Shown: positions 1 to 64,000 of the stretch, piece after piece
Layout: each line of letters begins with the position of its first letter
How positions within the stretch are numbered: position 1 is the first letter of the stretch
Assembly (NCBI GenBank): GCA_035645145.1
Contig: DASQNC010000074.1
Span: 1-64,000 of the forward strand
DNA: 64,000 nucleotides
Direction of reading: 5' to 3'
Origin: Azospirillaceae bacterium
Lineage (GTDB): Bacteria > Pseudomonadota > Alphaproteobacteria > Azospirillales > Azospirillaceae
Notes under the pieces: model-generated
What the model saw: the letters and a program-made list of their open reading frames with translations, nothing else
The model's database searches: none
Told to the model about the DNA's origin: nothing
Translations under genes and position numbers: made by a program

Positions 1-452
1 CGCGTCACGATCTCCGTCTTCACCGAGTTCGCGATGAAGCACACCTCGTGCGCCTCGTGGTGCAGGGCCTCTTCGGTCGCGCGGTCCGGCGGCGTGCCCA
101 CATAGGTGACCTTGGGCCGCAGTTCCACGCGGGTGACCGCCTCCTTGCCGTCACCGATCGGCTCCATGATCCCTTCGGCGGTGTCGGTGTAGCTGTCCAC
201 CACGACCTTGTGCCGGGCGGCGACCCACAGGAAACTCAGCATGTGGCAACTGGAAATCGCCGCCACGTACGCCTCCTCCGGATCGACGTTCGCCGCATTC
301 GAATAGGGCGCGGGCACCACATGGGGCGAGCACGACGCCGGCACCTGGATCCCGCAGTCGAACCGCCAGGTGTGCGCCCGGCTGTAGCGCATATCGGTGA
401 AGGCTTCGGTCGGTGCCCGCGACCAGTTCACGGTGGCGACATAGGTGCCCAT
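1..452 (-). CDS. OsmC family protein (3' end beyond window)
   Basis: About 150 codons are visible from the ATG at 452. The C-terminus lies off the left edge, but only a few residues should be missing. The family consists of small thiol-dependent peroxidases and related proteins that reduce organic hydroperoxides. Both hallmark cysteines are present: Cys69 in AAISSCHMLSFLW and Cys138 in HEVCFIANS, at the spacing expected of OsmC/Ohr proteins. The gene begins 10 bp after the stop of the GntR regulator at 463, on the same strand, so the two are probably co-transcribed. That the regulator controls this gene is inference. Whether the protein is OsmC proper or the YhfA-like subgroup cannot be decided here. 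Confidence 0.88.
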   Translation of the reverse strand, partial: MGTYVATVNWSRAPTEAFTDMRYSRAHTWRFDCGIQVPASCSPHVVPAPYSNAANVDPEEAYVAAISSCHMLSFLWVAARHKVVVDSYTDTAEGIMEPIGDGKEAVTRVELRPKVTYVGTPPDRATEEALHHEAHEVCFIANSVKTEIVT

Positions 453-462
453 CGTCTGTCCC

Positions 463-1074
463 TCAGGGGTTGGATGTGGAAGGGAGGCGGGATCGCAGGT
501 GGACGGCCAGCGCGTCGGTGGCCGCGGCCACATCCCCCGCTTGGCAGGCGTCCAGGATGGCCCGGTGCTGGGCCGCCATCAGCGCCCTGAAATCCGAACC
601 GGGTGGCTGCACCGCGTACGCCCGGCGCCCTTCGCGCCGCAGGCCGTCGACCAGGCGCAGCAGCCGGTCGTTGCCGCATTCCGCGTACAGGGCGGAGTGG
701 AACGCGACGTCCAGTTCCTCGAGCACGGCCGGGTCCACCTCCTCCTCCAGGTCTGCCGCCAGACGGCCCGCCCGGCGCAGCGCCGTCTCGCCCAACCCCG
801 GCAAGGACAGCCGCAACGCCTCGCACTCCAGAAGGCAGCGGAGTTCCACCAGCTCCCGCCGGTCGCGGTCGGACAATTCGGACACCGCAAGGCTGCGGTC
901 GGACCGGCGGACGAGCAGCCCTTCCACCTGCAACCAATCCAAGGCCTGGCGCACGGGTTGGCGGCTCACCCCGAACCGGGCGGCCAAATCCTCCTGCTTC
1001 AGGACCGTCCCGGGCGGCAACGTGCGCCCTTCGATTTCCGTGCGCAGAAGGGAGGCGATCGCCTTTGGATCCAT
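463..1074 (-). CDS. GntR family transcriptional regulator, FCD (FadR-like) subgroup
   Basis: 203 aa from the ATG at 1074. The reading frame stays open further upstream, but the sequence before MDPKAIAS looks non-coding and the winged helix begins right there. Residues 1-65 form the winged helix-turn-helix (AARFGVSRQPVRQAL is the recognition region). Residues 70-195 are the FCD ligand-binding domain, with the usual metal-binding set Asp122, His126, His170 and His192. Such proteins are small-molecule-responsive repressors, often of catabolic genes. The ligand cannot be read from sequence. It lies directly ahead of the OsmC-like gene (10 bp gap), and its own upstream region (1075-1233) is shared with a divergent small gene, so autoregulation from that gap is plausible. 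Confidence 0.9.
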   Translation of the reverse strand: MDPKAIASLLRTEIEGRTLPPGTVLKQEDLAARFGVSRQPVRQALDWLQVEGLLVRRSDRSLAVSELSDRDRRELVELRCLLECEALRLSLPGLGETALRRAGRLAADLEEEVDPAVLEELDVAFHSALYAECGNDRLLRLVDGLRREGRRAYAVQPPGSDFRALMAAQHRAILDACQAGDVAAATDALAVHLRSRLPSTSNP

Positions 1075-1233
1075 GGATCCAAGATCGCACAGGGACGGTG
1101 AACGGTCAAGCGGCGGCCACCCACCCGCCGATGTCCTTCGAAATAAGGGGTAGCGCACCACCGAATGGCGGAAGGCCGCGAACCGCGATTGTGATCTAGT
1201 GCGGGTCATGAAACTTGGCCGGGGGAACGGGCC

Positions 1234-1500
1234 ATGACCGCCGACCTTGGATGCCTTGCCCTCAAGCTTTACGGCGAAGCCGCGGACGCGTTGCGCCGGA
1301 ACGGCCTGCCGGAGTCCGAGGTTGAACGCCTCGCCATCGGCATGACCGGACAAGCGCTTTCGGACCGCACCGGCGTACGCCACAGCCCGACCCGGGTGGC
1401 CCGGCTGATCGCCGAGGAGGTGCTGCCGGACCTCCCCCTCGGCGTGGTCGTGGAACGCATTCGCGCCTGCCTTCCGGAACCAGGGGGCCTCCGGTGCTGA
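1234..1500 (+). CDS. small hypothetical protein, paralogue-like to the next gene
   Basis: 88 aa, predicted mostly helical and soluble, with no recognised domain. ATG at 1234 follows a GGGGGAACGGG stretch that can serve as ribosome binding site. It aligns with the product of the next gene (1604-1858) through the core: LY, then an AxR, then a V/A/Q/L pattern, then TG, then P, then EVLPD at the end (for example GQALSDRTG here against AQVLAAETG there). The shared pattern and tandem position suggest an old duplication. No function can be assigned. It is divergent from the GntR gene. Confidence 0.6.
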   Translation: MTADLGCLALKLYGEAADALRRNGLPESEVERLAIGMTGQALSDRTGVRHSPTRVARLIAEEVLPDLPLGVVVERIRACLPEPGGLRC

Positions 1501-1603
1501 CGGGCGCCCGGGGACGGCTGCCGGGGCGGGCCGGCACCCCCGACACCGGCAGGGTTCATCGGACTTGGTTTGCGGGCGACCGCGTCCTGGCTGGAGCAGG
1601 TGG

Positions 1604-1858
1604 ATGGCAATGATCCCGGCAGGTATGGAGCAAGTCGCGGCGGAACTTTACAACCGGATCGTCGAGGCCATCCGCGGCGACGATCCGACCGATCCCGATG
1701 TGCGCGAAACGGCACTGACCCTTTCGGCCCAGGTGCTGGCGGCGGAGACCGGGGCGAACCTGACCCCGCGCGACATCCTCGAAGTGCTGCCCGACCAGGG
1801 ATGGGGAACCGGTGCGGCGGGCGGCCCACCACCCGCCCGTTTGCGCGAAGCCGGCTGA
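1604..1858 (+). CDS. small hypothetical protein, second of a tandem pair
   Basis: 84 aa from the ATG at 1604, preceded by GGAGCAGGTGG at good spacing; a longer in-frame start at 1565 lacks such a site. The first 60 residues match the helical core of the protein encoded at 1234-1500 (LYNRIVEAIR, AQVLAAETGANLTP, LEVLPD). The last 25 residues are Gly/Pro/Ala-rich and probably disordered. No known domain is recognised. The 103 bp between the two genes contain nothing I can name, so they are probably transcribed together. Confidence 0.6.
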   Translation: MAMIPAGMEQVAAELYNRIVEAIRGDDPTDPDVRETALTLSAQVLAAETGANLTPRDILEVLPDQGWGTGAAGGPPPARLREAG

Positions 1859-1897
1859 GACGCAAGGCCCCCCTCCGCCCCCTGGCGCCCCCCCTTC

Positions 1898-3307
1898 TCA
1901 GACGGCGGCGCCCTGGCGACGTAGCTCCGCCTGGACGCGGGCGACGGGAACGTCACGCAACAGGGTGCCGTCCCGTGCGGCCAGGGCGGCCACCACTCCC
2001 GCCGCCTGCCCCGTCGCCATGGCCGTCGGCGTGACACGATAGCTGGAGTGGGCCTCGAACGTACCGCTGATGCAGCGGCCGGCGACGGCCAAGGTGTCCA
2101 CGCCCCGGGGCAGCAGGCACCGCAGGGGCACCTCGTACCACGCACCGTCCGGCAGGCGCTTCAGGGTGGTGCCCTTTCCCGACGGGTTGTGGATGTCGAC
2201 GGGATAGCTGGCGCGGGCGATGGCATCCGGGAACTTGGCGCCGGCCAGCACCTCCTCGGCCGTCAGCACATGGTCGCCGACGATCCGCCGCGTTTCCCGC
2301 ACACCGATGTGCATACCGCTCTGGCAGACATAGGCGTCCCGGAACCCGGGCACGTATTTCCGAAGGAACCGGACGATCCCGTCCAACTGGCGGCGCGCCT
2401 CGCGCTCGGCCCGGGTCAGGTCGAACACGTCGGTGCCCAGAACGCCGGTGACCCGCGTGCAATTCACCGACAGTTCGGTCGGATGCGGCGTGGCGAAGAA
2501 CAGGATGTCCTCGCGCGGGAGGTCCAGGTCGCCCGCCTCGGTCGCCTGCCGTATCAGGTCCCACAGCCCGTGCACGCCCCGCCACTGGTCCGGGTGCTCG
2601 CGGACGTACGTGTCGAACGCCCCCCGGTCGACGTTCACGATCCGGAACATCAGCGTCATGGGCTGGGTGGCGCCGTCCTGCGGCCGGCCGATCTGGAACG
2701 CGGCCCCTGCGGACGCCGCGATGTCCCCGTCGCCGGTGCCGTCGACCACGGCACGGGCGCGGACAACCTGCGGGCCGGACTTGGTCTCCAGCACCACGCC
2801 CCGCGGCCGTCCGGGTTCGCCGTACGCGCCCGATGCGAAGGCGTGCAGCAGAAGGCGCACGCCCTCGCCGTCCAGCAGGTCGAGCGCCACGGTCTTGTAC
2901 GTTTCGGGATCGAAGGGGACCGTGTAGCCGGTCCCCACACCGGGCGGCAGGGCCCCGCCCGCCGCCAACAGGCGCTCCAGGAAGCGGGCCAGCGCCCCCG
3001 CCACCACCGGGTCCCCTTCCCCGTGGTCCTGGGGCAGCAGGCGGCTGTTGTCCACCGGCGCCTGCCGCCGGCCACCCGTGTGCCAGGACATCAGCGGATT
3101 GACCAGGGCGACCGTCGGATTTCCGCCGAGGAAGCCGTAGCGTTCCACCAGAACCACGTCGGCGCCGGCCCAGCGCGCGCCCAGCGCGGCCCCCATGCCC
3201 GCCGGTCCGCCCCCCACGACCAGCACGTCGCAGTCCGCGGCCACGGAGGCGGACCGGGGGGGCAGCATGACGGTCGGGCGATCCGCAAGGGGTTCCAGGA
3301 CAGGCAT
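1898..3307 (-). CDS. FAD-dependent oxidoreductase
   Basis: 469 aa from the ATG at 3307, which has CGGAG about ten bases upstream; an earlier in-frame start at 3346 has no such site. The N-terminus holds a clear dinucleotide-binding fold (VVGGGPAGMGAALGA, residues 30-43, followed by an acidic strand end VLVERYG). A second FAD motif near the C-terminus reads LAVAGRCISGTFEAH. The layout fits the FAD-dependent oxidoreductase family of PF12831. Substrate unknown. It is followed downstream on its left by nothing coding on the same strand; on its right lies a polysaccharide pyruvyl transferase gene 64 bp upstream on the same strand, so a shared transcript is possible. Confidence 0.85.
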   Translation of the reverse strand: MPVLEPLADRPTVMLPPRSASVAADCDVLVVGGGPAGMGAALGARWAGADVVLVERYGFLGGNPTVALVNPLMSWHTGGRRQAPVDNSRLLPQDHGEGDPVVAGALARFLERLLAAGGALPPGVGTGYTVPFDPETYKTVALDLLDGEGVRLLLHAFASGAYGEPGRPRGVVLETKSGPQVVRARAVVDGTGDGDIAASAGAAFQIGRPQDGATQPMTLMFRIVNVDRGAFDTYVREHPDQWRGVHGLWDLIRQATEAGDLDLPREDILFFATPHPTELSVNCTRVTGVLGTDVFDLTRAEREARRQLDGIVRFLRKYVPGFRDAYVCQSGMHIGVRETRRIVGDHVLTAEEVLAGAKFPDAIARASYPVDIHNPSGKGTTLKRLPDGAWYEVPLRCLLPRGVDTLAVAGRCISGTFEAHSSYRVTPTAMATGQAAGVVAALAARDGTLLRDVPVARVQAELRRQGAAV

Positions 3308-3371
3308 GGCGCAACGCTCCGGGCGGGGATCCTCCACCCCGGGCAACAGGGACCGGCCGCCTTGGTGCCCT

Positions 3372-4538
3372 TCAGAATGCGACCGGCGGGTTCGCCTGCC
3401 CCTCGCCCGACGCGCCCTGGCCGGATGCGGCCCCCGGTCCGCGGCCGATGACCGAAAGGGCCAGCGGCACGGTGCGCCGTGCCCGTGTCCGCAGGTGCTC
3501 CAAGCGGCCGGCCATGTGGTCGCGGTGGCTCTGCCGCTCGTCCCAGAGCCGGTCGAGGGCCGCCAGGAACGCGCCGGGGCGTGCCTCGGCCGCCGGCATC
3601 CATTCGGCCGTGCCCAGGCTGGCCAGGAAGTCCCGGACCTTGGACGCGTAGGGCAGCGCCATGATCGGGACGCCCGCCACCGCGGCGAAGATCAGGAAAT
3701 GCAGGCGCATGCCGACGGCCATTTCGAACCGGGGCATCAGCCCCAGCACCTGTCGCGGCCGATAGTCGCCCTTGAGCACGTGCGCACGTTCCGGCGCGCC
3801 CATCCGCGACACGACGGCATGGATCTCGCGCAGGTCGGCCCGCTCCATCGGCACGAACACCACGTCCGCATCGAAACGCAGGGCCATGTAGTCGGCGGAA
3901 TGGGCGATGATGTCGTGGTAGCCCGAGGCGGACAGGTCGGGCGCCGCCGCCCCCCGCTCGCGGACGGACACCGCCACCAGCCGCCGGTCGAGCGGAATGC
4001 CCTCGCGGACCAGCATGTCGTCGGTGAAGGGCTCCGGCTCCAGCAGCAGGGCGAGATCGGCGGTCACCTCCACCGGCACAGTCACGCCAATATCCTCGAC
4101 CAGGCGCTTGGCGGTGACCTCGCGCACGGTGATGCCCGCCATGCGGTTCAGCCCGTCGCGCACGGCCTCGCGCTCGTGCCGGTCCGCCAATGGGCCGATG
4201 CCGACGGCGAAGGCGAAGGTTGGCACCCCCGCCTCCTGCGCCAGCACGACCTCGCGCAGATAGGCCTGGGCCTCGCTGTCGTAGAGGATGCCGCCGCCCC
4301 CCAGCAGCAGCAGGTCCAGGCGCTCAACCTCGGGCAGGATGTCGGCGCGGAGCACGGTGCGCGCGTTCAGCGCCCGGTCCACATCCTGGTTGCGGCTCGT
4401 GTGCTCGGCATTGCGGGAGAAGGCGACGATCTCCACGTCCGGGACCGCCGAACGCAACTGCGCCACGGCCGAAGCCAGGATCGCCTCGTCGCCCAGGTTG
4501 AGGCCACCGTAGGAGCCGGAAATTCCGATGACGGGCAT
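3372..4538 (-). CDS. polysaccharide pyruvyl transferase family protein (CsaB-like)
   Basis: 388 aa from the ATG at 4538 (a GTG nine bases earlier is an alternative; neither has a strong ribosome binding site). The start MPVIGISGSYGGLNLGDEAI and the later GGGGILYD and GMRLHFLIFAA segments are typical of PF04230 enzymes. These transfer pyruvate from phosphoenolpyruvate as a ketal onto sugars of cell-wall or exopolysaccharides. The His and Arg of GMRLHF are the conserved region near the active site. No other capsule genes are adjacent, so its acceptor is unknown. It stands 350 bp from the divergent lectin-like gene. Confidence 0.85.
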   Translation of the reverse strand: MPVIGISGSYGGLNLGDEAILASAVAQLRSAVPDVEIVAFSRNAEHTSRNQDVDRALNARTVLRADILPEVERLDLLLLGGGGILYDSEAQAYLREVVLAQEAGVPTFAFAVGIGPLADRHEREAVRDGLNRMAGITVREVTAKRLVEDIGVTVPVEVTADLALLLEPEPFTDDMLVREGIPLDRRLVAVSVRERGAAAPDLSASGYHDIIAHSADYMALRFDADVVFVPMERADLREIHAVVSRMGAPERAHVLKGDYRPRQVLGLMPRFEMAVGMRLHFLIFAAVAGVPIMALPYASKVRDFLASLGTAEWMPAAEARPGAFLAALDRLWDERQSHRDHMAGRLEHLRTRARRTVPLALSVIGRGPGAASGQGASGEGQANPPVAF

Positions 4539-4888
4539 GGCGTCCACTTCGTCGGTACGACCCGGACAACATGGGGCGGTCCGGAAGGTCGCCATCGGAA
4601 CGCGATGCCGCGCCTTGCCGATCCACAGCGGAAACGCAGGCGGGGGGTACCCCGTCGGCACAAGGCTGCCGCCGTTGGGAACACCCGGGTGGCTTGACCC
4701 TGGGGATCCGCCGGGCGGAAGCTGATCCGGCCCGCGGACTTGCGAAACCTCGCAATCAGGGGCGGGATCCGGCCGGAACCGCCCGGGGATGTCACCGCCC
4801 GTGGCAGAGGATCGGGGAAGATCACCTCTCGTTGAATGGTTGTCGGTCGCAAGCCCAACGGAAGCGCAACCATCCGGAGGAGGCCGGG
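4539..4888. other. 350-bp divergent intergenic region
   Basis: The gap between the pyruvyl transferase gene (minus) and the lectin-like gene (plus) must carry promoters for both. I see no convincing -35/-10 pair, no long repeat and no RNA gene. A short dyad, GCGAAACCTCGC near 4742, and the strong ribosome binding site GGAGGAGG just before 4889 are the only notable elements. Confidence 0.5.
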
Positions 4889-5557
4889 ATGAGCAAGGCA
4901 GTGCGGATGTCCCTGGCGGCGGCGGCAACGGTGCTGCTGGCCGGTGTGCCCACGCAGGCGCAGCAGAGCAGCGCCGACATGAGCTTCTTCATCACCAGCG
5001 TCGGTTCGGGGAACGGGGCCGATCTCGGGGGTTTGGAGGGTGCCGACCGGCACTGCCAGCAGCTTGCCCAGGCGGCGGGCGCAGGCAACCGGACCTGGCG
5101 CGCCTATCTCAGCACGCAGGCGACCGGCGGCCAACCGGCCGTCAATGCGCGGGACCGGATCGGCCGCGGCCCATGGCGCAACGCCCGGGGCGAAGTCATC
5201 GCACGCGACCTCAACGAATTGCACAACGGCAACAACCTGACCAAGCAGACCGGGCTGACGGAGAGGGGCGCCACCGTCAACGGCAGTGGCGACACGCCGA
5301 ACGTGCACGACATCCTGACGGGCTCGCGGCCGGACGGGACGGCGTTCCCCGGCCCCGAGGACATGACGTGCGGCAACTGGACCCGAAGCGGAGCGGAAGG
5401 CACAGCCATGGTCGGCCACCATGACCGGAGGGGCCTGGACGAGTCACCGCCCGCCAAATCCTGGAACTCGTCCCACCCCACCCGGGGCGGATGCAGTCAG
5501 GCCGCACTGCGCGGCACCGGTGGGGCCGGCCTGTTCTATTGCTTCGCGGCGGATTAG
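4889..5557 (+). CDS. secreted lectin-like protein
   Basis: 222 aa. The ATG at 4889 follows GGAGGAGG. Residues 1-24 are a signal peptide ending in TQA-QQ, so the mature protein is periplasmic or secreted. The remainder matches a family of bacterial lectin-like proteins with a C-type-lectin/endostatin-like fold: MSFFITSVG, RTWRAYLSTQ, RDRIGRGPW, ELH, TCGNWTRSG, MVGHHDR, and a Cys/Gly-rich end GGAGLFYCFA. The cysteines at MTCGNW, GGCSQA and FYCFA probably form disulphides. The ligand is unknown; binding of carbohydrate is inferred from the fold only. It stands alone, facing away from the pyruvyl transferase gene. Confidence 0.75.
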   Translation: MSKAVRMSLAAAATVLLAGVPTQAQQSSADMSFFITSVGSGNGADLGGLEGADRHCQQLAQAAGAGNRTWRAYLSTQATGGQPAVNARDRIGRGPWRNARGEVIARDLNELHNGNNLTKQTGLTERGATVNGSGDTPNVHDILTGSRPDGTAFPGPEDMTCGNWTRSGAEGTAMVGHHDRRGLDESPPAKSWNSSHPTRGGCSQAALRGTGGAGLFYCFAAD

Positions 5558-5575
5558 GCCGCAGCCCACGGGGGC

Positions 5576-5609
5576 GGCCGGGCGGGACGCAATGCGCCCC
5601 CGCCCGGCC
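5576..5609. terminator. GC hairpin between convergent genes
   Basis: A perfect 10-bp stem (GGCCGGGCGG at 5576-5585 with its complement at 5600-5609) lies between the stops of the lectin-like gene and the aldolase gene. There is no T-run, so it is at best a weak bidirectional terminator or a Rho-associated RNA end. Confidence 0.4.
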
Positions 5610-5623
5610 CCGATCCGCCGCTT

Positions 5624-6724
5624 TCAGATCTTCGCGAGGGACCGGCCCTGGGCCCCCAAATCCCGGAAGGCCTCGTCCAGCCGGGCGGCCATGCCCTGCT
5701 CGCCCAGACGCAGCCATTTCCGGGGATCGTACAGCTTCTTGTACGGCTTGCCCGACACCGGGTCGATCTGGTGTTCGAATGCCACCGGATTTTCCTTGAC
5801 GAAACGGCCGATCGGGTTCGCGAACGCGAACTGGGTGTCCGTGTCGATATTCATCTTGAACACGCCATACGTGATGGCTTGCGCGATCTTTTCCTTTTCC
5901 GAGCCGGACCCGCCGTGGAACACCAGATCGAGCGGATTGCGTCCGGTGCTGAAGCGCTCGGTGACGAGTGCCTGGGAGTCCCGCAGGATTTCCGGCCGCA
6001 GTTGGACATTGCCCGGCGCGTAGACGCCGTGAACGTTGCCGAAGGACGCGGCCACGCTGAAATGGCCAAGGGGTGACAGCAGCTCGTAGGCGCGCAGCAC
6101 GTCGCCCGGCTGGGTGTAGAGGTGCGAGTTGTCGGCGTGGTCGTCGAGGTCGTGGCCGATCCCATCCTCCTCCCCGCCCGTGACGCCGAGTTCGATTTCC
6201 AAGCTCATGCCGAGAGGGGCCAGCCGCTTCAGCATGCGCTGGCATTCGGTCAGGTTCTGCTCAAGCGGCTCCTCGGAAAGGTCCAGCATGTGCGAGCTGA
6301 ACAAAGGCCGACCGGTCTTCTCGAACTCTTGAACGCTGTGATCGACAAGCGCGTCGACCCACGGCACGAGCCCGCGATTGGCGTGGTCGGTGTGGAGGAC
6401 GACGCAAACCCCGTAATGCTCGGCAAGGAGATGCACATGCCTGGCCGCCGACACGGCGCCCAGGACACGCGCCTTGGCAGAGTCCGGAAGGCCTTCGCCG
6501 GCGAAGAAGCGGGCGCCCCCGTTGGAGAGCTGGATGATGACGTCGGAGCGGTTCCTTGCCGCCGCCTCGAGCACGGCGTTCACGCTGCTCGTGCCGATGA
6601 CATTGATCGCCGGCAAGGCGTAACCGCCCTGTTTGCACGCGGCGATCAGCCGACGGTAATCGTCCCCCCAAACGACGCCGGGACGCGGGGCGCCCGCCGA
6701 TGAGTGGTGCGTGGTATTTGCCAT
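5624..6724 (-). CDS. fbaA: class II fructose-bisphosphate aldolase
   Basis: 366 aa, the usual length of the FbaA-type (class IIa) zinc aldolases. It cleaves fructose 1,6-bisphosphate to glyceraldehyde 3-phosphate and dihydroxyacetone phosphate, and the reverse in gluconeogenesis. Visible active-site parts are HTDHA (catalytic Asp113, zinc His114), EIELGVTGGEEDG (zinc Glu178), GNVHG (zinc His232) and FHGGSGS (zinc His270); the spacings agree with the E. coli enzyme. It is the last gene of a minus-strand run and follows the ABM-domain gene with a 6-bp gap, so translation of the two is probably linked. Confidence 0.95.
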   Translation of the reverse strand: MANTTHHSSAGAPRPGVVWGDDYRRLIAACKQGGYALPAINVIGTSSVNAVLEAAARNRSDVIIQLSNGGARFFAGEGLPDSAKARVLGAVSAARHVHLLAEHYGVCVVLHTDHANRGLVPWVDALVDHSVQEFEKTGRPLFSSHMLDLSEEPLEQNLTECQRMLKRLAPLGMSLEIELGVTGGEEDGIGHDLDDHADNSHLYTQPGDVLRAYELLSPLGHFSVAASFGNVHGVYAPGNVQLRPEILRDSQALVTERFSTGRNPLDLVFHGGSGSEKEKIAQAITYGVFKMNIDTDTQFAFANPIGRFVKENPVAFEHQIDPVSGKPYKKLYDPRKWLRLGEQGMAARLDEAFRDLGAQGRSLAKI

Positions 6725-6730
6725 GGTGTC

Positions 6731-7087
6731 CTACCTGTGGTTTGCGGTGTCCGTTGAAGGAATCGCTTCGTCAGCCTGGGGCGCGGGGAGCGGCGCCCAA
6801 AGGTCGGTGTCCATTTCCAGTTCGAGACCAGGCAGGCTCTCCTCGACGGCGTCCCGCATCATCGCCTGCGCCTCCGCGTCCAGTGGCCCGGCGCCGAAGC
6901 AGGCCTCCCGCGCCTCGCGCGACGGCCAGCGGGCGATGGCGCACCAAGTGCCCCCGGCCTCCCGGAAGAGCGCGGAGCCCCCGCTGCCGCACCGTTCGCG
7001 GGCGGCGTCCGTGATCCGGGACCAGCCCTCCCGGAACCGGTTCTCCTGCCCGGCCTTGAGTCTCCAACGGTAGATGGCAACGAACAT
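6731..7087 (-). CDS. antibiotic biosynthesis monooxygenase (ABM) domain protein
   Basis: 118 aa. The ferredoxin-like ABM fold is suggested by MFVAIYRWRLKAGQENRF at the start and GGTWCAIARWPSREA in the middle. The family includes small heme- or quinone-modifying monooxygenases and many uncharacterised stress proteins; this one cannot be placed more finely. It precedes fbaA by 6 bp and follows the M20 peptidase remnant by 58 bp on the same strand, so it belongs to the operon that starts at 10143. A role in aldolase function is not implied. Confidence 0.75.
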   Translation of the reverse strand: MFVAIYRWRLKAGQENRFREGWSRITDAARERCGSGGSALFREAGGTWCAIARWPSREAREACFGAGPLDAEAQAMMRDAVEESLPGLELEMDTDLWAPLPAPQADEAIPSTDTANHR

Positions 7088-7145
7088 CGCACTCCCCGTC
7101 CCGCCCGGCTCTCCGGCGCGCGGATGTTTGCGGTTGAGCCTTCCC

Positions 7146-8527
7146 TCAGGCCGGCGGGCGTTCCCCGAGGTCCCAGAAGATCCCGGTCATGATCTCCAAC
7201 CCCTGGCGCAGGACCGGGGCCAAGCCGTGCTCGTCGGGTGCGTGTTGGGAGCAGCCGGGATAGCTGTGGGGGATCCACACCGTCGGCAGGCCCAGCACAT
7301 CGGCGAACACCTCGTTGGGCAGCGAACCGCCGAGGTTGGGAAGGACCTGCGGCGGTGCCCCCGTGGTCCGGGCAATGGAGTCCACGGCGAACCGCACCCA
7401 AGGAGTGTCGGGATCCAGGCGCGTGGGCGCCATCGGCTCGTCCAGCGGCCGGACCTGGACCCTTGCAACCCATGGGCATCCAGATGGGCGCGCACATGGT
7501 CCAGGGTCCGCCGCCAGTCGGTCCCGACCACGTGGCGCAATTGCAGCGTCGCACGGGCGGACGGCGGAATGGCGTTGGCCGGACGCTCCGGGTTGCCGGT
7601 TTCGAAAGCCAGCACCTCCAGCGCGTTCCAGGCGTAGACGCGCTCGGCCGGGGTCAATCCGGGCTCGCCCCAGTCTTCGTCGATCGTCGGTCCGTCCTTG
7701 CCGCCGTCGGGACGGCAGGCCGCCACCGCCCGGCGCACACTGTCGGGCGCCGGCGGCGGACGCAAACCATCCACCCGGATGCGGCCACGGCCATCGACCA
7801 GACTGGCAATGGCGTTGGCCAGGATCGTGCCGGGGTTCGCCAGCAGGCCGCCCCAGTTCCCGGAATGGTGGGCGCCGTCCCGCAGATGGACCGACAGCTC
7901 GAAATTCATCACGCCGCGGGTGCCGAGGAACACCAGCGGCCGGTCGGCCGACAGCCGCGGCCCGTCCGACCCGATCAGCACGTCGGCGCGCAACGCCTCG
8001 CGGTGCGCGCCCGCCACCTGCATCAGACCGGGCGATCCGCATTCCTCGCCCATCTCGACCAGGATCTTGACGTTGAAGCCCAGACGCCCGCGCACCGCCA
8101 GCACGGCTTCGAGCGCGGCAAGGTTGATGGCGTGCTGGCCCTTGTTGTCGGCGACGCCGCGGCCGTACCAGCGGTCGCCCCGGACCGTGACGTCCCACGG
8201 GTCGAGCCCGTCGCGCCATTGGCCCTCCATGCCGCGCACGGTGTCGCCATGGCCGTAGGTGAAGACGGTGGGCAGGCCCTCGTCCTCGATGCGCCGGCCG
8301 ATCAGGAACGGCCCGCGCCCGGGGACGGTGTTTTCGACCACCGACAGCTCGAACCCCACCGCCGTGAGCCGCGGCCCCAGGACCGCGTCCACATAGCGCC
8401 GCAGTTCCGGCAGGCTCGACGCCTCCTGGCTTTCCGTGCGCACCGCGACCAGGGCCTTCAAGTCCCGAAGGAAGCCGCCGCCGTCGAAATGGCGGCGGAC
8501 GTGGTCGAGCGCCTGATCCCGGCTCAT
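7146..8527 (-). pseudogene. M20 family metallopeptidase, interrupted by a frameshift
   Basis: The ATG at 8527 overlaps the stop of the beta-lactamase-fold gene (ATGA). The first ~353 codons encode a normal M20 dipeptidase: GHGDTV (zinc His and catalytic Asp), ADNKGQ (bridging Asp), MGEECGS (catalytic Glu). The frame is lost near 7466-7472: after LDAHG the current frame reads nonsense, while the next frame resumes with [17 protein letters not shown]-like residues [12 protein letters not shown] and [12 protein letters not shown] down to the stop at 7146. One missing base in GGGTTGCAAG explains it; repaired, the protein would be about 460 aa, the normal family length. It is either a real inactivating deletion or a sequencing error. 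The intact part would still lack the C-terminal zinc ligand. Confidence 0.85.
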
Positions 8528-10143
8528 GCCGGCACCTTCCGGAAAACCACGTCCTTCAGCCGGTCGGAACTGACGACAGCATCCGCGACGCGGCCATCGG
8601 CACCGCGGCGGAAGCGGATCGCGTGGTCGGACTTCCACCCCGGCTTGGTGATCCGCATCCAGAACACGTCGGGGGCCACCGCCTGCACCATGGATCCGGC
8701 CGCCGCATGGAAGGGCTCGCCGAAATGGACGTGCAGCCCCTCGTCCCGCACGGTTGCGACCAGCCGGCTGTCGAGTTCGTCGCTGACGAAGGTGCCGGCA
8801 CAGGCGGCCAGATCCTCGACCGAGGGCGCGTAGGGCTCGACCGGATCGAACACGCCGGTGTGGCCGCCGAACCAAAGGTGGACGCGCGGGCGCCCGCTCC
8901 CGCGCGGCTCCAGCCGGATGCGGGCGGGCAGGATCGGCCACGGGTCTGCAAAGGCGTCCCCGTCCGGGGTCGGCGTCATGCTGTGGACGATGCCCAGCTT
9001 GTCGGTCTCGATGCGCCCGTCCTTGGCGGCCAGGGTCATGGGTTCGCCCGACACCGGGTCCAGGTACAGGCCGTTGACGGCCTCCGTCGCGGCCGGATGG
9101 GCACGTTGCTTGGCGGCCTCCAGCGGGTGGGGTTCGGGAAGCCGGTCGGCCAGCAGCGCGTCCATGATCTGGCGCACGCGCAGGTCGGGTTCGGCGTCCT
9201 CGCGGTTGGACAGCAGCACGATGCCCATGTCCGCCTCGGGCAGGACGGCCGCGTACGCCTTGTATCCCGGCAGGCTGCCGCCATGGCCGCAGACCCACAG
9301 GCCGCGCCATTTGCGGGTCTGGAACCCCAACCCGTAATTGACCGGGGTGCCGTCGCCCGGCCGTGCCGGCTCGCGCATGGCGTCGAACAGGGCCGGGGTG
9401 GTGCGCAGGAATTCCACCCACTTCACCAGATCGGGCACGGTGGACACCATGCTGCCCGCCCCGCCGAAGCCGAAGGACCAGCGGCCCTTGGCGTACCCGC
9501 CGTCCGGCAACGGGATGTACGCGTCGGCCAGACGGTCGGCCACGGTCTCGTCGTCCTCGCGCACGAAGGTGTCGGCCATGCCCAGGCGGTCCAGGAACTC
9601 GGCCTCCAGGAATTCCTGGAACGACAAACCCGACACCCGCTCGATCACGCGGGTCAGAAGCATGAAATTCACGTTGGTGTAGATGAACCGCTGCCCGGTC
9701 GGGAAACTGAGGTTGCGCTGGTTGAACAGCAGGTCCAGCGAGTCCTGCATGGACCGGGGCCGGCGGTACCAGACGCCGCGCAGGCGCATCAGCTCGCCGG
9801 AATCGCGCAGGCCGCTGGTCATGCTCAACAGGTGGCGCAGGCTGACCGGGGCGGGCGTCCTCAGTTCGGGGATGTGCCGGGACGTGTCGTCGTCCAGCGC
9901 GAGCTTGCCCTTGTGGGCGAGGGCCAGGATCCCCGCGGCCGCAAAGGTCTTGGAAATGGATGCGATGTGGAAACGGGTGTCCGGTCCGATCGCCACCCCG
10001 TGCTCCAGATTGGCCAGACCGTAGGTCCGCTGGGCGACCACCCGGCCGCCCTGCACCACCGCCACGCCCGCACCGGGACAGCCCGGCTTCGCCCAGGCTT
10101 CGAAGATCGCGTCGAGGCGGGCTTGCGGGTTGTCCAGCGCCAT
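8524..10143 (-). CDS. serine hydrolase, beta-lactamase/DD-peptidase fold (class C type)
   Basis: 539 aa from the ATG at 10143. The penicillin-binding fold is shown by SISK (catalytic Ser62, Lys65), a YTN motif in FIYTNVNF in the place of the YxN motif, and HGGSLPG as the KTG-box equivalent. The C-terminal ~200 residues form an extra beta-rich domain, as in D-aminopeptidases and esterases of this clan. No signal peptide is seen, so it is likely a cytoplasmic peptidase or esterase, not a resistance beta-lactamase. Its stop overlaps the start of the M20 peptidase gene by four bases, which argues for joint action on peptides. First gene of a four-gene minus-strand operon ending in fbaA. Confidence 0.87.
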
Positions 10144-10298
10144 GGGGACTTGTCCTTCGGTGGTGGCATGGGTCCAATCGGGAACGCCGAGCGTGGACCG
10201 CGGACGAACACCTGTCAAACCACCGCGGCCCGGGTACGCTCGGCCGACAAAGAAGCAAAAATCCAAGCCCAAAATCCAAAGCCCTGGGAGGATCGCCC

Positions 10299-11129
10299 AT
10301 GCCCCAAAGCCAACCCTTCGACTTCTCCGGCCGCCATGTGTTCGTCGCCGGCGGCACCAGCGGCATCAACCTCGGCGTGGCGGAGGCGTTCGCCGCGGCC
10401 GGGGCAAAGGTGTCGGTGATCAGCCGTTCGCCCGAAAAGGTGCAGGCCGCCACGGAGCGGCTGCGGGCACAGGGGGCGGAGGCCGCCGGATGGAGCGCCG
10501 ACGTCCGCGACTACGCCGCCACCGAGGCTGCGCTGAAAGCGGCGCACGAGCGGTTCGGAACCATCGACGTTCTGATCTCGGGTGCGGCCGGCAACTTCCC
10601 GGCCCCGGCGCTGGGCATGTCGCCCAATGCCTTCCGCTCGGTCATCGAGATCGACGTGCTGGGCACCTACCACGTGCTGCGCGCCGCCAACCCGTTCCTG
10701 GCAAGGCCGGGGGCCAGCGTCGTCAACATCTCCGCCCCGCAGGCCTTCCAGGCCTGGGCGCTGCAATCCCATGTCTGCGCGGCCAAGGCCGGCGTCGACC
10801 AGATCACCCGCACGCTGGCGGTGGAGTGGGGCCCGGACGGCATCCGGGTGAATTCCGTCGTCCCCGGCCCGATCGAAGGGACCGAGGGCATGAAGCGCCT
10901 GGCCGCCGACCCCAGGGTGGCCGAGACCGTCACCCGTGCGGTTCCGGCCGGGCGCATGGGCACCCCCGCCGACATCGCGTGGGCCTGCATGTTCCTGTCG
11001 AGCCCGTGGGCGTCCTACATCACCGGGGTGGTGCTGCCGGTGGACGGCGGCGCCACGCTGGGCGGCCCCTTCCCGGGTTTCCGGCCCGGCGAGTGGCAGA
11101 AGATGGCCGAATTGACGAAGAGGGGGTGA
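10299..11129 (+). CDS. SDR oxidoreductase, 2,4-dienoyl-CoA reductase-like
   Basis: 276 aa, one Rossmann domain with the cofactor loop GGTSGINLG (residues 18-26) and SGAAGNFPAP at the usual NNAG place. The segment AVEWGPDGIRVNSVVPGPIEGTEG is characteristic of peroxisomal/bacterial 2,4-dienoyl-CoA reductases (DECR), which use NADPH to reduce conjugated acyl-CoA intermediates during beta-oxidation of unsaturated fatty acids. As in that family, the classical catalytic Tyr of YxxxK is absent: position 159 is Val, with Lys163 kept. The gene is divergent from the beta-lactamase-fold operon (155 bp gap) and close to an enoyl-CoA hydratase gene, which fits fatty-acid degradation. Confidence 0.85.
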   Translation: MPQSQPFDFSGRHVFVAGGTSGINLGVAEAFAAAGAKVSVISRSPEKVQAATERLRAQGAEAAGWSADVRDYAATEAALKAAHERFGTIDVLISGAAGNFPAPALGMSPNAFRSVIEIDVLGTYHVLRAANPFLARPGASVVNISAPQAFQAWALQSHVCAAKAGVDQITRTLAVEWGPDGIRVNSVVPGPIEGTEGMKRLAADPRVAETVTRAVPAGRMGTPADIAWACMFLSSPWASYITGVVLPVDGGATLGGPFPGFRPGEWQKMAELTKRG

Positions 11130-11160
11130 TCCCGCATCCCGGTGAGGGGCGCCCGGCCCC

Positions 11161-12003
11161 TCATCTCCTGGACGGGCGGAGCACTTCGGCCTGCTCGGCC
11201 AACTCCTCGAGCTGGGCGATGCGACGTTCGTCGGAGGGGTGCGTGCTCATCCACTCCGGCGGACGGCCCTGGCGCTGCGTCGCCGCCGTCATCTGCCGCC
11301 AGAACGCCACGGCCGCGTGCGGGTCGTAGCCGGCCCGGGCCATGTATTCGATCCCCAGCCGGTCGGCCTCCAGTTCGTGGTTGCGCGAGAAGGGCAGGAT
11401 CACGCCGTACTGCGCCCCCGCCCCCAGGAGGGCGGCCATCTCGGGCCCGGCAGGCAGCCCCGCCGCCCCGAGGGCCACACCGGCGATCTGGCTGCCGATC
11501 TGGGTCGCGGCCTGGGCGTTCACCCGCTCCTTGCTGTGCTCGGCCACCACGTGGCCGACCTCGTGGCCGATGACGCTGGCAAGCTGGTCCTCGTTCTCGG
11601 CCAGTCGTATCAGCCCCGTGTGGACACCGATCTTCCCCCCCGGCAACGCGAAGGCGTTGGGGGTGCGGTCCTCGAAGACCGCAACCTCCCAATTGCTCGG
11701 GTCGCCCCCGGCCGCCCGGACGATCCGGGCCGCAATCCGGCGGACCACGACGTTCGCTTCCGGATCGCGGGAGACCGGCCGCTGCGCCAGCATCTGCCGC
11801 CACTGGACCGCGCCCATCTGGTCCACCTGCCGCTCGGGCACGAGATTGAGCCCGCCCAACTGCTCGGCCGAACACGCGGCCAGCAGACCGGTGCCGCCCA
11901 TCAACGCCAGCAGACGGCGCCGGGAGGGACCGGCCTTGGTCGCGCCATTGCGGCGGTGGGGGGACTGGCCGTGATCCTGGTGGATGCAGGTGGGAGCACA
12001 CAT
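11161..12003 (-). CDS. M48 family metalloprotease, predicted lipoprotein
   Basis: 280 aa from the ATG at 12003, which has CCGGAGG ten bases upstream; a GTG at 12012 would sit too close to that site. Residues 28-44 (SRRRLLALMGG to LAAC) form a lipoprotein signal, with Cys44 as lipidation site; the twin arginines could make it Tat-dependent. The zinc site is HEVGH (His147, Glu148, His151) with Glu212 in ELEADRLG. The C-terminal STHPSDERRI is typical of LoiP/BepA-like quality-control proteases of the envelope. Probably anchored in a membrane facing the periplasm. Convergent with the upstream SDR gene. Confidence 0.9.
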   Translation of the reverse strand: MCAPTCIHQDHGQSPHRRNGATKAGPSRRRLLALMGGTGLLAACSAEQLGGLNLVPERQVDQMGAVQWRQMLAQRPVSRDPEANVVVRRIAARIVRAAGGDPSNWEVAVFEDRTPNAFALPGGKIGVHTGLIRLAENEDQLASVIGHEVGHVVAEHSKERVNAQAATQIGSQIAGVALGAAGLPAGPEMAALLGAGAQYGVILPFSRNHELEADRLGIEYMARAGYDPHAAVAFWRQMTAATQRQGRPPEWMSTHPSDERRIAQLEELAEQAEVLRPSRR

Positions 12004-12124
12004 GAGGGGCACGCCTCCGGGGGTTCAGCGCTCGCCCAATGGAACGGTCGGGCGGTCCGGTTGCTCCATCTATGCGCGCACCGGGCCGCGATCAAGCCGT
12101 GGAAGCCGCCCCACCCAAGCGGGG

Positions 12125-12919
12125 TCAGGCGCCCTTGAACGCCGGCTTCCGTTTCTCCAGGAACGCGGTCAACCCCTCGGCGAAGTCGGACGTTGCCGTA
12201 CAGGCGGCGAAGTTCTCCGCCTCGGCCTGAAGCTGGGCTTCCAGCGAATTGTCCAGCGACGCGTTGATCAGCCGCTTGGTCCGGCCCAGCGCCAGTCCGG
12301 GCCCCGCCGCCAGACGCTTGGCCAACGCCAGGGCGGCGGCATCCACCTCGGCCGACGGCACCACCTGGTTCACAAGGCCCAGGTCCTTCGCCTCGGCCGC
12401 GCCGAACCGGTTGCCCAGGAGCGCGAGCTCCATCGCCTTGCGGACCCCCACGATGCGCGGCAGATGGAAGGTCGAGCCGCCGTCGGGGCTGGTGCCGATG
12501 TTGATGTAGGCCAACGTGAAGTAGGCGTCCTCGGCCGCCACGGCGAGGTCGCAGGCCATCATCAGGCTGAAGCCGAACCCCGCGCATGCGCCGCGCACGC
12601 CGGCCACCACCGGCTTCGGCATCCGGCGCAGGGTCTCGATCGAGGCGTGGACCTCGTGGATCAGGCTTTCGAACACCGTCCGGCGGTCGGCGGCGGGACT
12701 CTGGATGTGGCCGACGAACTCCTTCAAATCCCCGCCCGCCATGAAATGCTCGCCCCCGCGCAGGACGACCGCCTTGATGCCGGGGTCCATCTCGCACCGG
12801 GCGACGGCGGCGGCGATCGCATCGGTCATGGCGCGGTCCAGGGCGTTCAGCGCCTGCGGCCGGTTCAGCGTCAAGGTGGCGACCCCGCCGTCGATCTCCA
12901 TCAGCACGCGGTCGTTCAT
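12125..12919 (-). CDS. enoyl-CoA hydratase/isomerase family protein
   Basis: 264 aa. ATG at 12919 follows GGGAGGAG. The crotonase fold is clear: HFMAGGDLKEF and GACAGFGFSLMMACDLAVA form the oxyanion-hole segments. In the second catalytic position the sequence is SPDGGSTFHLPR: Asp146 rather than the Glu of true hydratases, as in PaaG-like and other delta-isomerases. A role in fatty-acid or aromatic acyl-CoA degradation is likely; which reaction is uncertain. A palindromic site 25-40 bp upstream (12943-12960) may be its operator. It stands back to back with the sdh operon. Confidence 0.88.
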   Translation of the reverse strand: MNDRVLMEIDGGVATLTLNRPQALNALDRAMTDAIAAAVARCEMDPGIKAVVLRGGEHFMAGGDLKEFVGHIQSPAADRRTVFESLIHEVHASIETLRRMPKPVVAGVRGACAGFGFSLMMACDLAVAAEDAYFTLAYINIGTSPDGGSTFHLPRIVGVRKAMELALLGNRFGAAEAKDLGLVNQVVPSAEVDAAALALAKRLAAGPGLALGRTKRLINASLDNSLEAQLQAEAENFAACTATSDFAEGLTAFLEKRKPAFKGA

Positions 12920-12942
12920 GGCGGCTCCTCCCGTCCCATTTC

Positions 12943-12960
12943 TTGTTCGAACGTTTGTTC
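12943..12960 (-). promoter_or_regulatory. putative TetR-type operator upstream of the crotonase gene
   Basis: The sequence TTGTTCGAACGTTTGTTC contains the dyad GTTCGAAC and an overlapping AACGTTT arm, forming an imperfect palindrome about 25 bp before the start codon. AT-rich sites of this kind often bind TetR-family repressors of acyl-CoA degradation genes. No regulator gene lies beside it, so this is only a suggestion. Confidence 0.3.
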
Positions 12961-13101
12961 TGCGGACAAGTGGTACGGCGGCGGGCGGCGTTCGGCAAGC
13001 CGCCCGGCCGGGTGCCTCTGCGACCGGGGTGCAACCATCCATTCGCACGCACCTGCGGAAGGACGCGCAAGGGCATATGCGCCTGGTGGGGGAGGCGCCG
13101 G

Positions 13102-13128
13102 TTGACGCGCCGGTAGGGGCGCTGTAAT
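13102..13128 (+). promoter_or_regulatory. candidate sigma-70 promoter of the sdh operon
   Basis: TTGACG at 13102-13107 and TGTAAT at 13123-13128 are separated by 15 bp, slightly short of ideal, and lie 75 bp before sdhC. The AT-rich patch stands out in very GC-rich surroundings. A second TTGACG at 13137 has no convincing partner. Confidence 0.35.
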
Positions 13129-13203
13129 TCAACGGCTTGACGCATTTTCAGCCGCTTCGAAGCGACCGCGGCGCCTGCGCGCCGGCGGTTCCAGGATGGA
13201 GCC

Positions 13204-13623
13204 ATGACCGGGACAAGCAAAGTCCAACCGACCGGGCCGGGGAACGACAACCGGCCGCTGTCGCCGCACCTGAGCATTTACAGGCTGCCGCTGCTCGCAC
13301 TGATGTCGATCAGCAACCGCATCACGGGTGCGGCCCTCGTCGCGGGCACGCTGCTCCTGGTCTGGTGGCTGGTCGCGGCCGCCACCGGCCCCGGCGCCTA
13401 CGACACCGCCACCGGCTTCATCGGGTCGCCGTTCGGCCTGCTGCTGCTGTTCGGCTGGACGGTGGCCTTCTGGTACCACGCCGTCAACGGCATCCGGCAC
13501 CTGGTCTGGGACGCCGGGTACGCGCTGGACCTGCGGCGCGCCACCATCGGCGGATACATCACCCTGGGCGCCACCGCCGGCCTGACGATCCTGACCTGGG
13601 CCGTCGGCCTGGCCGCCTGGTAA
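13204..13623 (+). CDS. sdhC: succinate dehydrogenase cytochrome b556 subunit
   Basis: 139 aa, three transmembrane helices. It is one of the two membrane anchors of complex II, which carries heme b and the ubiquinone site in the inner membrane. The signature RPLSPHLSIY (residues 17-26) and SISNRITGAAL mark the quinone-side N-terminus; the conserved heme-ligand region reads WYHAVNGIRHLVWD. First gene of sdhCDAB; sdhD follows after 13 bp. Confidence 0.95.
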   Translation: MTGTSKVQPTGPGNDNRPLSPHLSIYRLPLLALMSISNRITGAALVAGTLLLVWWLVAAATGPGAYDTATGFIGSPFGLLLLFGWTVAFWYHAVNGIRHLVWDAGYALDLRRATIGGYITLGATAGLTILTWAVGLAAW

Positions 13624-13636
13624 GGGGACAGCGCAC

Positions 13637-14041
13637 ATGCAGACGCCACTCGACACCCAACGGACCCTGCGCACCCCGCTGAAGCGCGTGCGCGGCCTGG
13701 GCGCCGCCCACCACGGCGCATCCGCCTGGTGGACCATGCGCATGACCTCGCTGGCGCTGGTGCCGCTGGGGATCTGGTTCATCGCCGGCGTGATCTCGCT
13801 GGTCGGCGAACCGCGCGAAGCCGTGGCCGCGTGGTTGCAGAACCCGGTCTCGGCGGCACTGATGGTCCTGACGCTGGCTGTGACATTCCATCACAGCGCC
13901 TCCGGCGTCCGAGAGATACTCGAGGACTACGTCCATATCCAGGGCGTGAAGATCGCTGCCATCGTGTTCACGTACTTCGCGTGCACCGTGTTGGCCGGCA
14001 TCAGCATCTTCGCCGTCCTTCGGCTTGCATTCGGGGGCTAA
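13637..14041 (+). CDS. sdhD: succinate dehydrogenase hydrophobic membrane anchor
   Basis: 134 aa with three transmembrane helices. The start region [19 protein letters not shown] and the second-helix motif [19 protein letters not shown] are typical of alphaproteobacterial SdhD; a His in the latter is the expected heme ligand. It anchors the catalytic SdhAB dimer together with SdhC. sdhA follows 10 bp after the stop. Confidence 0.95.
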
Positions 14042-14051
14042 GGTCATCGCC

Positions 14052-15842
14052 ATGGCGAACGCTTACAACATCGTCGAACACCATTACGACGTGGTCGTCG
14101 TCGGCGCCGGCGGGGCCGGTTTGCGCGCGGTGATGGGCTTGGCCGAAAAGGGCCTGAAGACCGCCTGCATCACCAAGGTGTTCCCGACCCGCAGCCACAC
14201 CGTGGCGGCCCAGGGCGGCATCTCGGCCGCGCTCGGCAACATGGGCGAGGACGACTGGCGCTGGCACATGTACGACACCGTGAAGGGGTCGGACTGGCTG
14301 GGCGACCAGGACGCCATCGAATACATGTGCCGCGAGGCGATCCCCGCGATCATCGAGCTGGAGCATTTCGGCGTGCCCTTCTCCCGCACGGAGGAAGGCA
14401 AGATCTACCAGCGCGCCTTCGGCGGCATGACCACGCACTTCGGCCAGGGCCGCGCCCAGCGCACCTGCGCCGCCGCCGACCGCACCGGCCACGCCATCCT
14501 GCACACGCTGTACCAGCAGTCGCTACGCAATTCGGCGGAGTTCTTCGTCGAATACTTCGCCCTCGACCTGATCATGGACGAGGAAGGTGCGTGCCGCGGC
14601 GTGAACGCCTGGTGCCTGGAGGATGGCACCATCCACCGGTTCCGCGCCCACATGGTGGTGCTGGCGACCGGCGGCTACGGCCGCACCTACTTCAGCTGCA
14701 CCTCGGCGCACACCTCCACCGGCGACGGCAACGCCATGGTGCTGCGCGCCGGCCTGCCGTTGCAGGACATGGAATTCGTGCAGTTCCACCCGACCGGCAT
14801 CTACGGCGCGGGCTGCCTGATCACCGAAGGCGTGCGCGGCGAAGGCGGCTACCTGACCAACAGCGAGGGTGAGCGCTTCATGGAGCGCTACGCCCCGTCG
14901 GCCAAGGATCTGGCCTCGCGCGACGTGGTCAGCCGCTCCATGACGATCGAGATCCGGGAAGGCCGGGGCGTGGGCCCGAACAAGGACCACATCCACCTGC
15001 ACCTGGAGCATCTGGACGCCGCGATCATCCACGAGCGCCTGCCCGGCATCGCGGAGACGGCGCGCATCTTCGCCGGCGTCGACGTGACCAAGGAGCCGAT
15101 CCCGGTCCTGCCGACCGTCCACTACAACATGGGCGGCATCCCGACCAACTACCGGACCGAGGTGGTCGCACCGCGCGACGGCAACCCCGACGCCGTGGTG
15201 CCCGGCCTGATGGCCGTGGGCGAGGCCGCGTGCGTGTCGGTGCACGGCGCCAACCGCCTGGGCTCCAACTCGCTGCTGGACCTGGTGGTCTTCGGCCGCG
15301 CCGCCGCCATCCGCGCGGCGGAGGTGGTGGAGGCCGGCGCATCCCACAAACCGGTCCCGGCCGACCGGGCCGAGGCCGGCATCGAGCGGCTCGACCGCCT
15401 GCGCCATGCCAAGGGCGACCTGCCGGTGGCCGCGCTGCGCCTGGAAATGCAGAAGATCATGCAGAACAACTGCGCGGTCTTCCGCACCGGCGAGGTGCTG
15501 GACGAAGGCGTGCAGCTGATGCGCCAGACCTGGGCCAAGCGCGGCCATGTGAAGGTGAACGACCGGTCCATGCTCTGGAACGCCGACCTCGTCGAGGCGC
15601 TGGAGCTGGACAACCTGATGTACCAGGCGGTCGCCACCATCGAGAGCGCGGCCAGCCGGACCGAGAGCCGCGGCGCGCACGCCCGCGAGGACTATCCGGA
15701 CCGCGACGACGTCAACTGGATGAAGCACTCGACCGTGTGGGTGGACGAAAGCGGCAAGACCACGCTCGGCGACCGCCCGGTGCACCTCTACACGCTCACC
15801 AACGAAGTCCAGCCCTTCCCGCCGAAGGCGCGGGTGTACTGA
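14052..15842 (+). CDS. sdhA: succinate dehydrogenase flavoprotein subunit
   Basis: 596 aa from ATG at 14052 (an earlier in-frame start inside the sdhD end is less likely). It oxidises succinate to fumarate with covalently bound FAD. Seen here: the FAD fold [12 protein letters not shown] (residues 17-28), the flavinylated His49 in [10 protein letters not shown], the substrate-loop HPTGIYGAG, and the C-terminal capping region HSTVWVD. Length and motifs are normal. A hairpin-bearing 98-bp gap separates it from sdhB. Confidence 0.97.
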
Positions 15843-15857
15843 GAGCGGGACATGTCG

Positions 15858-15884
15858 AGGCGGCCCGTCCCCGGCGGGCCGCCT
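15858..15884 (+). promoter_or_regulatory. intercistronic hairpin between sdhA and sdhB
   Basis: A perfect 10-bp inverted repeat (AGGCGGCCCG at 15858-15867, complement at 15875-15884, 7-nt loop) starts 16 bp after the sdhA stop. It has no T-run, so it is more likely an RNA-processing or stability element than a full terminator. Confidence 0.45.
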
Positions 15885-15940
15885 GACGCCGCCGACACCG
15901 CCGTCCATCGCGGAAGCCGAGAGACAAGGACGCACAAGAC

Positions 15941-16717
15941 ATGGTCGAATTGGCCCTTCCCAAGAACTCCAAGGTCCTGCCGGGCAAGACCTATCCCGCG
16001 CCGGCCGGTGCGAAGCGGACCCGGACGTTCAAGATCTACCGGTGGAATCCCGACGACGGGCAGAATCCGCGCGTCGACACCTATGAGATCGATCTCGACA
16101 AGTGCGGCCCGATGGTCCTGGACGCACTCATCCACATCAAGAACGAGGTCGACAGCACGCTGGCCTTCCGCCGGTCCTGCCGCGAAGGCATCTGCGGCAG
16201 CTGCGCCATGAACATCGACGGCCAGAACGGGCTGGCCTGCCTCAAGGGCATCGACGAGGTGAAGGGGGATGTGAAGGTCTATCCCCTGCCGCACATGAAG
16301 GTCGTGAAGGACCTGGTCCCCGACCTGTCGATGGTCTACGCGCAGCACCGCTCGATCGAGCCCTGGCTGAAGGTGACGTCGGCCGCGCCAACGCGCGAGC
16401 GGCTGCAGTCCCCGGAGGACCGGGCGAAGCTGGACGGGCTGTGGGAGTGCATCCTGTGCTTCTGCTGCACCACCAGCTGCCCCAGCTACTGGTGGAACGG
16501 CGACCGCTACCTGGGGCCGGCGATCCTGCTCCAGGCCTACCGCTTCATCGCCGACAGCCGCGACGAGGAGACGGGCGAGCGTCTGGACGCGCTGGAGGAT
16601 CCGTTCCGCCTCTACCGCTGCCACACCATCATGAACTGCACCCAGGTGTGCCCGAAGGGGCTGAACCCGGCGAAGGCCATCGCCGAAATCAAGAAGCTGA
16701 TGGTGACGCGCGGCTGA
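15941..16717 (+). CDS. sdhB: succinate dehydrogenase iron-sulfur subunit
   Basis: 258 aa. It passes electrons from the flavin to quinone through three clusters. The 2Fe-2S ligands are [10 protein letters not shown] (Cys80, Cys85, Cys88) and Cys100; the 4Fe-4S and 3Fe-4S ligands lie in [16 protein letters not shown] and [17 protein letters not shown]. Normal length. It closes the sdhCDAB operon and is followed by a strong terminator. Confidence 0.97.
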
Positions 16718-16740
16718 TCCGGCCACGCGGAGGCGTTTGG

Positions 16741-16776
16741 AAAGGGGCGGGCCGAAAGGTCCGCCCCTTTCCGTTT
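16741..16776 (+). terminator. intrinsic terminator of the sdh operon
   Basis: A 13-bp stem (AAAGGGGCGG pairs with CCGCCCCTTT, plus three inner pairs with one G-U) closed by a GAAA tetraloop, followed by CCGTTTGT. It starts 24 bp after the sdhB stop. Confidence 0.8.
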
Positions 16777-16812
16777 GTCCCCCGGCTTGCCGGCCCCCCT
16801 CCCCTTCCGCCC

Positions 16813-16849
16813 GAAACGCAAAAGGCCCGCGGACTTGCGTCCGCGGGCC
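16813..16849 (-). terminator. intrinsic terminator of the tct operon
   Basis: An 11-bp perfect stem (16824-16834 with 16839-16849) and a four-base loop. Read on the minus strand it is followed by TTTTGCGTTT, a proper T-rich tail. It lies 24 bp beyond the stop of the TctC-like gene. Confidence 0.8.
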
Positions 16850-16872
16850 CTTCGCCGACCGTGTCGGATGCG

Positions 16873-17898
16873 TCAGTCCGCGTAGGCGTTGGCGGACTGG
16901 ATGATCGGCCGCCAGCGGACGACCTCGGCCTCGACGAAGGCCTTCAGGGCCGCCGGGGTGGCACGCTCCAGGGCGACCGGCTCGGTGCCCAGCTCGTTGA
17001 AGCGCTGCTTCACCGTCGGGTCCTTGAGCGCCGTCTGCAGCGCGCCGGCCAGCTTGTCCACGATCGCCGGCGGCGTGCCCTTCGGCGCGTACAGGCCGTG
17101 CCACACGCCCACCTCGACCGCGGGCAGGCCCGCCTCCTTGGTGGTCGGCAGGTTCGGCAGCGACGGCACCCGCGTGGCCGTGGTCACCGCATAGGCCTTG
17201 ATCGCGCCGCTCTGGATCTGGCCCGTGGTGTTGGTGGTCTGGTCGCACATCAAATCCACGTGCCCGGCGGCCAGATCGTTCATGGCCGGTCCGGTGCCCC
17301 GGTAGGGCACGGTGTTCAGCGGCGTTTCGATGGCGCTCTGGAACAGCATGCCGCACAGGTGCGAGGCCGCGCCGACGCCGGCGTTGGCCATGGTCACCTT
17401 GTCCTTGTTGGCCTTCACGTAGGCGATCAGCTCCTGCAGGGAGTTCGCCGGGAAGTCCTTCTTGGCGACGATGGTCATCGGCACGTCGGTGATCAGGCCG
17501 ACGGGCGCGAAGTCGGTCAGGACGTTGTACGGCAGCTTGCGGTAGAGCGTGGCCGAGGTGGCCTGGCCGATGTGGTGCAGCAGGAGCGTGTACCCGTCGG
17601 GCGAAGCCTGGGCCACGCGCGCCGCCCCCAGGGTGCCGCCGGCACCGCCCACGTTCTCGATGATCACCTGCTGGCCCAGCGTCTGGCTCATGGACTGGGC
17701 GACCAGCCGGGCGACGGTGTCGGTCGGTCCACCGGCGGCGAACGGCACCACCATGGTGACGGCCCGGGTCGGGTACTGCTGCGCCCAGGCGGACCCGGCT
17801 GCCAGCACGGTCCCCAGGGCGGCCACCATCATGGTTCCTGCGGCGGCCCGCGTCAGTGCCGAACGCACGGCGGTCCGGGCCAAGGTCTTGAGTTGCAT
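16873..17898 (-). CDS. tctC: tripartite tricarboxylate transporter substrate-binding protein (Bug/TctC family)
   Basis: 341 aa from the ATG at 17898, preceded by GGGAGGG. A signal peptide of about 38 residues ends in AWA-QQ, so it is periplasmic. The Bug fold is shown by YPTRAVTMVVPFAAGGPTD at the mature start, GGAGGTLGA, and the PKGTP segment near the end. It binds a carboxylate and hands it to TctAB in the inner membrane, driven by the ion gradient. The substrate cannot be predicted. Placed last, 43 bp after tctA, which would allow higher, separate dosage. Confidence 0.92.
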   Translation of the reverse strand: MQLKTLARTAVRSALTRAAAGTMMVAALGTVLAAGSAWAQQYPTRAVTMVVPFAAGGPTDTVARLVAQSMSQTLGQQVIIENVGGAGGTLGAARVAQASPDGYTLLLHHIGQATSATLYRKLPYNVLTDFAPVGLITDVPMTIVAKKDFPANSLQELIAYVKANKDKVTMANAGVGAASHLCGMLFQSAIETPLNTVPYRGTGPAMNDLAAGHVDLMCDQTTNTTGQIQSGAIKAYAVTTATRVPSLPNLPTTKEAGLPAVEVGVWHGLYAPKGTPPAIVDKLAGALQTALKDPTVKQRFNELGTEPVALERATPAALKAFVEAEVVRWRPIIQSANAYAD

Positions 17899-17941
17899 TT
17901 TCCCTCCCACTTTTCTGTTCGAAACGGGCGGCGCCCGCCCT

Positions 17942-19450
17942 TCAATCCTCGTGGAACGCTTCCTCCCGTTTGCGGCGGACGGCCGGCGACAGCACGAGAA
18001 GCAGCAGACCCAACGCGACCACGAGCAGCACGGCGCTGATCGGGCGGCTCACGAACACCATCGGATCGCCACGCGAAATCTGCAGCGCGCGGCGCAAATT
18101 CTCCTCCATCAGCGGCCCCAGAACGAAGGCCAGCAGGAGGGGGGCGGGTTCGAACCCCAGCTTCATCAGGCCGTACCCCACCGCACCGAAGAAGGCAACC
18201 AGCAGCACATCCACATACGAGCTGTTGATGCTGAACACGCCGATGCAGCCGAACAGCAGGATCGCCGGGTACAGCAGCCGGTAGGGCACGCTCAGCAACC
18301 GCACCCACAGGCCGATGAGCGGAAGGTTGATGATGACCAGCATGGCGTTGCCGATCCACATGCTGGCGATCATGCCCCAGAACAGGTCGGGCCGGGTCGT
18401 CATCACCTGCGGGCCGGGCACGATGCCCTGAATGGTCATCGCCCCCACCATCAGCGCCATGACGGCGTTCGGCGGAATGCCCAGCGTCAGGAGCGGGATG
18501 AACGAGGTTTGGGCGCCGGCGTTGTTCGCGGCCTCCGGCCCGGCCACGCCCTCGATCGCCCCCCGCCCGAAGCGCGACGGTTCGCGGGCGATCCGCTTCT
18601 CCAGCGTATAGGACGCATAGGGCGCCAGCACCGCGCCGTTGCCGGGCAGGATGCCCAGCATCGAGCCCAGGCCCGTTCCGCGCAGCACGGGGAGGAAGGA
18701 TTGCCGGATCTCGGCCCAGGACGGCAACAGCCGGCGGATGGGCTGGTCCAGCACGCCGCGCTGTTCGGCGCGTTCCAGGTTGCGGACGATCTCGGCGATG
18801 CCGAACAGGCCGATGGCGATGGTGGTGAAGTTGATGCCGTCGGCCAGTTCCCGGATGCCCAGGGTCATCCGCGGTTCGCCGGTCTGCACGTCGGACCCGA
18901 CGCTGCCCAGCACCAGACCGACCAGGATCATGGCAAAGGATTTCAGGACCGATCCGCTGGCCAGGACCATCGCCGCGACCAAGCCCACGACCATCAGCGC
19001 GAAATACTCCGGCGGCCCGAACGCCTGGGCCGTCGTCGCCAGCACGGGCCCCAGAAGCGCCACCACCAGGGTGGCGACGGTGCCGGCGAAGAACGACGCA
19101 AGCGCCGCGATGCCGAGTGCCACCCCCGCCCGACCCTGGCGCGCCATCTGATGGCCGTCGAGGGTGGTGACCACCGACGAGGTTTCGCCCGGCATGTTCA
19201 CCAGGATCGCGGTGGTCGAACCGCCGTACTGGGCGCCGTAGTAGATGCCCGCCAGCATGATCAGCGCGCCGACGGCATCCAGGTTGAAGGTGATCGGCAG
19301 CAGCATGGCGATGGTCGCGATCGGACCCAGGCCCGGCAGCACGCCGATCAGGGTGCCGACCAGGGCGCCGATCAGGCACAGCGCGAGATTCAGGGGCGTG
19401 ATCGCGATGCCGAACCCGAGAGCCAGATTGCTTGCGACATCGGCGATCAT
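17942..19450 (-). CDS. tctA: tripartite tricarboxylate transporter large permease (TctA)
   Basis: 502 aa with about 11-12 transmembrane segments. The family signature GTLIGVLPGLGPIATIAMLL lies near residue 33, and the repeated inverted copy GSMLGILPGNGAVLAPYAS in the second half. It is the ion-coupled carboxylate translocator of the tripartite system. The ATG at 19450 overlaps the stop of the tctB gene (ATGA), implying coupled translation. Confidence 0.94.
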   Translation of the reverse strand: MIADVASNLALGFGIAITPLNLALCLIGALVGTLIGVLPGLGPIATIAMLLPITFNLDAVGALIMLAGIYYGAQYGGSTTAILVNMPGETSSVVTTLDGHQMARQGRAGVALGIAALASFFAGTVATLVVALLGPVLATTAQAFGPPEYFALMVVGLVAAMVLASGSVLKSFAMILVGLVLGSVGSDVQTGEPRMTLGIRELADGINFTTIAIGLFGIAEIVRNLERAEQRGVLDQPIRRLLPSWAEIRQSFLPVLRGTGLGSMLGILPGNGAVLAPYASYTLEKRIAREPSRFGRGAIEGVAGPEAANNAGAQTSFIPLLTLGIPPNAVMALMVGAMTIQGIVPGPQVMTTRPDLFWGMIASMWIGNAMLVIINLPLIGLWVRLLSVPYRLLYPAILLFGCIGVFSINSSYVDVLLVAFFGAVGYGLMKLGFEPAPLLLAFVLGPLMEENLRRALQISRGDPMVFVSRPISAVLLVVALGLLLLVLSPAVRRKREEAFHED

Positions 19451-19929
19451 GGCAGGATGCTCGGCCAAATCGGGAGGGGGAGCCCCAGGGCAACGGGGAA
19501 GAGCAGGATGACGAACGCCAGCAGGCCGGCACCGAACAGCAGCGTCTGCCGCCAGCGGAAATCGGGCGCCGCGGCCGACGCGACGCCGAGCACCAGGACC
19601 CCGGTGACAAGCAGCCCCAGCGGGCGGACCGAGAACGCGAAGACCACGATGGCCAGAAGGACGACCGACAGCCGGCCGAAGGCCCAGTGCCCAAGCTCGG
19701 GCCCGCGGACGAAAAAGGATACGGCCACCAGGACGAAGCCGGTCGCGAGCACCAGATAGGCCAGGAGACGGGGGAAATAGGCCGGGCCCATGCGCAACGC
19801 GCGGCCGACGGGCAGATCCTCGATCAGCCAGAAGACCAGGGCGGCCAACCCGATCATCAGCAGTCCGCCGATCAGGTTCTGCGGGCTTTTCACCCGTCCC
19901 AGCCGCGCCCCTGCTGCACCCGTCTCCAT
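19447..19929 (-). CDS. tctB: tripartite tricarboxylate transporter small membrane protein (TctB)
   Basis: 160 aa, four predicted transmembrane helices, DUF1468/TctB family. The ATG at 19929 follows GGGGGAG. Little sequence conservation beyond MGPAYFPRLLAYLVL, but its size and place directly ahead of tctA (4-bp overlap) fix the assignment. First gene of a tctBAC operon. Confidence 0.9.
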   Translation of the reverse strand: METGAAGARLGRVKSPQNLIGGLLMIGLAALVFWLIEDLPVGRALRMGPAYFPRLLAYLVLATGFVLVAVSFFVRGPELGHWAFGRLSVVLLAIVVFAFSVRPLGLLVTGVLVLGVASAAAPDFRWRQTLLFGAGLLAFVILLFPVALGLPLPIWPSILP

Positions 19930-20124
19930 CCAGACTCCCCCAGGTCCCGGCGTGCCATGGCATTTCCGCCGGCCTGCAATGCGGCAGCGGCATACCCCAT
20001 GTGGAATAGCATCTCGCCGTTTCCTTTAGTAGGGGGTTCCGGGCGCGCCGGCCGGGCCGTGCGGCGCGCCCAATCCGCCGCGATCCCTTCTGCGTAAAAG
20101 CGAATTGCAGTAGAACCCCGCCCC

Positions 20125-21306
20125 ATGCCGCACGACGCCCGCCCCGCACCGTCCCACACCGCCCAGACGCCGACCGACGGCGCCGGCCCGCTCGCCCGTT
20201 ACCGGGCCTTGCTGGATGCCGGGGTCCTGCGCACGGATCCCATGCAGGCGCTGGCGGCGGAGAAGCTGGAAAGCCTCCACCACGCGCTGGCGGGCTACCG
20301 GCCGCAGACGGGATCCGGCGGCTGGCTGGCGCGGTTCGGCCTGGTCAAGCCGCGCGACCCCGACCCGCCGCAGGGGCTGTACATCTACGGCGACGTCGGC
20401 CGGGGCAAGTCCATGCTGATGGACCTGTTCTTCGAAGGCGCGCCGGTGGACCGCAAGCGGCGGGTCCACTTCAACGCCTTCATGCTGGAGGTGCACAAGC
20501 GCGTGCACGAGTGGCGGCAGGAGGCCAAGCTCGGCAAAGGCGGCGACGACCCGATCCCGCCACTGGCCCAGGCCGTGGCCGACGAGGCGTGGCTTCTGTG
20601 CTTCGACGAATTCCACGTCGTGGACATCGCCGACGCCATGATCCTCGGCCGGCTGTTCACCCGCCTGTTCGAGCTGGGCGTGGTGGTGGTGGCGACGTCC
20701 AACTGGCCGCCGGACGATCTGTACAAGGACGGGCTCCAGCGCGACCGCTTCCTGCCCTTCATCGCGATGTTGAAGGAGAAGCTGGACGTCCTGCACCTGG
20801 CGAGCCCGGTGGATTACCGGCTGGACCGCATCCGCGGCCAACCCGTCTACCATTGGCCACTGGGTCCGGCGACCACCGCCAAGCTGGACGCGGCCTTCGC
20901 CGACCTGACCGACAGTGCCGCCGGCACGTCCGAGGAGATCGAACTGCAGGGCCGGACCCTGCGCGTCCCGGCCGCCGCCCGCGGCGTGGCCCGGTTCCGC
21001 TTCGAGGACCTGTGCACCGAAGCGCGCGGATCGGCCGACTATCTGGCCGTGGCCCGGCGCTACCACACGGTGGTGCTGGACGGCGTGCCGCGCCTGAAGC
21101 CGGAGCAGCGCAACGAGGCCAAGCGCTTCATCCTGCTGATCGACGCCCTGTACGAGCACAAGGTGAAGCTGGTGATCGGCGCCGACGCCCCGCCCGACCG
21201 CCTGCACGCCGACGGCGACCACGCCTTCGAGTTCCAACGCACCGAAAGCCGCCTGATGGAGATGCAGGCGGGGGATTATTTGGCATTGCCGCACATCGGG
21301 GACTGA
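20125..21306 (+). CDS. zapE: cell division protein ZapE / AFG1-like ATPase
   Basis: 393 aa. The P-loop [14 protein letters not shown] (residues 87-100) and the Walker [12 protein letters not shown] identify the AFG1/ZapE family of AAA-like ATPases. In E. coli ZapE affects the Z-ring under low oxygen; the mitochondrial homologue works in turnover of respiratory subunits. In alphaproteobacteria the gene is often close to sdh genes, as here. Also seen are the sensor segment [18 protein letters not shown] and FRFEDLC. It reads divergently from tctBAC over a 195-bp gap. Confidence 0.93.
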
Positions 21307-21387
21307 GTGGGCCTGTCCGGAGAGCCCGGTCCAATCCTCAGCCGGACAATCGCCGTTTCTCCCCACGTCCAACCGTAAGGTGCGCCT

Positions 21388-21891
21388 TCACTGCCTCTGA
21401 CACCAAGGCCACCACCTTGCGCGCAGCCCAAGGTCGGTCCTTGCCAGCCTCTTGAAATCCGTCAGCGCAGCCTGAAGACGTCCGTCCCGGGCATTCCAGA
21501 AATCAAACTCATTCCCCTCGCCAGCTTGAACATTCAGATTTTTTATAAGTTTGTTGAGAAAGTTAACTGAACTCTCCGACAGAACCAGCAGACCATGTGC
21601 AGAAAATCTGCGAATATCGGAGATATGTTTTTCGTATTCTGATACCAAATGGTTCCGTTTTTGCTGAAGAGCCTTGTGATGCTCATCATCCGCGCCGTGT
21701 TTAGCGTAATGTATTTCTTCCATAAGATAGACTAGCTCACCTGTCGCCACGTGCGCCGCGACCATGGCGGCCAGCAAATCACCGTAAAGACGTAGGCGCA
21801 GATCACCCCAGGCGCGGCGCCGTTGAAGCCACGCTGCCAAAATGGTGGAGAAAACGCCGATGACTGCGGTGACGAGCCAATTGATCCACAT
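21388..21891 (-). CDS. hypothetical membrane-anchored protein, atypically AT-rich
   Basis: 167 aa from the ATG at 21891 (MWINWLVTAV); GAGGG lies nine bases upstream. A TTG six bases earlier is possible. Residues 2-21 form one transmembrane helix, followed by basic residues (QRRRAWGDLRLR), so the N-terminus is likely periplasmic and the rest cytosolic. The body is helical, with possible coiled-coil (KALQQKRNHLVSEYEKHI). No family recognised. The central part is strongly AT-rich: I count 45 G+C in 120 bases at 21541-21660, against roughly 70% around it, with AAA, ATA and TTT codons unused by its neighbours. This suggests recent acquisition. Confidence 0.7.
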   Translation of the reverse strand: MWINWLVTAVIGVFSTILAAWLQRRRAWGDLRLRLYGDLLAAMVAAHVATGELVYLMEEIHYAKHGADDEHHKALQQKRNHLVSEYEKHISDIRRFSAHGLLVLSESSVNFLNKLIKNLNVQAGEGNEFDFWNARDGRLQAALTDFKRLARTDLGLRARWWPWCQRQ

Positions 21892-21998
21892 GCTCAACGG
21901 CCCTCATGAAGCGTAGGTCCGCCGCCCAGGGTGGGGTGGGGTTGGCCTAGCGACGAGCCAGTACATGCGCTTTGTCCTGTAGCCCTTCGGAGACTCCC

Positions 21999-22622
21999 CT
22001 ACACCGCCTTCTTCGGCGGTCGTCCGCGGCGGACGTGGCCGGCGCGGCGGGTGGCGAGGCGGGTTTTGGCCGTGCTGAGGTATTCCGGGCTGACGTGGCC
22101 CAGCGCCGCCTCGATCCGGCCGCCGGGCGTGGGCGGTGGGGCCACCTCGGCCTCCACCAGCATCGCCAGCTTCCAGAAATAGGCCGCCACGAACGCGCGC
22201 AGGGCCGAGGAGACGTTGATGGACCGGCCTTCCTCGTCCTCCGGCACGGGACCGGCGACGTCGGGCGCCTCGTCCCCCTCGTCCGAAAGGGCACCGCCCC
22301 GGGCGGCCAGTGCCGCGGTCAGCCGACGGTCGCTGCGGACCTGGACCATGCGGCCCAGCTCGTGGATGGTCCGGCGCTCGCGCTCGGCGATCTCGTACAG
22401 CATCTCCCACAGCGACGGCTCCAGCCGCACGCTGGTGCGCTTCACGGACCAGCATTTCCGGTCACCATCCAGCACCCAGAGGTAAAGGTTGCCGGTATGG
22501 AGCTGCTGAACCTTCTCCGGCCCGCCGGCCGTCGCCCCATCCGGGGTGCCGGGTGCGACCCGCGAGGCCGTGGGGGGCAGATCGTTCACCGCTGGCCTTC
22601 CATCAATTGCATACGCTCGCAT
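21999..22622 (-). CDS. ribbon-helix-helix domain protein
   Basis: 207 aa from the ATG at 22622. The middle portion, KRTSVRLEPSLWEMLYEIAERE then RTIHEL, is the ribbon-helix-helix fold of the RHH_4 type (PF13467) found in alphaproteobacteria; ALRAFVAAYFWKLA follows as the second conserved block. Between the two lies an acidic linker. The C-terminus RRGRPPKKAV resembles an AT-hook. Probably a DNA-binding protein; targets unknown. The first ~50 residues are low complexity, so the start could lie further in. Its upstream region 22623-22761 is AT-richer than average and probably holds the promoter. Confidence 0.75.
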   Translation of the reverse strand: MRAYAIDGRPAVNDLPPTASRVAPGTPDGATAGGPEKVQQLHTGNLYLWVLDGDRKCWSVKRTSVRLEPSLWEMLYEIAERERRTIHELGRMVQVRSDRRLTAALAARGGALSDEGDEAPDVAGPVPEDEEGRSINVSSALRAFVAAYFWKLAMLVEAEVAPPPTPGGRIEAALGHVSPEYLSTAKTRLATRRAGHVRRGRPPKKAV

Positions 22623-22761
22623 GTAACCCCGGCTGGCCGTACATCCACAAACACTTGCAATGTAACGATGCCATCCCGCGTGAAACACACGCAAGCCGCT
22701 ACCTGGGATACAATCCGACGATAAACCGCCGATTCCATGTGCGGTTCATGCCGCCCGCGGC

Positions 22762-23031
22762 TCACACCTCGTCCGGCGCCAGGGTGGACAAGGACAGGGC
22801 GTGGACGCGCTCGGCCAGTTCCGCCGCCAGCAGATCGTAGACCATCCGCTGGCGCGCCACCCGGGATTTCCCGGCAAAGGCGGCCGAAACCACGGTGACG
22901 TGGAAGTGGGTTTCGCCGCGGGGGTCGTGGCCGGCGTGCCCGTGGTGCCGGGCGGATTCATCCACGATTTCCAGCCGGACGGGCGCCAGCGCGTCCTTCA
23001 GCTTGCGGCCTATGCGGTCGGCGTATTCCAT
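22762..23031 (-). CDS. bolA: BolA family protein
   Basis: 89 aa, typical BolA length. ATG at 23031 has CAGGAG upstream. Residues [23 protein letters not shown] form the class II KH-like fold; the conserved His and the loop with RxxRQRxV are present. BolA proteins pair with monothiol glutaredoxins in handling Fe-S clusters and iron sensing. A His-rich insert (ARHHGHAGH) precedes the core. It is divergent from the J-domain gene over 164 bp that hold a large inverted repeat. Confidence 0.9.
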
Positions 23032-23118
23032 GGCGAACTCCTGGCCTCGGGCGGTCCTGGCGGCAGGTATGGCCCCGGGTGCGCAGGCATGCAAGGCCGC
23101 CCCGCGACCGGGCGGTCC

Positions 23119-23175
23119 CCGGAGCCCTGGCAAGGCGCCCCGGGCGCGGCCAGGGGCGCCTTGCCAGGGCTCCGG
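23119..23175. repeat. 23-bp perfect inverted repeat, 11-nt loop
   Basis: Bases 23119-23141 are exactly complementary to 23153-23175. The arms centre on CCCTGGCAAGGCGCCCC and its complement. It lies between the divergent starts of bolA and the J-domain gene, 21 bp from the start of the latter, so it would form a hairpin in the 5' leader of one or both messages or a cruciform in DNA. Confidence 0.85.
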
Positions 23176-23195
23176 CCGGCCACCATACTTCGCCA

Positions 23196-23768
23196 ATGGC
23201 AAAGGAACGGGCCGCATACCGGCGCTTCAGTTTCGAGGAGCCGCCGCCCCAGGTACGCCGCTGCGACATGCAGGGGTGCGAGGGCGAGGGCGCGTACCGC
23301 GCGCCCAAGGGGCGCGACCGGCTGAACGACTACCACTGGTTCTGCCTGGACCACGTGCGCGAATACAATCGCGCCTGGGACTTCTACCGCGGCATGTCGG
23401 AGAAGGAGATCGAGCGGGCGCTGCGCAACGACATCACGTGGCAGCGGCCGACCTGGCCCATGGGGTCCTGGCAGGCGCGCGAACGGGCCATGCGCGAGAA
23501 GGTCATGCGCGACTTCGCCCACGGTGCCGACGAGGCCGAGAGCGCCGCCCGCCACGCCCCGCCGCCCCGCCGCAAGGGCCCCGAGGACGAGGCCAGGGCC
23601 GTGCTGGACGTGTCCGCCGACGCCGATTTCCCCGAAATCAAGGCCCGCTACCGCGAACTCGTGAAGCGCCACCACCCCGACGCCAACGGGGGCGACAAGG
23701 CCGCGGAGGAGAAACTCAAGCAGATCAATCAGGCCTACACGACGCTGAAAGCGTGCTACGGTGCCTGA
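23196..23768 (+). CDS. J-domain (DnaJ-like) protein
   Basis: 190 aa. The C-terminal J domain (about residues 130-188) holds the HPD motif in [21 protein letters not shown], needed to stimulate DnaK. The N-terminal half is particular to alphaproteobacteria: [38 protein letters not shown], possibly a small metal site from its Cys and His. It normally sits between bolA and cobS, as here. Client unknown. cobS starts 77 bp downstream. Confidence 0.9.
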
Positions 23769-23845
23769 GACCCGCTCGGCCCCGCCCCCCTGACTTCGAT
23801 GGCCGGCCCCGCCGGCAAAGACCCACTCGAACCAGCAAGAGACAC

Positions 23846-24838
23846 ATGGCGCCCGAAACCGCTCAGAGCCTCGGCACCGGCCTGCCCGACATCAAGGTTT
23901 CCGTCCGGCAGCTGTTCGGGATCGACACCGACATGATGGTTCCGGCCTTCAGCCAGCCGAACGAGCATGTGCCGGACATCGACGAGGCCTACCGCTTCGA
24001 CCCGGCGACCACGCTCGCGATCCTCGCCGGCTTCGCCCACAACCGGCGGGTCATGATCCAGGGCTACCACGGCACCGGCAAATCGACCCACATCGAGCAG
24101 GTGGCGGCCCGGCTGAATTGGCCGTGCATCCGCATCAACCTGGACAGCCACATCAGCCGTATCGACCTGGTGGGCAAGGACGCCATCGTCCTGCGCGACG
24201 GCAAGCAGGTGACGGAATACCGCGAGGGGCTGCTGCCCTGGGCGCTGCAGCACGCCTGCGCCATCGTGTTCGACGAGTACGACGCCGGCCGCCCCGACGT
24301 GATGTTCGTGATCCAGCGCGTGCTGGAGACCGACGGCAAGCTGACCCTGCTCGACCAGAACAAGGTCATCCGGCCGCATCCGGCGTTCCGCCTGTTCGCC
24401 ACCGCGAACACGGTGGGCCTGGGCGACACCACCGGCCTGTACCACGGCACCCAGCAGATCAACCAGGGCCAGATGGACCGCTGGAACGTGGTCGCCACCC
24501 TGAACTACCTGCCGGTGGAGGCCGAGGTCGAGATCGTGCTGGCCAAGATGCCGGGCTACAACACCGCCGAGGGCCGCCGGACGATCCAGTCCATGGTCCA
24601 GTTGGCGGACCTGACCCGCCACGGCTTCATCAACGGCGACATCTCGACCGTGATGAGCCCGCGCACCGTCATCACCTGGGCCCAGAACGCCGACATCTTC
24701 GGCGACGTCGCCACCGCCTTCCGCCTGACCTTCCTGAACAAGTGCGACGAGGTCGAGCGGGCGACCGTGGCCGAGTACTACCAGCGCTGCTTCGGCACGG
24801 AGCTTCCGGAAACCGGCGTGGGCACCGGCCGGGGTTGA
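23846..24838 (+). CDS. cobS: cobaltochelatase subunit CobS
   Basis: 330 aa, MoxR-like AAA+ ATPase subunit of the aerobic CobN-CobS-CobT complex that inserts cobalt into hydrogenobyrinic acid a,c-diamide. The P-loop is GYHGTGKST (residues 73-81), Walker B is AIVFDEYD, and the arginine-finger region is [10 protein letters not shown]. Full length. cobN is not in the window; cobT lies 2.9 kb away on the same strand, separated by two sugar-related genes. No cobalamin riboswitch is visible upstream. Confidence 0.96.
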
Positions 24839-24866
24839 TCCCCCGGCCTTCCCCGCACCTCCACGC

Positions 24867-25895
24867 TCAGTCGTCCACCTCGGGACGGCGGTAGAAGCGG
24901 CCGATCAGCTTGGCGATGCGGACGGCCCTTACCCGGCGCCGGTACTCGGCATCGGTGAAGGGCTTGATCGGGCCGTCCAGGTAGCGCCAGAAGATCTGGT
25001 GCGCCTTGTCCGGCGGCAGGCCGCGCAGCGCGTCGCGGATGTACGGCCGGGCCCAGGGCTTTTTCCGCCAATAGGCGTGCGACATGTAGAAGCCGTACGG
25101 GAAGACGGCATCCATCCCGTCCGGCCCGACCGACACCAGGGGCACGTCGCACCCCATGAGGGCGGCGTTGAACATGTCCTGGTCCATGAAATGGAAGGCC
25201 GAGGCGCGCGTCTTGTAGCGCCGGACATGGAAGGGCCGCCCCTCGTCCGGCAAGGCGGCGACCAGACGCATCCACACCTCGAGCAATCGCCCGCAATCCC
25301 GGGGCAACGCCAGGAACCCGCTGTTGTAGTAGCCGTGCACCTCGCGCACGGGCAGGCCGTGCTTTTCCAGCATCCGCGCCCAGTGCAGCTTCTTGGGGTG
25401 GGTGGGCAGCATGTAGGTGTCGGAGATGTCCAGCACTGCCCCCACGCCGAAGCCGGCCAGTTCCTCGAACACCGCCCATTCGTTCTTCACGACGATGTCC
25501 GCATCGAAGAAGAACAAGGCGTCGGCGTCCGGCGCCAGCTCGTCCAGCACCCGCACCAGCGCCCGGCCCTTCTGGAAGGCGAACAGCCCCTCGGCCTCCA
25601 ATTGGAAGAACCGCAGCGACACCGTGTCGGTCGCGTCCAGGCGGTGCCGGCCGGCACCGTCCGGGCGCGCGGCCCCCGCCCAAGGCGGCAGGGCACCCCG
25701 GTGGCCGATCCATAGGCTGCCCTGGTAGCCGTGGCGGATGAGCGAATTCGCCAGCGCGGCGGCCCCGAAGTGGAAATCCCCGTCGGCAAGGGTGCAGACG
25801 GCGGACCGCAGCCCGCCCGGCGCCACCCGAGCGCGCGCGGGCGCCGGGGCGGCAAGCCGTGTCCGCGATCCATCCTGTGCGACGCTGTCTGGCAT
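24867..25895 (-). CDS. putative glycosyltransferase (GT8-like fold)
   Basis: 342 aa. FFFDADIVV (Asp131, Asp133) is a DxD metal-nucleotide site; further support comes from YYNSGFLALPRDC and MDQDMFNAALMGC, the typical second half of GT-A transferases of the GT8 type. No membrane segment. Donor and acceptor are unknown. Convergent with cobS (28-bp gap) and divergent from the flippase gene, with which it may share a role in surface polysaccharide. Confidence 0.7.
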   Translation of the reverse strand: MPDSVAQDGSRTRLAAPAPARARVAPGGLRSAVCTLADGDFHFGAAALANSLIRHGYQGSLWIGHRGALPPWAGAARPDGAGRHRLDATDTVSLRFFQLEAEGLFAFQKGRALVRVLDELAPDADALFFFDADIVVKNEWAVFEELAGFGVGAVLDISDTYMLPTHPKKLHWARMLEKHGLPVREVHGYYNSGFLALPRDCGRLLEVWMRLVAALPDEGRPFHVRRYKTRASAFHFMDQDMFNAALMGCDVPLVSVGPDGMDAVFPYGFYMSHAYWRKKPWARPYIRDALRGLPPDKAHQIFWRYLDGPIKPFTDAEYRRRVRAVRIAKLIGRFYRRPEVDD

Positions 25896-26122
25896 CCACT
25901 CCCGCCTTCCTGCCGGGGCAACCGATCATTGGGACAAACGGGCAGGCCGCGGGTTTGTGTCAGCGGACGGCCGCGGCACTGGCGGCAAGCCTTCGAGACG
26001 AGAGCCCGGCAAAAGGGCTCCGATAAGGATTAGTCCGTCCCCTCCCCCCCACATCCCCCTGCGCGGTGGTCAACGGCCCGGCCGCCGATGCAAGACAGAA
26101 GCCCGCCCGTTGGACCGCATCA

Positions 26123-27565
26123 ATGGCAAGTCCCGGCCTCGCCATCCGGTCGCTCGCTTGGTCGCTGCTGGAAAGCGCGGTCGGCATCGGCCTGTCGTTC
26201 GTCACCGTCATCCTGATCGCGCGCAGCATCGGACCGGCCGAATTCGGCCTGTTCTCGCTGGCGCTGGTGACGGTCCAGATCATGACCGCCGGCCTCAGCC
26301 AACTGTTCAACGAAGCGATCGTCCAACGCGAGGATCTGGAGCCGAGCCACATCCACACGGCATTCTGGGCATCGGTGACCGTCAGCGTGTTGCTGACGGT
26401 CGGATGCCTGGTTGCCGCCTGGCTGCTGATCGAGGTGTACGACCAGGGCCGGCTGGGACGCGTGCTGGCGTGGCTGTCGGCCGGAGTGCTGCTGGAAGGC
26501 TTCACCGGCGTGCTGACCGCCGGCATGAAGCGGGAATTCCAGTTCCGCTGGATCGCCGTTCGCACCGCCATCGGCCGCGGCACCGGATCGGTCGTCGGCA
26601 TCGCCATGGCCGTCACGGGCTGGGGCATCTGGGCGCTGGTGGCCCAGTACCTCGTGGGGGCGTTGATCTCCACCGTCTTCACCTGGGTCGGCGCGCGCTT
26701 CCAGCCCCGGCGTGCCTGGTCCACCCGCCATCTCCGCGAACTGATGCAGGTCGCCCTGCCGTCGGTGACGGCGGCCTTCCTGTGGGTCCTGAGCATGCGC
26801 GTGTTCACCATCCTGGTGGGGGCGCTGATGGGACCGACGGCACTCGGCCATTTCAGCATGGCCTTCCGTCTGATCGACACCCTGCAGACCCTTACGCTGG
26901 GCGTCGTCAACAAGGTCGCCCTGCCCCTGCTGGCACGGCGGCAGACCGACCGCACGCACCTGATGGACGGCTTCGCCACGGCGACCGAGCGCACCGCGCT
27001 GGTCCTGGTGCCCACCTTCACCGGACTGGCGCTGGTCGCGCCGGAGTTGATCCCGCTGATGCTCGGCCCCGGGTGGGAACCGGCGATCCCGTCGCTCCAG
27101 GTCCTTGCGATCGGCCTGCTGCTGGTCTCCGTGGTCTACTTCCAACCCATCGTCCTGACCGCCATCGGCCGGGCCAAGCTGAACGTCATCGGGCCGGCGG
27201 CATCGATTGCGATCAGCCTGGGCCTGCTCGGCATCGTCCATCCGTACGGCGTGGTGGCGGCCACCTTCGCCTGGGTCGCCCGGCACGCCGTCACGGTGCC
27301 CCTGAACATCTGGCTGGTGCGGCGCGAACTGGATTTCGGCGTGCGGGGCCAATTGAGGGGGGTGATGGCCCCGGTGCTCTCCGCGGCGGTGATGACCGCC
27401 GCCGTGCTCTTCGTCTCGCCCATGCTGTTCGACGACGCGCCGGCCCTGCTCCGGTTGGCCGGGATCGTGGCGATGGGCGTTCTTGTCTATGGAATCTCCA
27501 TGCTGGCCCTGGCCCCGCGCATCCCGCGCGCAGTGGTACGGTCGCTGGCCGGCCTGCGTGCCTGA
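26123..27565 (+). CDS. polysaccharide flippase, MOP/Wzx-like
   Basis: 480 aa from the ATG at 26123; an in-frame GTG at 26066 has no better ribosome site. About 12-14 transmembrane helices. SIGPAEFGLFSLALVTVQI near residue 40 and the repeated GLGIVHPYG/VVAATFAW pattern fit lipid-linked oligosaccharide flippases of the MOP superfamily (PST branch). It would move undecaprenyl-linked glycans to the periplasmic face. Placed between cobS and cobT and opposite a glycosyltransferase, with no polymerase or ligase nearby. Confidence 0.8.
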   Translation: MASPGLAIRSLAWSLLESAVGIGLSFVTVILIARSIGPAEFGLFSLALVTVQIMTAGLSQLFNEAIVQREDLEPSHIHTAFWASVTVSVLLTVGCLVAAWLLIEVYDQGRLGRVLAWLSAGVLLEGFTGVLTAGMKREFQFRWIAVRTAIGRGTGSVVGIAMAVTGWGIWALVAQYLVGALISTVFTWVGARFQPRRAWSTRHLRELMQVALPSVTAAFLWVLSMRVFTILVGALMGPTALGHFSMAFRLIDTLQTLTLGVVNKVALPLLARRQTDRTHLMDGFATATERTALVLVPTFTGLALVAPELIPLMLGPGWEPAIPSLQVLAIGLLLVSVVYFQPIVLTAIGRAKLNVIGPAASIAISLGLLGIVHPYGVVAATFAWVARHAVTVPLNIWLVRRELDFGVRGQLRGVMAPVLSAAVMTAAVLFVSPMLFDDAPALLRLAGIVAMGVLVYGISMLALAPRIPRAVVRSLAGLRA

Positions 27566-27701
27566 GCACACCCGCCTGAGCGTACCCGGGCGCGGCTTGG
27601 CCGCATGTCGCGCCCTTTGCACGGCGCCGTCGGCATGACTATCGTCTAGGCATTGGCTTTCCCGCGGACGCCCCTGGGCCCCGCCTTCGACCGAGCGCCA
27701 C

Positions 27702-29582
27702 ATGTCCGAGCGCGAGACCCCGATCGAAACCTTCAAGCGCGCCACGTCGGGCTGCGTCCGCGCCATGTCCGCGAAGCCGGAGATCCAGGTCGGCTTCACC
27801 ACCGAGGCGCCGGGGCTTTCCGGCCCGCGGGTGCGGGTGCCCGTGCCGCCGCGCGACCTGAACCCGCGCGAGGTCGCGCTGGTTCGCGGCGCCGCCGATG
27901 CGGTGGCCCTTCGCCTGCGCCACCACGATCCGGCCCTGCACGCGCAGCGGATGCCCACCGGCGAGACCGCCCGCGCCGCCTTCGAGGCGCTGGAGCAGGT
28001 CCGGTGCGAGGCGCTGGGCGCACGGTCCATGGCCGGCGTCGCGGCCAACCTGGGCGCGGCGTTGGACGAGCGCTACCGCCGCCAGGGCTTCGACCGCGTC
28101 ACCGACCGCGAACAGGCCCCCCTGCCCGAAGTCATGCGCCTGCTGGTGCGCGAGGCGCTGACCGGCGACGCCCCGCCGGAGTCCGCCCGCCCGGCCGTGG
28201 AGATGTGGCGTCCGTGGGTGGAGGCGCGCGTCGGCGGAAAGCTGGGCAACCTCTCGGCACTCCTGGACGACCAGGACGGCTACGCCCGCGCCGTGCGCCG
28301 GCTGCTGCAGGACATGGACCTGGAGGTGGGCGCGGAACCCGAGCCCGACGAGGCGGAGGGCGAGGACGACGAGAACGACAGCGGCGAAAACCAGAACGAA
28401 ACGTCCGACGATCAATCCGGCGGCGGCGAGCAGGACAGCGCGGACGACCAGATGTCCTCGCAGCCGCAGTCGGACGGGGCCGACCAGGACGCCGGTGGCG
28501 AAGGTGTGGAGGAAGTCGAGGGCGAGACCGCCGACGGGGAAGGCGACGAGGAGCCGGGCGCACCCGGCCGGCCGTGGCGGCCCGAATACGACCGCCGCAA
28601 CGACGTCGATCCGAACGCCTACAGGGCCTTCACCACCAAGTTCGACGAGATCGTCGACGCCGACCAACTGTGCGACGCGGACGAGCTGGCGCGGCTGCGC
28701 GTGCTGCTCGACCAGCAGCTCCAGCACCTTCAAGGGGTGATCGCCAAACTGGCCAACCGCCTGCAACGGCGGCTTCTGGCGAAGCAGCAGCGGGCGTGGG
28801 AATTCGACCTGGAGGAAGGCATCCTCGACGCCGCGCGCCTGTCGCGCATCGTGGTCAACCCCGCCCTGCCCCTGTCCTACAAGATCGAGAAGCAGACGGA
28901 TTTCCGGGACACCGTCGTCTCGCTGCTGATCGACAATTCCGGTTCCATGCGCGGCCGGCCGATCACCATCGCCGCCATGAGCGCCGACATCCTGGCCCGC
29001 ACGCTGGAACGCTGCGGCGTGAAGGTGGAGGTCCTGGGCTTCACCACCCGGGCCTGGAAGGGCGGTTCCTCGCGCGAGGAATGGCTGCAGGCGGGCAAGC
29101 CGCCCAATCCCGGCCGGCTGAACGACCTGCGCCACATCGTCTACAAGGGCGCGGACGCCCCGTGGCGCCGGGCGCGCAAGAACCTGGGCCTGATGCTGCG
29201 CGAAGGCATCCTGAAGGAGAACATCGACGGCGAAGCGCTGATGTGGGCCCACAACCGCCTCATCGCGCGGCCGGAGGAACGGCGCATCCTGATGGTCATC
29301 TCCGACGGCGCGCCGGTGGACGACTCCACGCTGTCGGTGAGCTCCGGCAACTACCTGGAACGCCACCTGCGCCAGGTGATCGAGTACATCGAGACCCGCA
29401 GCCCGGTCGAGCTGGTGGCCATCGGCATCGGCCACGACGTCACCCGCTACTACCGCCGCGCCGTCACCATCGTGGACGCCGAGCAGCTGGGCGGCACCAT
29501 GATGGAGAAGCTGGCCGAGCTGTTCGACGAGGAAGGCCGCCGGCCGGGCCGGCCACTCCGGGGCGGGCGCCGCGCGGCCTGA
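27702..29582 (+). CDS. cobT: cobaltochelatase subunit CobT
   Basis: 626 aa. Partner of CobS in the chelatase chaperone ring. The N-terminal CobT domain runs to ~210; residues ~213-290 are a highly acidic, disordered linker rich in Asp, Glu, Gln and Gly; the C-terminal VWA domain has an intact MIDAS motif DNSGSM (Asp411, Ser413, Ser415) and SDGAPVDD. Separation from cobS by two unrelated genes is unusual, since the pair is commonly adjacent. Confidence 0.96.
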
Positions 29583-29621
29583 GGGCGCCCCCCCCCGACC
29601 GTTGGGATGCCGGGGGCCTTT

Positions 29622-30287
29622 TCAGGGCTGCGCGGTCGCGGTCATGACGCCCAGGTTCAGCCCCGGTGCACTGGACACCGCGATCCGCATCACCCCGTCC
29701 GGTGCCAGGCGGACGCGGTATTGGATCTGGTGGACCTGGGTGCCCGACGCGTTGATCCGGCGGTCGTCGATCGTCTCGACCGGTGTCCGGCAGCAGGAAA
29801 CGAACGAATCGAGCAGGTTGCGCATGTGCTTGTGGACCCGTTCGCCGTCCACGTCGGACACGCGCACGCTGCACGCGTTGCTGGCGGTCAGTTCCAGCAG
29901 GACCGGCGCCGTCCCGGGCGGCACGGTAACCCACCAGGCGCGCCCGCCGGACCGGCCGTTCTGCAACGCCCGCACATCGTTTTCGGGAATGGGACGGGCC
30001 CGGGCGCCCAGCTCCGCCGCATAGGCTTCGGTCTTCGCACGCTGGCCCATGGCCTCCAGGCATCCGAAGGTGAACAGCTCGACGGCGCTGGAGACCAGCT
30101 CCTCCTTCTGCTCGGGCGTGGCCGCCGGCGGCGGGGCCGGGGCATCCTGCTGCTGAAGCTGCCGCTGGAGGCGTTCGACCCGGCTCTGGGCCTGCGCGCC
30201 CAGCGGGACGCAGAGGGCGACGAGCGCGGCGGCCAGGGTGGCTCCCAACGGGAAGTTGGTGATCGTGGCGGGCAGGGCCAACCTCAT
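29622..30287 (-). CDS. periplasmic protein of unknown function
   Basis: 221 aa. A signal peptide ends at GAQAQS (about residue 33). A Gln-rich stretch (ERLQRQLQQQDAP) and a Pro/Ala linker follow; then a conserved-looking domain with ELFTFGCLEAMG, LTASNACSVRV and SFVSCCRTP, four or more Cys that could form disulphides. No family recognised. Convergent with cobT (39 bp) and divergent from the small gene at 30488. Confidence 0.7.
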   Translation of the reverse strand: MRLALPATITNFPLGATLAAALVALCVPLGAQAQSRVERLQRQLQQQDAPAPPPAATPEQKEELVSSAVELFTFGCLEAMGQRAKTEAYAAELGARARPIPENDVRALQNGRSGGRAWWVTVPPGTAPVLLELTASNACSVRVSDVDGERVHKHMRNLLDSFVSCCRTPVETIDDRRINASGTQVHQIQYRVRLAPDGVMRIAVSSAPGLNLGVMTATAQP

Positions 30288-30487
30288 GCTCACGGCTCCG
30301 GCAGTCCTTCGGCCGTTCCGATGATCGGGGGCCTCGCGCCTGTGTCGCCGGGAAATTCGGCGCGGGCAAGGCAAAGCGTCGCTCCGGTGGCGTGCGGGCG
30401 GGTGCGGAACCGGCCCGGAACCCTCGCGTTTGCGCCGCCGTTCCCCCGCCATCCCATGGATCGGGTCCCAGGACGTTGGAGGGGAAA

Positions 30488-30772
30488 ATGGACACGCATG
30501 CCCGCGGCTCGCATGCCGAAAAGACCACCGACCACGACACCATCCGCCGCTGGGCGGAAAGCCGCGGCGGGCGCCCGGCATCGGTGCGGGGCAGTCACGG
30601 CGACGACGACGGCGGCATCCTGCGCATCGACTTCGGCGACCCGGACCCCAACCTGGACGAGATCAGTTGGGAGCAGTTCTTCAAAACCTTCGAGGAGCGC
30701 CAGCTCGCCTTCCTGTACCAGGACGAGATCGACGGGAAGAAGAGCCGCTTCTTCAAGCTGGTCCGGCGCTGA
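30488..30772 (+). CDS. conserved small protein, often mislabelled 1,4-alpha-glucan branching enzyme
   Basis: 94 aa, soluble. The patterns TIRRWAESRGGRPASV, ILRIDFGD, EISWEQFFKTFEERQLAFLYQ and SRFFKLV recur in a widespread short family that databases sometimes call branching enzyme or hypothetical; it has none of the catalytic barrel of that enzyme. Function unknown. ATG at 30488 follows TTGGAGGGGAAA. Confidence 0.75.
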   Translation: MDTHARGSHAEKTTDHDTIRRWAESRGGRPASVRGSHGDDDGGILRIDFGDPDPNLDEISWEQFFKTFEERQLAFLYQDEIDGKKSRFFKLVRR

Positions 30773-30811
30773 CAGGCAAGCGGCCCTGCCGGGCGGCGGG
30801 GCCGGGCAACG

Positions 30812-32062
30812 TCAGATGCCGACTTCGCCGAGCGCGTCGGCCAGCCCCTCGCCCGAACGGGGACCGGGACGGGCATCCGGCATGACCTGCCACAGCGTCG
30901 CCACGCCGTCGATCCGCATGCCCTGGCAGTATTTACGCAGCACCTCGACGTAAAACCAGACGGTGCCGAGGAACTGCACCAGCACCAGCCACAACACGGC
31001 CCCGACGAGCACGCCGAGGGACGCGTCGGGGCCGATATCCCCCTCCGCATAGCCCACGACCGTCCAATAGACGGCGGACACCAGGGCGATGAAGCCGCCG
31101 ACCAGCAGCACCGTGTAGCCCACGGCCACCCCGATGAAGGACCGGAGCCGGACATTGCAGGCGACGCTTGCGCCGGCAATCCGCAGCCCGTCGAAGGTGT
31201 TCCGGAAAACGGCGATCTGGTAGCGCAACATCAGGATGTAGGCGAGGACGCCGAGGATCACCGGCAGGATGATGAGTCCGGCGCTGCCGGACACGGCCCC
31301 CTCCGGATCCAGGTCGCCGAGCGGGTCGACCTGGATGGACATGATCCCGATGTAAGCGGCCACGGCCGCCAAGCCGGCGCCCCAGCTCGCCAGGAACGGG
31401 CCGTAGAGCCCCCGCGCATTGGCCCCGCAGACGAAGGGTTCCGTTCCATAGCGGGTGGCATTCATCAGGTACCGGTTGACCGTCATGTCCACATGGGGTT
31501 TGGCCAGACCGAAGGTGATGGCAACCAGCAGCCCCCACTTCACCCGGAACCAGGCATAGCGCAGGGCGCTTCCGTCCTGGCCGAAGGCAACGCCCGCCCA
31601 CGCGGTGCGGGTGAGCAGGTAGCGCCGGGCCGTGAAACCGGCAACGAACGCCAGCAGGATCATGAGCAGATAAAGGGACAGCTGGTATCCGAACGCGACG
31701 GCCGGGTGGAACGCCTGGAACACGTAGTTGCCCAGCGCCAAGGCTCCGAACAGCGGGACCAGGACCACCAGTACCCGCAGGAATCCCTTGAACAGCTCGC
31801 CGCCCCGACCGGTGTAGGCAAGGGGTTCGCCGTCGATACTGACCGCCCCCCAGAGCATCCGGCGCAGGCTGGTCCGCGCCCAGAACCGGTAGGTGCCGAG
31901 CGTCAACGCCGTCAGCAACGCGTTCTTGACCAGCAGCAGGATCAACGCGGAACGGCGGATCCGGAACCCCACGGGCGTTCCCGGACCGGAAGGGTCGGAA
32001 CCAACGGCACCGGGTCCACCCAGGAGTTCGCCGCCATGGCCTTCAGCGTGGGCCCCGGTCAT
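30812..32062 (-). CDS. DUF898 (YjgN-like) membrane protein
   Basis: 416 aa. After a Gly-rich, disordered N-terminus of ~30 residues, eight to nine hydrophobic segments follow. LLLVKNALLTALTLGTYRFWARTSLRR is split here as two pieces: a helix, then the LGTYRFWART motif near residue 65, the hallmark of DUF898 proteins. RYLLTRTAWAGVAF and FGLAKPHVDMTVNRYLM are further conserved pieces. Function unknown; the family is often encoded beside an M48 protease, which is exactly the case here (145 bp upstream, same strand). Confidence 0.85.
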   Translation of the reverse strand: MTGAHAEGHGGELLGGPGAVGSDPSGPGTPVGFRIRRSALILLLVKNALLTALTLGTYRFWARTSLRRMLWGAVSIDGEPLAYTGRGGELFKGFLRVLVVLVPLFGALALGNYVFQAFHPAVAFGYQLSLYLLMILLAFVAGFTARRYLLTRTAWAGVAFGQDGSALRYAWFRVKWGLLVAITFGLAKPHVDMTVNRYLMNATRYGTEPFVCGANARGLYGPFLASWGAGLAAVAAYIGIMSIQVDPLGDLDPEGAVSGSAGLIILPVILGVLAYILMLRYQIAVFRNTFDGLRIAGASVACNVRLRSFIGVAVGYTVLLVGGFIALVSAVYWTVVGYAEGDIGPDASLGVLVGAVLWLVLVQFLGTVWFYVEVLRKYCQGMRIDGVATLWQVMPDARPGPRSGEGLADALGEVGI

Positions 32063-32206
32063 GTTCACCCCAATCGATACAAGTCCCTCGGGATTACCAC
32101 AACCGGTTGGTGCAGGATACGGCAATCCTGCCGTCCACCCCCCAGCCGCGCCTTGCAAAAAGCCCCATGCGCACCGATGGCCGGTCCACCGGCCACCGGG
32201 CATGCG

Positions 32207-33334
32207 TCACGGTGGGGGTCCGCACATGGACCCGAGCGCGCGCCACTCCGCCGGCGTCAGACCCGGCTCGTTCCGTCCGGGGTCGTCCATCGCCCGGATG
32301 GCGGCGGTACGGTCCGCCGTCGCCGGGTGCGTGGACAGCCAATTGGACAGCGCGGCCTCCCATCCCGACGTTTCGTCCCGCTCCCTTTCCGCCAGCCGCT
32401 CGAACAGGCGGGCAAGGGGCTCCAAAGGGATGCCGGCCGCTTTCAACGCGTCGACCGCGTACCTGTCGGCCTTGCGCTCCTGGGTTTGGCTGTAGTCCGC
32501 CTCCACAAGCGCGCCCATCATGCTGGTCACGGCCCCGAACCCGAAGTCGCCGAACACAACCCCGAGCACCGCCCCGGTCAGAACCGAACGCATCATGCCG
32601 GCCAGGGCATGCCATTCCGCGATGTGCCCGATCTCATGCGCCATGACGCCGGCCAGCGCCGCCGGCTCGCCCGCGAAGGCGATCAGGCCCGAGGTGACCA
32701 CGACCCGGCCGCCCGGGAGCGCAAAGGCGTTGACCAGGGGCGACGACACCACGGTGATGCGCACGGGATCCGTCCCCGGCGGCGACAACCGGGCCGCCAA
32801 CCCCTCGATGGCGGCCTGCCCGTCGGAGGACCGGCAGCGCAGCGCGTCGGCATCCCCCCTCTTCTGCAACGTCGCCAGCACGCCGACCACCGCCTGCTCG
32901 GATTGGTCGCCGATGCGCCGCTCCAACGCCACCGGCACCATCCGCGCCAGGGATTCCGACGTGGCCGGCAACAGGAACACCGCGATCATCAGGACGGCGA
33001 CGGCGCCGGCAACGACCATCCCGGCACCCCGCAGCCATCCGTGCGGCCGGCGCGGCCTTCGGACGGCCGAAGGGAAGGCGGCCAGCAGATTGCGCAGCGT
33101 CCGCTCGTCCTCAACCACGATGGCGACGTCACCGGACTCCATCACACTGAAGCGGCCACCCCCGTCCGGCTGCGGCCCCGGCACGCTGCGCACGTCGCGC
33201 CCCGGCCACTCCGCCAGTGTCCGCCCGTCCTCCCGCACCAGACGCAGGACCCGGCCATGGCGGGCCAGCCGCACCGGCAGATGCCGGCCGCCCACGGCGT
33301 CGTGGTAGTCCGCCGCTCCAAGGATTTCGTCCAT
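32207..33334 (-). CDS. M48 family metallopeptidase with membrane anchor
   Basis: 375 aa. Residues 1-80 form an accessory domain like that found before the anchor in DUF898-linked proteases; residues 104-123 are a single transmembrane helix; the protease domain carries HEIGH (His233, Glu234, His237), a third ligand in QERKADRYA and the tail STHPATADRTAAI. It is the second M48 enzyme in the window and differs from the lipoprotein one in architecture. It likely forms a functional unit with the DUF898 protein downstream. Confidence 0.87.
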   Translation of the reverse strand: MDEILGAADYHDAVGGRHLPVRLARHGRVLRLVREDGRTLAEWPGRDVRSVPGPQPDGGGRFSVMESGDVAIVVEDERTLRNLLAAFPSAVRRPRRPHGWLRGAGMVVAGAVAVLMIAVFLLPATSESLARMVPVALERRIGDQSEQAVVGVLATLQKRGDADALRCRSSDGQAAIEGLAARLSPPGTDPVRITVVSSPLVNAFALPGGRVVVTSGLIAFAGEPAALAGVMAHEIGHIAEWHALAGMMRSVLTGAVLGVVFGDFGFGAVTSMMGALVEADYSQTQERKADRYAVDALKAAGIPLEPLARLFERLAERERDETSGWEAALSNWLSTHPATADRTAAIRAMDDPGRNEPGLTPAEWRALGSMCGPPP

Positions 33335-33440
33335 CCCCCGCCTACCCGATCCTGCGCGCGCCCAACCGGATCCCGCCGGTGTCGCCACCTCTATGTGCAT
33401 TCCCAAGCCGCCGCGCAACCGGTCCCGTCTCCGCGCGCGA

Positions 33441-33457
33441 ATGCGAACGATTTGCAA
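33441..33457. promoter_or_regulatory. Fur-like operator 1 upstream of the iron-binding protein gene
   Basis: ATGCGAACGATTTGCAA, 108 bp before the start codon. It agrees in 15 of 17 positions with the site at 36485-36501 in front of the iron permease gene. The inner part GATTTGCAAATC (33449-33460) is a perfect 12-bp palindrome. TTGACA at 33464-33469, just downstream, could be a -35 element. Confidence 0.5.
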
Positions 33458-33505
33458 ATCCGGTTGACAACACCACCGGCTTCACGGACTTTCCCCCGGC
33501 CCTCG

Positions 33506-33520
33506 TGAGAATGGTTCTCA
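33506..33520. promoter_or_regulatory. Fur box upstream of the iron-binding protein gene
   Basis: TGAGAATGGTTCTCA fits the 7-1-7 Fur dyad with a single mismatch and overlaps a second dyad (GAATG, five bases, CATTC). It ends 28 bp before the ATG at 33549, a place where a bound repressor would block transcription. Confidence 0.7.
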
Positions 33521-33548
33521 TTCACAAGACGATCGGAGAGGTTTGAAG

Positions 33549-34598
33549 ATGTCGTTCCGGTTCGCGAAGGTCGCCGCGGCGGCCGTCCTCGCAACGGTGG
33601 TCGGCGGCCCGTTGGGCGCCATCCATGCATCGGCGCAGCAGGGCCAGCAGGTGGTGAACCTCTACACCGCCCGGCACTACGACAGCGACGCCAAGCTGTA
33701 CGAAGCGTTCACCAAGCAGACCGGCATCAAGGTCAACGTGGTCGAGGGCGATGCCAGCCAGCTGATCGAGCGGCTGAAGGCCGAGGGTCGCAACAGCCCC
33801 GCCGACGTGCTGATGACGGTGGATGCCGGCCGCCTGTGGCGCGCCGAGGAAGCCAACGTCCTGCAACCGATCAAGTCCGAGGTCCTGGAAAAGGCGGTCC
33901 CGGCCCATCTGCGCGACGAGCAGGGCCGTTGGTTCGGCCTGAGCCAGCGCGCCCGCGTCCTGGTCTACGCCAAGGATCGGGTGAAGCCGGAACAGCTGTC
34001 CACCTACGAGGACCTGGCCGACCCGAAGTGGAAGGGCCGGATCCTCGTCCGCAGCTCCAGCAACGTCTACAACCAGTCCCTCGCGGGCGCGCTGCTGACC
34101 GCGCATGGGGAAGCCGACGTCGAAAAGTGGGCCCGCGGCATCGCCGGGAACCTGGCCCGCGCCCCGCAGGGCGGCGACACCGACCAGATCAAGGCGGTTG
34201 CGGCCGGCGAAGGTGACGTCGCCATCTCCAACCACTACTACCTCGCCCGCCTGATGGACTCCGGCAAGCCCGAGGACAAGGCCGTCGCGGCGAAGGTGGC
34301 GGTGTTCTTCCCCAACCAGGGCGACCGCGGCACCCACATGAACATCTCCGGCGCCGGCGTCACCGCCCACGCGCCGAACAAGCAGAACGCGATCCGCTTC
34401 CTGGAATTCCTGGTGGGCTCCGAGGCGCAGGCGATCTTCGCGCTGGGCAACTACGAATTCCCGGTCGTGGCCGGCGCGGCCGTCCACCCCGTGGTCGGCG
34501 AGTGGGGCAACTTCAAACAGGACCGGACCTCGGCCGCCCAGTTCGGCCGTAACAACCAGAAGGCCCTGATGATCATGGACCGTGCGGGCTGGCGCTGA
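33549..34598 (+). CDS. fbpA: ferric iron ABC transporter, periplasmic binding protein
   Basis: 349 aa; ATG at 33549 after GGAGAGG. Signal peptide to about residue 29 (HASA-QQ). The mature start VVNLYTARHYDSD is typical of the FutA/FbpA transferrin-like Fe3+ binders, and the iron-ligating tyrosine pair is present in SNHYYLARL (Tyr230, Tyr231). It binds Fe3+ in the periplasm and delivers it to the permease encoded convergently at 34681. Two Fur-like operators upstream indicate repression by iron. Confidence 0.93.
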   Translation: MSFRFAKVAAAAVLATVVGGPLGAIHASAQQGQQVVNLYTARHYDSDAKLYEAFTKQTGIKVNVVEGDASQLIERLKAEGRNSPADVLMTVDAGRLWRAEEANVLQPIKSEVLEKAVPAHLRDEQGRWFGLSQRARVLVYAKDRVKPEQLSTYEDLADPKWKGRILVRSSSNVYNQSLAGALLTAHGEADVEKWARGIAGNLARAPQGGDTDQIKAVAAGEGDVAISNHYYLARLMDSGKPEDKAVAAKVAVFFPNQGDRGTHMNISGAGVTAHAPNKQNAIRFLEFLVGSEAQAIFALGNYEFPVVAGAAVHPVVGEWGNFKQDRTSAAQFGRNNQKALMIMDRAGWR

Positions 34599-34629
34599 AG
34601 ACGCCCCCTGCGACACGGGTTCCAAGTGG

Positions 34630-34664
34630 AAGGGCGCGCCGCAAGGCGCGCCCTTTTCCGTTTG
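34630..34664. terminator. intrinsic terminator after the iron-binding protein gene
   Basis: An 11-bp stem (AAGGGCGCGCC, loop GCAA, complement to 34655) followed by TTTTCCGTTT on the plus strand. It lies between two convergent genes and could serve both. Confidence 0.8.
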
Positions 34665-34680
34665 CGTCCGTGTCCGGACC

Positions 34681-36414
34681 TCAGTCCACCGGCCCGCCGG
34701 GGCGGCTCCGGGCGATGGCGCGGGACAGCAGGACGACCGGGATGATCCCCACCGCGACGATCGCCAGCGCCGGGGTCGCCGCCTCGGCCAGCCGCTCGTC
34801 CGAGGCCAGGCGGTAGACCCGGACCGCCAGCGTCTCGAAATTGAACGGCCGGATGATCATGGTCGCCGGCAGCTCCTTGAGCACGTCCACGAAGACCAGC
34901 AGTGCCGCCGTGAACAGGCTGGACAGCATCAGCGGCCCGTGGATGCGGGCCATGGCCTGGCCCGGCGACCGGCCGAACACGTGCGCCGCCCGGTCGATGC
35001 TGGGCGAGATCTTGCCAAGGCTGGCCTCGACCGTGTTGTACGAAACCGCCAGGAACCGGACGAGATAGGCGAACAGGACCGCCGCGACCGTGCCGGTCAG
35101 CAGCAGGCCCGTGGATACGCCCAGGGTCGCGCGGGCCCAGCCGTCCACCGCGTTGTCGATCCACGCGAAGGGCAACAGCACGCCGACGGCGATCACCGCA
35201 CCGGGAATGGCGTATCCCATGCCGGCCACGCGCACGGCGGCCCCGACCAGCGGCGTGGGCCGCAACCGCCGGCCATAGGCCAGCAGCAGGGCCACCGCCA
35301 CCGCCACCCCGGCCGCCATCGCGCCCAAGGCGAAGCTGTGCCATGCCAACTCCGCGAACAACGCCCCGAACAGCCGGTCGCCCTCCCGCCAGGCCAGCCG
35401 GGCCAGGATGCCCACCGGCAGAAGGAACCCCAGCACCAGCGGTAGAAGACAGGCCACGAGTGCCACGGCCGCCCGCCCGCCGCGGAGCGGATAGCGTGGC
35501 AGCGTCCGGTAGCGTCCGGTCGTGTGGTGGAACCGCGCCTGCCCGCGGGTCGCCCGTTCCAGCACCAGCACGACGAGGACGAACAGCATCAACGATGCCG
35601 CCAATTGCGCGGCGGCCGTGGGGCTGCCCATCCCGAACCAGGTGCGGTAGATGCCGGTCGTGAAGGTATCGACGGCGAAGTACTGGACCGTGCCGAACTC
35701 GGCCAGCGTCTCCATCGTCACCAGGGCCAGCCCGGCGACCACCGCCGGCCGCGCCAGCGGCAGCGCCACCCGCGCGAAGGTGCTCCACGGCCCGCGGCCC
35801 AGCGTCCGGCTGACCTCCAGCACGCACACCGACTGCTCCAGGAACGCCGCGCGGGCCAGCAGGTAGACGTAGGGGTACAGGACCAGGGTCAGCATCGCCA
35901 CCGCCCCGCCCATGGACCGGATTTCCGGGAACCAGTAATCCCGCCGGCTCCACCCCGTCGCCGCACGGATCCAGCTTTGCAGCGGGCCCGGGAACTGCAG
36001 CAGGTCGGTGTAGGCGTAGGCCATCACATAGGCCGGGACCGCCATGGGCAGCAGCAACGCCCATTCCATGGCCCGGCGTCCGGGAAACCGGCACATGGTC
36101 ACCAGCCACGCGGTGCCCACGCCGACCACGAAGGTGCCGAGCCCGACCCCCAGCGCCAGGACGGCCGTGTTCACGACGTAGCGGGACAGCACGGTCGCGG
36201 CCAGATGCGCCCATACGCCGTCCGACGAGCGCAGGACGTTGCTGCCCACCACCAGCACCGGCAGGGCGACCAGCGCGGCCACGACCAGGACCGCCACCGT
36301 CAACGGGTCCGGCAGCGGCACACCCCGCAGGCGGGATGCGGACGGCCCAGGGGACGAGGCGGCGGACGGGGCGGCGGACGGGGCGGAGGCCGGCGCGTCG
36401 GCCTGGACAGTCAT
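34681..36414 (-). CDS. fbpB: ferric iron ABC transporter, fused permease
   Basis: 577 aa from the ATG at 36414 (AAGG upstream), about 12 transmembrane helices: two fused copies of the BPD_transp_1 domain. Signature loops are EVSRTLGRGPWSTFARVALPL-like (first half, about residue 205) and HVFGRSPGQAMARIHGPLM (second half). The N-terminus is a low-complexity Ala/Pro/Ser tail coded partly by two copies of a 12-bp repeat (36359-36382). It would pair with the binding protein encoded convergently. No ATPase (fbpC) gene is in the window. Confidence 0.93.
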   Translation of the reverse strand: MTVQADAPASAPSAAPSAASSPGPSASRLRGVPLPDPLTVAVLVVAALVALPVLVVGSNVLRSSDGVWAHLAATVLSRYVVNTAVLALGVGLGTFVVGVGTAWLVTMCRFPGRRAMEWALLLPMAVPAYVMAYAYTDLLQFPGPLQSWIRAATGWSRRDYWFPEIRSMGGAVAMLTLVLYPYVYLLARAAFLEQSVCVLEVSRTLGRGPWSTFARVALPLARPAVVAGLALVTMETLAEFGTVQYFAVDTFTTGIYRTWFGMGSPTAAAQLAASLMLFVLVVLVLERATRGQARFHHTTGRYRTLPRYPLRGGRAAVALVACLLPLVLGFLLPVGILARLAWREGDRLFGALFAELAWHSFALGAMAAGVAVAVALLLAYGRRLRPTPLVGAAVRVAGMGYAIPGAVIAVGVLLPFAWIDNAVDGWARATLGVSTGLLLTGTVAAVLFAYLVRFLAVSYNTVEASLGKISPSIDRAAHVFGRSPGQAMARIHGPLMLSSLFTAALLVFVDVLKELPATMIIRPFNFETLAVRVYRLASDERLAEAATPALAIVAVGIIPVVLLSRAIARSRPGGPVD

Positions 36415-36484
36415 TGCCGGACCTTGAGCATTGGCCGAACACCGGAAACGGGGGCGAGGAACGGAGGTCCGGAACTTGGCACCC

Positions 36485-36501
36485 ATGCGAATGAGTTGCA
36501 A
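36485..36501. promoter_or_regulatory. Fur-like operator upstream of the iron permease gene
   Basis: ATGCGAATGAGTTGCAA, 71 bp before the ATG at 36414, nearly the same as the site at 33441-33457 and in the same orientation on the plus strand. It could also influence the divergent methyltransferase gene at 36594. Confidence 0.5.
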
Positions 36502-36593
36502 GTGCATGGCCCTGCCCCGATGCGAACGCGACCGACGGGCCACTCTCGTCTACGTTGCCGCGAACGAGACGCCGATGCCGCGGAGGACGCCCC

Positions 36594-37358
36594 GTGACGA
36601 TCGACTTCGGGCGCACAGCCCAGGATTACGCCCGCCACCGCGCCGGTTTCCCGGACGAGCTGTTCGTACGGCTGGAACGGTTCGACATCGGGCACCGGGG
36701 CCAGCGCATCCTGGATCTCGGGACCGGCACCGGTACGCTGGCGCGTGGCTTCGCCCGGCGGGGCGCCCTCGTGACCGGACTGGACCGGGCCGAGACGCTG
36801 ATGGCCGAGGCGCGCCGCCTGGACGCCGCGGCCGGCGTGACGATCGATTACCGCACCGGCATGGCCGAGGACACCGGCCTGCCCGCCGGATCGTTCGACG
36901 TCGTGGCGGCGGGCCAATGCTGGCACTGGTTCGACCGGCCCAAGGCGGCGGAGGAATGCCGGCGCCTGCTGGTGGCGAATGGGCGCCTTGTCGTTTGCCA
37001 CTTCGACTGGGTGCCGCTGCCGGGCAACCTGGTCGCCGCGACCGAGGCGCTGATCCTGAAGCACAACCCGTCCTGGTCCATGGGCGGCGGCACGGGCCTC
37101 TACCCCGCGTGGCTGGCCGATGCCGCGATGGCCGGATTCCGGAACATCGAGACCTTTTCCTTCGACATGGACGTGCCCTACACGCCCGAATCCTGGCGCG
37201 GCCGCATCCGCGCCTCGGCCGGGGTCGCCGCGAGCCTGCCGGCGGACGCGGTCGAACGGTTCGACCGGGAGCATGCCGACCTTCTGGCCGGCACCTTCCC
37301 GGGCGACGTGCTGCCCGTCCCGCACCGCTGCTGGGCCATGGTGGCGACCGCCCCCTGA
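36594..37358 (+). CDS. class I SAM-dependent methyltransferase
   Basis: 254 aa from a GTG at 36594, chosen because GCGGAGG lies eight bases upstream and the conserved start DFGRTAQDYARHRAGFP follows directly. Motif I is ILDLGTGTGTLARGF (residues 39-53); a later GQCWHWFDRPKAAEECRRLL is typical of the Methyltransf_11 group. Substrate unknown. It lies alone, divergent from the iron permease gene. Confidence 0.87.
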   Translation: MTIDFGRTAQDYARHRAGFPDELFVRLERFDIGHRGQRILDLGTGTGTLARGFARRGALVTGLDRAETLMAEARRLDAAAGVTIDYRTGMAEDTGLPAGSFDVVAAGQCWHWFDRPKAAEECRRLLVANGRLVVCHFDWVPLPGNLVAATEALILKHNPSWSMGGGTGLYPAWLADAAMAGFRNIETFSFDMDVPYTPESWRGRIRASAGVAASLPADAVERFDREHADLLAGTFPGDVLPVPHRCWAMVATAP

Positions 37359-37531
37359 ATCCCGTGCCGCCCCCCTGACAGGCGGGCCACCCGACATGAT
37401 CGCGCCACAGTTGCCGTGACAATCCGGGTCCGGCGCCGTGCGGGGATGCGCGGGCGCGCGGCCTGCGCTAGGTTCCGCGCCGCACGCCGTCCCGCCCCGT
37501 CGTCGCCCTATCCGGTTTTCCAAGACGCGAC

Positions 37532-39829
37532 ATGCCCAACCGCCTGATCCGCGCCGCGCTGTTCGCGCTGGCCCTGCTCTGCCCCGCCCTCTTCCCCGTC
37601 GCATCCGTTGCGCAACAGGCGGCCCAACCTGCCCGCCCCGCGCAGATCAAGGTCCCGCCGGGAGTGGAGTCCGACCAGCTCCGCGCACTTGCCTCGACGC
37701 TCGAGGATGACGCCGCGCGCGAACGGCTGCTTCAGCGCATCCGGACCATGCTGGCCGTGATGGAGGAGCCGGGCGCGGAGCCGGCCGAAGAGGAAGCCGA
37801 ACTGGAAGGGTTGGGCAGCAAGACGCTGGAAATGGTGTCGTCCCGGGTGCGGGCCGCCGGCAACCAGCTGATCGCGATCGGCATGGTGGTGGGCGATGTG
37901 CCATCGGCCCTGGTGTGGCTGCATCGTCAGGTGAACGACCCCGCCCTGCGCGACCGTTGGGCCCAACTGTTCCTGCAATTGGCCATGATCGTGGCGGCGG
38001 GTTTCGCCGCCGAACGGTCCGTCGGCTGGCTGGTCCGGCGGCCGCGCCGGGCCATGGAGACGCGCACCTTCGACCGGTGGCTGCCGAAATTGCCCTTCCT
38101 GCTGGCGCGGACCCTGCTGGACCTTCTGCCCATCGCCGCGTTCGCGGTCGTCGCCTACGGCATCATCTCGATCAGCCAGCCGCAGTTGCGCGTGCGGATC
38201 GTGGCGCTGACGGTGGTCAACGCCACCATCATCATCCACGCGGTCCTGGCGCTGTCGCGGTTCCTGCTCAGCCCGCAGGCGGGCAACCTGCGCCTGTTCC
38301 AGCTGTCGGACGAGGCCGCCAACTACCTGTACATCTGGGTGCGGCGCCTCGCCTACACCTGCGTGTACGGCTATTTCATCCCGGAGGCCGCCTATGTGCT
38401 GGGCCTTCCGACCGGCACCTACAGGGGCTTGTTGAAGTTCACGGGCCTGCTGGTGGGGGCGATGCTGGTCATCATCGTCCTGCAGAACCGGCGGCACGTG
38501 TGCGAATGGATCCGCGGCGACGGGGCATGCAAGCCGAACGCCAAACCGGGAAGGAAGGCCCGGACCGGGGCCGCCGTCTCGGCGGGATCGGCCACCATGC
38601 AGGCGTTCCGCCGCCGACTGGCGGAGGTCTGGCACCTGCTGGCCATCGCCTACATCATCGTGATCTACGGCATCTGGGCGCTGGAGGTGAAAGGCGGATT
38701 CGCCTTCATGCTGCGGGCGACCGCCCTGTCGGTCGTGATCGTGGTGGCGGCCCGGCTGGTGGTGATGGGGGCCGACAAGGCGATCCAACGGGGCTTCGCG
38801 ATTCCCGCCGACGTCAAGGCCCGGTTGCCGCGGCTGGAGGAGCGGGCCAACCGCTACCTGCCATGGCTTCGGCGCGGCGTCCGATGGCTGGTCCTGTTCG
38901 TCGCCACCATGACCTTGCTGGACGTCTGGGGCGTGAAGAGCTTCGCCTGGCTGGAAACGCCGTGGGGCCGGCAGTTCGCGACACGGGTGATGACCATCGG
39001 CCTGATCATCGGCGGCGCGCTCGTCGTCTGGGAGGTGGTTTCCGGCCTGATCGAGCGGTACCTGTCGGGAAGTACCCGCGACGGCCGCCGCGTGGAACGC
39101 AGCGCCCGCATGCGCACGCTGCTGCCGCTGGTCCGCAACGCCTTGATGATCGTGCTGGTGACCTTCGCGTCCCTGATCGTGCTTTCGGAACTGGGCGTGA
39201 ACATCGCACCGCTTCTGGCCGGCGCAGGCGTCATCGGCCTGGCCATCGGCTTCGGGTCGCAGACCCTGGTCAAGGACGTCATCACCGGCCTGTTCATCCT
39301 GATCGAGGACACCATCGCCGTCGGCGACGTGGTGGATGTGGGCGGCGGCCATTCGGGCGTCGTCGAGGCCCTGTCCATCCGCGCCATCCGCCTGCGCGAC
39401 GTGCGCGGCGGCGTGCACACCATCCCGTTCAGCGAGGTGCGGACCGTCCTCAACATGACCAAGGAGTTCAGCTACGCCGTCATCGACGCCAGCGTGGACT
39501 ACGGGTCGGACATCGACCGGGTGGCCGAGGTGTTGAAGGGGGTCGGCAACGAACTGCAGAGCGATCCGGCGTTCGCGGGCTCCGTCGTCGAACCGATCGA
39601 AATCCTCGGCATCGACCGGTTCGAGGAGTCCGCGGTGGTCGTCCGCGGCCGCATCAAGACCCGCCCCGGCAAGCAATGGGCCGTGGGCCGCGAATTCAAC
39701 CGCCGCATGAAGCAGGCCTTCGATGCCGTCGGCATTTCCATTCCGTTCCCGCAGCGGACCGTCCATGTCAAAGGCGACGTGTCGAACGTTCGGCCGGAAC
39801 AGGTGGCCGCCGCCATGACGAGCGATTGA
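37532..39829 (+). CDS. mechanosensitive ion channel of the MscS family, large type
   Basis: 765 aa, much longer than MscS itself. A signal peptide (to VAQQA, about residue 30) leads into a periplasmic helical part with an acidic segment, then about eight extra membrane helices, and finally the conserved pore-lining helix with its glycine/alanine pattern (LLAGAGVIGLAIGFGSQTLV, starting near residue 559), followed by the beta domain EDTIAVGDVVDVGG and a C-terminal alpha/beta domain. It should release solutes on osmotic downshift. Closest in layout to the YbiO/MscM group. A strong terminator lies 125 bp after it. Confidence 0.92.
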   Translation: MPNRLIRAALFALALLCPALFPVASVAQQAAQPARPAQIKVPPGVESDQLRALASTLEDDAARERLLQRIRTMLAVMEEPGAEPAEEEAELEGLGSKTLEMVSSRVRAAGNQLIAIGMVVGDVPSALVWLHRQVNDPALRDRWAQLFLQLAMIVAAGFAAERSVGWLVRRPRRAMETRTFDRWLPKLPFLLARTLLDLLPIAAFAVVAYGIISISQPQLRVRIVALTVVNATIIIHAVLALSRFLLSPQAGNLRLFQLSDEAANYLYIWVRRLAYTCVYGYFIPEAAYVLGLPTGTYRGLLKFTGLLVGAMLVIIVLQNRRHVCEWIRGDGACKPNAKPGRKARTGAAVSAGSATMQAFRRRLAEVWHLLAIAYIIVIYGIWALEVKGGFAFMLRATALSVVIVVAARLVVMGADKAIQRGFAIPADVKARLPRLEERANRYLPWLRRGVRWLVLFVATMTLLDVWGVKSFAWLETPWGRQFATRVMTIGLIIGGALVVWEVVSGLIERYLSGSTRDGRRVERSARMRTLLPLVRNALMIVLVTFASLIVLSELGVNIAPLLAGAGVIGLAIGFGSQTLVKDVITGLFILIEDTIAVGDVVDVGGGHSGVVEALSIRAIRLRDVRGGVHTIPFSEVRTVLNMTKEFSYAVIDASVDYGSDIDRVAEVLKGVGNELQSDPAFAGSVVEPIEILGIDRFEESAVVVRGRIKTRPGKQWAVGREFNRRMKQAFDAVGISIPFPQRTVHVKGDVSNVRPEQVAAAMTSD

Positions 39830-39953
39830 TCCGGCCCACCGTTCCCCTTGGAACGGCCACGGTCAAACACCCACGGCAACGTTAACCATATGTCCACACA
39901 TTAGCCATAGAGTTTGCCCTGCAACTTCGGTTGCGTTTCCTCCCTGAACTCCG

Positions 39954-39980
39954 GCCCCGCGCTCGCGCGGGGCTTTTTTT
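39954..39980 (+). terminator. intrinsic terminator
   Basis: An 8-bp GC stem GCCCCGCG, loop CTCG, and complement, directly followed by seven T. One of the best terminators in the window. It lies in the 281-bp gap between the mechanosensitive channel and DUF1194 genes; the first part of that gap (39870-39915) is AT-richer, with nothing else recognisable. Confidence 0.88.
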
Positions 39981-40110
39981 CCTTCACCGGCCATGCCGAT
40001 CCCATTCGCCACCCCTGTGTGGTTTTTGGGACAACGGCCGCTACTCATAAATCGTCAATCTCGCGCGGCCACCCTCGCTTCCGAGACGGATCCTTCAGGG
40101 GAAGCGGGAT

Positions 40111-40884
40111 ATGCGGATGTTCAGGACAGCCGTGCTTGCAGCCGTCATGTGCGCGGCGGGGTTCATGGTTCCCGGACAGGTCCATGCGCAGATGGGTGCG
40201 AAGACGGTGCCCACCGAGGTGGACGTGGCACTGGTCCTCGCGGTGGACATCTCGGCCAGTATCGACGAGGACGAGGCCCGCCTGCAACGCCAGGGGTATG
40301 CGGACGCCCTGTCCGACCCGGCCGTTCTGAAGGCGATCGCGACCGGGCCCCTGGGGCGCATCGCGGTGGTCTATTTCGAATGGTCCTCGGACAGCGACCA
40401 GCAGGTCGTCGCCCCCTGGACCGTGATCGGCGACTCCGGCAGCGCCGCGGTCTTCTCGGCCGCCCTGGCCGAGGCGCCGCTCCGCATCGGCCAGTTCACC
40501 TCCATTTCCTCCGCCATCGACTTCTCGCTGACGCTGTTCGACGCGAGCGGGGTGGAGGCGCTGCGCCAGGTGATCGACATCTCCGGCGACGGCTTCAACA
40601 ACAGTGGGCGGTCCCTGCAGGCGGCACGCGAACGGGCCTTGGCCCGCGGCATCACCATCAACGGGCTGCCGGTCATGAACGACCGCCCGAATCCTGGCGG
40701 CGGGGGCAAGCCCCCGGCGGGGCTCGACCGCTACTACGAGGACAACGTGATCGGCGGGCCGGGCGCCTTCGTCACCCCCGCCCACGACTTCGACGATTTC
40801 GGCCGCGCCGTGCGCGCCAAGCTGATCCGCGAAATCGCAGGAACGCCCGTTCCCGCCCCAACCCTCGCCGCGCGACCCGAGTGA
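40111..40884 (+). CDS. DUF1194 domain protein, VWA-like, secreted
   Basis: 257 aa. Signal peptide to VHA-Q (residue 26). The domain begins with VDVALVLAVDISASIDEDE, an intact MIDAS-type DxSxS motif (Asp46, Ser48, Ser50), as in von Willebrand A folds, and continues with RQVIDISGDGFNN. The DUF1194 family is common in alphaproteobacteria; role unknown, probably periplasmic metal-dependent protein binding. Its stop codon lies in the first of two repeated hairpin sequences shared with the end of recX. Confidence 0.85.
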   Translation: MRMFRTAVLAAVMCAAGFMVPGQVHAQMGAKTVPTEVDVALVLAVDISASIDEDEARLQRQGYADALSDPAVLKAIATGPLGRIAVVYFEWSSDSDQQVVAPWTVIGDSGSAAVFSAALAEAPLRIGQFTSISSAIDFSLTLFDASGVEALRQVIDISGDGFNNSGRSLQAARERALARGITINGLPVMNDRPNPGGGGKPPAGLDRYYEDNVIGGPGAFVTPAHDFDDFGRAVRAKLIREIAGTPVPAPTLAARPE

Positions 40885-40927
40885 CGGCACGCCGTCAGGC
40901 CCCGGGTGAGACGGCACGCCGTCAGGC
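40883..40927. repeat. direct repeat of an 18-bp hairpin at the ends of two convergent genes
   Basis: GACGGCACGCCGTCAGGC occurs at 40883-40900 and again at 40910-40927. Each copy contains the dyad GACGGC-AC-GCCGTC. The stop of the DUF1194 gene overlaps the first copy and that of recX lies in the second. Confidence 0.8.
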
Positions 40928-41554
40928 GTTGCCGTCCTCCTCCGGCCCGCCCCCGTCCGACCCGGAACCGTCCCCGGCGGGTCCGTCCACCACCGCCTTG
41001 CAGACGTCGTAGGCGAACCCCGCGCGGGCCAGGGCGGCGAGATCCCGCATCCGCGCCTCGGCCCGCTGTCCGGGCCGGCGCCAGGGGCCCAGACGCCGCC
41101 GCCGCGCCAGCGCGCGGGCCGCTTCCAGTTCCCGGTCGCCGCCGTCCTCCTCCGGCTCGATGGCGGCGATGGCCGCGTCCACGGTGGCCGTGTCGAGCCC
41201 CTTGATCGCGAGCTTTTCCCGGATCAGCCGCGCGGATGCCCCGCGCCGGTGCAGGGTGCGGGCGCGCGCCGCGGCGAAAAGCGCGTCGTTGAGCAGGCCG
41301 CTGGCGAGATAGCGGCGGATGATGTCCTCGATCCAGCCATGGGCCGCCTGCACATCCACATCGCCATGGGCGCGTGCGGCCCGGTCCACGCGTCGGCGCA
41401 GCACCCGGCGCAGGCTTTCGGCCGATGCCGCGTAACGGGCGAGGTAGTATTGCGCCGCGTTGTCCAGCGACTGGGGCGAGGGTTTGCGCGGGGGCCTGCG
41501 TCCGGCCCCCCGGCCGCCCCCGGGTGAAATCCGCGGCGCCTCCTCCTCGGTCAT
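40922..41554 (-). CDS. recX: regulatory protein RecX
   Basis: 210 aa from the ATG at 41554, after GGGAGGC. RecX binds RecA filaments and limits their activity. The tandem three-helix repeats are visible: YYLARYAASAESLRRVLRRRV, the pattern YLASGLLNDALFAAARARTLHRRG, then ARLIREKLAIKGLD. The last 25 residues are Gly/Asp/Glu-rich and probably disordered. recA is not nearby, which is common in this group. Confidence 0.85.
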   Translation of the reverse strand: MTEEEAPRISPGGGRGAGRRPPRKPSPQSLDNAAQYYLARYAASAESLRRVLRRRVDRAARAHGDVDVQAAHGWIEDIIRRYLASGLLNDALFAAARARTLHRRGASARLIREKLAIKGLDTATVDAAIAAIEPEEDGGDRELEAARALARRRRLGPWRRPGQRAEARMRDLAALARAGFAYDVCKAVVDGPAGDGSGSDGGGPEEDGNA

Positions 41555-41640
41555 GGCTGCCTCCCTGCCCTGCGTTTGCCAGCGTCCGGTTCCGGCGCTA
41601 TCGTCCGCCGCCGCCATCGTTGCCATCCCGTAGGCCCGTC

Positions 41641-42453
41641 ATGACTGTCGAGACCGTGCAGGCGTCCCTGGCCCCGCGCCACGTGGGCACCGTCAACTGG
41701 ATCGGCCTTTGGACCCTCTACGCCAAAGAGGTCAAGCGGTTCCTGAAGGTCTACACGCAGACCATCGCGGCACCGGTCGTCACGACGCTGCTGTTCTACG
41801 CGGTGTTCGCGTTGGCCCTGGGCGGGGTGGTGCGGATGGCCGGGAACGTGCCGTTCCTCCAGTTCCTCGGCCCCGGCCTCGTGATGATGGCGATGACCCA
41901 GAACGCCTTCGCCAACACCTCGTCCTCGGTGATGATCTCCAAGGTCCAGGGCAACATCGTCGACGTGCTGATGCCCCCCCTGTCGGCGATGGAGCTTCTG
42001 ATCGGTTATGTCGGTGGCGGCGTTACCCGCGGGATCCTGGTGGGCGCCGTCACGGCGGCCACGATCTGGATCTTCGTGCCGCTGGGCCTGCACAGCGTCT
42101 TCTTCATCGTCTACCACGCCGTGATGGCATCCATGCTGCTGTCGCTGCTGGGGGTGATCGGTGGCATCTGGTCCGAGAAGTTCGACCACATGGCCGCCGT
42201 GACGAACTTCGTGGTGCAGCCGCTGGCCTTCCTGTCCGGCACCTTCTACACCATCGACCGGCTGCCGCCGGCGTTCTGGTGGGCCGCCCACTTCAACCCG
42301 TTCTTCTACATGATCGACGGCTTCCGCTACGGCTTCATCGGCCGGTCGGACGGGACGCTTGCGATCGGCGTCGCGGTGCTGGCCGTCACCAACGCCGCCC
42401 TGTTCTGGCTGGCGCATGCCATGCTGGCCCGCGGATACAAGCTGAAGGCATGA
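41641..42453 (+). CDS. ABC-2 type transporter permease, first of a pair
   Basis: 270 aa, six membrane helices. PF01061-type features: TLYAKEVKRFLKVYTQT before helix 1, FLGPGLVMMAMTQNAFANTSSS, WSEKFDHMAAVTNFVVQPLAF, LSGTFYTIDRLPP and NPFFYMIDGFRYGFIG. Such permeases export lipids, polysaccharides or drugs using a separate ATPase. None is encoded here. The stop overlaps the start of the second permease gene (ATGA). Confidence 0.9.
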   Translation: MTVETVQASLAPRHVGTVNWIGLWTLYAKEVKRFLKVYTQTIAAPVVTTLLFYAVFALALGGVVRMAGNVPFLQFLGPGLVMMAMTQNAFANTSSSVMISKVQGNIVDVLMPPLSAMELLIGYVGGGVTRGILVGAVTAATIWIFVPLGLHSVFFIVYHAVMASMLLSLLGVIGGIWSEKFDHMAAVTNFVVQPLAFLSGTFYTIDRLPPAFWWAAHFNPFFYMIDGFRYGFIGRSDGTLAIGVAVLAVTNAALFWLAHAMLARGYKLKA

Positions 42454-43307
42454 GCCGGGGCACGGCCCGTCCCGGGGGCGCGTCCGGCGGGCCGGGGCAA
42501 ACGCCGGGAGCGGGGCCGCCGTTCCGCCTGTACGGTGCCGTCGGGCCGAATTGGACGGGCGTTCGGGCGCTGCTGCGGCGCGAATTGCGGCGTTACAGGA
42601 AGGAGGCCGCGGAGACGCTGCTGGCGCCCGCCTTCTCGACCGTGGTCTACATCGCCGTCTTCGTGCTGGCGCTGGGTCCCGACCACCGGTCGGACGAAGG
42701 CCGGTCGGTCCTGGATTTCCTGGTGCCGGGGCTGGTCATGTTCGCCGCGCTCCACCGTGCGGCCGAAACCACGGCCTTCTCCATCCTCTTCCAGAAGATC
42801 GAGCACACCCTCTCGGACATCCTCTCCGCCCCCTTGAGTGCCGGCGAGACGTGCGCCGCGTTCGTCCTGGCGGGCCTGTTCAGCGGACTTGCGACCGGCG
42901 GCGTGGTCCTGGCCGCCGCGCAGGTGCTCCGGCCGCTGCCCCCCGCCGATCCCGTCGCCGCGCTGCTGTTCGCGGCGGGCGGATCGTTGATGCTGTCCCT
43001 CTGGGGCATGCTGGTGGGGATCTGGGCCGAGCGGTGGGACCATATGGCCGCCGCTTTCGGGTTCGTGCTGGTCCCCCTTGCCTATCTGTCCGGCGTGTTC
43101 GCCCCCATCGACACGCTGCCGCCCATCCTCCAGGCCGCCATGCGCGTGAACCCGCTGCACTACGCCATCGACGGGTTCCGGGGCGCGTTCCTGGGGGCGG
43201 GAACCGAACCGGCGTGGCGGTGCGCCGCCGTGGTCGCCGGCACGTCCTTCGGGCTTTGGGTGTTGGTGGACCGTTTGTTGCGGCGCGGCTGGCGCTTGAA
43301 GGGCTGA
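42450..43307 (+). CDS. ABC-2 type transporter permease, second of a pair
   Basis: 285 aa. After a Gly/Pro-rich N-terminus of ~25 residues the protein repeats the plan of its neighbour: LLRRELRRYRKEAAETLLAP, FLVPGLVMFAALHRAAETT, WAERWDHMAAAFGFVLVPLAY, LSGVFAPIDTLPP, NPLHYAIDGFRGAFLG. The two are clear paralogues and their overlap suggests a heterodimeric channel. The partner ATPase must be encoded elsewhere. BenE follows after 14 bp. Confidence 0.9.
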   Translation: MSRGTARPGGASGGPGQTPGAGPPFRLYGAVGPNWTGVRALLRRELRRYRKEAAETLLAPAFSTVVYIAVFVLALGPDHRSDEGRSVLDFLVPGLVMFAALHRAAETTAFSILFQKIEHTLSDILSAPLSAGETCAAFVLAGLFSGLATGGVVLAAAQVLRPLPPADPVAALLFAAGGSLMLSLWGMLVGIWAERWDHMAAAFGFVLVPLAYLSGVFAPIDTLPPILQAAMRVNPLHYAIDGFRGAFLGAGTEPAWRCAAVVAGTSFGLWVLVDRLLRRGWRLKG

Positions 43308-43321
43308 ACGGGAAGGACCGC

Positions 43322-44488
43322 ATGCGCGTCTCGGTCGCGACGTCCGCCTTCGTGGCGGCACTGGTGGGGTTCGGCGGCACGCTCGCCATCGTGCTGGCCG
43401 CCGCCACGGCGGTCGGGGCGGACGCGGCCCAGGCGATGTCCTGGGTCACCGCCTTGTGCTTGGCGATGGCGGTCACGAGCGGACTGCTCAGCCTGCGCCA
43501 CCGCATTCCGGTCATCACCGCCTGGTCCACCCCCGGGGCCGCCCTGATCGCCGCCAGCACCGGGATCACGCTGGAGCAGGCGGTCGGCGCCTTCCTGCTG
43601 GCGGCCGCGCTGGTGCTGCTGACCGCCGCGGTGCGGCCGGTCGGCCGGCTGATCGAGCGCATCCCGATGCCGGTGGCGGCCGGCATGCTGGCCGGCGTGG
43701 TCTTCCGCTTCGTCGTGGCGGTGTTCGAGAACGCCCAGGCATCCCCCGCACTGGTGCTTCCGCTGGTGGCCGTGTTCCTTGTGGCCCGCATCCTCAGCCC
43801 GTCCACCGCCGCCTTATGGGTGCTGGTCGCGGGCGCGGGCCTGTCCTACGCGCTGGGGCTGGCGGCGCCGCTGCCCGAGATCGGGTTGTCCGGGCTGACC
43901 CTGGTGGTGCCGGTGTTCGATGTGGCCGCGCTGGCCGGTCTCGGCGTGCCGCTGTTCCTGGTGACGATGGCGTCGCAGAACCTGCCGGGCTTCGCGGTGC
44001 TGCGGGCCGCCGGCTACCATCCCCCCACCCGCCCGATCCTGGCGGTGACGGGGCTGGCCTCGCTGCTGACCGCCCCGTTCGGTGCCCATACCAGCAATCT
44101 GGCCGCCATCTCGGCATCGATCTGCACCGGCGCCGACGCCCATCCCGACCCTGCCCGGCGCTGGCTGACCGGACCGTTCTACGCCCTGTGCTACCTGGTG
44201 TTCGCCGCCTTCGGCGCGCCGCTGGTGGCCTTGTTCGCGGCGATGCCGGGCGCGCTGATCGTCACCGTCGCCGGCACGGCCCTGACCGGATCCCTGGTCG
44301 GCGCGCTCACCACCGCGCTGTCGGTGGAACGGGACCGCTTCGCCGCCGTGCTGACGCTGGCGGTGACGGCGAGCGGCGTGTCGCTGCTGGGGATCGGCTC
44401 GGCGTTCTGGGGGTTGGCAGCCGGATTGCTCGCCCTGGCCGGCGAGCGCACCGCGGAAACGGCCAGGGCACGCCGGCTCCGGCCGTAG
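43322..44488 (+). CDS. benE: BenE family benzoate/aromatic acid transporter
   Basis: 388 aa, about 12 membrane helices. Conserved pieces: PVITAWSTPGAALIA, PVAAGMLAGVVFRF, VTMASQNLPGFAVLRAAGY and FGAHTSNLAAISASICTG. Proton-coupled uptake of benzoate is the known role of the family; no benzoate-degradation genes are adjacent, so the substrate is open. Starts 14 bp after the second ABC-2 permease gene, thus probably in the same transcript. Confidence 0.9.
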   Translation: MRVSVATSAFVAALVGFGGTLAIVLAAATAVGADAAQAMSWVTALCLAMAVTSGLLSLRHRIPVITAWSTPGAALIAASTGITLEQAVGAFLLAAALVLLTAAVRPVGRLIERIPMPVAAGMLAGVVFRFVVAVFENAQASPALVLPLVAVFLVARILSPSTAALWVLVAGAGLSYALGLAAPLPEIGLSGLTLVVPVFDVAALAGLGVPLFLVTMASQNLPGFAVLRAAGYHPPTRPILAVTGLASLLTAPFGAHTSNLAAISASICTGADAHPDPARRWLTGPFYALCYLVFAAFGAPLVALFAAMPGALIVTVAGTALTGSLVGALTTALSVERDRFAAVLTLAVTASGVSLLGIGSAFWGLAAGLLALAGERTAETARARRLRP

Positions 44489-44503
44489 CGGCAGGGGCCG
44501 GCG

Positions 44504-45103
44504 CTACGCGCGTCCGTGTCCGCGGATCAGGCGGTACAGGTAGGTCAGCACCACGACGACCACCACGATCTTGGACACCGGATCCACATAGTCCTGCACC
44601 CGTTCGTAGTTGCTCTCCAGGAGCAGGCCCGCAGCCGTCAGAAAGCCGACCCACAACAGCGATCCCAGCGTGGTCACCACCAGGAACGGCACCATCGGCA
44701 TCCGCGCAACCCCGGCCGGGGCCGAGATCACGGTGCGGATGGCGGGAACCATGCGGGCCAGGAACACGGCCATGCCGCCGAAGCGGTGGAACCACTCCAG
44801 CGCCATGTCGACATCCTGGGGGGATATGGTCAGCACCCGGCCGTACCGTTCGGCCAAATGGCGCAGACGCTGTGCGCCCAGCCAACGTCCCAGGAAGTAC
44901 CAGGGCAGATTGCCGACCACCGACCCGAACACGCCGGCCAGAAGCACACCCAACAGCGTCATGTCGCCACGCACGGCCGCAAAGCCGGCCAGCGGCATGA
45001 TCAGTTCGGACGGGATCGGCGGAAAGACGTTTTCCAGCACCATCAAAGCGAAGATGCCGGCATAGCCGAGCTGGTTGATGGTATTGACGATCCATTCGAC
45101 CAT
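44504..45103 (-). CDS. DedA family membrane protein
   Basis: 199 aa, from ATG at 45103 after GAGGAGG. Family motifs: ENVFPPIPSELIMPLAGF (residues 24-41) and FLARMVPAIRTVISAPAGVARM. DedA/SNARE-associated proteins act on lipid carriers such as undecaprenyl phosphate or on membrane homeostasis. Four to five hydrophobic segments. Convergent with benE (15 bp) and divergent from the MarC gene. Confidence 0.92.
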   Translation of the reverse strand: MVEWIVNTINQLGYAGIFALMVLENVFPPIPSELIMPLAGFAAVRGDMTLLGVLLAGVFGSVVGNLPWYFLGRWLGAQRLRHLAERYGRVLTISPQDVDMALEWFHRFGGMAVFLARMVPAIRTVISAPAGVARMPMVPFLVVTTLGSLLWVGFLTAAGLLLESNYERVQDYVDPVSKIVVVVVVLTYLYRLIRGHGRA

Positions 45104-45296
45104 GCCGGCCGATCCTCCTCGATCAAAACGCGACGGAACCGGACCGCCCCCTTGTCCCGGGCTGTGTCCATGGCTGTCCGTTCCGGCCATGTGGTATGGC
45201 TGCGCGCCCCGCGCATGGCAAGGCTGCCCGCACGCATCTGCCCCGCCCCGCCATTTGCCCCTATCTTGCGCGTCCCCGAACTAGCCCCTTCGATCG

Positions 45297-45938
45297 ATGT
45301 TCGAACTCGCCATTTCCGCCGCCGTCGCTTTTTTCGTGACCATCGATCCGGTGGGAATGGCGCCGTACTTCGCCGCGCTGACCAAGAACGGCGGTCTGCG
45401 GTACCGGCGGCGCATGGCGTTGCGCGGCACGATGATCGGCGGCTCGATCCTGCTGGGCTTCGCCCTGTTCGGCCGCGGTCTTCTGGACGTTCTGGGGATC
45501 GGGCTGCCGGCCTTCCGCATCGCGGGCGGAATCCTGCTGATCATCCTGGCGATCGAAATGGTCTTCGCGCGGCCCAGCGGCCTGCGGGGCACGACCGAGG
45601 GCGAGCGGAACGAGGCATCGGGCGCCCAGGACATTTCGGTGTTCCCGCTCGGCATTCCGCTGATCGCAGGGCCGGGCGCGATCACCTCGGTCATCCTGCT
45701 GATGGGCCGCGCAGGTGGCGATCCGGCGGCCGCGTCCCTGGTTCTGGGCGTGCTGGCGCTGGTCCTGCTGACGACGCTGGTGCTGCTGCTGATCGCCGGA
45801 CGCGTGGCACGGGTCCTGGGCGTGACCGGGATCAACGTGATCGACCGGGTCCTGGGCGTACTGCTGGCCGCACTGGCGTGCCAATACGTGCTGGACGGTC
45901 TGCGCGAAGCGGGAATCGGAGGCGCCGCCATCGGGTGA
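45297..45938 (+). CDS. MarC family membrane protein
   Basis: 213 aa, six transmembrane helices. Family signs: FFVTIDPVGMAPYFAALT near the start, GGILLIILAIEMVF, and IPLIAGPGAITSVILL. The family is no longer thought to govern multiple antibiotic resistance; function unsettled. Stands alone, divergent from the DedA gene over a 193-bp gap. Confidence 0.92.
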   Translation: MFELAISAAVAFFVTIDPVGMAPYFAALTKNGGLRYRRRMALRGTMIGGSILLGFALFGRGLLDVLGIGLPAFRIAGGILLIILAIEMVFARPSGLRGTTEGERNEASGAQDISVFPLGIPLIAGPGAITSVILLMGRAGGDPAAASLVLGVLALVLLTTLVLLLIAGRVARVLGVTGINVIDRVLGVLLAALACQYVLDGLREAGIGGAAIG

Positions 45939-46016
45939 CGGCGCGGGCGGTCGGACGCGGGGGGACGGCGGGCGCCGGAAGGGCACCCGCGGCCAGCCTA
46001 CGGCCGATGGACCGCC

Positions 46017-46259
46017 TTACCCTTCTTCCTCGTCGGTGTCGTTTTCGATCTGCTCCGCCAAGTCGCGCAGCATCTCGGCGATATCGGCGTTGCTCGCATG
46101 CTCGACCGCCTGGTTCACGGCCGCCTCGATCATGGCGATCGCAACGTACGCACCCAGCGCCCCGCCTTCCTTGACGGCGGCATCGAGATGCTTTTCGGCG
46201 ACGTCGAGCGCCTTTTCGAACATGGCTTCGGCAGTGGTGGACTGTCCGGCATCGGTCAT
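46017..46259 (-). CDS. small acidic helical protein of unknown function
   Basis: 80 aa. The whole chain is predicted helical; the middle is Ala-rich (GGALGAYVAIAMIEAAVNQAVEHAS) and the end is acidic (ENDTDEEEG). The start at 46259 lacks a strong ribosome site. Composition and codon use match a real gene. No family recognised. Gap to the next gene (172 bp) holds nothing I can identify. Confidence 0.6.
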   Translation of the reverse strand: MTDAGQSTTAEAMFEKALDVAEKHLDAAVKEGGALGAYVAIAMIEAAVNQAVEHASNADIAEMLRDLAEQIENDTDEEEG

Positions 46260-46431
46260 CGTGAACGTCCTAGCGGTCTGGCTTGAGGTCTTGGGCGGAT
46301 TCGATTGCTAAGGGGCCTCCTTAGCACCTCGCCGCCCCGGGTGCACTGGAAAACACCCGCACGGCACATGCGCTCCCACCGGCCGCGGGAAAACCCTCCG
46401 TTTCGGCCGCGGCGCATGCCATCTAGGAGGC

Positions 46432-47760
46432 ATGAGCAGACAACGATCCGCCCGCGGAACCGCCCGCGCGCATGCCCGACCCGCATCCCGCACCGACCTT
46501 GGCATCGTCGAGGTGGAGGTCTCGGCCATCGGGGCCCGGGGCGACGGTTTGGCGGAACATGCGGGCCGTCGCCTCTACCTCCCGCTGACCGCGCCCGGCG
46601 ACCGGGTCCGTGCCCGCGTGGGAGCCGCCCGCGGCGACGGGTTCGAGGCCGAGGTGGTGGAGACGCTGGCCCCCGCCCCCGGCCGCGCGGCCCCGGCCTG
46701 CGCCCATTTCGGCGCCTGCGGAGGCTGCGCACTGCAGCACATCGAGGATGCGGCCTACGGTGCGTGGAAGCGCGACCGGGTGGTCGAGGCGCTCGCCCGT
46801 GCCGGCCTGGACGGCGTGCCGGTGGACCGCGCGGTGCGCACCCCGGCCGGCGACCGGCGCCGGGCCATGCTGGCCGCGCGCAAGGCCGGCGGCCGCGTCC
46901 TGCTCGGCTTCAACGAACGGCGCAGCCACCGGATCGTGGACGTCGCCGCCTGCCCGGTGCTCCTGCCCGCGCTGGCCGATTGCCTTGCGCCGCTGCGCCG
47001 GCTTCTGGGCACCCTCCTGGACGACGGGCAGGCGCTGGACGTCGCGGCGACCCTGCTGGACGACGGCCTGGACCTGGTCCTGACGGGTCCGTTGGACTTG
47101 GATCTGGCGGCACGGGAACGGCTGGCCGCATTTGCCGAAGACGCGGATCTGGCGCGCCTGTCCTGGCGCCCGCGCGCCGGCGCACCGGCCGAACCGCTCG
47201 TCCATCGGCGCGAGGGCGTGGTGAGGTTCGCGGGCGTCTCGGTGGTGCTGCCGCCCGGCGGTTTCCTGCAGGCCAGCCGCAGCGGCGAGGCGGCCCTGCA
47301 GCGTCTGGTGCTGGCCGGCGTGGGCGGGGCCGGGCGGGTGGCCGACCTGTTCGCCGGCTGCGGCACCTTCGCCATCCCGCTGGCACTGGGTACGGCCACC
47401 GTCCATGCGGTGGAGGGCGACATGGCGGCATCGGCGGCCCTGACAGGGGCTTCGACCCGCCTGCCCCGCCTGTCGGTGGAGCGCCGCGACCTCGACCGCG
47501 ACCCGATTCCGGCCAAGGCGTTGGGCCGGTTCGACGCGGTGGTGTTCGACCCGCCGCGCGCAGGGGCGGCGGCCCAGGCGACGGAAATGGCCGGCAGCGG
47601 TGTGCCGGTGGTCGTCGGCGTGTCGTGCAACCCGGCCACCTTCGCCCGCGACGCGCGGACATTGGTGGACGGCGGGTACGTGCTGGAGCGGGTGACCCCC
47701 GTCGACCAGTTCCTGTGGTCGCCCCACGTGGAACTGGTCGGGGTGTTCCGCCGGAACTGA
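46432..47760 (+). CDS. class I SAM-dependent RNA methyltransferase (RumA/TrmA family)
   Basis: 442 aa. An N-terminal TRAM domain (residues ~25-82) is followed by the 4Fe-4S ligands Cys90, Cys96, Cys99 (CAHFGACGGC) and Cys174 (AACPVLL). The SAM site is DLFAGCGTFAIPLALG, and the catalytic nucleophile Cys399 sits in GVSCNPATF, with the general base Glu in HVELVGVF near the end. Makes 5-methyluridine in rRNA or tRNA. Cannot be assigned to RlmC, RlmD or a fused type from sequence alone. Confidence 0.9.
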   Translation: MSRQRSARGTARAHARPASRTDLGIVEVEVSAIGARGDGLAEHAGRRLYLPLTAPGDRVRARVGAARGDGFEAEVVETLAPAPGRAAPACAHFGACGGCALQHIEDAAYGAWKRDRVVEALARAGLDGVPVDRAVRTPAGDRRRAMLAARKAGGRVLLGFNERRSHRIVDVAACPVLLPALADCLAPLRRLLGTLLDDGQALDVAATLLDDGLDLVLTGPLDLDLAARERLAAFAEDADLARLSWRPRAGAPAEPLVHRREGVVRFAGVSVVLPPGGFLQASRSGEAALQRLVLAGVGGAGRVADLFAGCGTFAIPLALGTATVHAVEGDMAASAALTGASTRLPRLSVERRDLDRDPIPAKALGRFDAVVFDPPRAGAAAQATEMAGSGVPVVVGVSCNPATFARDARTLVDGGYVLERVTPVDQFLWSPHVELVGVFRRN

Positions 47761-47834
47761 CCCGGCCCCGTCGGCCCGGCCGCCCTTTGGCGCGCAAGCC
47801 AAGCGGAGCGCCGGGAGACGTGCGCTCGGCGGTA

Positions 47835-49046
47835 TCAGTCGAGCTGGAGGATCTGCGCCTTCAGGTACGCGCTTTCCGGCAGGTTCGGATGCACCGGATG
47901 GTCGGCACCGGCCCCCGACGCGCGGACGATGCGGCCGGTCCGGCCGGCGTCCGAAAGGCCGCGGGCCACCTGCTCGGCGAACAGCTCCGGGTCCACGTTG
48001 TGGCTGCACGATGCCATGAACAGGAACCCGCCCCGCGCGGTGACCTGGGCGCCCAGCCGGGCGAGCTTGCGATAGCCCTTGGCGCCGGACGCCAGTTCCT
48101 TCTTGGACTTCACGAACGCCGGCGGATCGCAGATCACCACGTCGAAGCGTTCCTGCTTCTGGACCAGCCGTTCCAGCTCCTCGAACACGTCGGCCTTGCG
48201 CATCTCGCAGCGGTCGGCGACGCCGTTCGCCTCGGCCGCCTTGGCGGCCAGGTCCAGCGAGTGGGCCGAGCGGTCGACCAGGGTCACGTGCGCCGCCCCG
48301 CGCACGGCCGCCAGCACGCCGAAGCCGCCAGCATAGGTGTAGCAGTCGATGACCCGCGCGCCACGGGCCAGGTCCGCCATGAAGGCGCGGTTGTCGCGCT
48401 GATCGAAGAACCAGCCGGTCTTCTGCCCCTCGCGCACGTCGGCGAAGAAGGCGGCCCCGTTCTCCTCAATGCGGACCAGGGCATCGACGGTCCCTTTGAC
48501 GACCGCCACCTCGCTGCCCAGGCCTTCGGTCTGGCGGGCGGGGCTGTCGTTGCGCAGGACGATGGCCGCGGGGGCCAGCACGGCCTCGATCGCCGCCACC
48601 AGCTCGTCCTTCAACCCGTCGATCCAAGCGGCATTGGCCTGGGCCACCACCACGTCGCCGTAGCGGTCCACCACCAGGGCCGGCAACCGGTCGGCCTCGG
48701 CGTGGATCAGACGGTAGAAGGGCTTGTCGTGGAGTTTCTCGCGAAGGGCCAGGGCGGCCTGCAGGCGCTGCTCCAGGAAGGCCTGGTCGATCGCCGCCCC
48801 CGGATCGGGGGACAGCATGCGCGCTGCGATCAGCGTATGCGGGTTGAAGGCGGCCGTGCCGATCGGCGTCCCGCCGGCGTCGGTCAGGCGGACGATGGTT
48901 CCCGCCGGAAGCGCCTTGATGTGCGCTTCCATCTGGATCTCGTTGGAATAGGCCCACGGGTGGCCCTGGCGGATGCGCCGGTGCCCGTCCTTCTGGAGGG
49001 CAACGGTCGGCCGCTTCTTTTGCGGCGTGTTCGGTTGTGCGGTCAT
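47835..49046 (-). CDS. rRNA large subunit methyltransferase, RlmI-like
   Basis: 403 aa from the ATG at 49046. N-terminal PUA domain (RIRQGHPWAYSNEIQ to GTAAFNPHTLIAARML), then the middle EEHAD-like domain and a Rossmann methyltransferase domain with VIDCYTYAGGFGVLAA and CDPPAFVKSKKEL (the DPPxF motif of 5-methylcytosine enzymes of this group). E. coli RlmI methylates C1962 of 23S rRNA. Convergent with the RumA-like gene, so two rRNA-modifying genes lie end to end. Confidence 0.9.
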   Translation of the reverse strand: MTAQPNTPQKKRPTVALQKDGHRRIRQGHPWAYSNEIQMEAHIKALPAGTIVRLTDAGGTPIGTAAFNPHTLIAARMLSPDPGAAIDQAFLEQRLQAALALREKLHDKPFYRLIHAEADRLPALVVDRYGDVVVAQANAAWIDGLKDELVAAIEAVLAPAAIVLRNDSPARQTEGLGSEVAVVKGTVDALVRIEENGAAFFADVREGQKTGWFFDQRDNRAFMADLARGARVIDCYTYAGGFGVLAAVRGAAHVTLVDRSAHSLDLAAKAAEANGVADRCEMRKADVFEELERLVQKQERFDVVICDPPAFVKSKKELASGAKGYRKLARLGAQVTARGGFLFMASCSHNVDPELFAEQVARGLSDAGRTGRIVRASGAGADHPVHPNLPESAYLKAQILQLD

Positions 49047-49128
49047 GGTCGGAAGATAACCACCCCGGCCGCCACCGCAAGCGGCGTTGGCGCAGGGCAC
49101 GGTCCCGATGGCGTTTGCCCCCCCCGCG

Positions 49129-49166
49129 CCGAAGGCGCTTGACCCCTGCACCGAAGGCGCTTGACC
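49129..49166. repeat. 16-bp direct repeat upstream of the P1 peptidase gene
   Basis: CCGAAGGCGCTTGACC occurs at 49129-49144 and 49151-49166, 22 bp apart. Each copy ends with TTGACC, which could act as a -35 element; the second is 31 bp before the ATG. Confidence 0.6.
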
Positions 49167-49196
49167 ACCGTGCGATGGGCCGGCTGACTGGTGGGC

Positions 49197-50219
49197 ATGA
49201 TCCGCCCCGGCCCCCGAAACCTCATCACCGACGTTCCCGGCCTGCGCATCGGCTGTGCCGAGGACACGCGCGCATGGACCGGCGTCACGGTGGTGCTGCC
49301 CGACGCGCCCGCGGTGGCCGCGGCCGACGTGCGCGGCGGCGGTCCCGGTACGCGGGAAACCGATGCGCTCCGGCCGGAGAGTCTGGTCGAGCGGGTGGAT
49401 GCCGTGGTGCTTTCGGGCGGATCGGCCTTCGGCCTCGATGCCGCCCAGGGGGTGGTCCAATGGCTGGCCGCGCGCGGCCGCGGCTTCCGGGTCGGCGGTG
49501 CGACGGTTCCGATCGTTCCGGCCGCAATCCTGTTCGATCTGGCGAACGGGGGCGACAAGGGCTGGGGGGCGGAGCCGCCCTACCGCCGCCTGGGCGCCGC
49601 CGCCTGCGACGCCGCCGGCCTGGAGTTCGCGCTGGGCAATTCGGGGGCCGGCTACGGCGCCAAGGCGCACGAGCTGAAGGGCGGGCTGGGCAGCGCGTCC
49701 GCGGTCATGCCGACCGGTTCGTTCCTGGACGGCATCGTCGTGGGCGCCCTGGTCGCGGCCAACCCCGTGGGATCGGTCGTGGTTCCCGGCACCGGCACCT
49801 TCTGGGCCTGGCTGCTGGAGCAGGACCACGAACTGGGCGGGCAGATCCCGCCCGCGGGCCCGGTCGCGCTCGACCCGCCGGCACCGCCCGCCTCCGCGGC
49901 CTCACCCGGCGCCAACACCACCCTCGGCGTGGTCGCCACCGACGCGGACCTGACCCGTGCCGAGGCGCTGCGCATCGCCATCATGGCCCAGGACGGCTAC
50001 GCCCGCGCCATCCGCCCGGTGCACACGCCGTTCGACGGTGACAGCGTGTTCGTCCTGTCCACCGGCCGCCGCCCCCTGCCGGAGGACCGGGCCGCGGCCG
50101 TGGCGGCGCTGGGGTCGGTCGCCGCCGACTGCGTGGCCCGTGCGGTCGCGCGCGGCGTGTACGAAGCCGAAACGCTGGGCCGTTTTCCCGCGTACCGCGC
50201 GCGCTTCGCACGTTCCTGA
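49197..50219 (+). CDS. P1 family peptidase (DmpA/NylC type, N-terminal nucleophile)
   Basis: 340 aa from the ATG at 49197; a GTG six bases earlier is possible. Features: VLSGGSAFGLDAAQGV, GNSGAGYGAKAHELKGGLGSA split here as two conserved pieces, and the self-cleavage site ASPGAN-TTLGVVATDA, in which cleavage between Asn240 and Thr241 would expose a Thr nucleophile. DmpA uses Ser at this point; NylC-type enzymes use Thr. Acts as aminopeptidase, D-esterase or amidase. Stands alone. Confidence 0.88.
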   Translation: MIRPGPRNLITDVPGLRIGCAEDTRAWTGVTVVLPDAPAVAAADVRGGGPGTRETDALRPESLVERVDAVVLSGGSAFGLDAAQGVVQWLAARGRGFRVGGATVPIVPAAILFDLANGGDKGWGAEPPYRRLGAAACDAAGLEFALGNSGAGYGAKAHELKGGLGSASAVMPTGSFLDGIVVGALVAANPVGSVVVPGTGTFWAWLLEQDHELGGQIPPAGPVALDPPAPPASAASPGANTTLGVVATDADLTRAEALRIAIMAQDGYARAIRPVHTPFDGDSVFVLSTGRRPLPEDRAAAVAALGSVAADCVARAVARGVYEAETLGRFPAYRARFARS

Positions 50220-50324
50220 CGGCACCCGGCACCGGGATTACCCCAACTGGGCTTGCGGCGATGCGAAGCCCCGGCGAATAATTTCGAAAATCACGGCTGC
50301 AAAGCCAGAGAGGGAGGCCGAACC

Positions 50325-51815
50325 ATGCGGACCATCGCGCTTGCCGTCGCGCTCGCCGCGTCCGTCTTCGTCGCCGCACCGTCCCCGGACGCCGCGGCCC
50401 AGCAGCGGGACCGGCTGGTCCTGGCGATGCCGCTGGAGCCGCCGCACCTCGATCCCACGGCGGGCGCGGCCGCCGCCATCGACGAGGTGGTCTATGCCAA
50501 TGTCTTCGAAGGACTGACCCGGATCGACCGGTCGGGGAACGTGGTCCCCGGCCTGGCCGACAGCTGGACCGTGTCGGACGACGGGCTGACCTACACCTTC
50601 CGCCTGCGCCCGAACGTCAAATTCCATGACGGCACGGAATTCGACAGCACCGTGGTCAAATTCTCCTACGACCGTGCCCGTGCGCCGGACAGCACCAATG
50701 CCCAGAAGGGCTATTTCGCCGCCATCGCCGCGGTCGAGACGCCGGACCCCCTGACCGCGGTGGTCAAGCTGTCCCGGCCCGACGGCCAGTTCCTGTTCAA
50801 CATGGGCCAGGGCGATGCCGTCATGGTCCATCCCAACAGCGCCGCCGCCAACAAGCAGACGCCCGTCGGAACCGGCCCCTTCCGGTTCGAACGCTGGATC
50901 CCCGGCGACCGGGTGGTGCTGGTGAAGAACACCAGCTATTGGAACCAGCAGCTTCCCAAGCTGAACCGGGTGGAGGTGCGGATCATCGCCGACCCCGCGG
51001 CCCAGACGGCGGCGCTCCTCGCCGGCGATGTGGACGTGATCCCCAACATCGGCGCGTACGAGGCGGTCGGCCGCTTCCGCCAGAACAAGGACTTCCAGGT
51101 GGTCGTCGGCACCACCGAGGGCGAGACGGTCCTGGCCTTCAACAACGCCAAGCCGCCGTTCAACGATGTGCGCGTCCGCCGCGCCATCCAGCACGCCATC
51201 GACCGCAAGCAACTGATCGACGGCGCGATGAGCGGCTTCGGCACGCCCATCGGCAGCTTCTTCGCCCCGCACCGCCAGGGCCATGTGGACCTGACCGGCC
51301 AGTACCCCTACGACCCCGCCAAGGCCAAGCAGCTCCTGGCCGAGGCCGGTTTCCCCGGCGGGTTCGAGACGACGCTGCGCCTTCCCCCGCCGGCCTATGC
51401 GCGCAAGGGCGGCGAGCTGGTCCAGGCGTTCCTGGCCGAGGTCGGCATCAGGGCCCAGATCGTGCCCATGGAATGGGCGCAGTGGCTGGAGCAGGTGTTC
51501 CGCGGCCGCGACTACGACATGACCATCGTCTCGCACACCGAGCCGCTGGATCTGGACGTCTACGCCCGCGAAACCTACTACTTCAACTATCAGAGCCCGA
51601 AGTACCGCGAGACCCACGCCACGCTGGACCGGACGGTCGATCCGGCCAAGCGGGCCGAGATCTACGGCCAGCTCCAGCGCATCCTGGCCGAGGACGCGGC
51701 CAGCGGGTACCTGTTCCAGCTGCCCAAGGTCATGATCAGCCGCCCCAACATCGTCGGCATGTGGGAGAACGCCCCGATTCAGGCCAACGACGTCACCGAG
51801 GTGTCGTGGCGATAG
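50325..51815 (+). CDS. dipeptide/oligopeptide-type ABC transporter substrate-binding protein
   Basis: 496 aa, SBP family 5. ATG at 50325 after GAGAGGGAGG. Signal peptide to about residue 25 (DAAA-QQ). The mature protein opens with LVLAMPLEPPHLDP, then NVFEGLTRID, VPGLADSWTVSDDGLTYTF and FHDGTEF, all typical. It would deliver peptides, or other small solutes such as glutathione or nickel complexes, to the two permeases that follow (46 bp gap). No ATPase genes follow. Confidence 0.92.
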   Translation: MRTIALAVALAASVFVAAPSPDAAAQQRDRLVLAMPLEPPHLDPTAGAAAAIDEVVYANVFEGLTRIDRSGNVVPGLADSWTVSDDGLTYTFRLRPNVKFHDGTEFDSTVVKFSYDRARAPDSTNAQKGYFAAIAAVETPDPLTAVVKLSRPDGQFLFNMGQGDAVMVHPNSAAANKQTPVGTGPFRFERWIPGDRVVLVKNTSYWNQQLPKLNRVEVRIIADPAAQTAALLAGDVDVIPNIGAYEAVGRFRQNKDFQVVVGTTEGETVLAFNNAKPPFNDVRVRRAIQHAIDRKQLIDGAMSGFGTPIGSFFAPHRQGHVDLTGQYPYDPAKAKQLLAEAGFPGGFETTLRLPPPAYARKGGELVQAFLAEVGIRAQIVPMEWAQWLEQVFRGRDYDMTIVSHTEPLDLDVYARETYYFNYQSPKYRETHATLDRTVDPAKRAEIYGQLQRILAEDAASGYLFQLPKVMISRPNIVGMWENAPIQANDVTEVSWR

Positions 51816-51861
51816 CGGAATTCGGGGAGGAGCCGGCCGCCGACGGGACGGCCGCCCGCCC

Positions 51862-52809
51862 ATGACCGGCTTTCTCGCGCGAAGGCTGGCTTCGCTGGCG
51901 GTGACCCTGCTGCTCGCCTCGCTGGTGGTGTTCGGCGTCCTCGAAATCCTGCCCGGCGACCCGGCCCTGCTGATGCTCGGTACCGAGGCGCGCGAGGACA
52001 CGCTGGCCGCGCTGCGGGCGCAGATGGGGCTCGACCGGCCGGCGCCCGAACGCTACCTGCGCTGGGTCGGCGGACTCCTGACCGGCAACCTCGGCAACAG
52101 CCTGACCTACGGCATGCCGGTCTCGGGCCTGATCGCGGACCGGCTGGCGGTCACCGTGCCGCTGGCCCTGATGTCCATGGCGCTGACCGTGCTGATCGCG
52201 CTGCCGCTGGGCATGTTCGCGGCGTCGCACCATCGGCGGCCGGGCGACTATGGCGTCATGGCCTTCGCCCAGGTCGGCATCTCGATCCCCAACTTCTGGT
52301 TCGGCATCCTTCTGATCCTGTTCTTCGCCGTCCGGCTGGGCTGGGTGAAGTCCGGGGGGTTTCCCGGATGGAACGCGGGCGTCTGGCCCGCCGTGCAGGC
52401 CCTGTTGCTGCCGGCGGTCGCCCTGGCGTTGACGGAAGCCGCCATCATGGCGCGCGTGACCCGGGCCGCCGTGCTGGACGCCTTGCAGGAGGACTACGTC
52501 CGCACGGCCCGGGCGAAAGGCGTGTCGGAGGCCGGCATCCTGCTGGGCCATGTGCTGCGCAACGCGCTGATCCCGGTGCTCACCATCGGCGGCCTGATAT
52601 TCGCCTTCCTGTTGGCGGGCGCGCTGGTGATCGAGAACGTGTTCTACCTGCCGGGCGTCGGCCGGCTGGTGTACCAGGCTGTCACCCAGCGCGATCTGGT
52701 GGTGGTCGAGAACGCCGTGGTCCTGCTGGCCGCCATGGTGGTGGTGGTGAATTTCCTGGTGGATGTCCTGTATGCGGTCGTCGACCCGCGGCCAAAGGCG
52801 CGGACATGA
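51862..52809 (+). CDS. ABC transporter permease, DppB/OppB type
   Basis: 315 aa, six helices. Seen: RRLASLAVTLLLASLVVFGVL, LPGDPALLMLG, the MGLDRPAPERYLRW linker, and the ATPase-contact EAA loop DALQEDYVRTARAKGVSE. Last residues PKART overlap the next start by four bases (ATGA). Pairs with the following permease. Confidence 0.93.
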   Translation: MTGFLARRLASLAVTLLLASLVVFGVLEILPGDPALLMLGTEAREDTLAALRAQMGLDRPAPERYLRWVGGLLTGNLGNSLTYGMPVSGLIADRLAVTVPLALMSMALTVLIALPLGMFAASHHRRPGDYGVMAFAQVGISIPNFWFGILLILFFAVRLGWVKSGGFPGWNAGVWPAVQALLLPAVALALTEAAIMARVTRAAVLDALQEDYVRTARAKGVSEAGILLGHVLRNALIPVLTIGGLIFAFLLAGALVIENVFYLPGVGRLVYQAVTQRDLVVVENAVVLLAAMVVVVNFLVDVLYAVVDPRPKART

Positions 52810-53753
52810 CCGGACCGGGCGTGCGCGAACCCGGCCCGGCCGGAGCGGACATGACGGGATCCGGCATGCGGGCGCCGGACGCGGCCGAAGCCGCCGCACC
52901 GGGCCGCGCCCGCCGCGGCCCGTTCCGCCTTGCCTTCGGACATCCCAGCCTGTGGCTCGGTGCCGCCATCACCGCGGCGGTCCTCGCGATGGCGCTGGCC
53001 AGTTTCTTCTGGACGCCGTTTCCGCCGGACCAGTTGCGCGTCATCCGCCGCTTCCGGCCGCCCGACGGAACCCATTGGCTGGGCACCGACCATTTCGGGC
53101 GGGACATCGCGTCGATGATCATGGTGGGCGCGCGGAACTCGGTCGCCGTGGGTCTGGTGGCGGTCGGGATCGGTGTGGCCGGCGGCGTGCCGCTCGGCCT
53201 TGCGGCCGCGGTTCGGCGGGGTTGGGTCGACGACGCGCTGGGCCGCCTCACCGACCTGGTCTTCGCCTTTCCCGCGATCCTGTCGGCGGTGCTGATCACC
53301 GCCTATCTCGGCCCCGGGCCGGTCAACGCGATCCTGGCCATCGGCATTTTCAACGTGGCCGTCTTCGCACGCGTCACCCGGGGCGCCGCGATGCAGGTCC
53401 TGGGACGGGAATTCGTGCGCGCGGCCCTGGCGCTCGGCCGGGGGCCGGGCGGCACGCTTCGGGTGCACGTGCTGCCCAACATCGCCGGCGTCCTGATCGT
53501 CCAGGCCACCGTGTCGTTCGCCGTGGCGATCCTGGCCGAGGCCGCCCTGTCCTATCTGGGTCTGGGTGTGCAGCCCCCGAACCCGTCGTGGGGCCGCATG
53601 CTTTCGGATGCGCAGAACCATATGTTCGACCGGCCCTATCTCGCCATTGTCCCCGGGGCCGCGATCGCCGTGGCGGTCATGGGGCTGAATCTGCTGGGGG
53701 ATGGGCTGCGCGACGTGCTGGACCCGCGTACGCGCGGACGGCCCATTGTATGA
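52806..53753 (+). CDS. ABC transporter permease, DppC/OppC type
   Basis: 315 aa from the overlapping ATG at 52806; a start at 52851 (MTGSGMRAP) would also do, since the first ~35 residues are low complexity. HWLGTDHFGRDIASMIMVGAR is the hallmark near residue 95; the EAA loop is EFVRAALALGRGPGGTLRVH. The two ATPase subunits (DppD, DppF) do not follow; an SDR gene lies next. Confidence 0.92.
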   Translation: MTGPGVREPGPAGADMTGSGMRAPDAAEAAAPGRARRGPFRLAFGHPSLWLGAAITAAVLAMALASFFWTPFPPDQLRVIRRFRPPDGTHWLGTDHFGRDIASMIMVGARNSVAVGLVAVGIGVAGGVPLGLAAAVRRGWVDDALGRLTDLVFAFPAILSAVLITAYLGPGPVNAILAIGIFNVAVFARVTRGAAMQVLGREFVRAALALGRGPGGTLRVHVLPNIAGVLIVQATVSFAVAILAEAALSYLGLGVQPPNPSWGRMLSDAQNHMFDRPYLAIVPGAAIAVAVMGLNLLGDGLRDVLDPRTRGRPIV

Positions 53754-53857
53754 CGGGCCGGCGTATGACCGGCGTTGGACCAACCTCCCTCGCAAGCCCC
53801 CCTGACCTGGTCCGGGATTTGCCCTAAGACTTGCCGCCGAATACTGGAGGACGCGAC

Positions 53858-54592
53858 ATGCCGGAACGGATGACAATGGTCCTGACGGGGGCCAGCCGCG
53901 GGATCGGGCATGCGACCGCCATCCGCTTCCAGGCGGCCGGGTGGCACGTCATCACGGTGTCGAGCCACCCCTTCAATTCCAACTGCCCGTGGGAGGGCGG
54001 CGAGGAGAGCCATGTCCAGATCGACCTGGGCGATCTGGCCTCCATCGAAGCGGGCGTGGCCCGGTTGAAGGCCAAGCTGCCGGACGGGCGGTTGCATGCC
54101 TTGGTCAACAACGCCGGCATTTCGCCCAAGGGCGAAGGCGGATCACGGCTGGGAACGCTGAATACGCCGATCGACACCTGGTACCGGGTGCTGAACGTCA
54201 ATTTCCTGGCGCCGGTGCTGCTCGCCCGCGGCTTGTTCGATGAGCTGCGCCAAGCCCAGGGCGCGATCATCAACGTCACATCCATCGCCGGCAGCCGTGT
54301 CCATCCGTTCGCGGGCGCGGCCTATGCGACATCCAAGGCCGCGCTGGCGTCCCTCACGCGGGAAATGGCGGCCGATTTCGGCCCCCACGGGGTCCGGGTG
54401 AACGCGATCGCCCCGGGCGAGATCGACACGTCGATCCTGTCCCCCGGGACCGAGAAGCTCGTCGAGCAATTGCCACTGCGACGCCTGGGCAAGCCCGAGG
54501 AGGTGGCCGCGGTCATCTACTTCCTGTGCACGGCCGGAGCGGGCTATGTGAACGGGGCCGAAATCCACATCAACGGCGGCCAGCACGTTTGA
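53858..54592 (+). CDS. SDR family oxidoreductase
   Basis: 244 aa from ATG at 53858 after CTGGAGG. Classical short-chain dehydrogenase: cofactor motif TGASRGIGH (residues 10-18), NNAG at 84-87, catalytic Ser142, Tyr156, Lys160 (YATSK). Pro-rich differences aside, it resembles 3-oxoacyl reductase-like enzymes; substrate unknown. It begins 104 bp after the permease gene and may be part of the same transcript. Confidence 0.88.
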   Translation: MPERMTMVLTGASRGIGHATAIRFQAAGWHVITVSSHPFNSNCPWEGGEESHVQIDLGDLASIEAGVARLKAKLPDGRLHALVNNAGISPKGEGGSRLGTLNTPIDTWYRVLNVNFLAPVLLARGLFDELRQAQGAIINVTSIAGSRVHPFAGAAYATSKAALASLTREMAADFGPHGVRVNAIAPGEIDTSILSPGTEKLVEQLPLRRLGKPEEVAAVIYFLCTAGAGYVNGAEIHINGGQHV

Positions 54593-54756
54593 TACCGCCG
54601 CGCGCATGTCTCCATGCACTCGGCTTGGTCCTCAGGCGTCGGCGCTCCGCTCGGCTTGCGCGCCCTCTATTGGAAATGTGGGGGCGTGGGGCGCGGTCGC
54701 GCCCGCCGCCCCGGGAAAGTCAATACTTTCGCGGGGCGGCATGACGGACTACCCGG

Positions 54757-55518
54757 TTACTTCGGCGCCATGCGCAGGGCACCGTCCAGGCGGATGGTTT
54801 CGCCGTTCAGCATGACGTTCTCCACGATGTGGAGCGCCAGCCGCGCGTACTCGGACGGCTGCCCCAGGCGCGGCGGGAACGGGACGGACGCTGCCAGGCT
54901 CTTCTGGACCTCCTCGGGCAGGCCCCGCAGCAGCGGCGTCTCGATCAGGCCCGGTGCGATGGTGACCACCCGGATGCCGAAGCGCGCCAACTCGCGCGCG
55001 GCCGGCAGGGTCAGGCCCACGATGCCGCCCTTGGAGGAGCTGTAGGCCATCTGCCCGATCTGGCCCTCGTAGGCGGCGACGGATGCGGTGTTGATGATGA
55101 CGCCGCGTTCCTGGGTGTCCAACGGGTCCAGCTTGGACATGTCCCAGGCCGTCAGGCGCATGATGTTGAACGTGCCGACGAGGTTCACATCGACGATCTT
55201 CCGGTACTGCGCCAGATCGGCCGGACCTTCGCGGGTCAGAACCCGGGTCGGTGTGGCCAATCCGGCGCAGTTCACCAGCACGCGGGCCGGACCATGGGCC
55301 TCGCGCGCCTTGGCGACCGCCGCCTCGCCCGATGCCGCGTCGGACACGTCGCATTGGACCGCGAGGCCGCCGATCTCGCGGGCGACGGCCTCGGCTCCGG
55401 CCAGATTGACGTCGAAAATCGCGACCTTGGCACCCGCGGCCGCGAAGGAACGCGCGACCTGTGCACCGATGCCCGATCCGCCGCCGGTGACGATGGCGGC
55501 CTGTTCCCTGATGTCCAT
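54757..55518 (-). CDS. 3-hydroxyacyl-CoA dehydrogenase, type II (HSD10-like SDR)
   Basis: 253 aa. TGGGSGIG (residues 11-18), catalytic Ser146, Tyr159, Lys163. The stretches GVIINTASVAAYEGQIGQ, IRVVTIAPGLIETPLL, VPFPPRLGQPSEYA and LNGETIRLDGALRM correspond closely to mitochondrial HSD17B10, an NAD-dependent dehydrogenase of short and branched 3-hydroxyacyl-CoA (isoleucine and fatty-acid breakdown). Convergent with the previous SDR. Its upstream leader carries CTTTTTT-type AT patches near 55525. Confidence 0.9.
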   Translation of the reverse strand: MDIREQAAIVTGGGSGIGAQVARSFAAAGAKVAIFDVNLAGAEAVAREIGGLAVQCDVSDAASGEAAVAKAREAHGPARVLVNCAGLATPTRVLTREGPADLAQYRKIVDVNLVGTFNIMRLTAWDMSKLDPLDTQERGVIINTASVAAYEGQIGQMAYSSSKGGIVGLTLPAARELARFGIRVVTIAPGLIETPLLRGLPEEVQKSLAASVPFPPRLGQPSEYARLALHIVENVMLNGETIRLDGALRMAPK

Positions 55519-55593
55519 GGCGTCCTCCCTTTTTTTGATGCCCCGTCCTTAGCAGATGCGCCCGCCCTGGTTAAGGCCGCCGGGCGGCGGACC

Positions 55594-55624
55594 GCGGATG
55601 GACAGTTGGGCGGATGGACAGTTG
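55594..55624. repeat. 15-bp tandem repeat, period 16
   Basis: GCGGATGGACAGTTG occurs twice in tandem (55594-55608 and 55610-55624). Each copy holds an ATG; the second one (55614) is in frame with the following YkvA-like gene, which creates an alternative start. Confidence 0.65.
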
Positions 55625-55649
55625 CGGGGTGCCGAACCATATCCATGGC

Positions 55650-56060
55650 ATGGACACGGAACCCGACAATCCGACCCCCCTGCCCGTCCCGGCCGATCCC
55701 CTCCGAAACGAGGAGACCGTCCGCCGCGGGTTCTGGAGCAAGCTACGGGCCAATCTGGGCCGGGTGCCCTTCGCCGAGGATCTGGTTGCGTCGTACTATG
55801 CGGCCACCGACCCGGCGACCCCCGCGCGGTCCAAGGCGGTGTTGCTGGGGGCGCTGGCCTACTTCGTGATGCCGCTCGACGCGATGCCCGACTTCATCGC
55901 GCTCCTCGGCTTCACCGACGATGCGGCGGTGCTGGCACTGGCGATCCAGACGGTCCGCGCCAATCTTCGCCCCGACCATTACGAAAAGGCCCGTGCCGCC
56001 TTGAAGGATGGGGGCGCCGACGCGCCCGACGGCGACCACCACGGCCGGGAAGCCGCCTAA
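55650..56060 (+). CDS. YkvA/DUF1232 family protein
   Basis: 136 aa from the ATG at 55650; a start at 55614 in the tandem repeat is an alternative. The DUF1232 core is KAVLLGALAYFVMPLDAMPDF, then GFTDDAAVLALAIQTV (about residues 65-105): one hydrophobic helix with the typical PxDxxPD-like motif. Function unknown; membrane-associated. Convergent with the EamA gene, whose stop overlaps its last bases (56057-56060). Confidence 0.88.
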   Translation: MDTEPDNPTPLPVPADPLRNEETVRRGFWSKLRANLGRVPFAEDLVASYYAATDPATPARSKAVLLGALAYFVMPLDAMPDFIALLGFTDDAAVLALAIQTVRANLRPDHYEKARAALKDGGADAPDGDHHGREAA

Positions 56061-56986
56061 GGCCGCACCGCCCCGCCCGGCCGGGAACCGGGCGGAGGCG
56101 CCAGACGGGCCTCGCGCCGGGCGATGTACACGGCGCTGCCGATCACCACGGCCGCACCGGCAAAGGTCCAGGCGCTGGGCATTTCCGCGAAGACGAAGGC
56201 GCCCAACGCGGTCGCGAACACCAGCCGCGTGTAGTCGAAGGGCGACACGGCCGTGGCCTCGCCGACCTGGAACGCGTGGATGACGCACCCCTGGGACAGC
56301 ACACCCGTGGCCCCGACCAGAACGGCGACCAGCCACTCAAAGCGCGTCGGCCACTGCCACACCAGAACGGCCGGGACGAGCATCGCCAGCGTGGCCGCGA
56401 CGGAGAAGAGGGTCAGCAGCGTCAGCGGCCTCTCCGCCGTTGGCATGGTCTTCACCTGCACCTGCGACACGGCGACGAACGCCGCATTGGCGAGGGCGGA
56501 CAGCAGGGCGAGGTCCGGCACCAGCGTGGCCGGCCGCACCATGATGACGATGCCGGCAAAGCCGACCAGGGTGGCCGACCAGCGGCGCCACCGCACCGTT
56601 TCGCCGAGGACAAGCACCCCCAGGACGATCATGAACATGGGCGCAACGAAACTGATCGAGGTCGCCGTCGCCAAGGGCAGGTGCGTCAGGGCGTGGAAAT
56701 TGGTGACCATCGCGGCGATGCCGGTCAGGATCCGCACCATGTGGCGCCCGGGATAGGGTGTGCGCATCACCCGCGGGCCGCCGGCCACCCAGATCATCGG
56801 CAGCAGCGTGGCGAACCCGAAGAGGTTGCGGAAGAAGGCGATCTGGAAGCTGTCGAAGCGCTGGCCCAGGACCTTGACCAACGCCCCCATGATCGAGAAG
56901 CCGAAGGCGGCCAGCATCATCCAGACCGCCCCCTGGACGTTGGGGGGCAGGCCGGTCAGGCGGGCACGGCGCGGGTCGGCGGTCAC
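56057..56986 (-). CDS. EamA/DMT family transporter, second of a pair
   Basis: 309 aa from a GTG at 56986 that overlaps the stop of the upstream paralogue (GTGA). Ten helices in two EamA repeats (MMLAAFGFSIMGALVKVLG; SFVAPMFMIVLGVLVLGETVRWRRW; SPFDYTRLVFATALGAFVFAE). Exporter of small metabolites such as amino acids; substrate unknown. Overlap of start and stop argues for coupled translation and perhaps a joint role. Confidence 0.9.
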   Translation of the reverse strand: MTADPRRARLTGLPPNVQGAVWMMLAAFGFSIMGALVKVLGQRFDSFQIAFFRNLFGFATLLPMIWVAGGPRVMRTPYPGRHMVRILTGIAAMVTNFHALTHLPLATATSISFVAPMFMIVLGVLVLGETVRWRRWSATLVGFAGIVIMVRPATLVPDLALLSALANAAFVAVSQVQVKTMPTAERPLTLLTLFSVAATLAMLVPAVLVWQWPTRFEWLVAVLVGATGVLSQGCVIHAFQVGEATAVSPFDYTRLVFATALGAFVFAEMPSAWTFAGAAVVIGSAVYIARREARLAPPPGSRPGGAVRP

Positions 56987-57936
56987 AGGTGCGGCTTGGC
57001 CTTGGTCGTCGCTCCCGCGGCGCCGGCGACGGGGCGTCCACGCCGGGCAATGGCCGTCTCGCGCCGCGCGATGTAGATGGCCGATCCCGCGATGATCGCG
57101 GAGCCGATCCAGAACCAATGGTCGAGAAGCTCGCCGTACAGCGCCCATCCGCACAGGGCGACCAGCGGCAGCTTCACATAGTCGAACGGCATCAGCGCCG
57201 ACGCCTCGGCCATGTGGTACGCGCGCACGATGCAAAGGTGGCCGATGGTTCCAAGAACCCCCATCGCAAGGACCCATCCCCATGCCTCGACCGACGGCCA
57301 CGTCCACACGAACAAGGCCGGGACCAGCGAAATGGGGGTCATGTAGATGGCCAGGAACGCGACCATGGCGCTCGTGGATTCGGTCTTCGCCAGCGCCTTC
57401 ACCTGAATGGCGGACATGGCGCCGGCAAAGGCGGAGACCAGGACGGCGATTTCGGGCAGCCCGACCGGACGGGCCCCCGGCTGGATGATGATCAGAACAC
57501 CCGCGAAGCCCAGCAGCGTGGCGCTCCACCGGCGTGCGCGCACATCCTCGCGCAGGACCATGGCCGCCAGCAGGGTGGCGAACAACGGCTGGGTGAAGCC
57601 CAGTGCCTGCGCGGTGCCCAACGGCATCCCGGTCAGACCGTAGAACCATGTGAACATGGCGACCGCACCGGTGAGCGCACGGGTCGTGTAGAGCCGGAGC
57701 TTGGTGGTGCGCAGCCCGGCCGTCCCATGCCGCACGATCCACGGCAACATGCAAAGCAGCGCCACGCCGTTGCGCCAGAACACCGCCACCATCGGGTGCA
57801 TGTGGCGGGTGGACTCGCGGATGGTCACGGTCATGAGAGCAAAGACCACCGTCGCCGCGAGCGCCCAGAGCACACCCTGAACGAAGGACGGCAATGCCGC
57901 AGGAGAGGTGTCGTGCGCCGGGGCGGGAGCTGTCAT
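56983..57936 (-). CDS. EamA/DMT family transporter, first of a pair
   Basis: 317 aa, ten helices. GVLWALAATVVFALMTVTIRE starts the first repeat; LGFTQPLFATLLAAMVLREDVRARRW ends it (here cited as two adjoining motifs); FDYVKLPLVALCGWALYGE lies in the second. It resembles its neighbour in every landmark, so the pair arose by tandem duplication. The nearest gene upstream is the DivL-like kinase gene, 117 bp away on the same strand. Confidence 0.9.
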   Translation of the reverse strand: MTAPAPAHDTSPAALPSFVQGVLWALAATVVFALMTVTIRESTRHMHPMVAVFWRNGVALLCMLPWIVRHGTAGLRTTKLRLYTTRALTGAVAMFTWFYGLTGMPLGTAQALGFTQPLFATLLAAMVLREDVRARRWSATLLGFAGVLIIIQPGARPVGLPEIAVLVSAFAGAMSAIQVKALAKTESTSAMVAFLAIYMTPISLVPALFVWTWPSVEAWGWVLAMGVLGTIGHLCIVRAYHMAEASALMPFDYVKLPLVALCGWALYGELLDHWFWIGSAIIAGSAIYIARRETAIARRGRPVAGAAGATTKAKPHL

Positions 57937-58053
57937 GGGGGCGTCGGACGGAAGGATGGACCAACTCTAACGCCATCCCGCGCCCGGCGCATGGGTGCAA
58001 ATGCACGATCCGCCCGCGACCGGCACAGGGCAGCCCCGCACCTGCCGGGATCG

Positions 58054-60393
58054 TCAGGCGTCGCGGGAGGCGACGGGCAGGATGCAATCCACCCGGGTGC
58101 CCTGGCTGGGCTGGCTGTTCAAACGCACCCGCCCGCCATGCATCTCGACGAAGTTCTTTGCGAGTGTCAGGCCCAATCCCACACCGGTCTGGCGTTGGCT
58201 GGTGCTGGCCCGCTCGAAACGCCCGAACACCCGTTCGTGGTCCCTGGCCGCGATGCCGACGCCGGTGTCGGACACGGACAGAACCAGCTCATCGCCATCC
58301 CTGGTGGCGGACAGGACGATCCGGCCGCCGGCGGGGGTGAACTTGACCGAGTTGGAAACGAGGTTGAACAACGCCTGCTTGATCCGCTTGTCGTCGATTT
58401 CGGCCGTCCCGATGTCGGCCGGCACATCGAGCGAGATGGACAGCCGCTCCTTCTCCGCCCAACTGCGGGTCAGGTCCACGACGCTTGCCAGGAGTGCGCG
58501 CACATCCGTGGGCACGCGCTCCAGCTTCATGAAGCCGGCCTCGATGGTGGCCAGGTCGAGAATGTCGTCGACCAGCAGCAGCAGGTGCTTGCCGCTGTCC
58601 AGCATCGCCGAGACGTATTCCGCCTGCTTTTCGTTCAAGTGGCCGAAGTACCTGTTCTGCAGCAATTCCGCGAAGCCCATGATGGCGTTCAAGGGGGTGC
58701 GCAGCTGGTAGGAGACGTTGGCGATGAACTCCGACTTCAGCCGGTCGGCCAATGCCAGCGCGCGGTTGGACTCGCGCAGGGCCTGCTCCACCCGAACGGT
58801 GTCGCTGATGTCCAGGAAGCTGGCGATGACGGCGCCATCGGGCAGCGGAACGGTCGTGTACTGGACGATGCTGCCGTCCTTCCGTTCGACGCGGCCGCTG
58901 GCCTGGTCCCGGCCGAAGGCCATCGCCGCGATGTCACGGGCGAAGGCCGCCCAGCCCGCGTTGTCGGCAAAGAACCCGCGCAGCTTTTGCACCACCTCGG
59001 ACAGGTGGGGCTGGCCGGCCATATCCGTTTCGCCGAGTGCCCATATGCTCCGGAAGGCGGGATTGGACAGGCGCAGGCGCCCATCGCCACCGAACACGGC
59101 GATGCCTTCCGAAAGGTTGTCCAGTGTCTCGCGCTGGACGGCCATGAGGGTGTTGTAGCTCGACTCAAGCTGCAGCCGGTCGGTCACATCCTCCATGATG
59201 AACATAAGCCCGCCGAAGGGATGCGGGACCACGAGCTGGCGCTGCGTGGTGTCGTCCGGCAGGTGCAGCAGATCCTCCCGCGGCTCGATCAAGGATGTGA
59301 AGAGGGACAGCATCTCCCTCTTGTAGCGCGGGAAATTCGCCGCCTCGGGCAAGCGTCGGCGATTGCGCAATTCCTCCAGCACGTCGCCGAAATTGGGCTC
59401 GGTGGACAGCCAGCCCTCGTCCAAACCGGACAGGCGCACATAGGCCTGGTTGAAAAAGCGCAGCCGGGTGTCGGGCCCGTAGATGACGATCGCCGATCCC
59501 AGCCGCTCAAGAACCTGGGCATGGCCGGTGATGTGCCGCCCCAGTTCAGCCTGCAGCCCCTCGTGGTCGGTCAGGTCCAGGGCGTGGCCCGCCAAGGCGG
59601 CGGCCCCGGCCCCGGCGACCGGCACCTCGAACGCCTCGATCAGGCGCCGTTCGCCGGCGATGACCACATGGCTCCGACGGGAGCGCGGCGTTGCTTCGGC
59701 CAGGGCTTCGAGGGCCAATGCCCGGCCGAAGCGCGGGTCGAGTTCAACCTGGCTGTCCACGACCCCTTCGGGGTGATCGGCATCCACGGCCTCCGTATAG
59801 GCGGCGTTGACCCAGATCAGGCATCCCTGGAGGTCCCGCAACCAGACGGGATAAGGCAGTTCGTCCAGCGCCGCACGCAGCGCCGGCGCATCCAGGCCGG
59901 CCGGGCCGGCCCGTGGGACCAGCCACAGGATTGCGCCATCGGGATCGGGGGAAAGGTTCGCCTGAAAGGACCGGCCATCCCGGGTTCGGACGACGAAGGC
60001 ACGGGGCACGCCCGTGGCCAAAGCCGCGTCGAGCGCGAAAGCCGTGTCGTCCAGGGTGGACGACAACGCATCCCTGTCGCGCGGTGCGGCCCCGACCAGC
60101 TCGTCGAAGCCCGGTCCAGGCTGGATGGTGCGATCGTGGCCGATCAGGCACCAGGCGCCAGGCGCGGCCTCCATGGCGCGCTGCTGCAGGGACCGGCCGT
60201 TGGCATTGCCCGCTGCCCCCTGGGACCGGCGCCCGACACGCCAAAGCATGCCGGCCCAAACCAAAAAACCGAACAAGGCATCCGCATCCGCACCCGCGCC
60301 GGCCCAGGTGCCTGCAAAGGCCGGTTCGGCCAATAGCAGGACAGGCACAGAGATCGCCAAGCGTTTGGCGAACCGACGATGAGCGAGATGCAT
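58054..60393 (-). CDS. divL: PAS-domain sensor kinase with Tyr for His, DivL-like
   Basis: 779 aa from the ATG at 60393; a longer TTG start at 60429 would fall within the terminator of ahcY. Two N-terminal hydrophobic segments (about residues 10-27 and 40-58), then several PAS-like domains, a dimerisation helix, and a HATPase domain with N box (NLVSNSVKF), G1 (SDTGVGIA), F box and G2 (GVGLGLTLAKNF). The phosphoacceptor position is Tyr562 in NVSYQLRTPLNAI, where ordinary kinases have His. This is the diagnostic feature of DivL, which regulates CckA and thereby CtrA in the alphaproteobacterial cell cycle. Symbol is by similarity. Confidence 0.85.
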   Translation of the reverse strand: MHLAHRRFAKRLAISVPVLLLAEPAFAGTWAGAGADADALFGFLVWAGMLWRVGRRSQGAAGNANGRSLQQRAMEAAPGAWCLIGHDRTIQPGPGFDELVGAAPRDRDALSSTLDDTAFALDAALATGVPRAFVVRTRDGRSFQANLSPDPDGAILWLVPRAGPAGLDAPALRAALDELPYPVWLRDLQGCLIWVNAAYTEAVDADHPEGVVDSQVELDPRFGRALALEALAEATPRSRRSHVVIAGERRLIEAFEVPVAGAGAAALAGHALDLTDHEGLQAELGRHITGHAQVLERLGSAIVIYGPDTRLRFFNQAYVRLSGLDEGWLSTEPNFGDVLEELRNRRRLPEAANFPRYKREMLSLFTSLIEPREDLLHLPDDTTQRQLVVPHPFGGLMFIMEDVTDRLQLESSYNTLMAVQRETLDNLSEGIAVFGGDGRLRLSNPAFRSIWALGETDMAGQPHLSEVVQKLRGFFADNAGWAAFARDIAAMAFGRDQASGRVERKDGSIVQYTTVPLPDGAVIASFLDISDTVRVEQALRESNRALALADRLKSEFIANVSYQLRTPLNAIMGFAELLQNRYFGHLNEKQAEYVSAMLDSGKHLLLLVDDILDLATIEAGFMKLERVPTDVRALLASVVDLTRSWAEKERLSISLDVPADIGTAEIDDKRIKQALFNLVSNSVKFTPAGGRIVLSATRDGDELVLSVSDTGVGIAARDHERVFGRFERASTSQRQTGVGLGLTLAKNFVEMHGGRVRLNSQPSQGTRVDCILPVASRDA

Positions 60394-60423
60394 CGGAAGG
60401 AAACTAACTGCCGAGACTCCAAA

Positions 60424-60456
60424 TGACAAGCGGGCGGCCCCGCTGGGACCGCCCGC
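60424..60456 (-). terminator. intrinsic terminator between ahcY and divL
   Basis: An 8-bp stem GCGGGCGG (60430-60437) with complement at 60449-60456 and inner C-G pairs. On the minus strand it is followed by TTGTCATTTGG. It lies 23 bp after the ahcY stop and before the divL start, so divL probably has its own promoter or relies on read-through. Confidence 0.6.
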
Positions 60457-60478
60457 CTCGGCTTCGAAACGCGTTGAA

Positions 60479-61780
<1,302 letters not shown>

Positions 61781-61871
61781 CGGTCGCTCCTGCGCGTGAA
61801 CGGGCCGGGCGCGCCCGCACGAGGCGCCCGTTGGCCCCAGGATTTAACCGCGCGCCGCCTTCCGGGCAAGC

Positions 61872-61887
61872 ATAAAGATATCTTTAT
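61872..61887. promoter_or_regulatory. 16-bp perfect palindrome upstream of ahcY
   Basis: ATAAAGATATCTTTAT, 92 bp before the ahcY start, inside the only strongly AT-rich patch of the region (61871-61891). ArsR-type regulators of the methionine cycle (SahR/SamR) bind AT-rich palindromes in front of ahcY in related bacteria; whether this exact sequence is theirs I cannot confirm. Confidence 0.6.
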
Positions 61888-61955
61888 ATATGCGTGCCAG
61901 GGGTGCCCCTTCGGAGCCCTGCGCATGGCGGGCCGGCGCGCGCCGGCCCGCGTCC

Positions 61956-63095
61956 TCATGCGATGGCGTCGGCCTCGCGAAAGGCCCCGGTCCGGACCGT
62001 ACGCGCCCAGGCCGCGCGCAGGGCGGGCGCCAACGCCTCGGGCAGGTAGATGCGGCCTTCCGCGATCAGACGCGCCGTCCGTACCAACCCGAGGGCGGCA
62101 ATCCCCCCCTTGGCGCCCAGGTCGACCGAAACCTGGAGCGTGCCCGACGGGTGTTCGATGGTGAGGGTTTCGTGATCGAGGCCCTGGCGGCGTGCCAGGG
62201 CGTGCGCGACCGTACCCGGTGTGGCGGCGGCGGCGGCAATGGCCACGGCCCCGTTGGCCGCGTGGGACGGATGGCAGCTGTGGGGCATGAAGTAGCGGCT
62301 GGTGATGGATCCGGCGCGCGGCGGCGCCAGCAACACCGGCTTCGGGGTCGCCAGGGACGACACATCGCCCATGCCCATGCGGCGCCCGGCCGCCCGGCGC
62401 ACGGCCTCCAGGCGGGCAAGGAAGCCCTTGTCCGCGTCCAGCTCCGCCGGCGTCTCGTATCCGGTCTTCCCGAAGTCGGAGGCGCGGACCAGCATCACCC
62501 GCTGCGGCGCGGACAGGAGGGTGACCTCCACGCCCTCGACCATGTCCGACGGGTTCCCCGTCGTCAGGAAATCGGGACCGGGTGCGGCGTACCGGATGTT
62601 GACGGGCGCGGCGGGTTCGCACACGCCGTCGATGCGCGTGCCGCCGTCGTACAGGACATCGCCCTGCGGCGTGCACACCTCGACGTCCACCACCTCGCCG
62701 TTGTTGACGCAGTGGACCCGGACCGAGGTGCGGTCGTCCGACGCCCGGACGAGCCCGCGCTCGATGGCGAACGGCCCGACGGCGGCAAGCATGTTCCCGC
62801 AACTCGGGCTCGCATCCGCTCCGGCGTTGGACACCTGCAGGAACAGGTAATCCACATCGGCGTCCATGCGGCTGGAGCGCGAGACCACCGCCACCTTCGA
62901 GGTGAGCGAGCTTTCACCGCCGACCCCGTCCACGCGCAGGGGATCCTGCACACCAACGGCCGCCATCAGCACGCGGTCGCGGAGCTCCCGGTTGGCCGGA
63001 AGGTGTTCGGCGAGGAACAGCGGCCCGCGGGAGGTGCCCCCGCGCATGAGCATGTAAGGCAGTGACGGCGAGTTGCGCAGCAGATCCTTGTGCAT
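61956..63095 (-). CDS. PrpF/GalD-type isomerase (4-oxalomesaconate tautomerase family)
   Basis: 379 aa from the ATG at 63095 after GGGGAG. Diaminopimelate-epimerase-like fold: PYMLMRGGTSRGPLF at the start, the catalytic SPSCGNMLAAVGPFA with its Cys, and the later PHSCHPSHAANGAVA. Members shift double bonds in tricarboxylic acids (2-methylaconitate, oxalomesaconate). The gene starts five bp past the stop of the AbrB-type transporter gene, so the pair forms one operon; the transporter may import the substrate. Confidence 0.9.
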   Translation of the reverse strand: MHKDLLRNSPSLPYMLMRGGTSRGPLFLAEHLPANRELRDRVLMAAVGVQDPLRVDGVGGESSLTSKVAVVSRSSRMDADVDYLFLQVSNAGADASPSCGNMLAAVGPFAIERGLVRASDDRTSVRVHCVNNGEVVDVEVCTPQGDVLYDGGTRIDGVCEPAAPVNIRYAAPGPDFLTTGNPSDMVEGVEVTLLSAPQRVMLVRASDFGKTGYETPAELDADKGFLARLEAVRRAAGRRMGMGDVSSLATPKPVLLAPPRAGSITSRYFMPHSCHPSHAANGAVAIAAAAATPGTVAHALARRQGLDHETLTIEHPSGTLQVSVDLGAKGGIAALGLVRTARLIAEGRIYLPEALAPALRAAWARTVRTGAFREADAIA

Positions 63096-63099
63096 GAGC

Positions 63100-64000
63100 T
63101 CACTCCCCAGGGACGATTGCAGCGCCGCGGTGCCCGCCGAACCGGATGGACGCGGCCATCCAGGCCCGGTGGCCAAGCGGCACCAGCAGGAGGTTGATGA
63201 GGATTCGGCATGTGTGGTGGACGGCCACCACGGTGGGCGTGGGCGACACGTTGGTCGCCAGCAGCGCCATCTCCGCCAAGCCGCCGGGCGCCATGACCAG
63301 CAGCGCGGTCGTATAGGTCCATCCGGTCGCGGCGCTCAGCCCGACTGCGGCCAGCGCGGCAACGGCCACGAAACCGATGGAGACGGGAACGCTGGTCCGC
63401 GCCGTCCGGGCGAGGGTGCGGAGCGCCACCCCCCGGAACCCGAACCCGATCCCGGCCCCCGCCACGATCTGCGCGGACGCCATCGCCAAGCTCGACGGCC
63501 CGGCGTCCAGCACACCCGCCACCCGCAGCGACGCCACAGCGACGGCCGCGCCGAGAATGGCGGGGCTGGGCAGGCCCAGCCGCCTGGCAACCGCCGGCCC
63601 CGCAAGGATGCACAGGATCAGGCCAAGGACGGCAACCGGCTCCAGGTCCTTCGGAGTGGCGGCGGCCGGGCCGATCGCGCCCTGGACCATGCCGCCCTGT
63701 GCCGAGGGCGCCAGCACGGCCACGAGGGCGGCGATGCAGACCATGACCGTCACGACACGGACGGAGTGGGACAGGGCCACTTGGCGCGTGTCGGCCCCCA
63801 ACTCCGGAGCCAGCGCGGCGACTTGGTTCATCGCCCCGGGCACGGCGCACAAAAAGGCCGTGGAGTAATCAACCCCTGTGCGGCGGAACGCGGCGGCGGC
63901 GCCGACGGTCATCGCCGCATGGACGAGCATCACGACGGAGAGCGTCGGCACCCAAAGCGAGGGGTTCGCCACCCAATGGGGATCCAGCGCGCCACCGAGC
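63100..64000 (-). CDS. AbrB family transporter (5' end beyond window)
   Basis: The frame is open to the right edge without a convincing start; the last codons read LDPHWVANPSLWV, typical of the interior of PF05145 proteins, so the N-terminal part is missing. About 300 residues are visible, with eight or nine hydrophobic helices, a GAAAAF...VDYSTAFLCAVPGAMNQVAAL motif (the PGAMNQ/PGGxxxM signature, repeated later as APGGLAEMALLA). Members are putative small-molecule transporters once called ammonia monooxygenase. In operon with the PrpF-type gene. Confidence 0.85.
   Translation of the reverse strand, partial: LGGALDPHWVANPSLWVPTLSVVMLVHAAMTVGAAAAFRRTGVDYSTAFLCAVPGAMNQVAALAPELGADTRQVALSHSVRVVTVMVCIAALVAVLAPSAQGGMVQGAIGPAAATPKDLEPVAVLGLILCILAGPAVARRLGLPSPAILGAAVAVASLRVAGVLDAGPSSLAMASAQIVAGAGIGFGFRGVALRTLARTARTSVPVSIGFVAVAALAAVGLSAATGWTYTTALLVMAPGGLAEMALLATNVSPTPTVVAVHHTCRILINLLLVPLGHRAWMAASIRFGGHRGAAIVPGE

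Follow-up and report, generated by a model that had tools for sequence, protein, structure and literature searches.

The window analysed here is a stretch of 64,000 nucleotides from an Azospirillaceae bacterium (contig DASQNC010000074.1), and the gene under study is a short open reading frame (ORF) located between zapE and a ribbon-helix-helix (RHH) gene. The features of the locus are listed below.

20125..21306, plus strand: zapE (AFG1-like ATPase), left flank; Pfam AFG1_ATPase, E=8.8e-120
21388..21891, minus strand: gene of a single-pass membrane protein of 167 aa, very probably a divergent member of the phrog_17948 family; translation, profile match and model
about 21450..21800, no strand: AT-rich core of the gene; GC 0.39–0.53 in 100-bp windows
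21823..21891, minus strand: N-terminal membrane helix, residues 1–23, followed by a basic RRR; Kyte-Doolittle 19-residue maximum of 1.79
21421..21798, minus strand: predicted four-helix bundle, about residues 32–157, presumably cytosolic; model helices and matches to bundles
21999..22694, minus strand: RHH_4 ribbon-helix-helix gene, right flank and edge of a block syntenic with a congener; Pfam RHH_4, E=3.7e-11

The coordinates of the ORF agreed with those of the original prediction. Its start codon is the ATG at 21891, with a TTG at 21897 as a possible alternative start, and no promoter-like site was found for it. The base composition of the ORF was clearly different from that of its surroundings: GC was 0.52, compared with a window mean of 0.696 (sd 0.032 in 504-bp windows), and among all 504-bp windows taken in 60-bp steps the lowest GC values belonged to those covering the ORF, the next distinct minimum being 0.593 near 60361. 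The G+C content of about 37% claimed for 21541-21660 was reproduced by computation (0.375). Within the ORF, codons 57–140 had a GC of 0.42–0.44, and both ends of the gene had 0.60–0.63. The GC3 value was 0.548, as against 0.929 in zapE, 0.823 in the RHH gene, 0.963 in CobS, and 0.945 in TctC. The codons AAA, ATA, TTT, and AAT together accounted for 15 of the 167 codons, compared with 13 of 2288 across seven flanking genes; the description of these codons as common here only is therefore fair with respect to those neighbors. The second-lowest GC stretch of the window, at 60181-60900 (0.59–0.62), covers the region from a PAS/histidine-kinase gene to the end of an adenosylhomocysteinase gene, both named by reading their translations, and its low GC is probably ordinary.

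To the right of the ORF, genes encoding RHH, BolA, J-domain, CobS, glycosyltransferase, and Wzx-like proteins lie at 21999-27896; all these names, except that of RHH, were assigned by reading the translations. The block was syntenic at 22011-27896 with the single congener compared (L067), and the match to the congener ended just beyond RHH. In 20 relatives, the stretch that follows zapE, which was about 6 kb long except in two relatives whose contigs ended at about 1 and 5 kb, contained no match to RHH, BolA, or CobS. Outside the genus, conservation of the RHH gene is poor: 10 of 16 genomes gave a match, in most cases spanning about 45–95 residues. Taken by itself, the lack of RHH behind zapE in distant relatives is therefore weak evidence; the same test also covered BolA and CobS. 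The ORF is located at a junction that was not seen in any relative examined, with a rearrangement point between zapE and the RHH gene. The zapE gene of one relative (L024, genome G052) has one in-frame TAG within the match, which may reflect a pseudogene, a sequencing error, or an assembly fault.

Searches of 81 other genomes of the host family gave no match to the ORF at E<=0.01, either with the protein or with the family profile described below. The genomes examined for the order are the same 82 as those examined for the family. Orthologues of matching low GC in the same place across the order, which had been named in advance as the observation contrary to acquisition, were looked for in the 81 genomes and the 20 stretches after zapE and were not found. 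The ORF is marked by neither a flanking repeat nor a tRNA, and no phage gene, integrase, or mobile gene was apparent, by reading, in the ORFs adjoining on either side. With no tRNA, repeat, or apparent integrase in place, the vehicle that carried the gene is either gone or was never a phage.

The protein was predicted to consist of a single membrane helix at the N-terminus, followed by a helical body, as originally proposed. Residues 1–23 are hydrophobic and belong to a longer helix in a confident model. A second, borderline Kyte-Doolittle peak (1.66, residues 39–57) belongs to the bundle in the model; this peak was present in none of the 44 relatives described below, and the first in 43 of them. 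The AlphaFold2 model built with a 32-row alignment of relatives (A6) had a pLDDT of 91.8 and a pTM of 0.78, and that built from the lone sequence had a pLDDT of 59.7; such a rise is expected if the alignment is right. The model helices span residues 2–63 (continuous, the first 23 hydrophobic), 69–102, 106–119, and 128–154. The helical body ends near a conserved A-x-x-x-L, present in the window protein too, whose A150 and L154 show almost no variation across A6. Thus, the helical nature attributed to the body follows from the confident model, and its attribution to the cytosol follows from charge: the C-terminal body should be cytosolic because the basic residues come after the membrane part (positive-inside rule).

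The fold comparison was uninformative, returning only generic bundles. A Foldseek search with the model gave no match at E<=0.001 in PDB and BFVD. The VIA-align matches to four-helix bundles covered about residues 25–158 of the model, and the best of them, a designed helical bundle (Z 13.4, rmsd 2.6, 120 aligned), was at a level common for bundles. Csx28 and HEPN proteins were absent among the fold matches listed, which excludes nothing. The best hit of the A6 profile among solved structures (E=0.0072, gp41-5 construct) covered 46 helical positions and is not believable.

Direct searches with the window protein revealed no match in genome contigs, phages, plasmids, or viral contigs, none in NCBIfam, and no PADLOC family at E<=10; the best E-value among solved structures was 0.56. 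The Pfam model DUF6563 (E=0.069) was dropped, as the match lay under its own cut-off. The phrog_17948 model gave E=0.07, with a co-linear alignment of residues 7–120 to profile positions 6–124. Relatives of this solitary AT-rich gene in a GC-rich chromosome could nevertheless be traced by stepwise recruitment. A search of 398 genomes of the phylum with the window protein gave three matches at E<=0.01 beyond the protein itself. One of them, locus L087, had E=3.8e-4 for one genome, a level expected by chance about 0.15 times across the 398 genomes; the family claim is carried by the later profiles. The search also matched L088 and L089. The L087 protein (154 aa) is co-linear with the window protein and 30% identical to it (BLASTP, 34% over 79 residues). 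It has the same plan, that is, an N-terminal hydrophobic helix and a helical body, with ESSVN and ARxDL-like segments in common, and it matched phrog_17948 with E=6.6e-13. The L087 gene sits in a Mu-like prophage beside GemA, between the Mor activator and peptidase M15, and was also found on a viral contig; L087, L096, and L156 are one and the same prophage gene. In 385 genomes of the class, the phrog_17948 model found two copies of the family and missed the genome of the window itself at E<=0.001. A match to the window protein within the class, L027 (E=5e-4), lies in a frame of 532 codons.

Annotated phage and plasmid proteins of the family were reached from L087, and a pattern made from five members collected 51 viral and 19 genome loci. 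Six of these 70 loci were dropped, their proteins being shorter than 120 aa by the extension rule (L121, L144, L151, L158, L164, and L165): L144 matched over a short part only, L151 and L158 stop after 10 codons (an artefact or a real stop), and L164 and L165 are short frames. In the viral contig L121 (3932-4435), the copy stops after 46 codons and the match extends further; this is possibly a broken copy. The addition of four relatives brought the set to 68 proteins, and clustering at 80% reduced it to 44. Five weak matches in the host family (L002-L006, E 0.03–0.09) were dropped; by reading, the L002 match lies in a TIR-like ORF, and the L005 match falls inside a DNA polymerase I gene by position but in another frame. 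Scattered matches of A6 rows to Pfam (best 0.0008; DICT 0.00094, ESAG1 0.00081), NCBIfam (best 0.012; antiphage ProA 0.026 in two rows, ZorA_3 0.039 in one row), and PADLOC (REase_II 0.00068, PDC-S65 0.0012) were taken as chance for 32 rows, since none was common to more than three rows.

The profiles built from the recruited proteins recognized the window protein. Built from 43 non-redundant relatives, with both the window protein and L096 excluded, one profile recovered the window protein at E=1.1e-8 (33.3 bits); the search set comprised the protein itself, 509 window frames, and 4000 shuffles, of which the best reached 0.66. With the 12 genome-contig relatives alone, the value was 2.5e-8 (best shuffle 0.85), and with the 27 viral relatives alone it was 1.2e-4 (best shuffle 0.28). 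The profile of nine CobraSix-like relatives was weak, with 0.011 for the window protein and 0.58 for the best shuffle. With L096 included in the profile, residues 3–155 of the window protein aligned to profile positions 9–164; the entry win_-1_14032 in that search is the same ORF, read from stop to stop. All 32 rows of A6 matched phrog_17948 at E<=1, the row of the window protein weakly (0.076). The match of the A6 profile to the window gene itself arises by construction. The claim of membership rests on the enlarged family, because the model of PHROG itself gives only 0.07; on this basis, the ORF at 21388-21891 very probably belongs to phrog_17948. The statement that the protein has no known family was thus wrong: it is a new, divergent member of an already known, uncharacterised family, although Pfam, NCBIfam, and PADLOC hold no fitting model. 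An apparent orphan thereby becomes a member of a phage-cargo family that lacks a fitting Pfam or NCBIfam model. A literature search by the family name phrog_17948 found no papers.

The window protein is divergent: its identity to the relatives does not exceed 24% in the large alignment. An eight-column gap precedes its tryptophan, in the columns that hold the end of the membrane segment and FYxE in the relatives, and it has a single W against their WW; the juxtamembrane part reads RRRAWGD in the window protein and FYxEKWWE in most rows. The constancy of EKWW is partly a matter of construction, as the recruiting pattern, used for 64 of the 68 sequences, demands it; two relatives found without this pattern read EKLWE and ERIWQ. 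The segments LSESSVNFL and LARTDL, which are common with L087, are kept. The protein runs about 12 residues past the usual end of the family, as do some relatives.

The family is largely phage-borne, and its members occupy several kinds of slots in temperate phages. They were found in phages of Enterobacterales, in a Mu-like prophage of Vreelandella, on plasmids of fish pathogens, and in MAG contigs labelled Calditrichota, Omnitrophota, Microgenomates, and others. Among 28 non-redundant viral loci, the neighbors within three genes included xis/int in six, endolysin/Rz in six, the N antiterminator in four, head genes in three, a repressor in three, a tail gene in one, HNH in one, and Mor together with an endolysin in one Mu-like prophage, and three loci had no label. 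In these counts, the genes were picked by a longest-ORF rule, so that some are certainly wrong, and seed labels were assigned by reading the proteins. A PHROG scan of 99 neighbors returned integrase, excisionase, endolysin, Rz, N-like, and head families; neither the repressor nor the HNH label has a counterpart in the 25 families shown. Two annotated family members, p04 of Serratia phage vB_SspS_OS31 and CobraSix_34 of an Enterobacter phage, are carried in complete phage genome records one to three genes from an excisionase and an integrase, the latter annotated in CobraSix as a DUF3596 protein. Both are 15–17% identical to the window protein in alignment A2. Around two plasmid relatives, restriction genes lie within about 3.5 kb, and the annotated 8 kb contains no lysis or repressor module. 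In L157 (Shewanella gelidimarina), the next ORF after the family member encodes a small protein that is hydrophobic at its start.

The low GC content is also a property of the relatives. In the 40 of the 44 clustered relatives that came from locus searches, GC was lower than in the rest of the respective locus in 38 (median difference 0.114), lower by 0.05 or more in 31, and within the lowest 5% of the windows of the locus in 26. AT-richness therefore goes with the family. Phage morons typically show both variable sites and low GC. The window protein resembles the family in its near full-length co-linear profile match, in the combination of an N-terminal helix with a helical body, and in its GC content, which is low for its context; it differs in that its gene lies on a chromosome with no apparent phage gene adjoining.

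Taken together, the absence of the gene in the 81 family genomes, its position at a synteny breakpoint, its foreign composition, and the largely phage-borne nature of the family support the horizontal acquisition of the gene, which is alone at its locus; the original suggestion that it looks acquired is borne out. The low GC might also be accidental, in a gene that is native and vertically inherited or in an open frame that arose by chance; the E-value of only 0.07 given by the PHROG model could be argued in favor of this. This explanation is already contradicted and has hardly any probability left: no match was present in any of the 81 other family genomes, the profile of relatives gave E=1.1e-8 with an alignment over residues 3–155, and the GC of the ORF is the lowest of the window. 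The gene might also be a decaying remnant, brought by a mobile element that has since been lost and having no present function. The absence of an apparent mobile gene next to the ORF, the loss of most of FYxEKWWE, and the GC of 0.60–0.63 at the gene ends are consistent with this. However, the reading frame is uninterrupted through all 167 codons, the predicted fold has high confidence, and the LSESSVNFL and LARTDL segments are kept; a remnant is improbable.

The reading that we tentatively prefer, though its probability stays somewhat below even, is that the gene is lone acquired phage cargo (a moron) of phrog_17948 with an anti-phage function at the inner membrane, that is, superinfection exclusion or a related activity. 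According to this reading, the gene would have been brought in horizontally and would now be stranded on the chromosome between zapE and the RHH gene. The N-terminal helix would anchor the protein in the inner membrane and run on into the four-helix bundle, leaving the C-terminal body in the cytosol, and in a lysogen or another bearer cell the protein would act at the membrane to impede the entry of a second phage or its establishment. The orientation, any oligomerisation, the anti-phage role, and the continued working of the window copy are all inferred. Assignment to a defence or stress module, as originally suggested, is conjectural, as the gene stands alone here; defence is the likeliest inference because of the phage slots of the relatives. 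A general parallel is provided by SieB of lambda and P22 and SieA of P22, which, like the family, are small membrane proteins of temperate phages. The sieB gene of lambda and P22 adjoins N, and four of the 28 viral relatives lie near N, but sieB and N are on opposite strands, whereas the relatives share a strand with N. No sequence relation was found: the family profile scored lambda SieB, P22 SieB, P22 SieA, and RexB all below 0 bits (from -0.3 to -1.3 bits for the two SieB proteins and SieA). In addition, three membrane segments are predicted for SieA (PMC10883804).

An accessory phage protein that tunes physiology (the timing of lysis, or the activity of a receptor or transporter) and acts as a modulator of lysogeny or lysis, not in defence, is a somewhat unlikely explanation. 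Six of the 28 viral loci lie near endolysin/Rz and three near a repressor, as such a protein might. The sites nevertheless vary among phages (int/xis, N, head, lysis), which argues against a role bound to one module, and the two plasmid relatives have neither a lysis nor a repressor module in their annotated surroundings. We also considered abortive defence by a depolarising membrane pore similar to Csx28, in which the helix and bundle would oligomerise as an inner-membrane ring that opens on infection. Csx28 and tm_HEPN, accessories of type VI-B CRISPR, are built on the same overall plan: a single membrane helix at the N-terminus is combined with a helical domain of comparable size, and the lengths of their PADLOC models are 175 and 178. 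Csx28 is described as a transmembrane segment with a HEPN domain that forms a depolarising octameric pore (PMC12669027, PMC13153721). In PADLOC, the relative L150 matched tm_HEPN with E=0.0026 and Csx28 with E=0.0044, both alignments being co-linear and starting at the N-terminus, and one relative matched the NCBIfam Csx28 model (E=0.068). However, the PADLOC matches occurred in only one of the 32 rows of A6, and the window protein had none, while unrelated models scored as well in the same scan (REase_II 0.00068, PDC-S65 0.0012). Among solved structures at E<=10, the A6 profile listed no chain of Csx28, although the library may lack one. The HEPN motif is R-x4-6-H; A6 has no nearly invariant arginine or histidine, so that this motif is not conserved in the family. 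A Csx28-like pore is therefore unlikely. Still more doubtful is its fullest form, in which phrog_17948 as a whole would be a free-standing Csx28-like anti-phage effector, with a membrane helix and a HEPN-like bundle but no CRISPR, swapped as a one-gene module by temperate phages, plasmids, and islands across distant phyla, the window copy being domesticated and divergent.

Returning to the preferred reading of phage cargo acting against other phages, the window protein, to judge from the loss of most of the FYxEKWWE motif, may be drifting or disused. The interest of the finding lies at the level of the family, not in the window gene alone: its members occur in many phage slots, on plasmids, and in MAG contigs of distant phyla, and are nearly always AT-rich relative to their surroundings. 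Selected cargo, such as exclusion or defence genes, typically recurs in different phage slots and has low GC. The recurrent slots and low GC thus make the family a candidate for anti-phage (plaque) testing.
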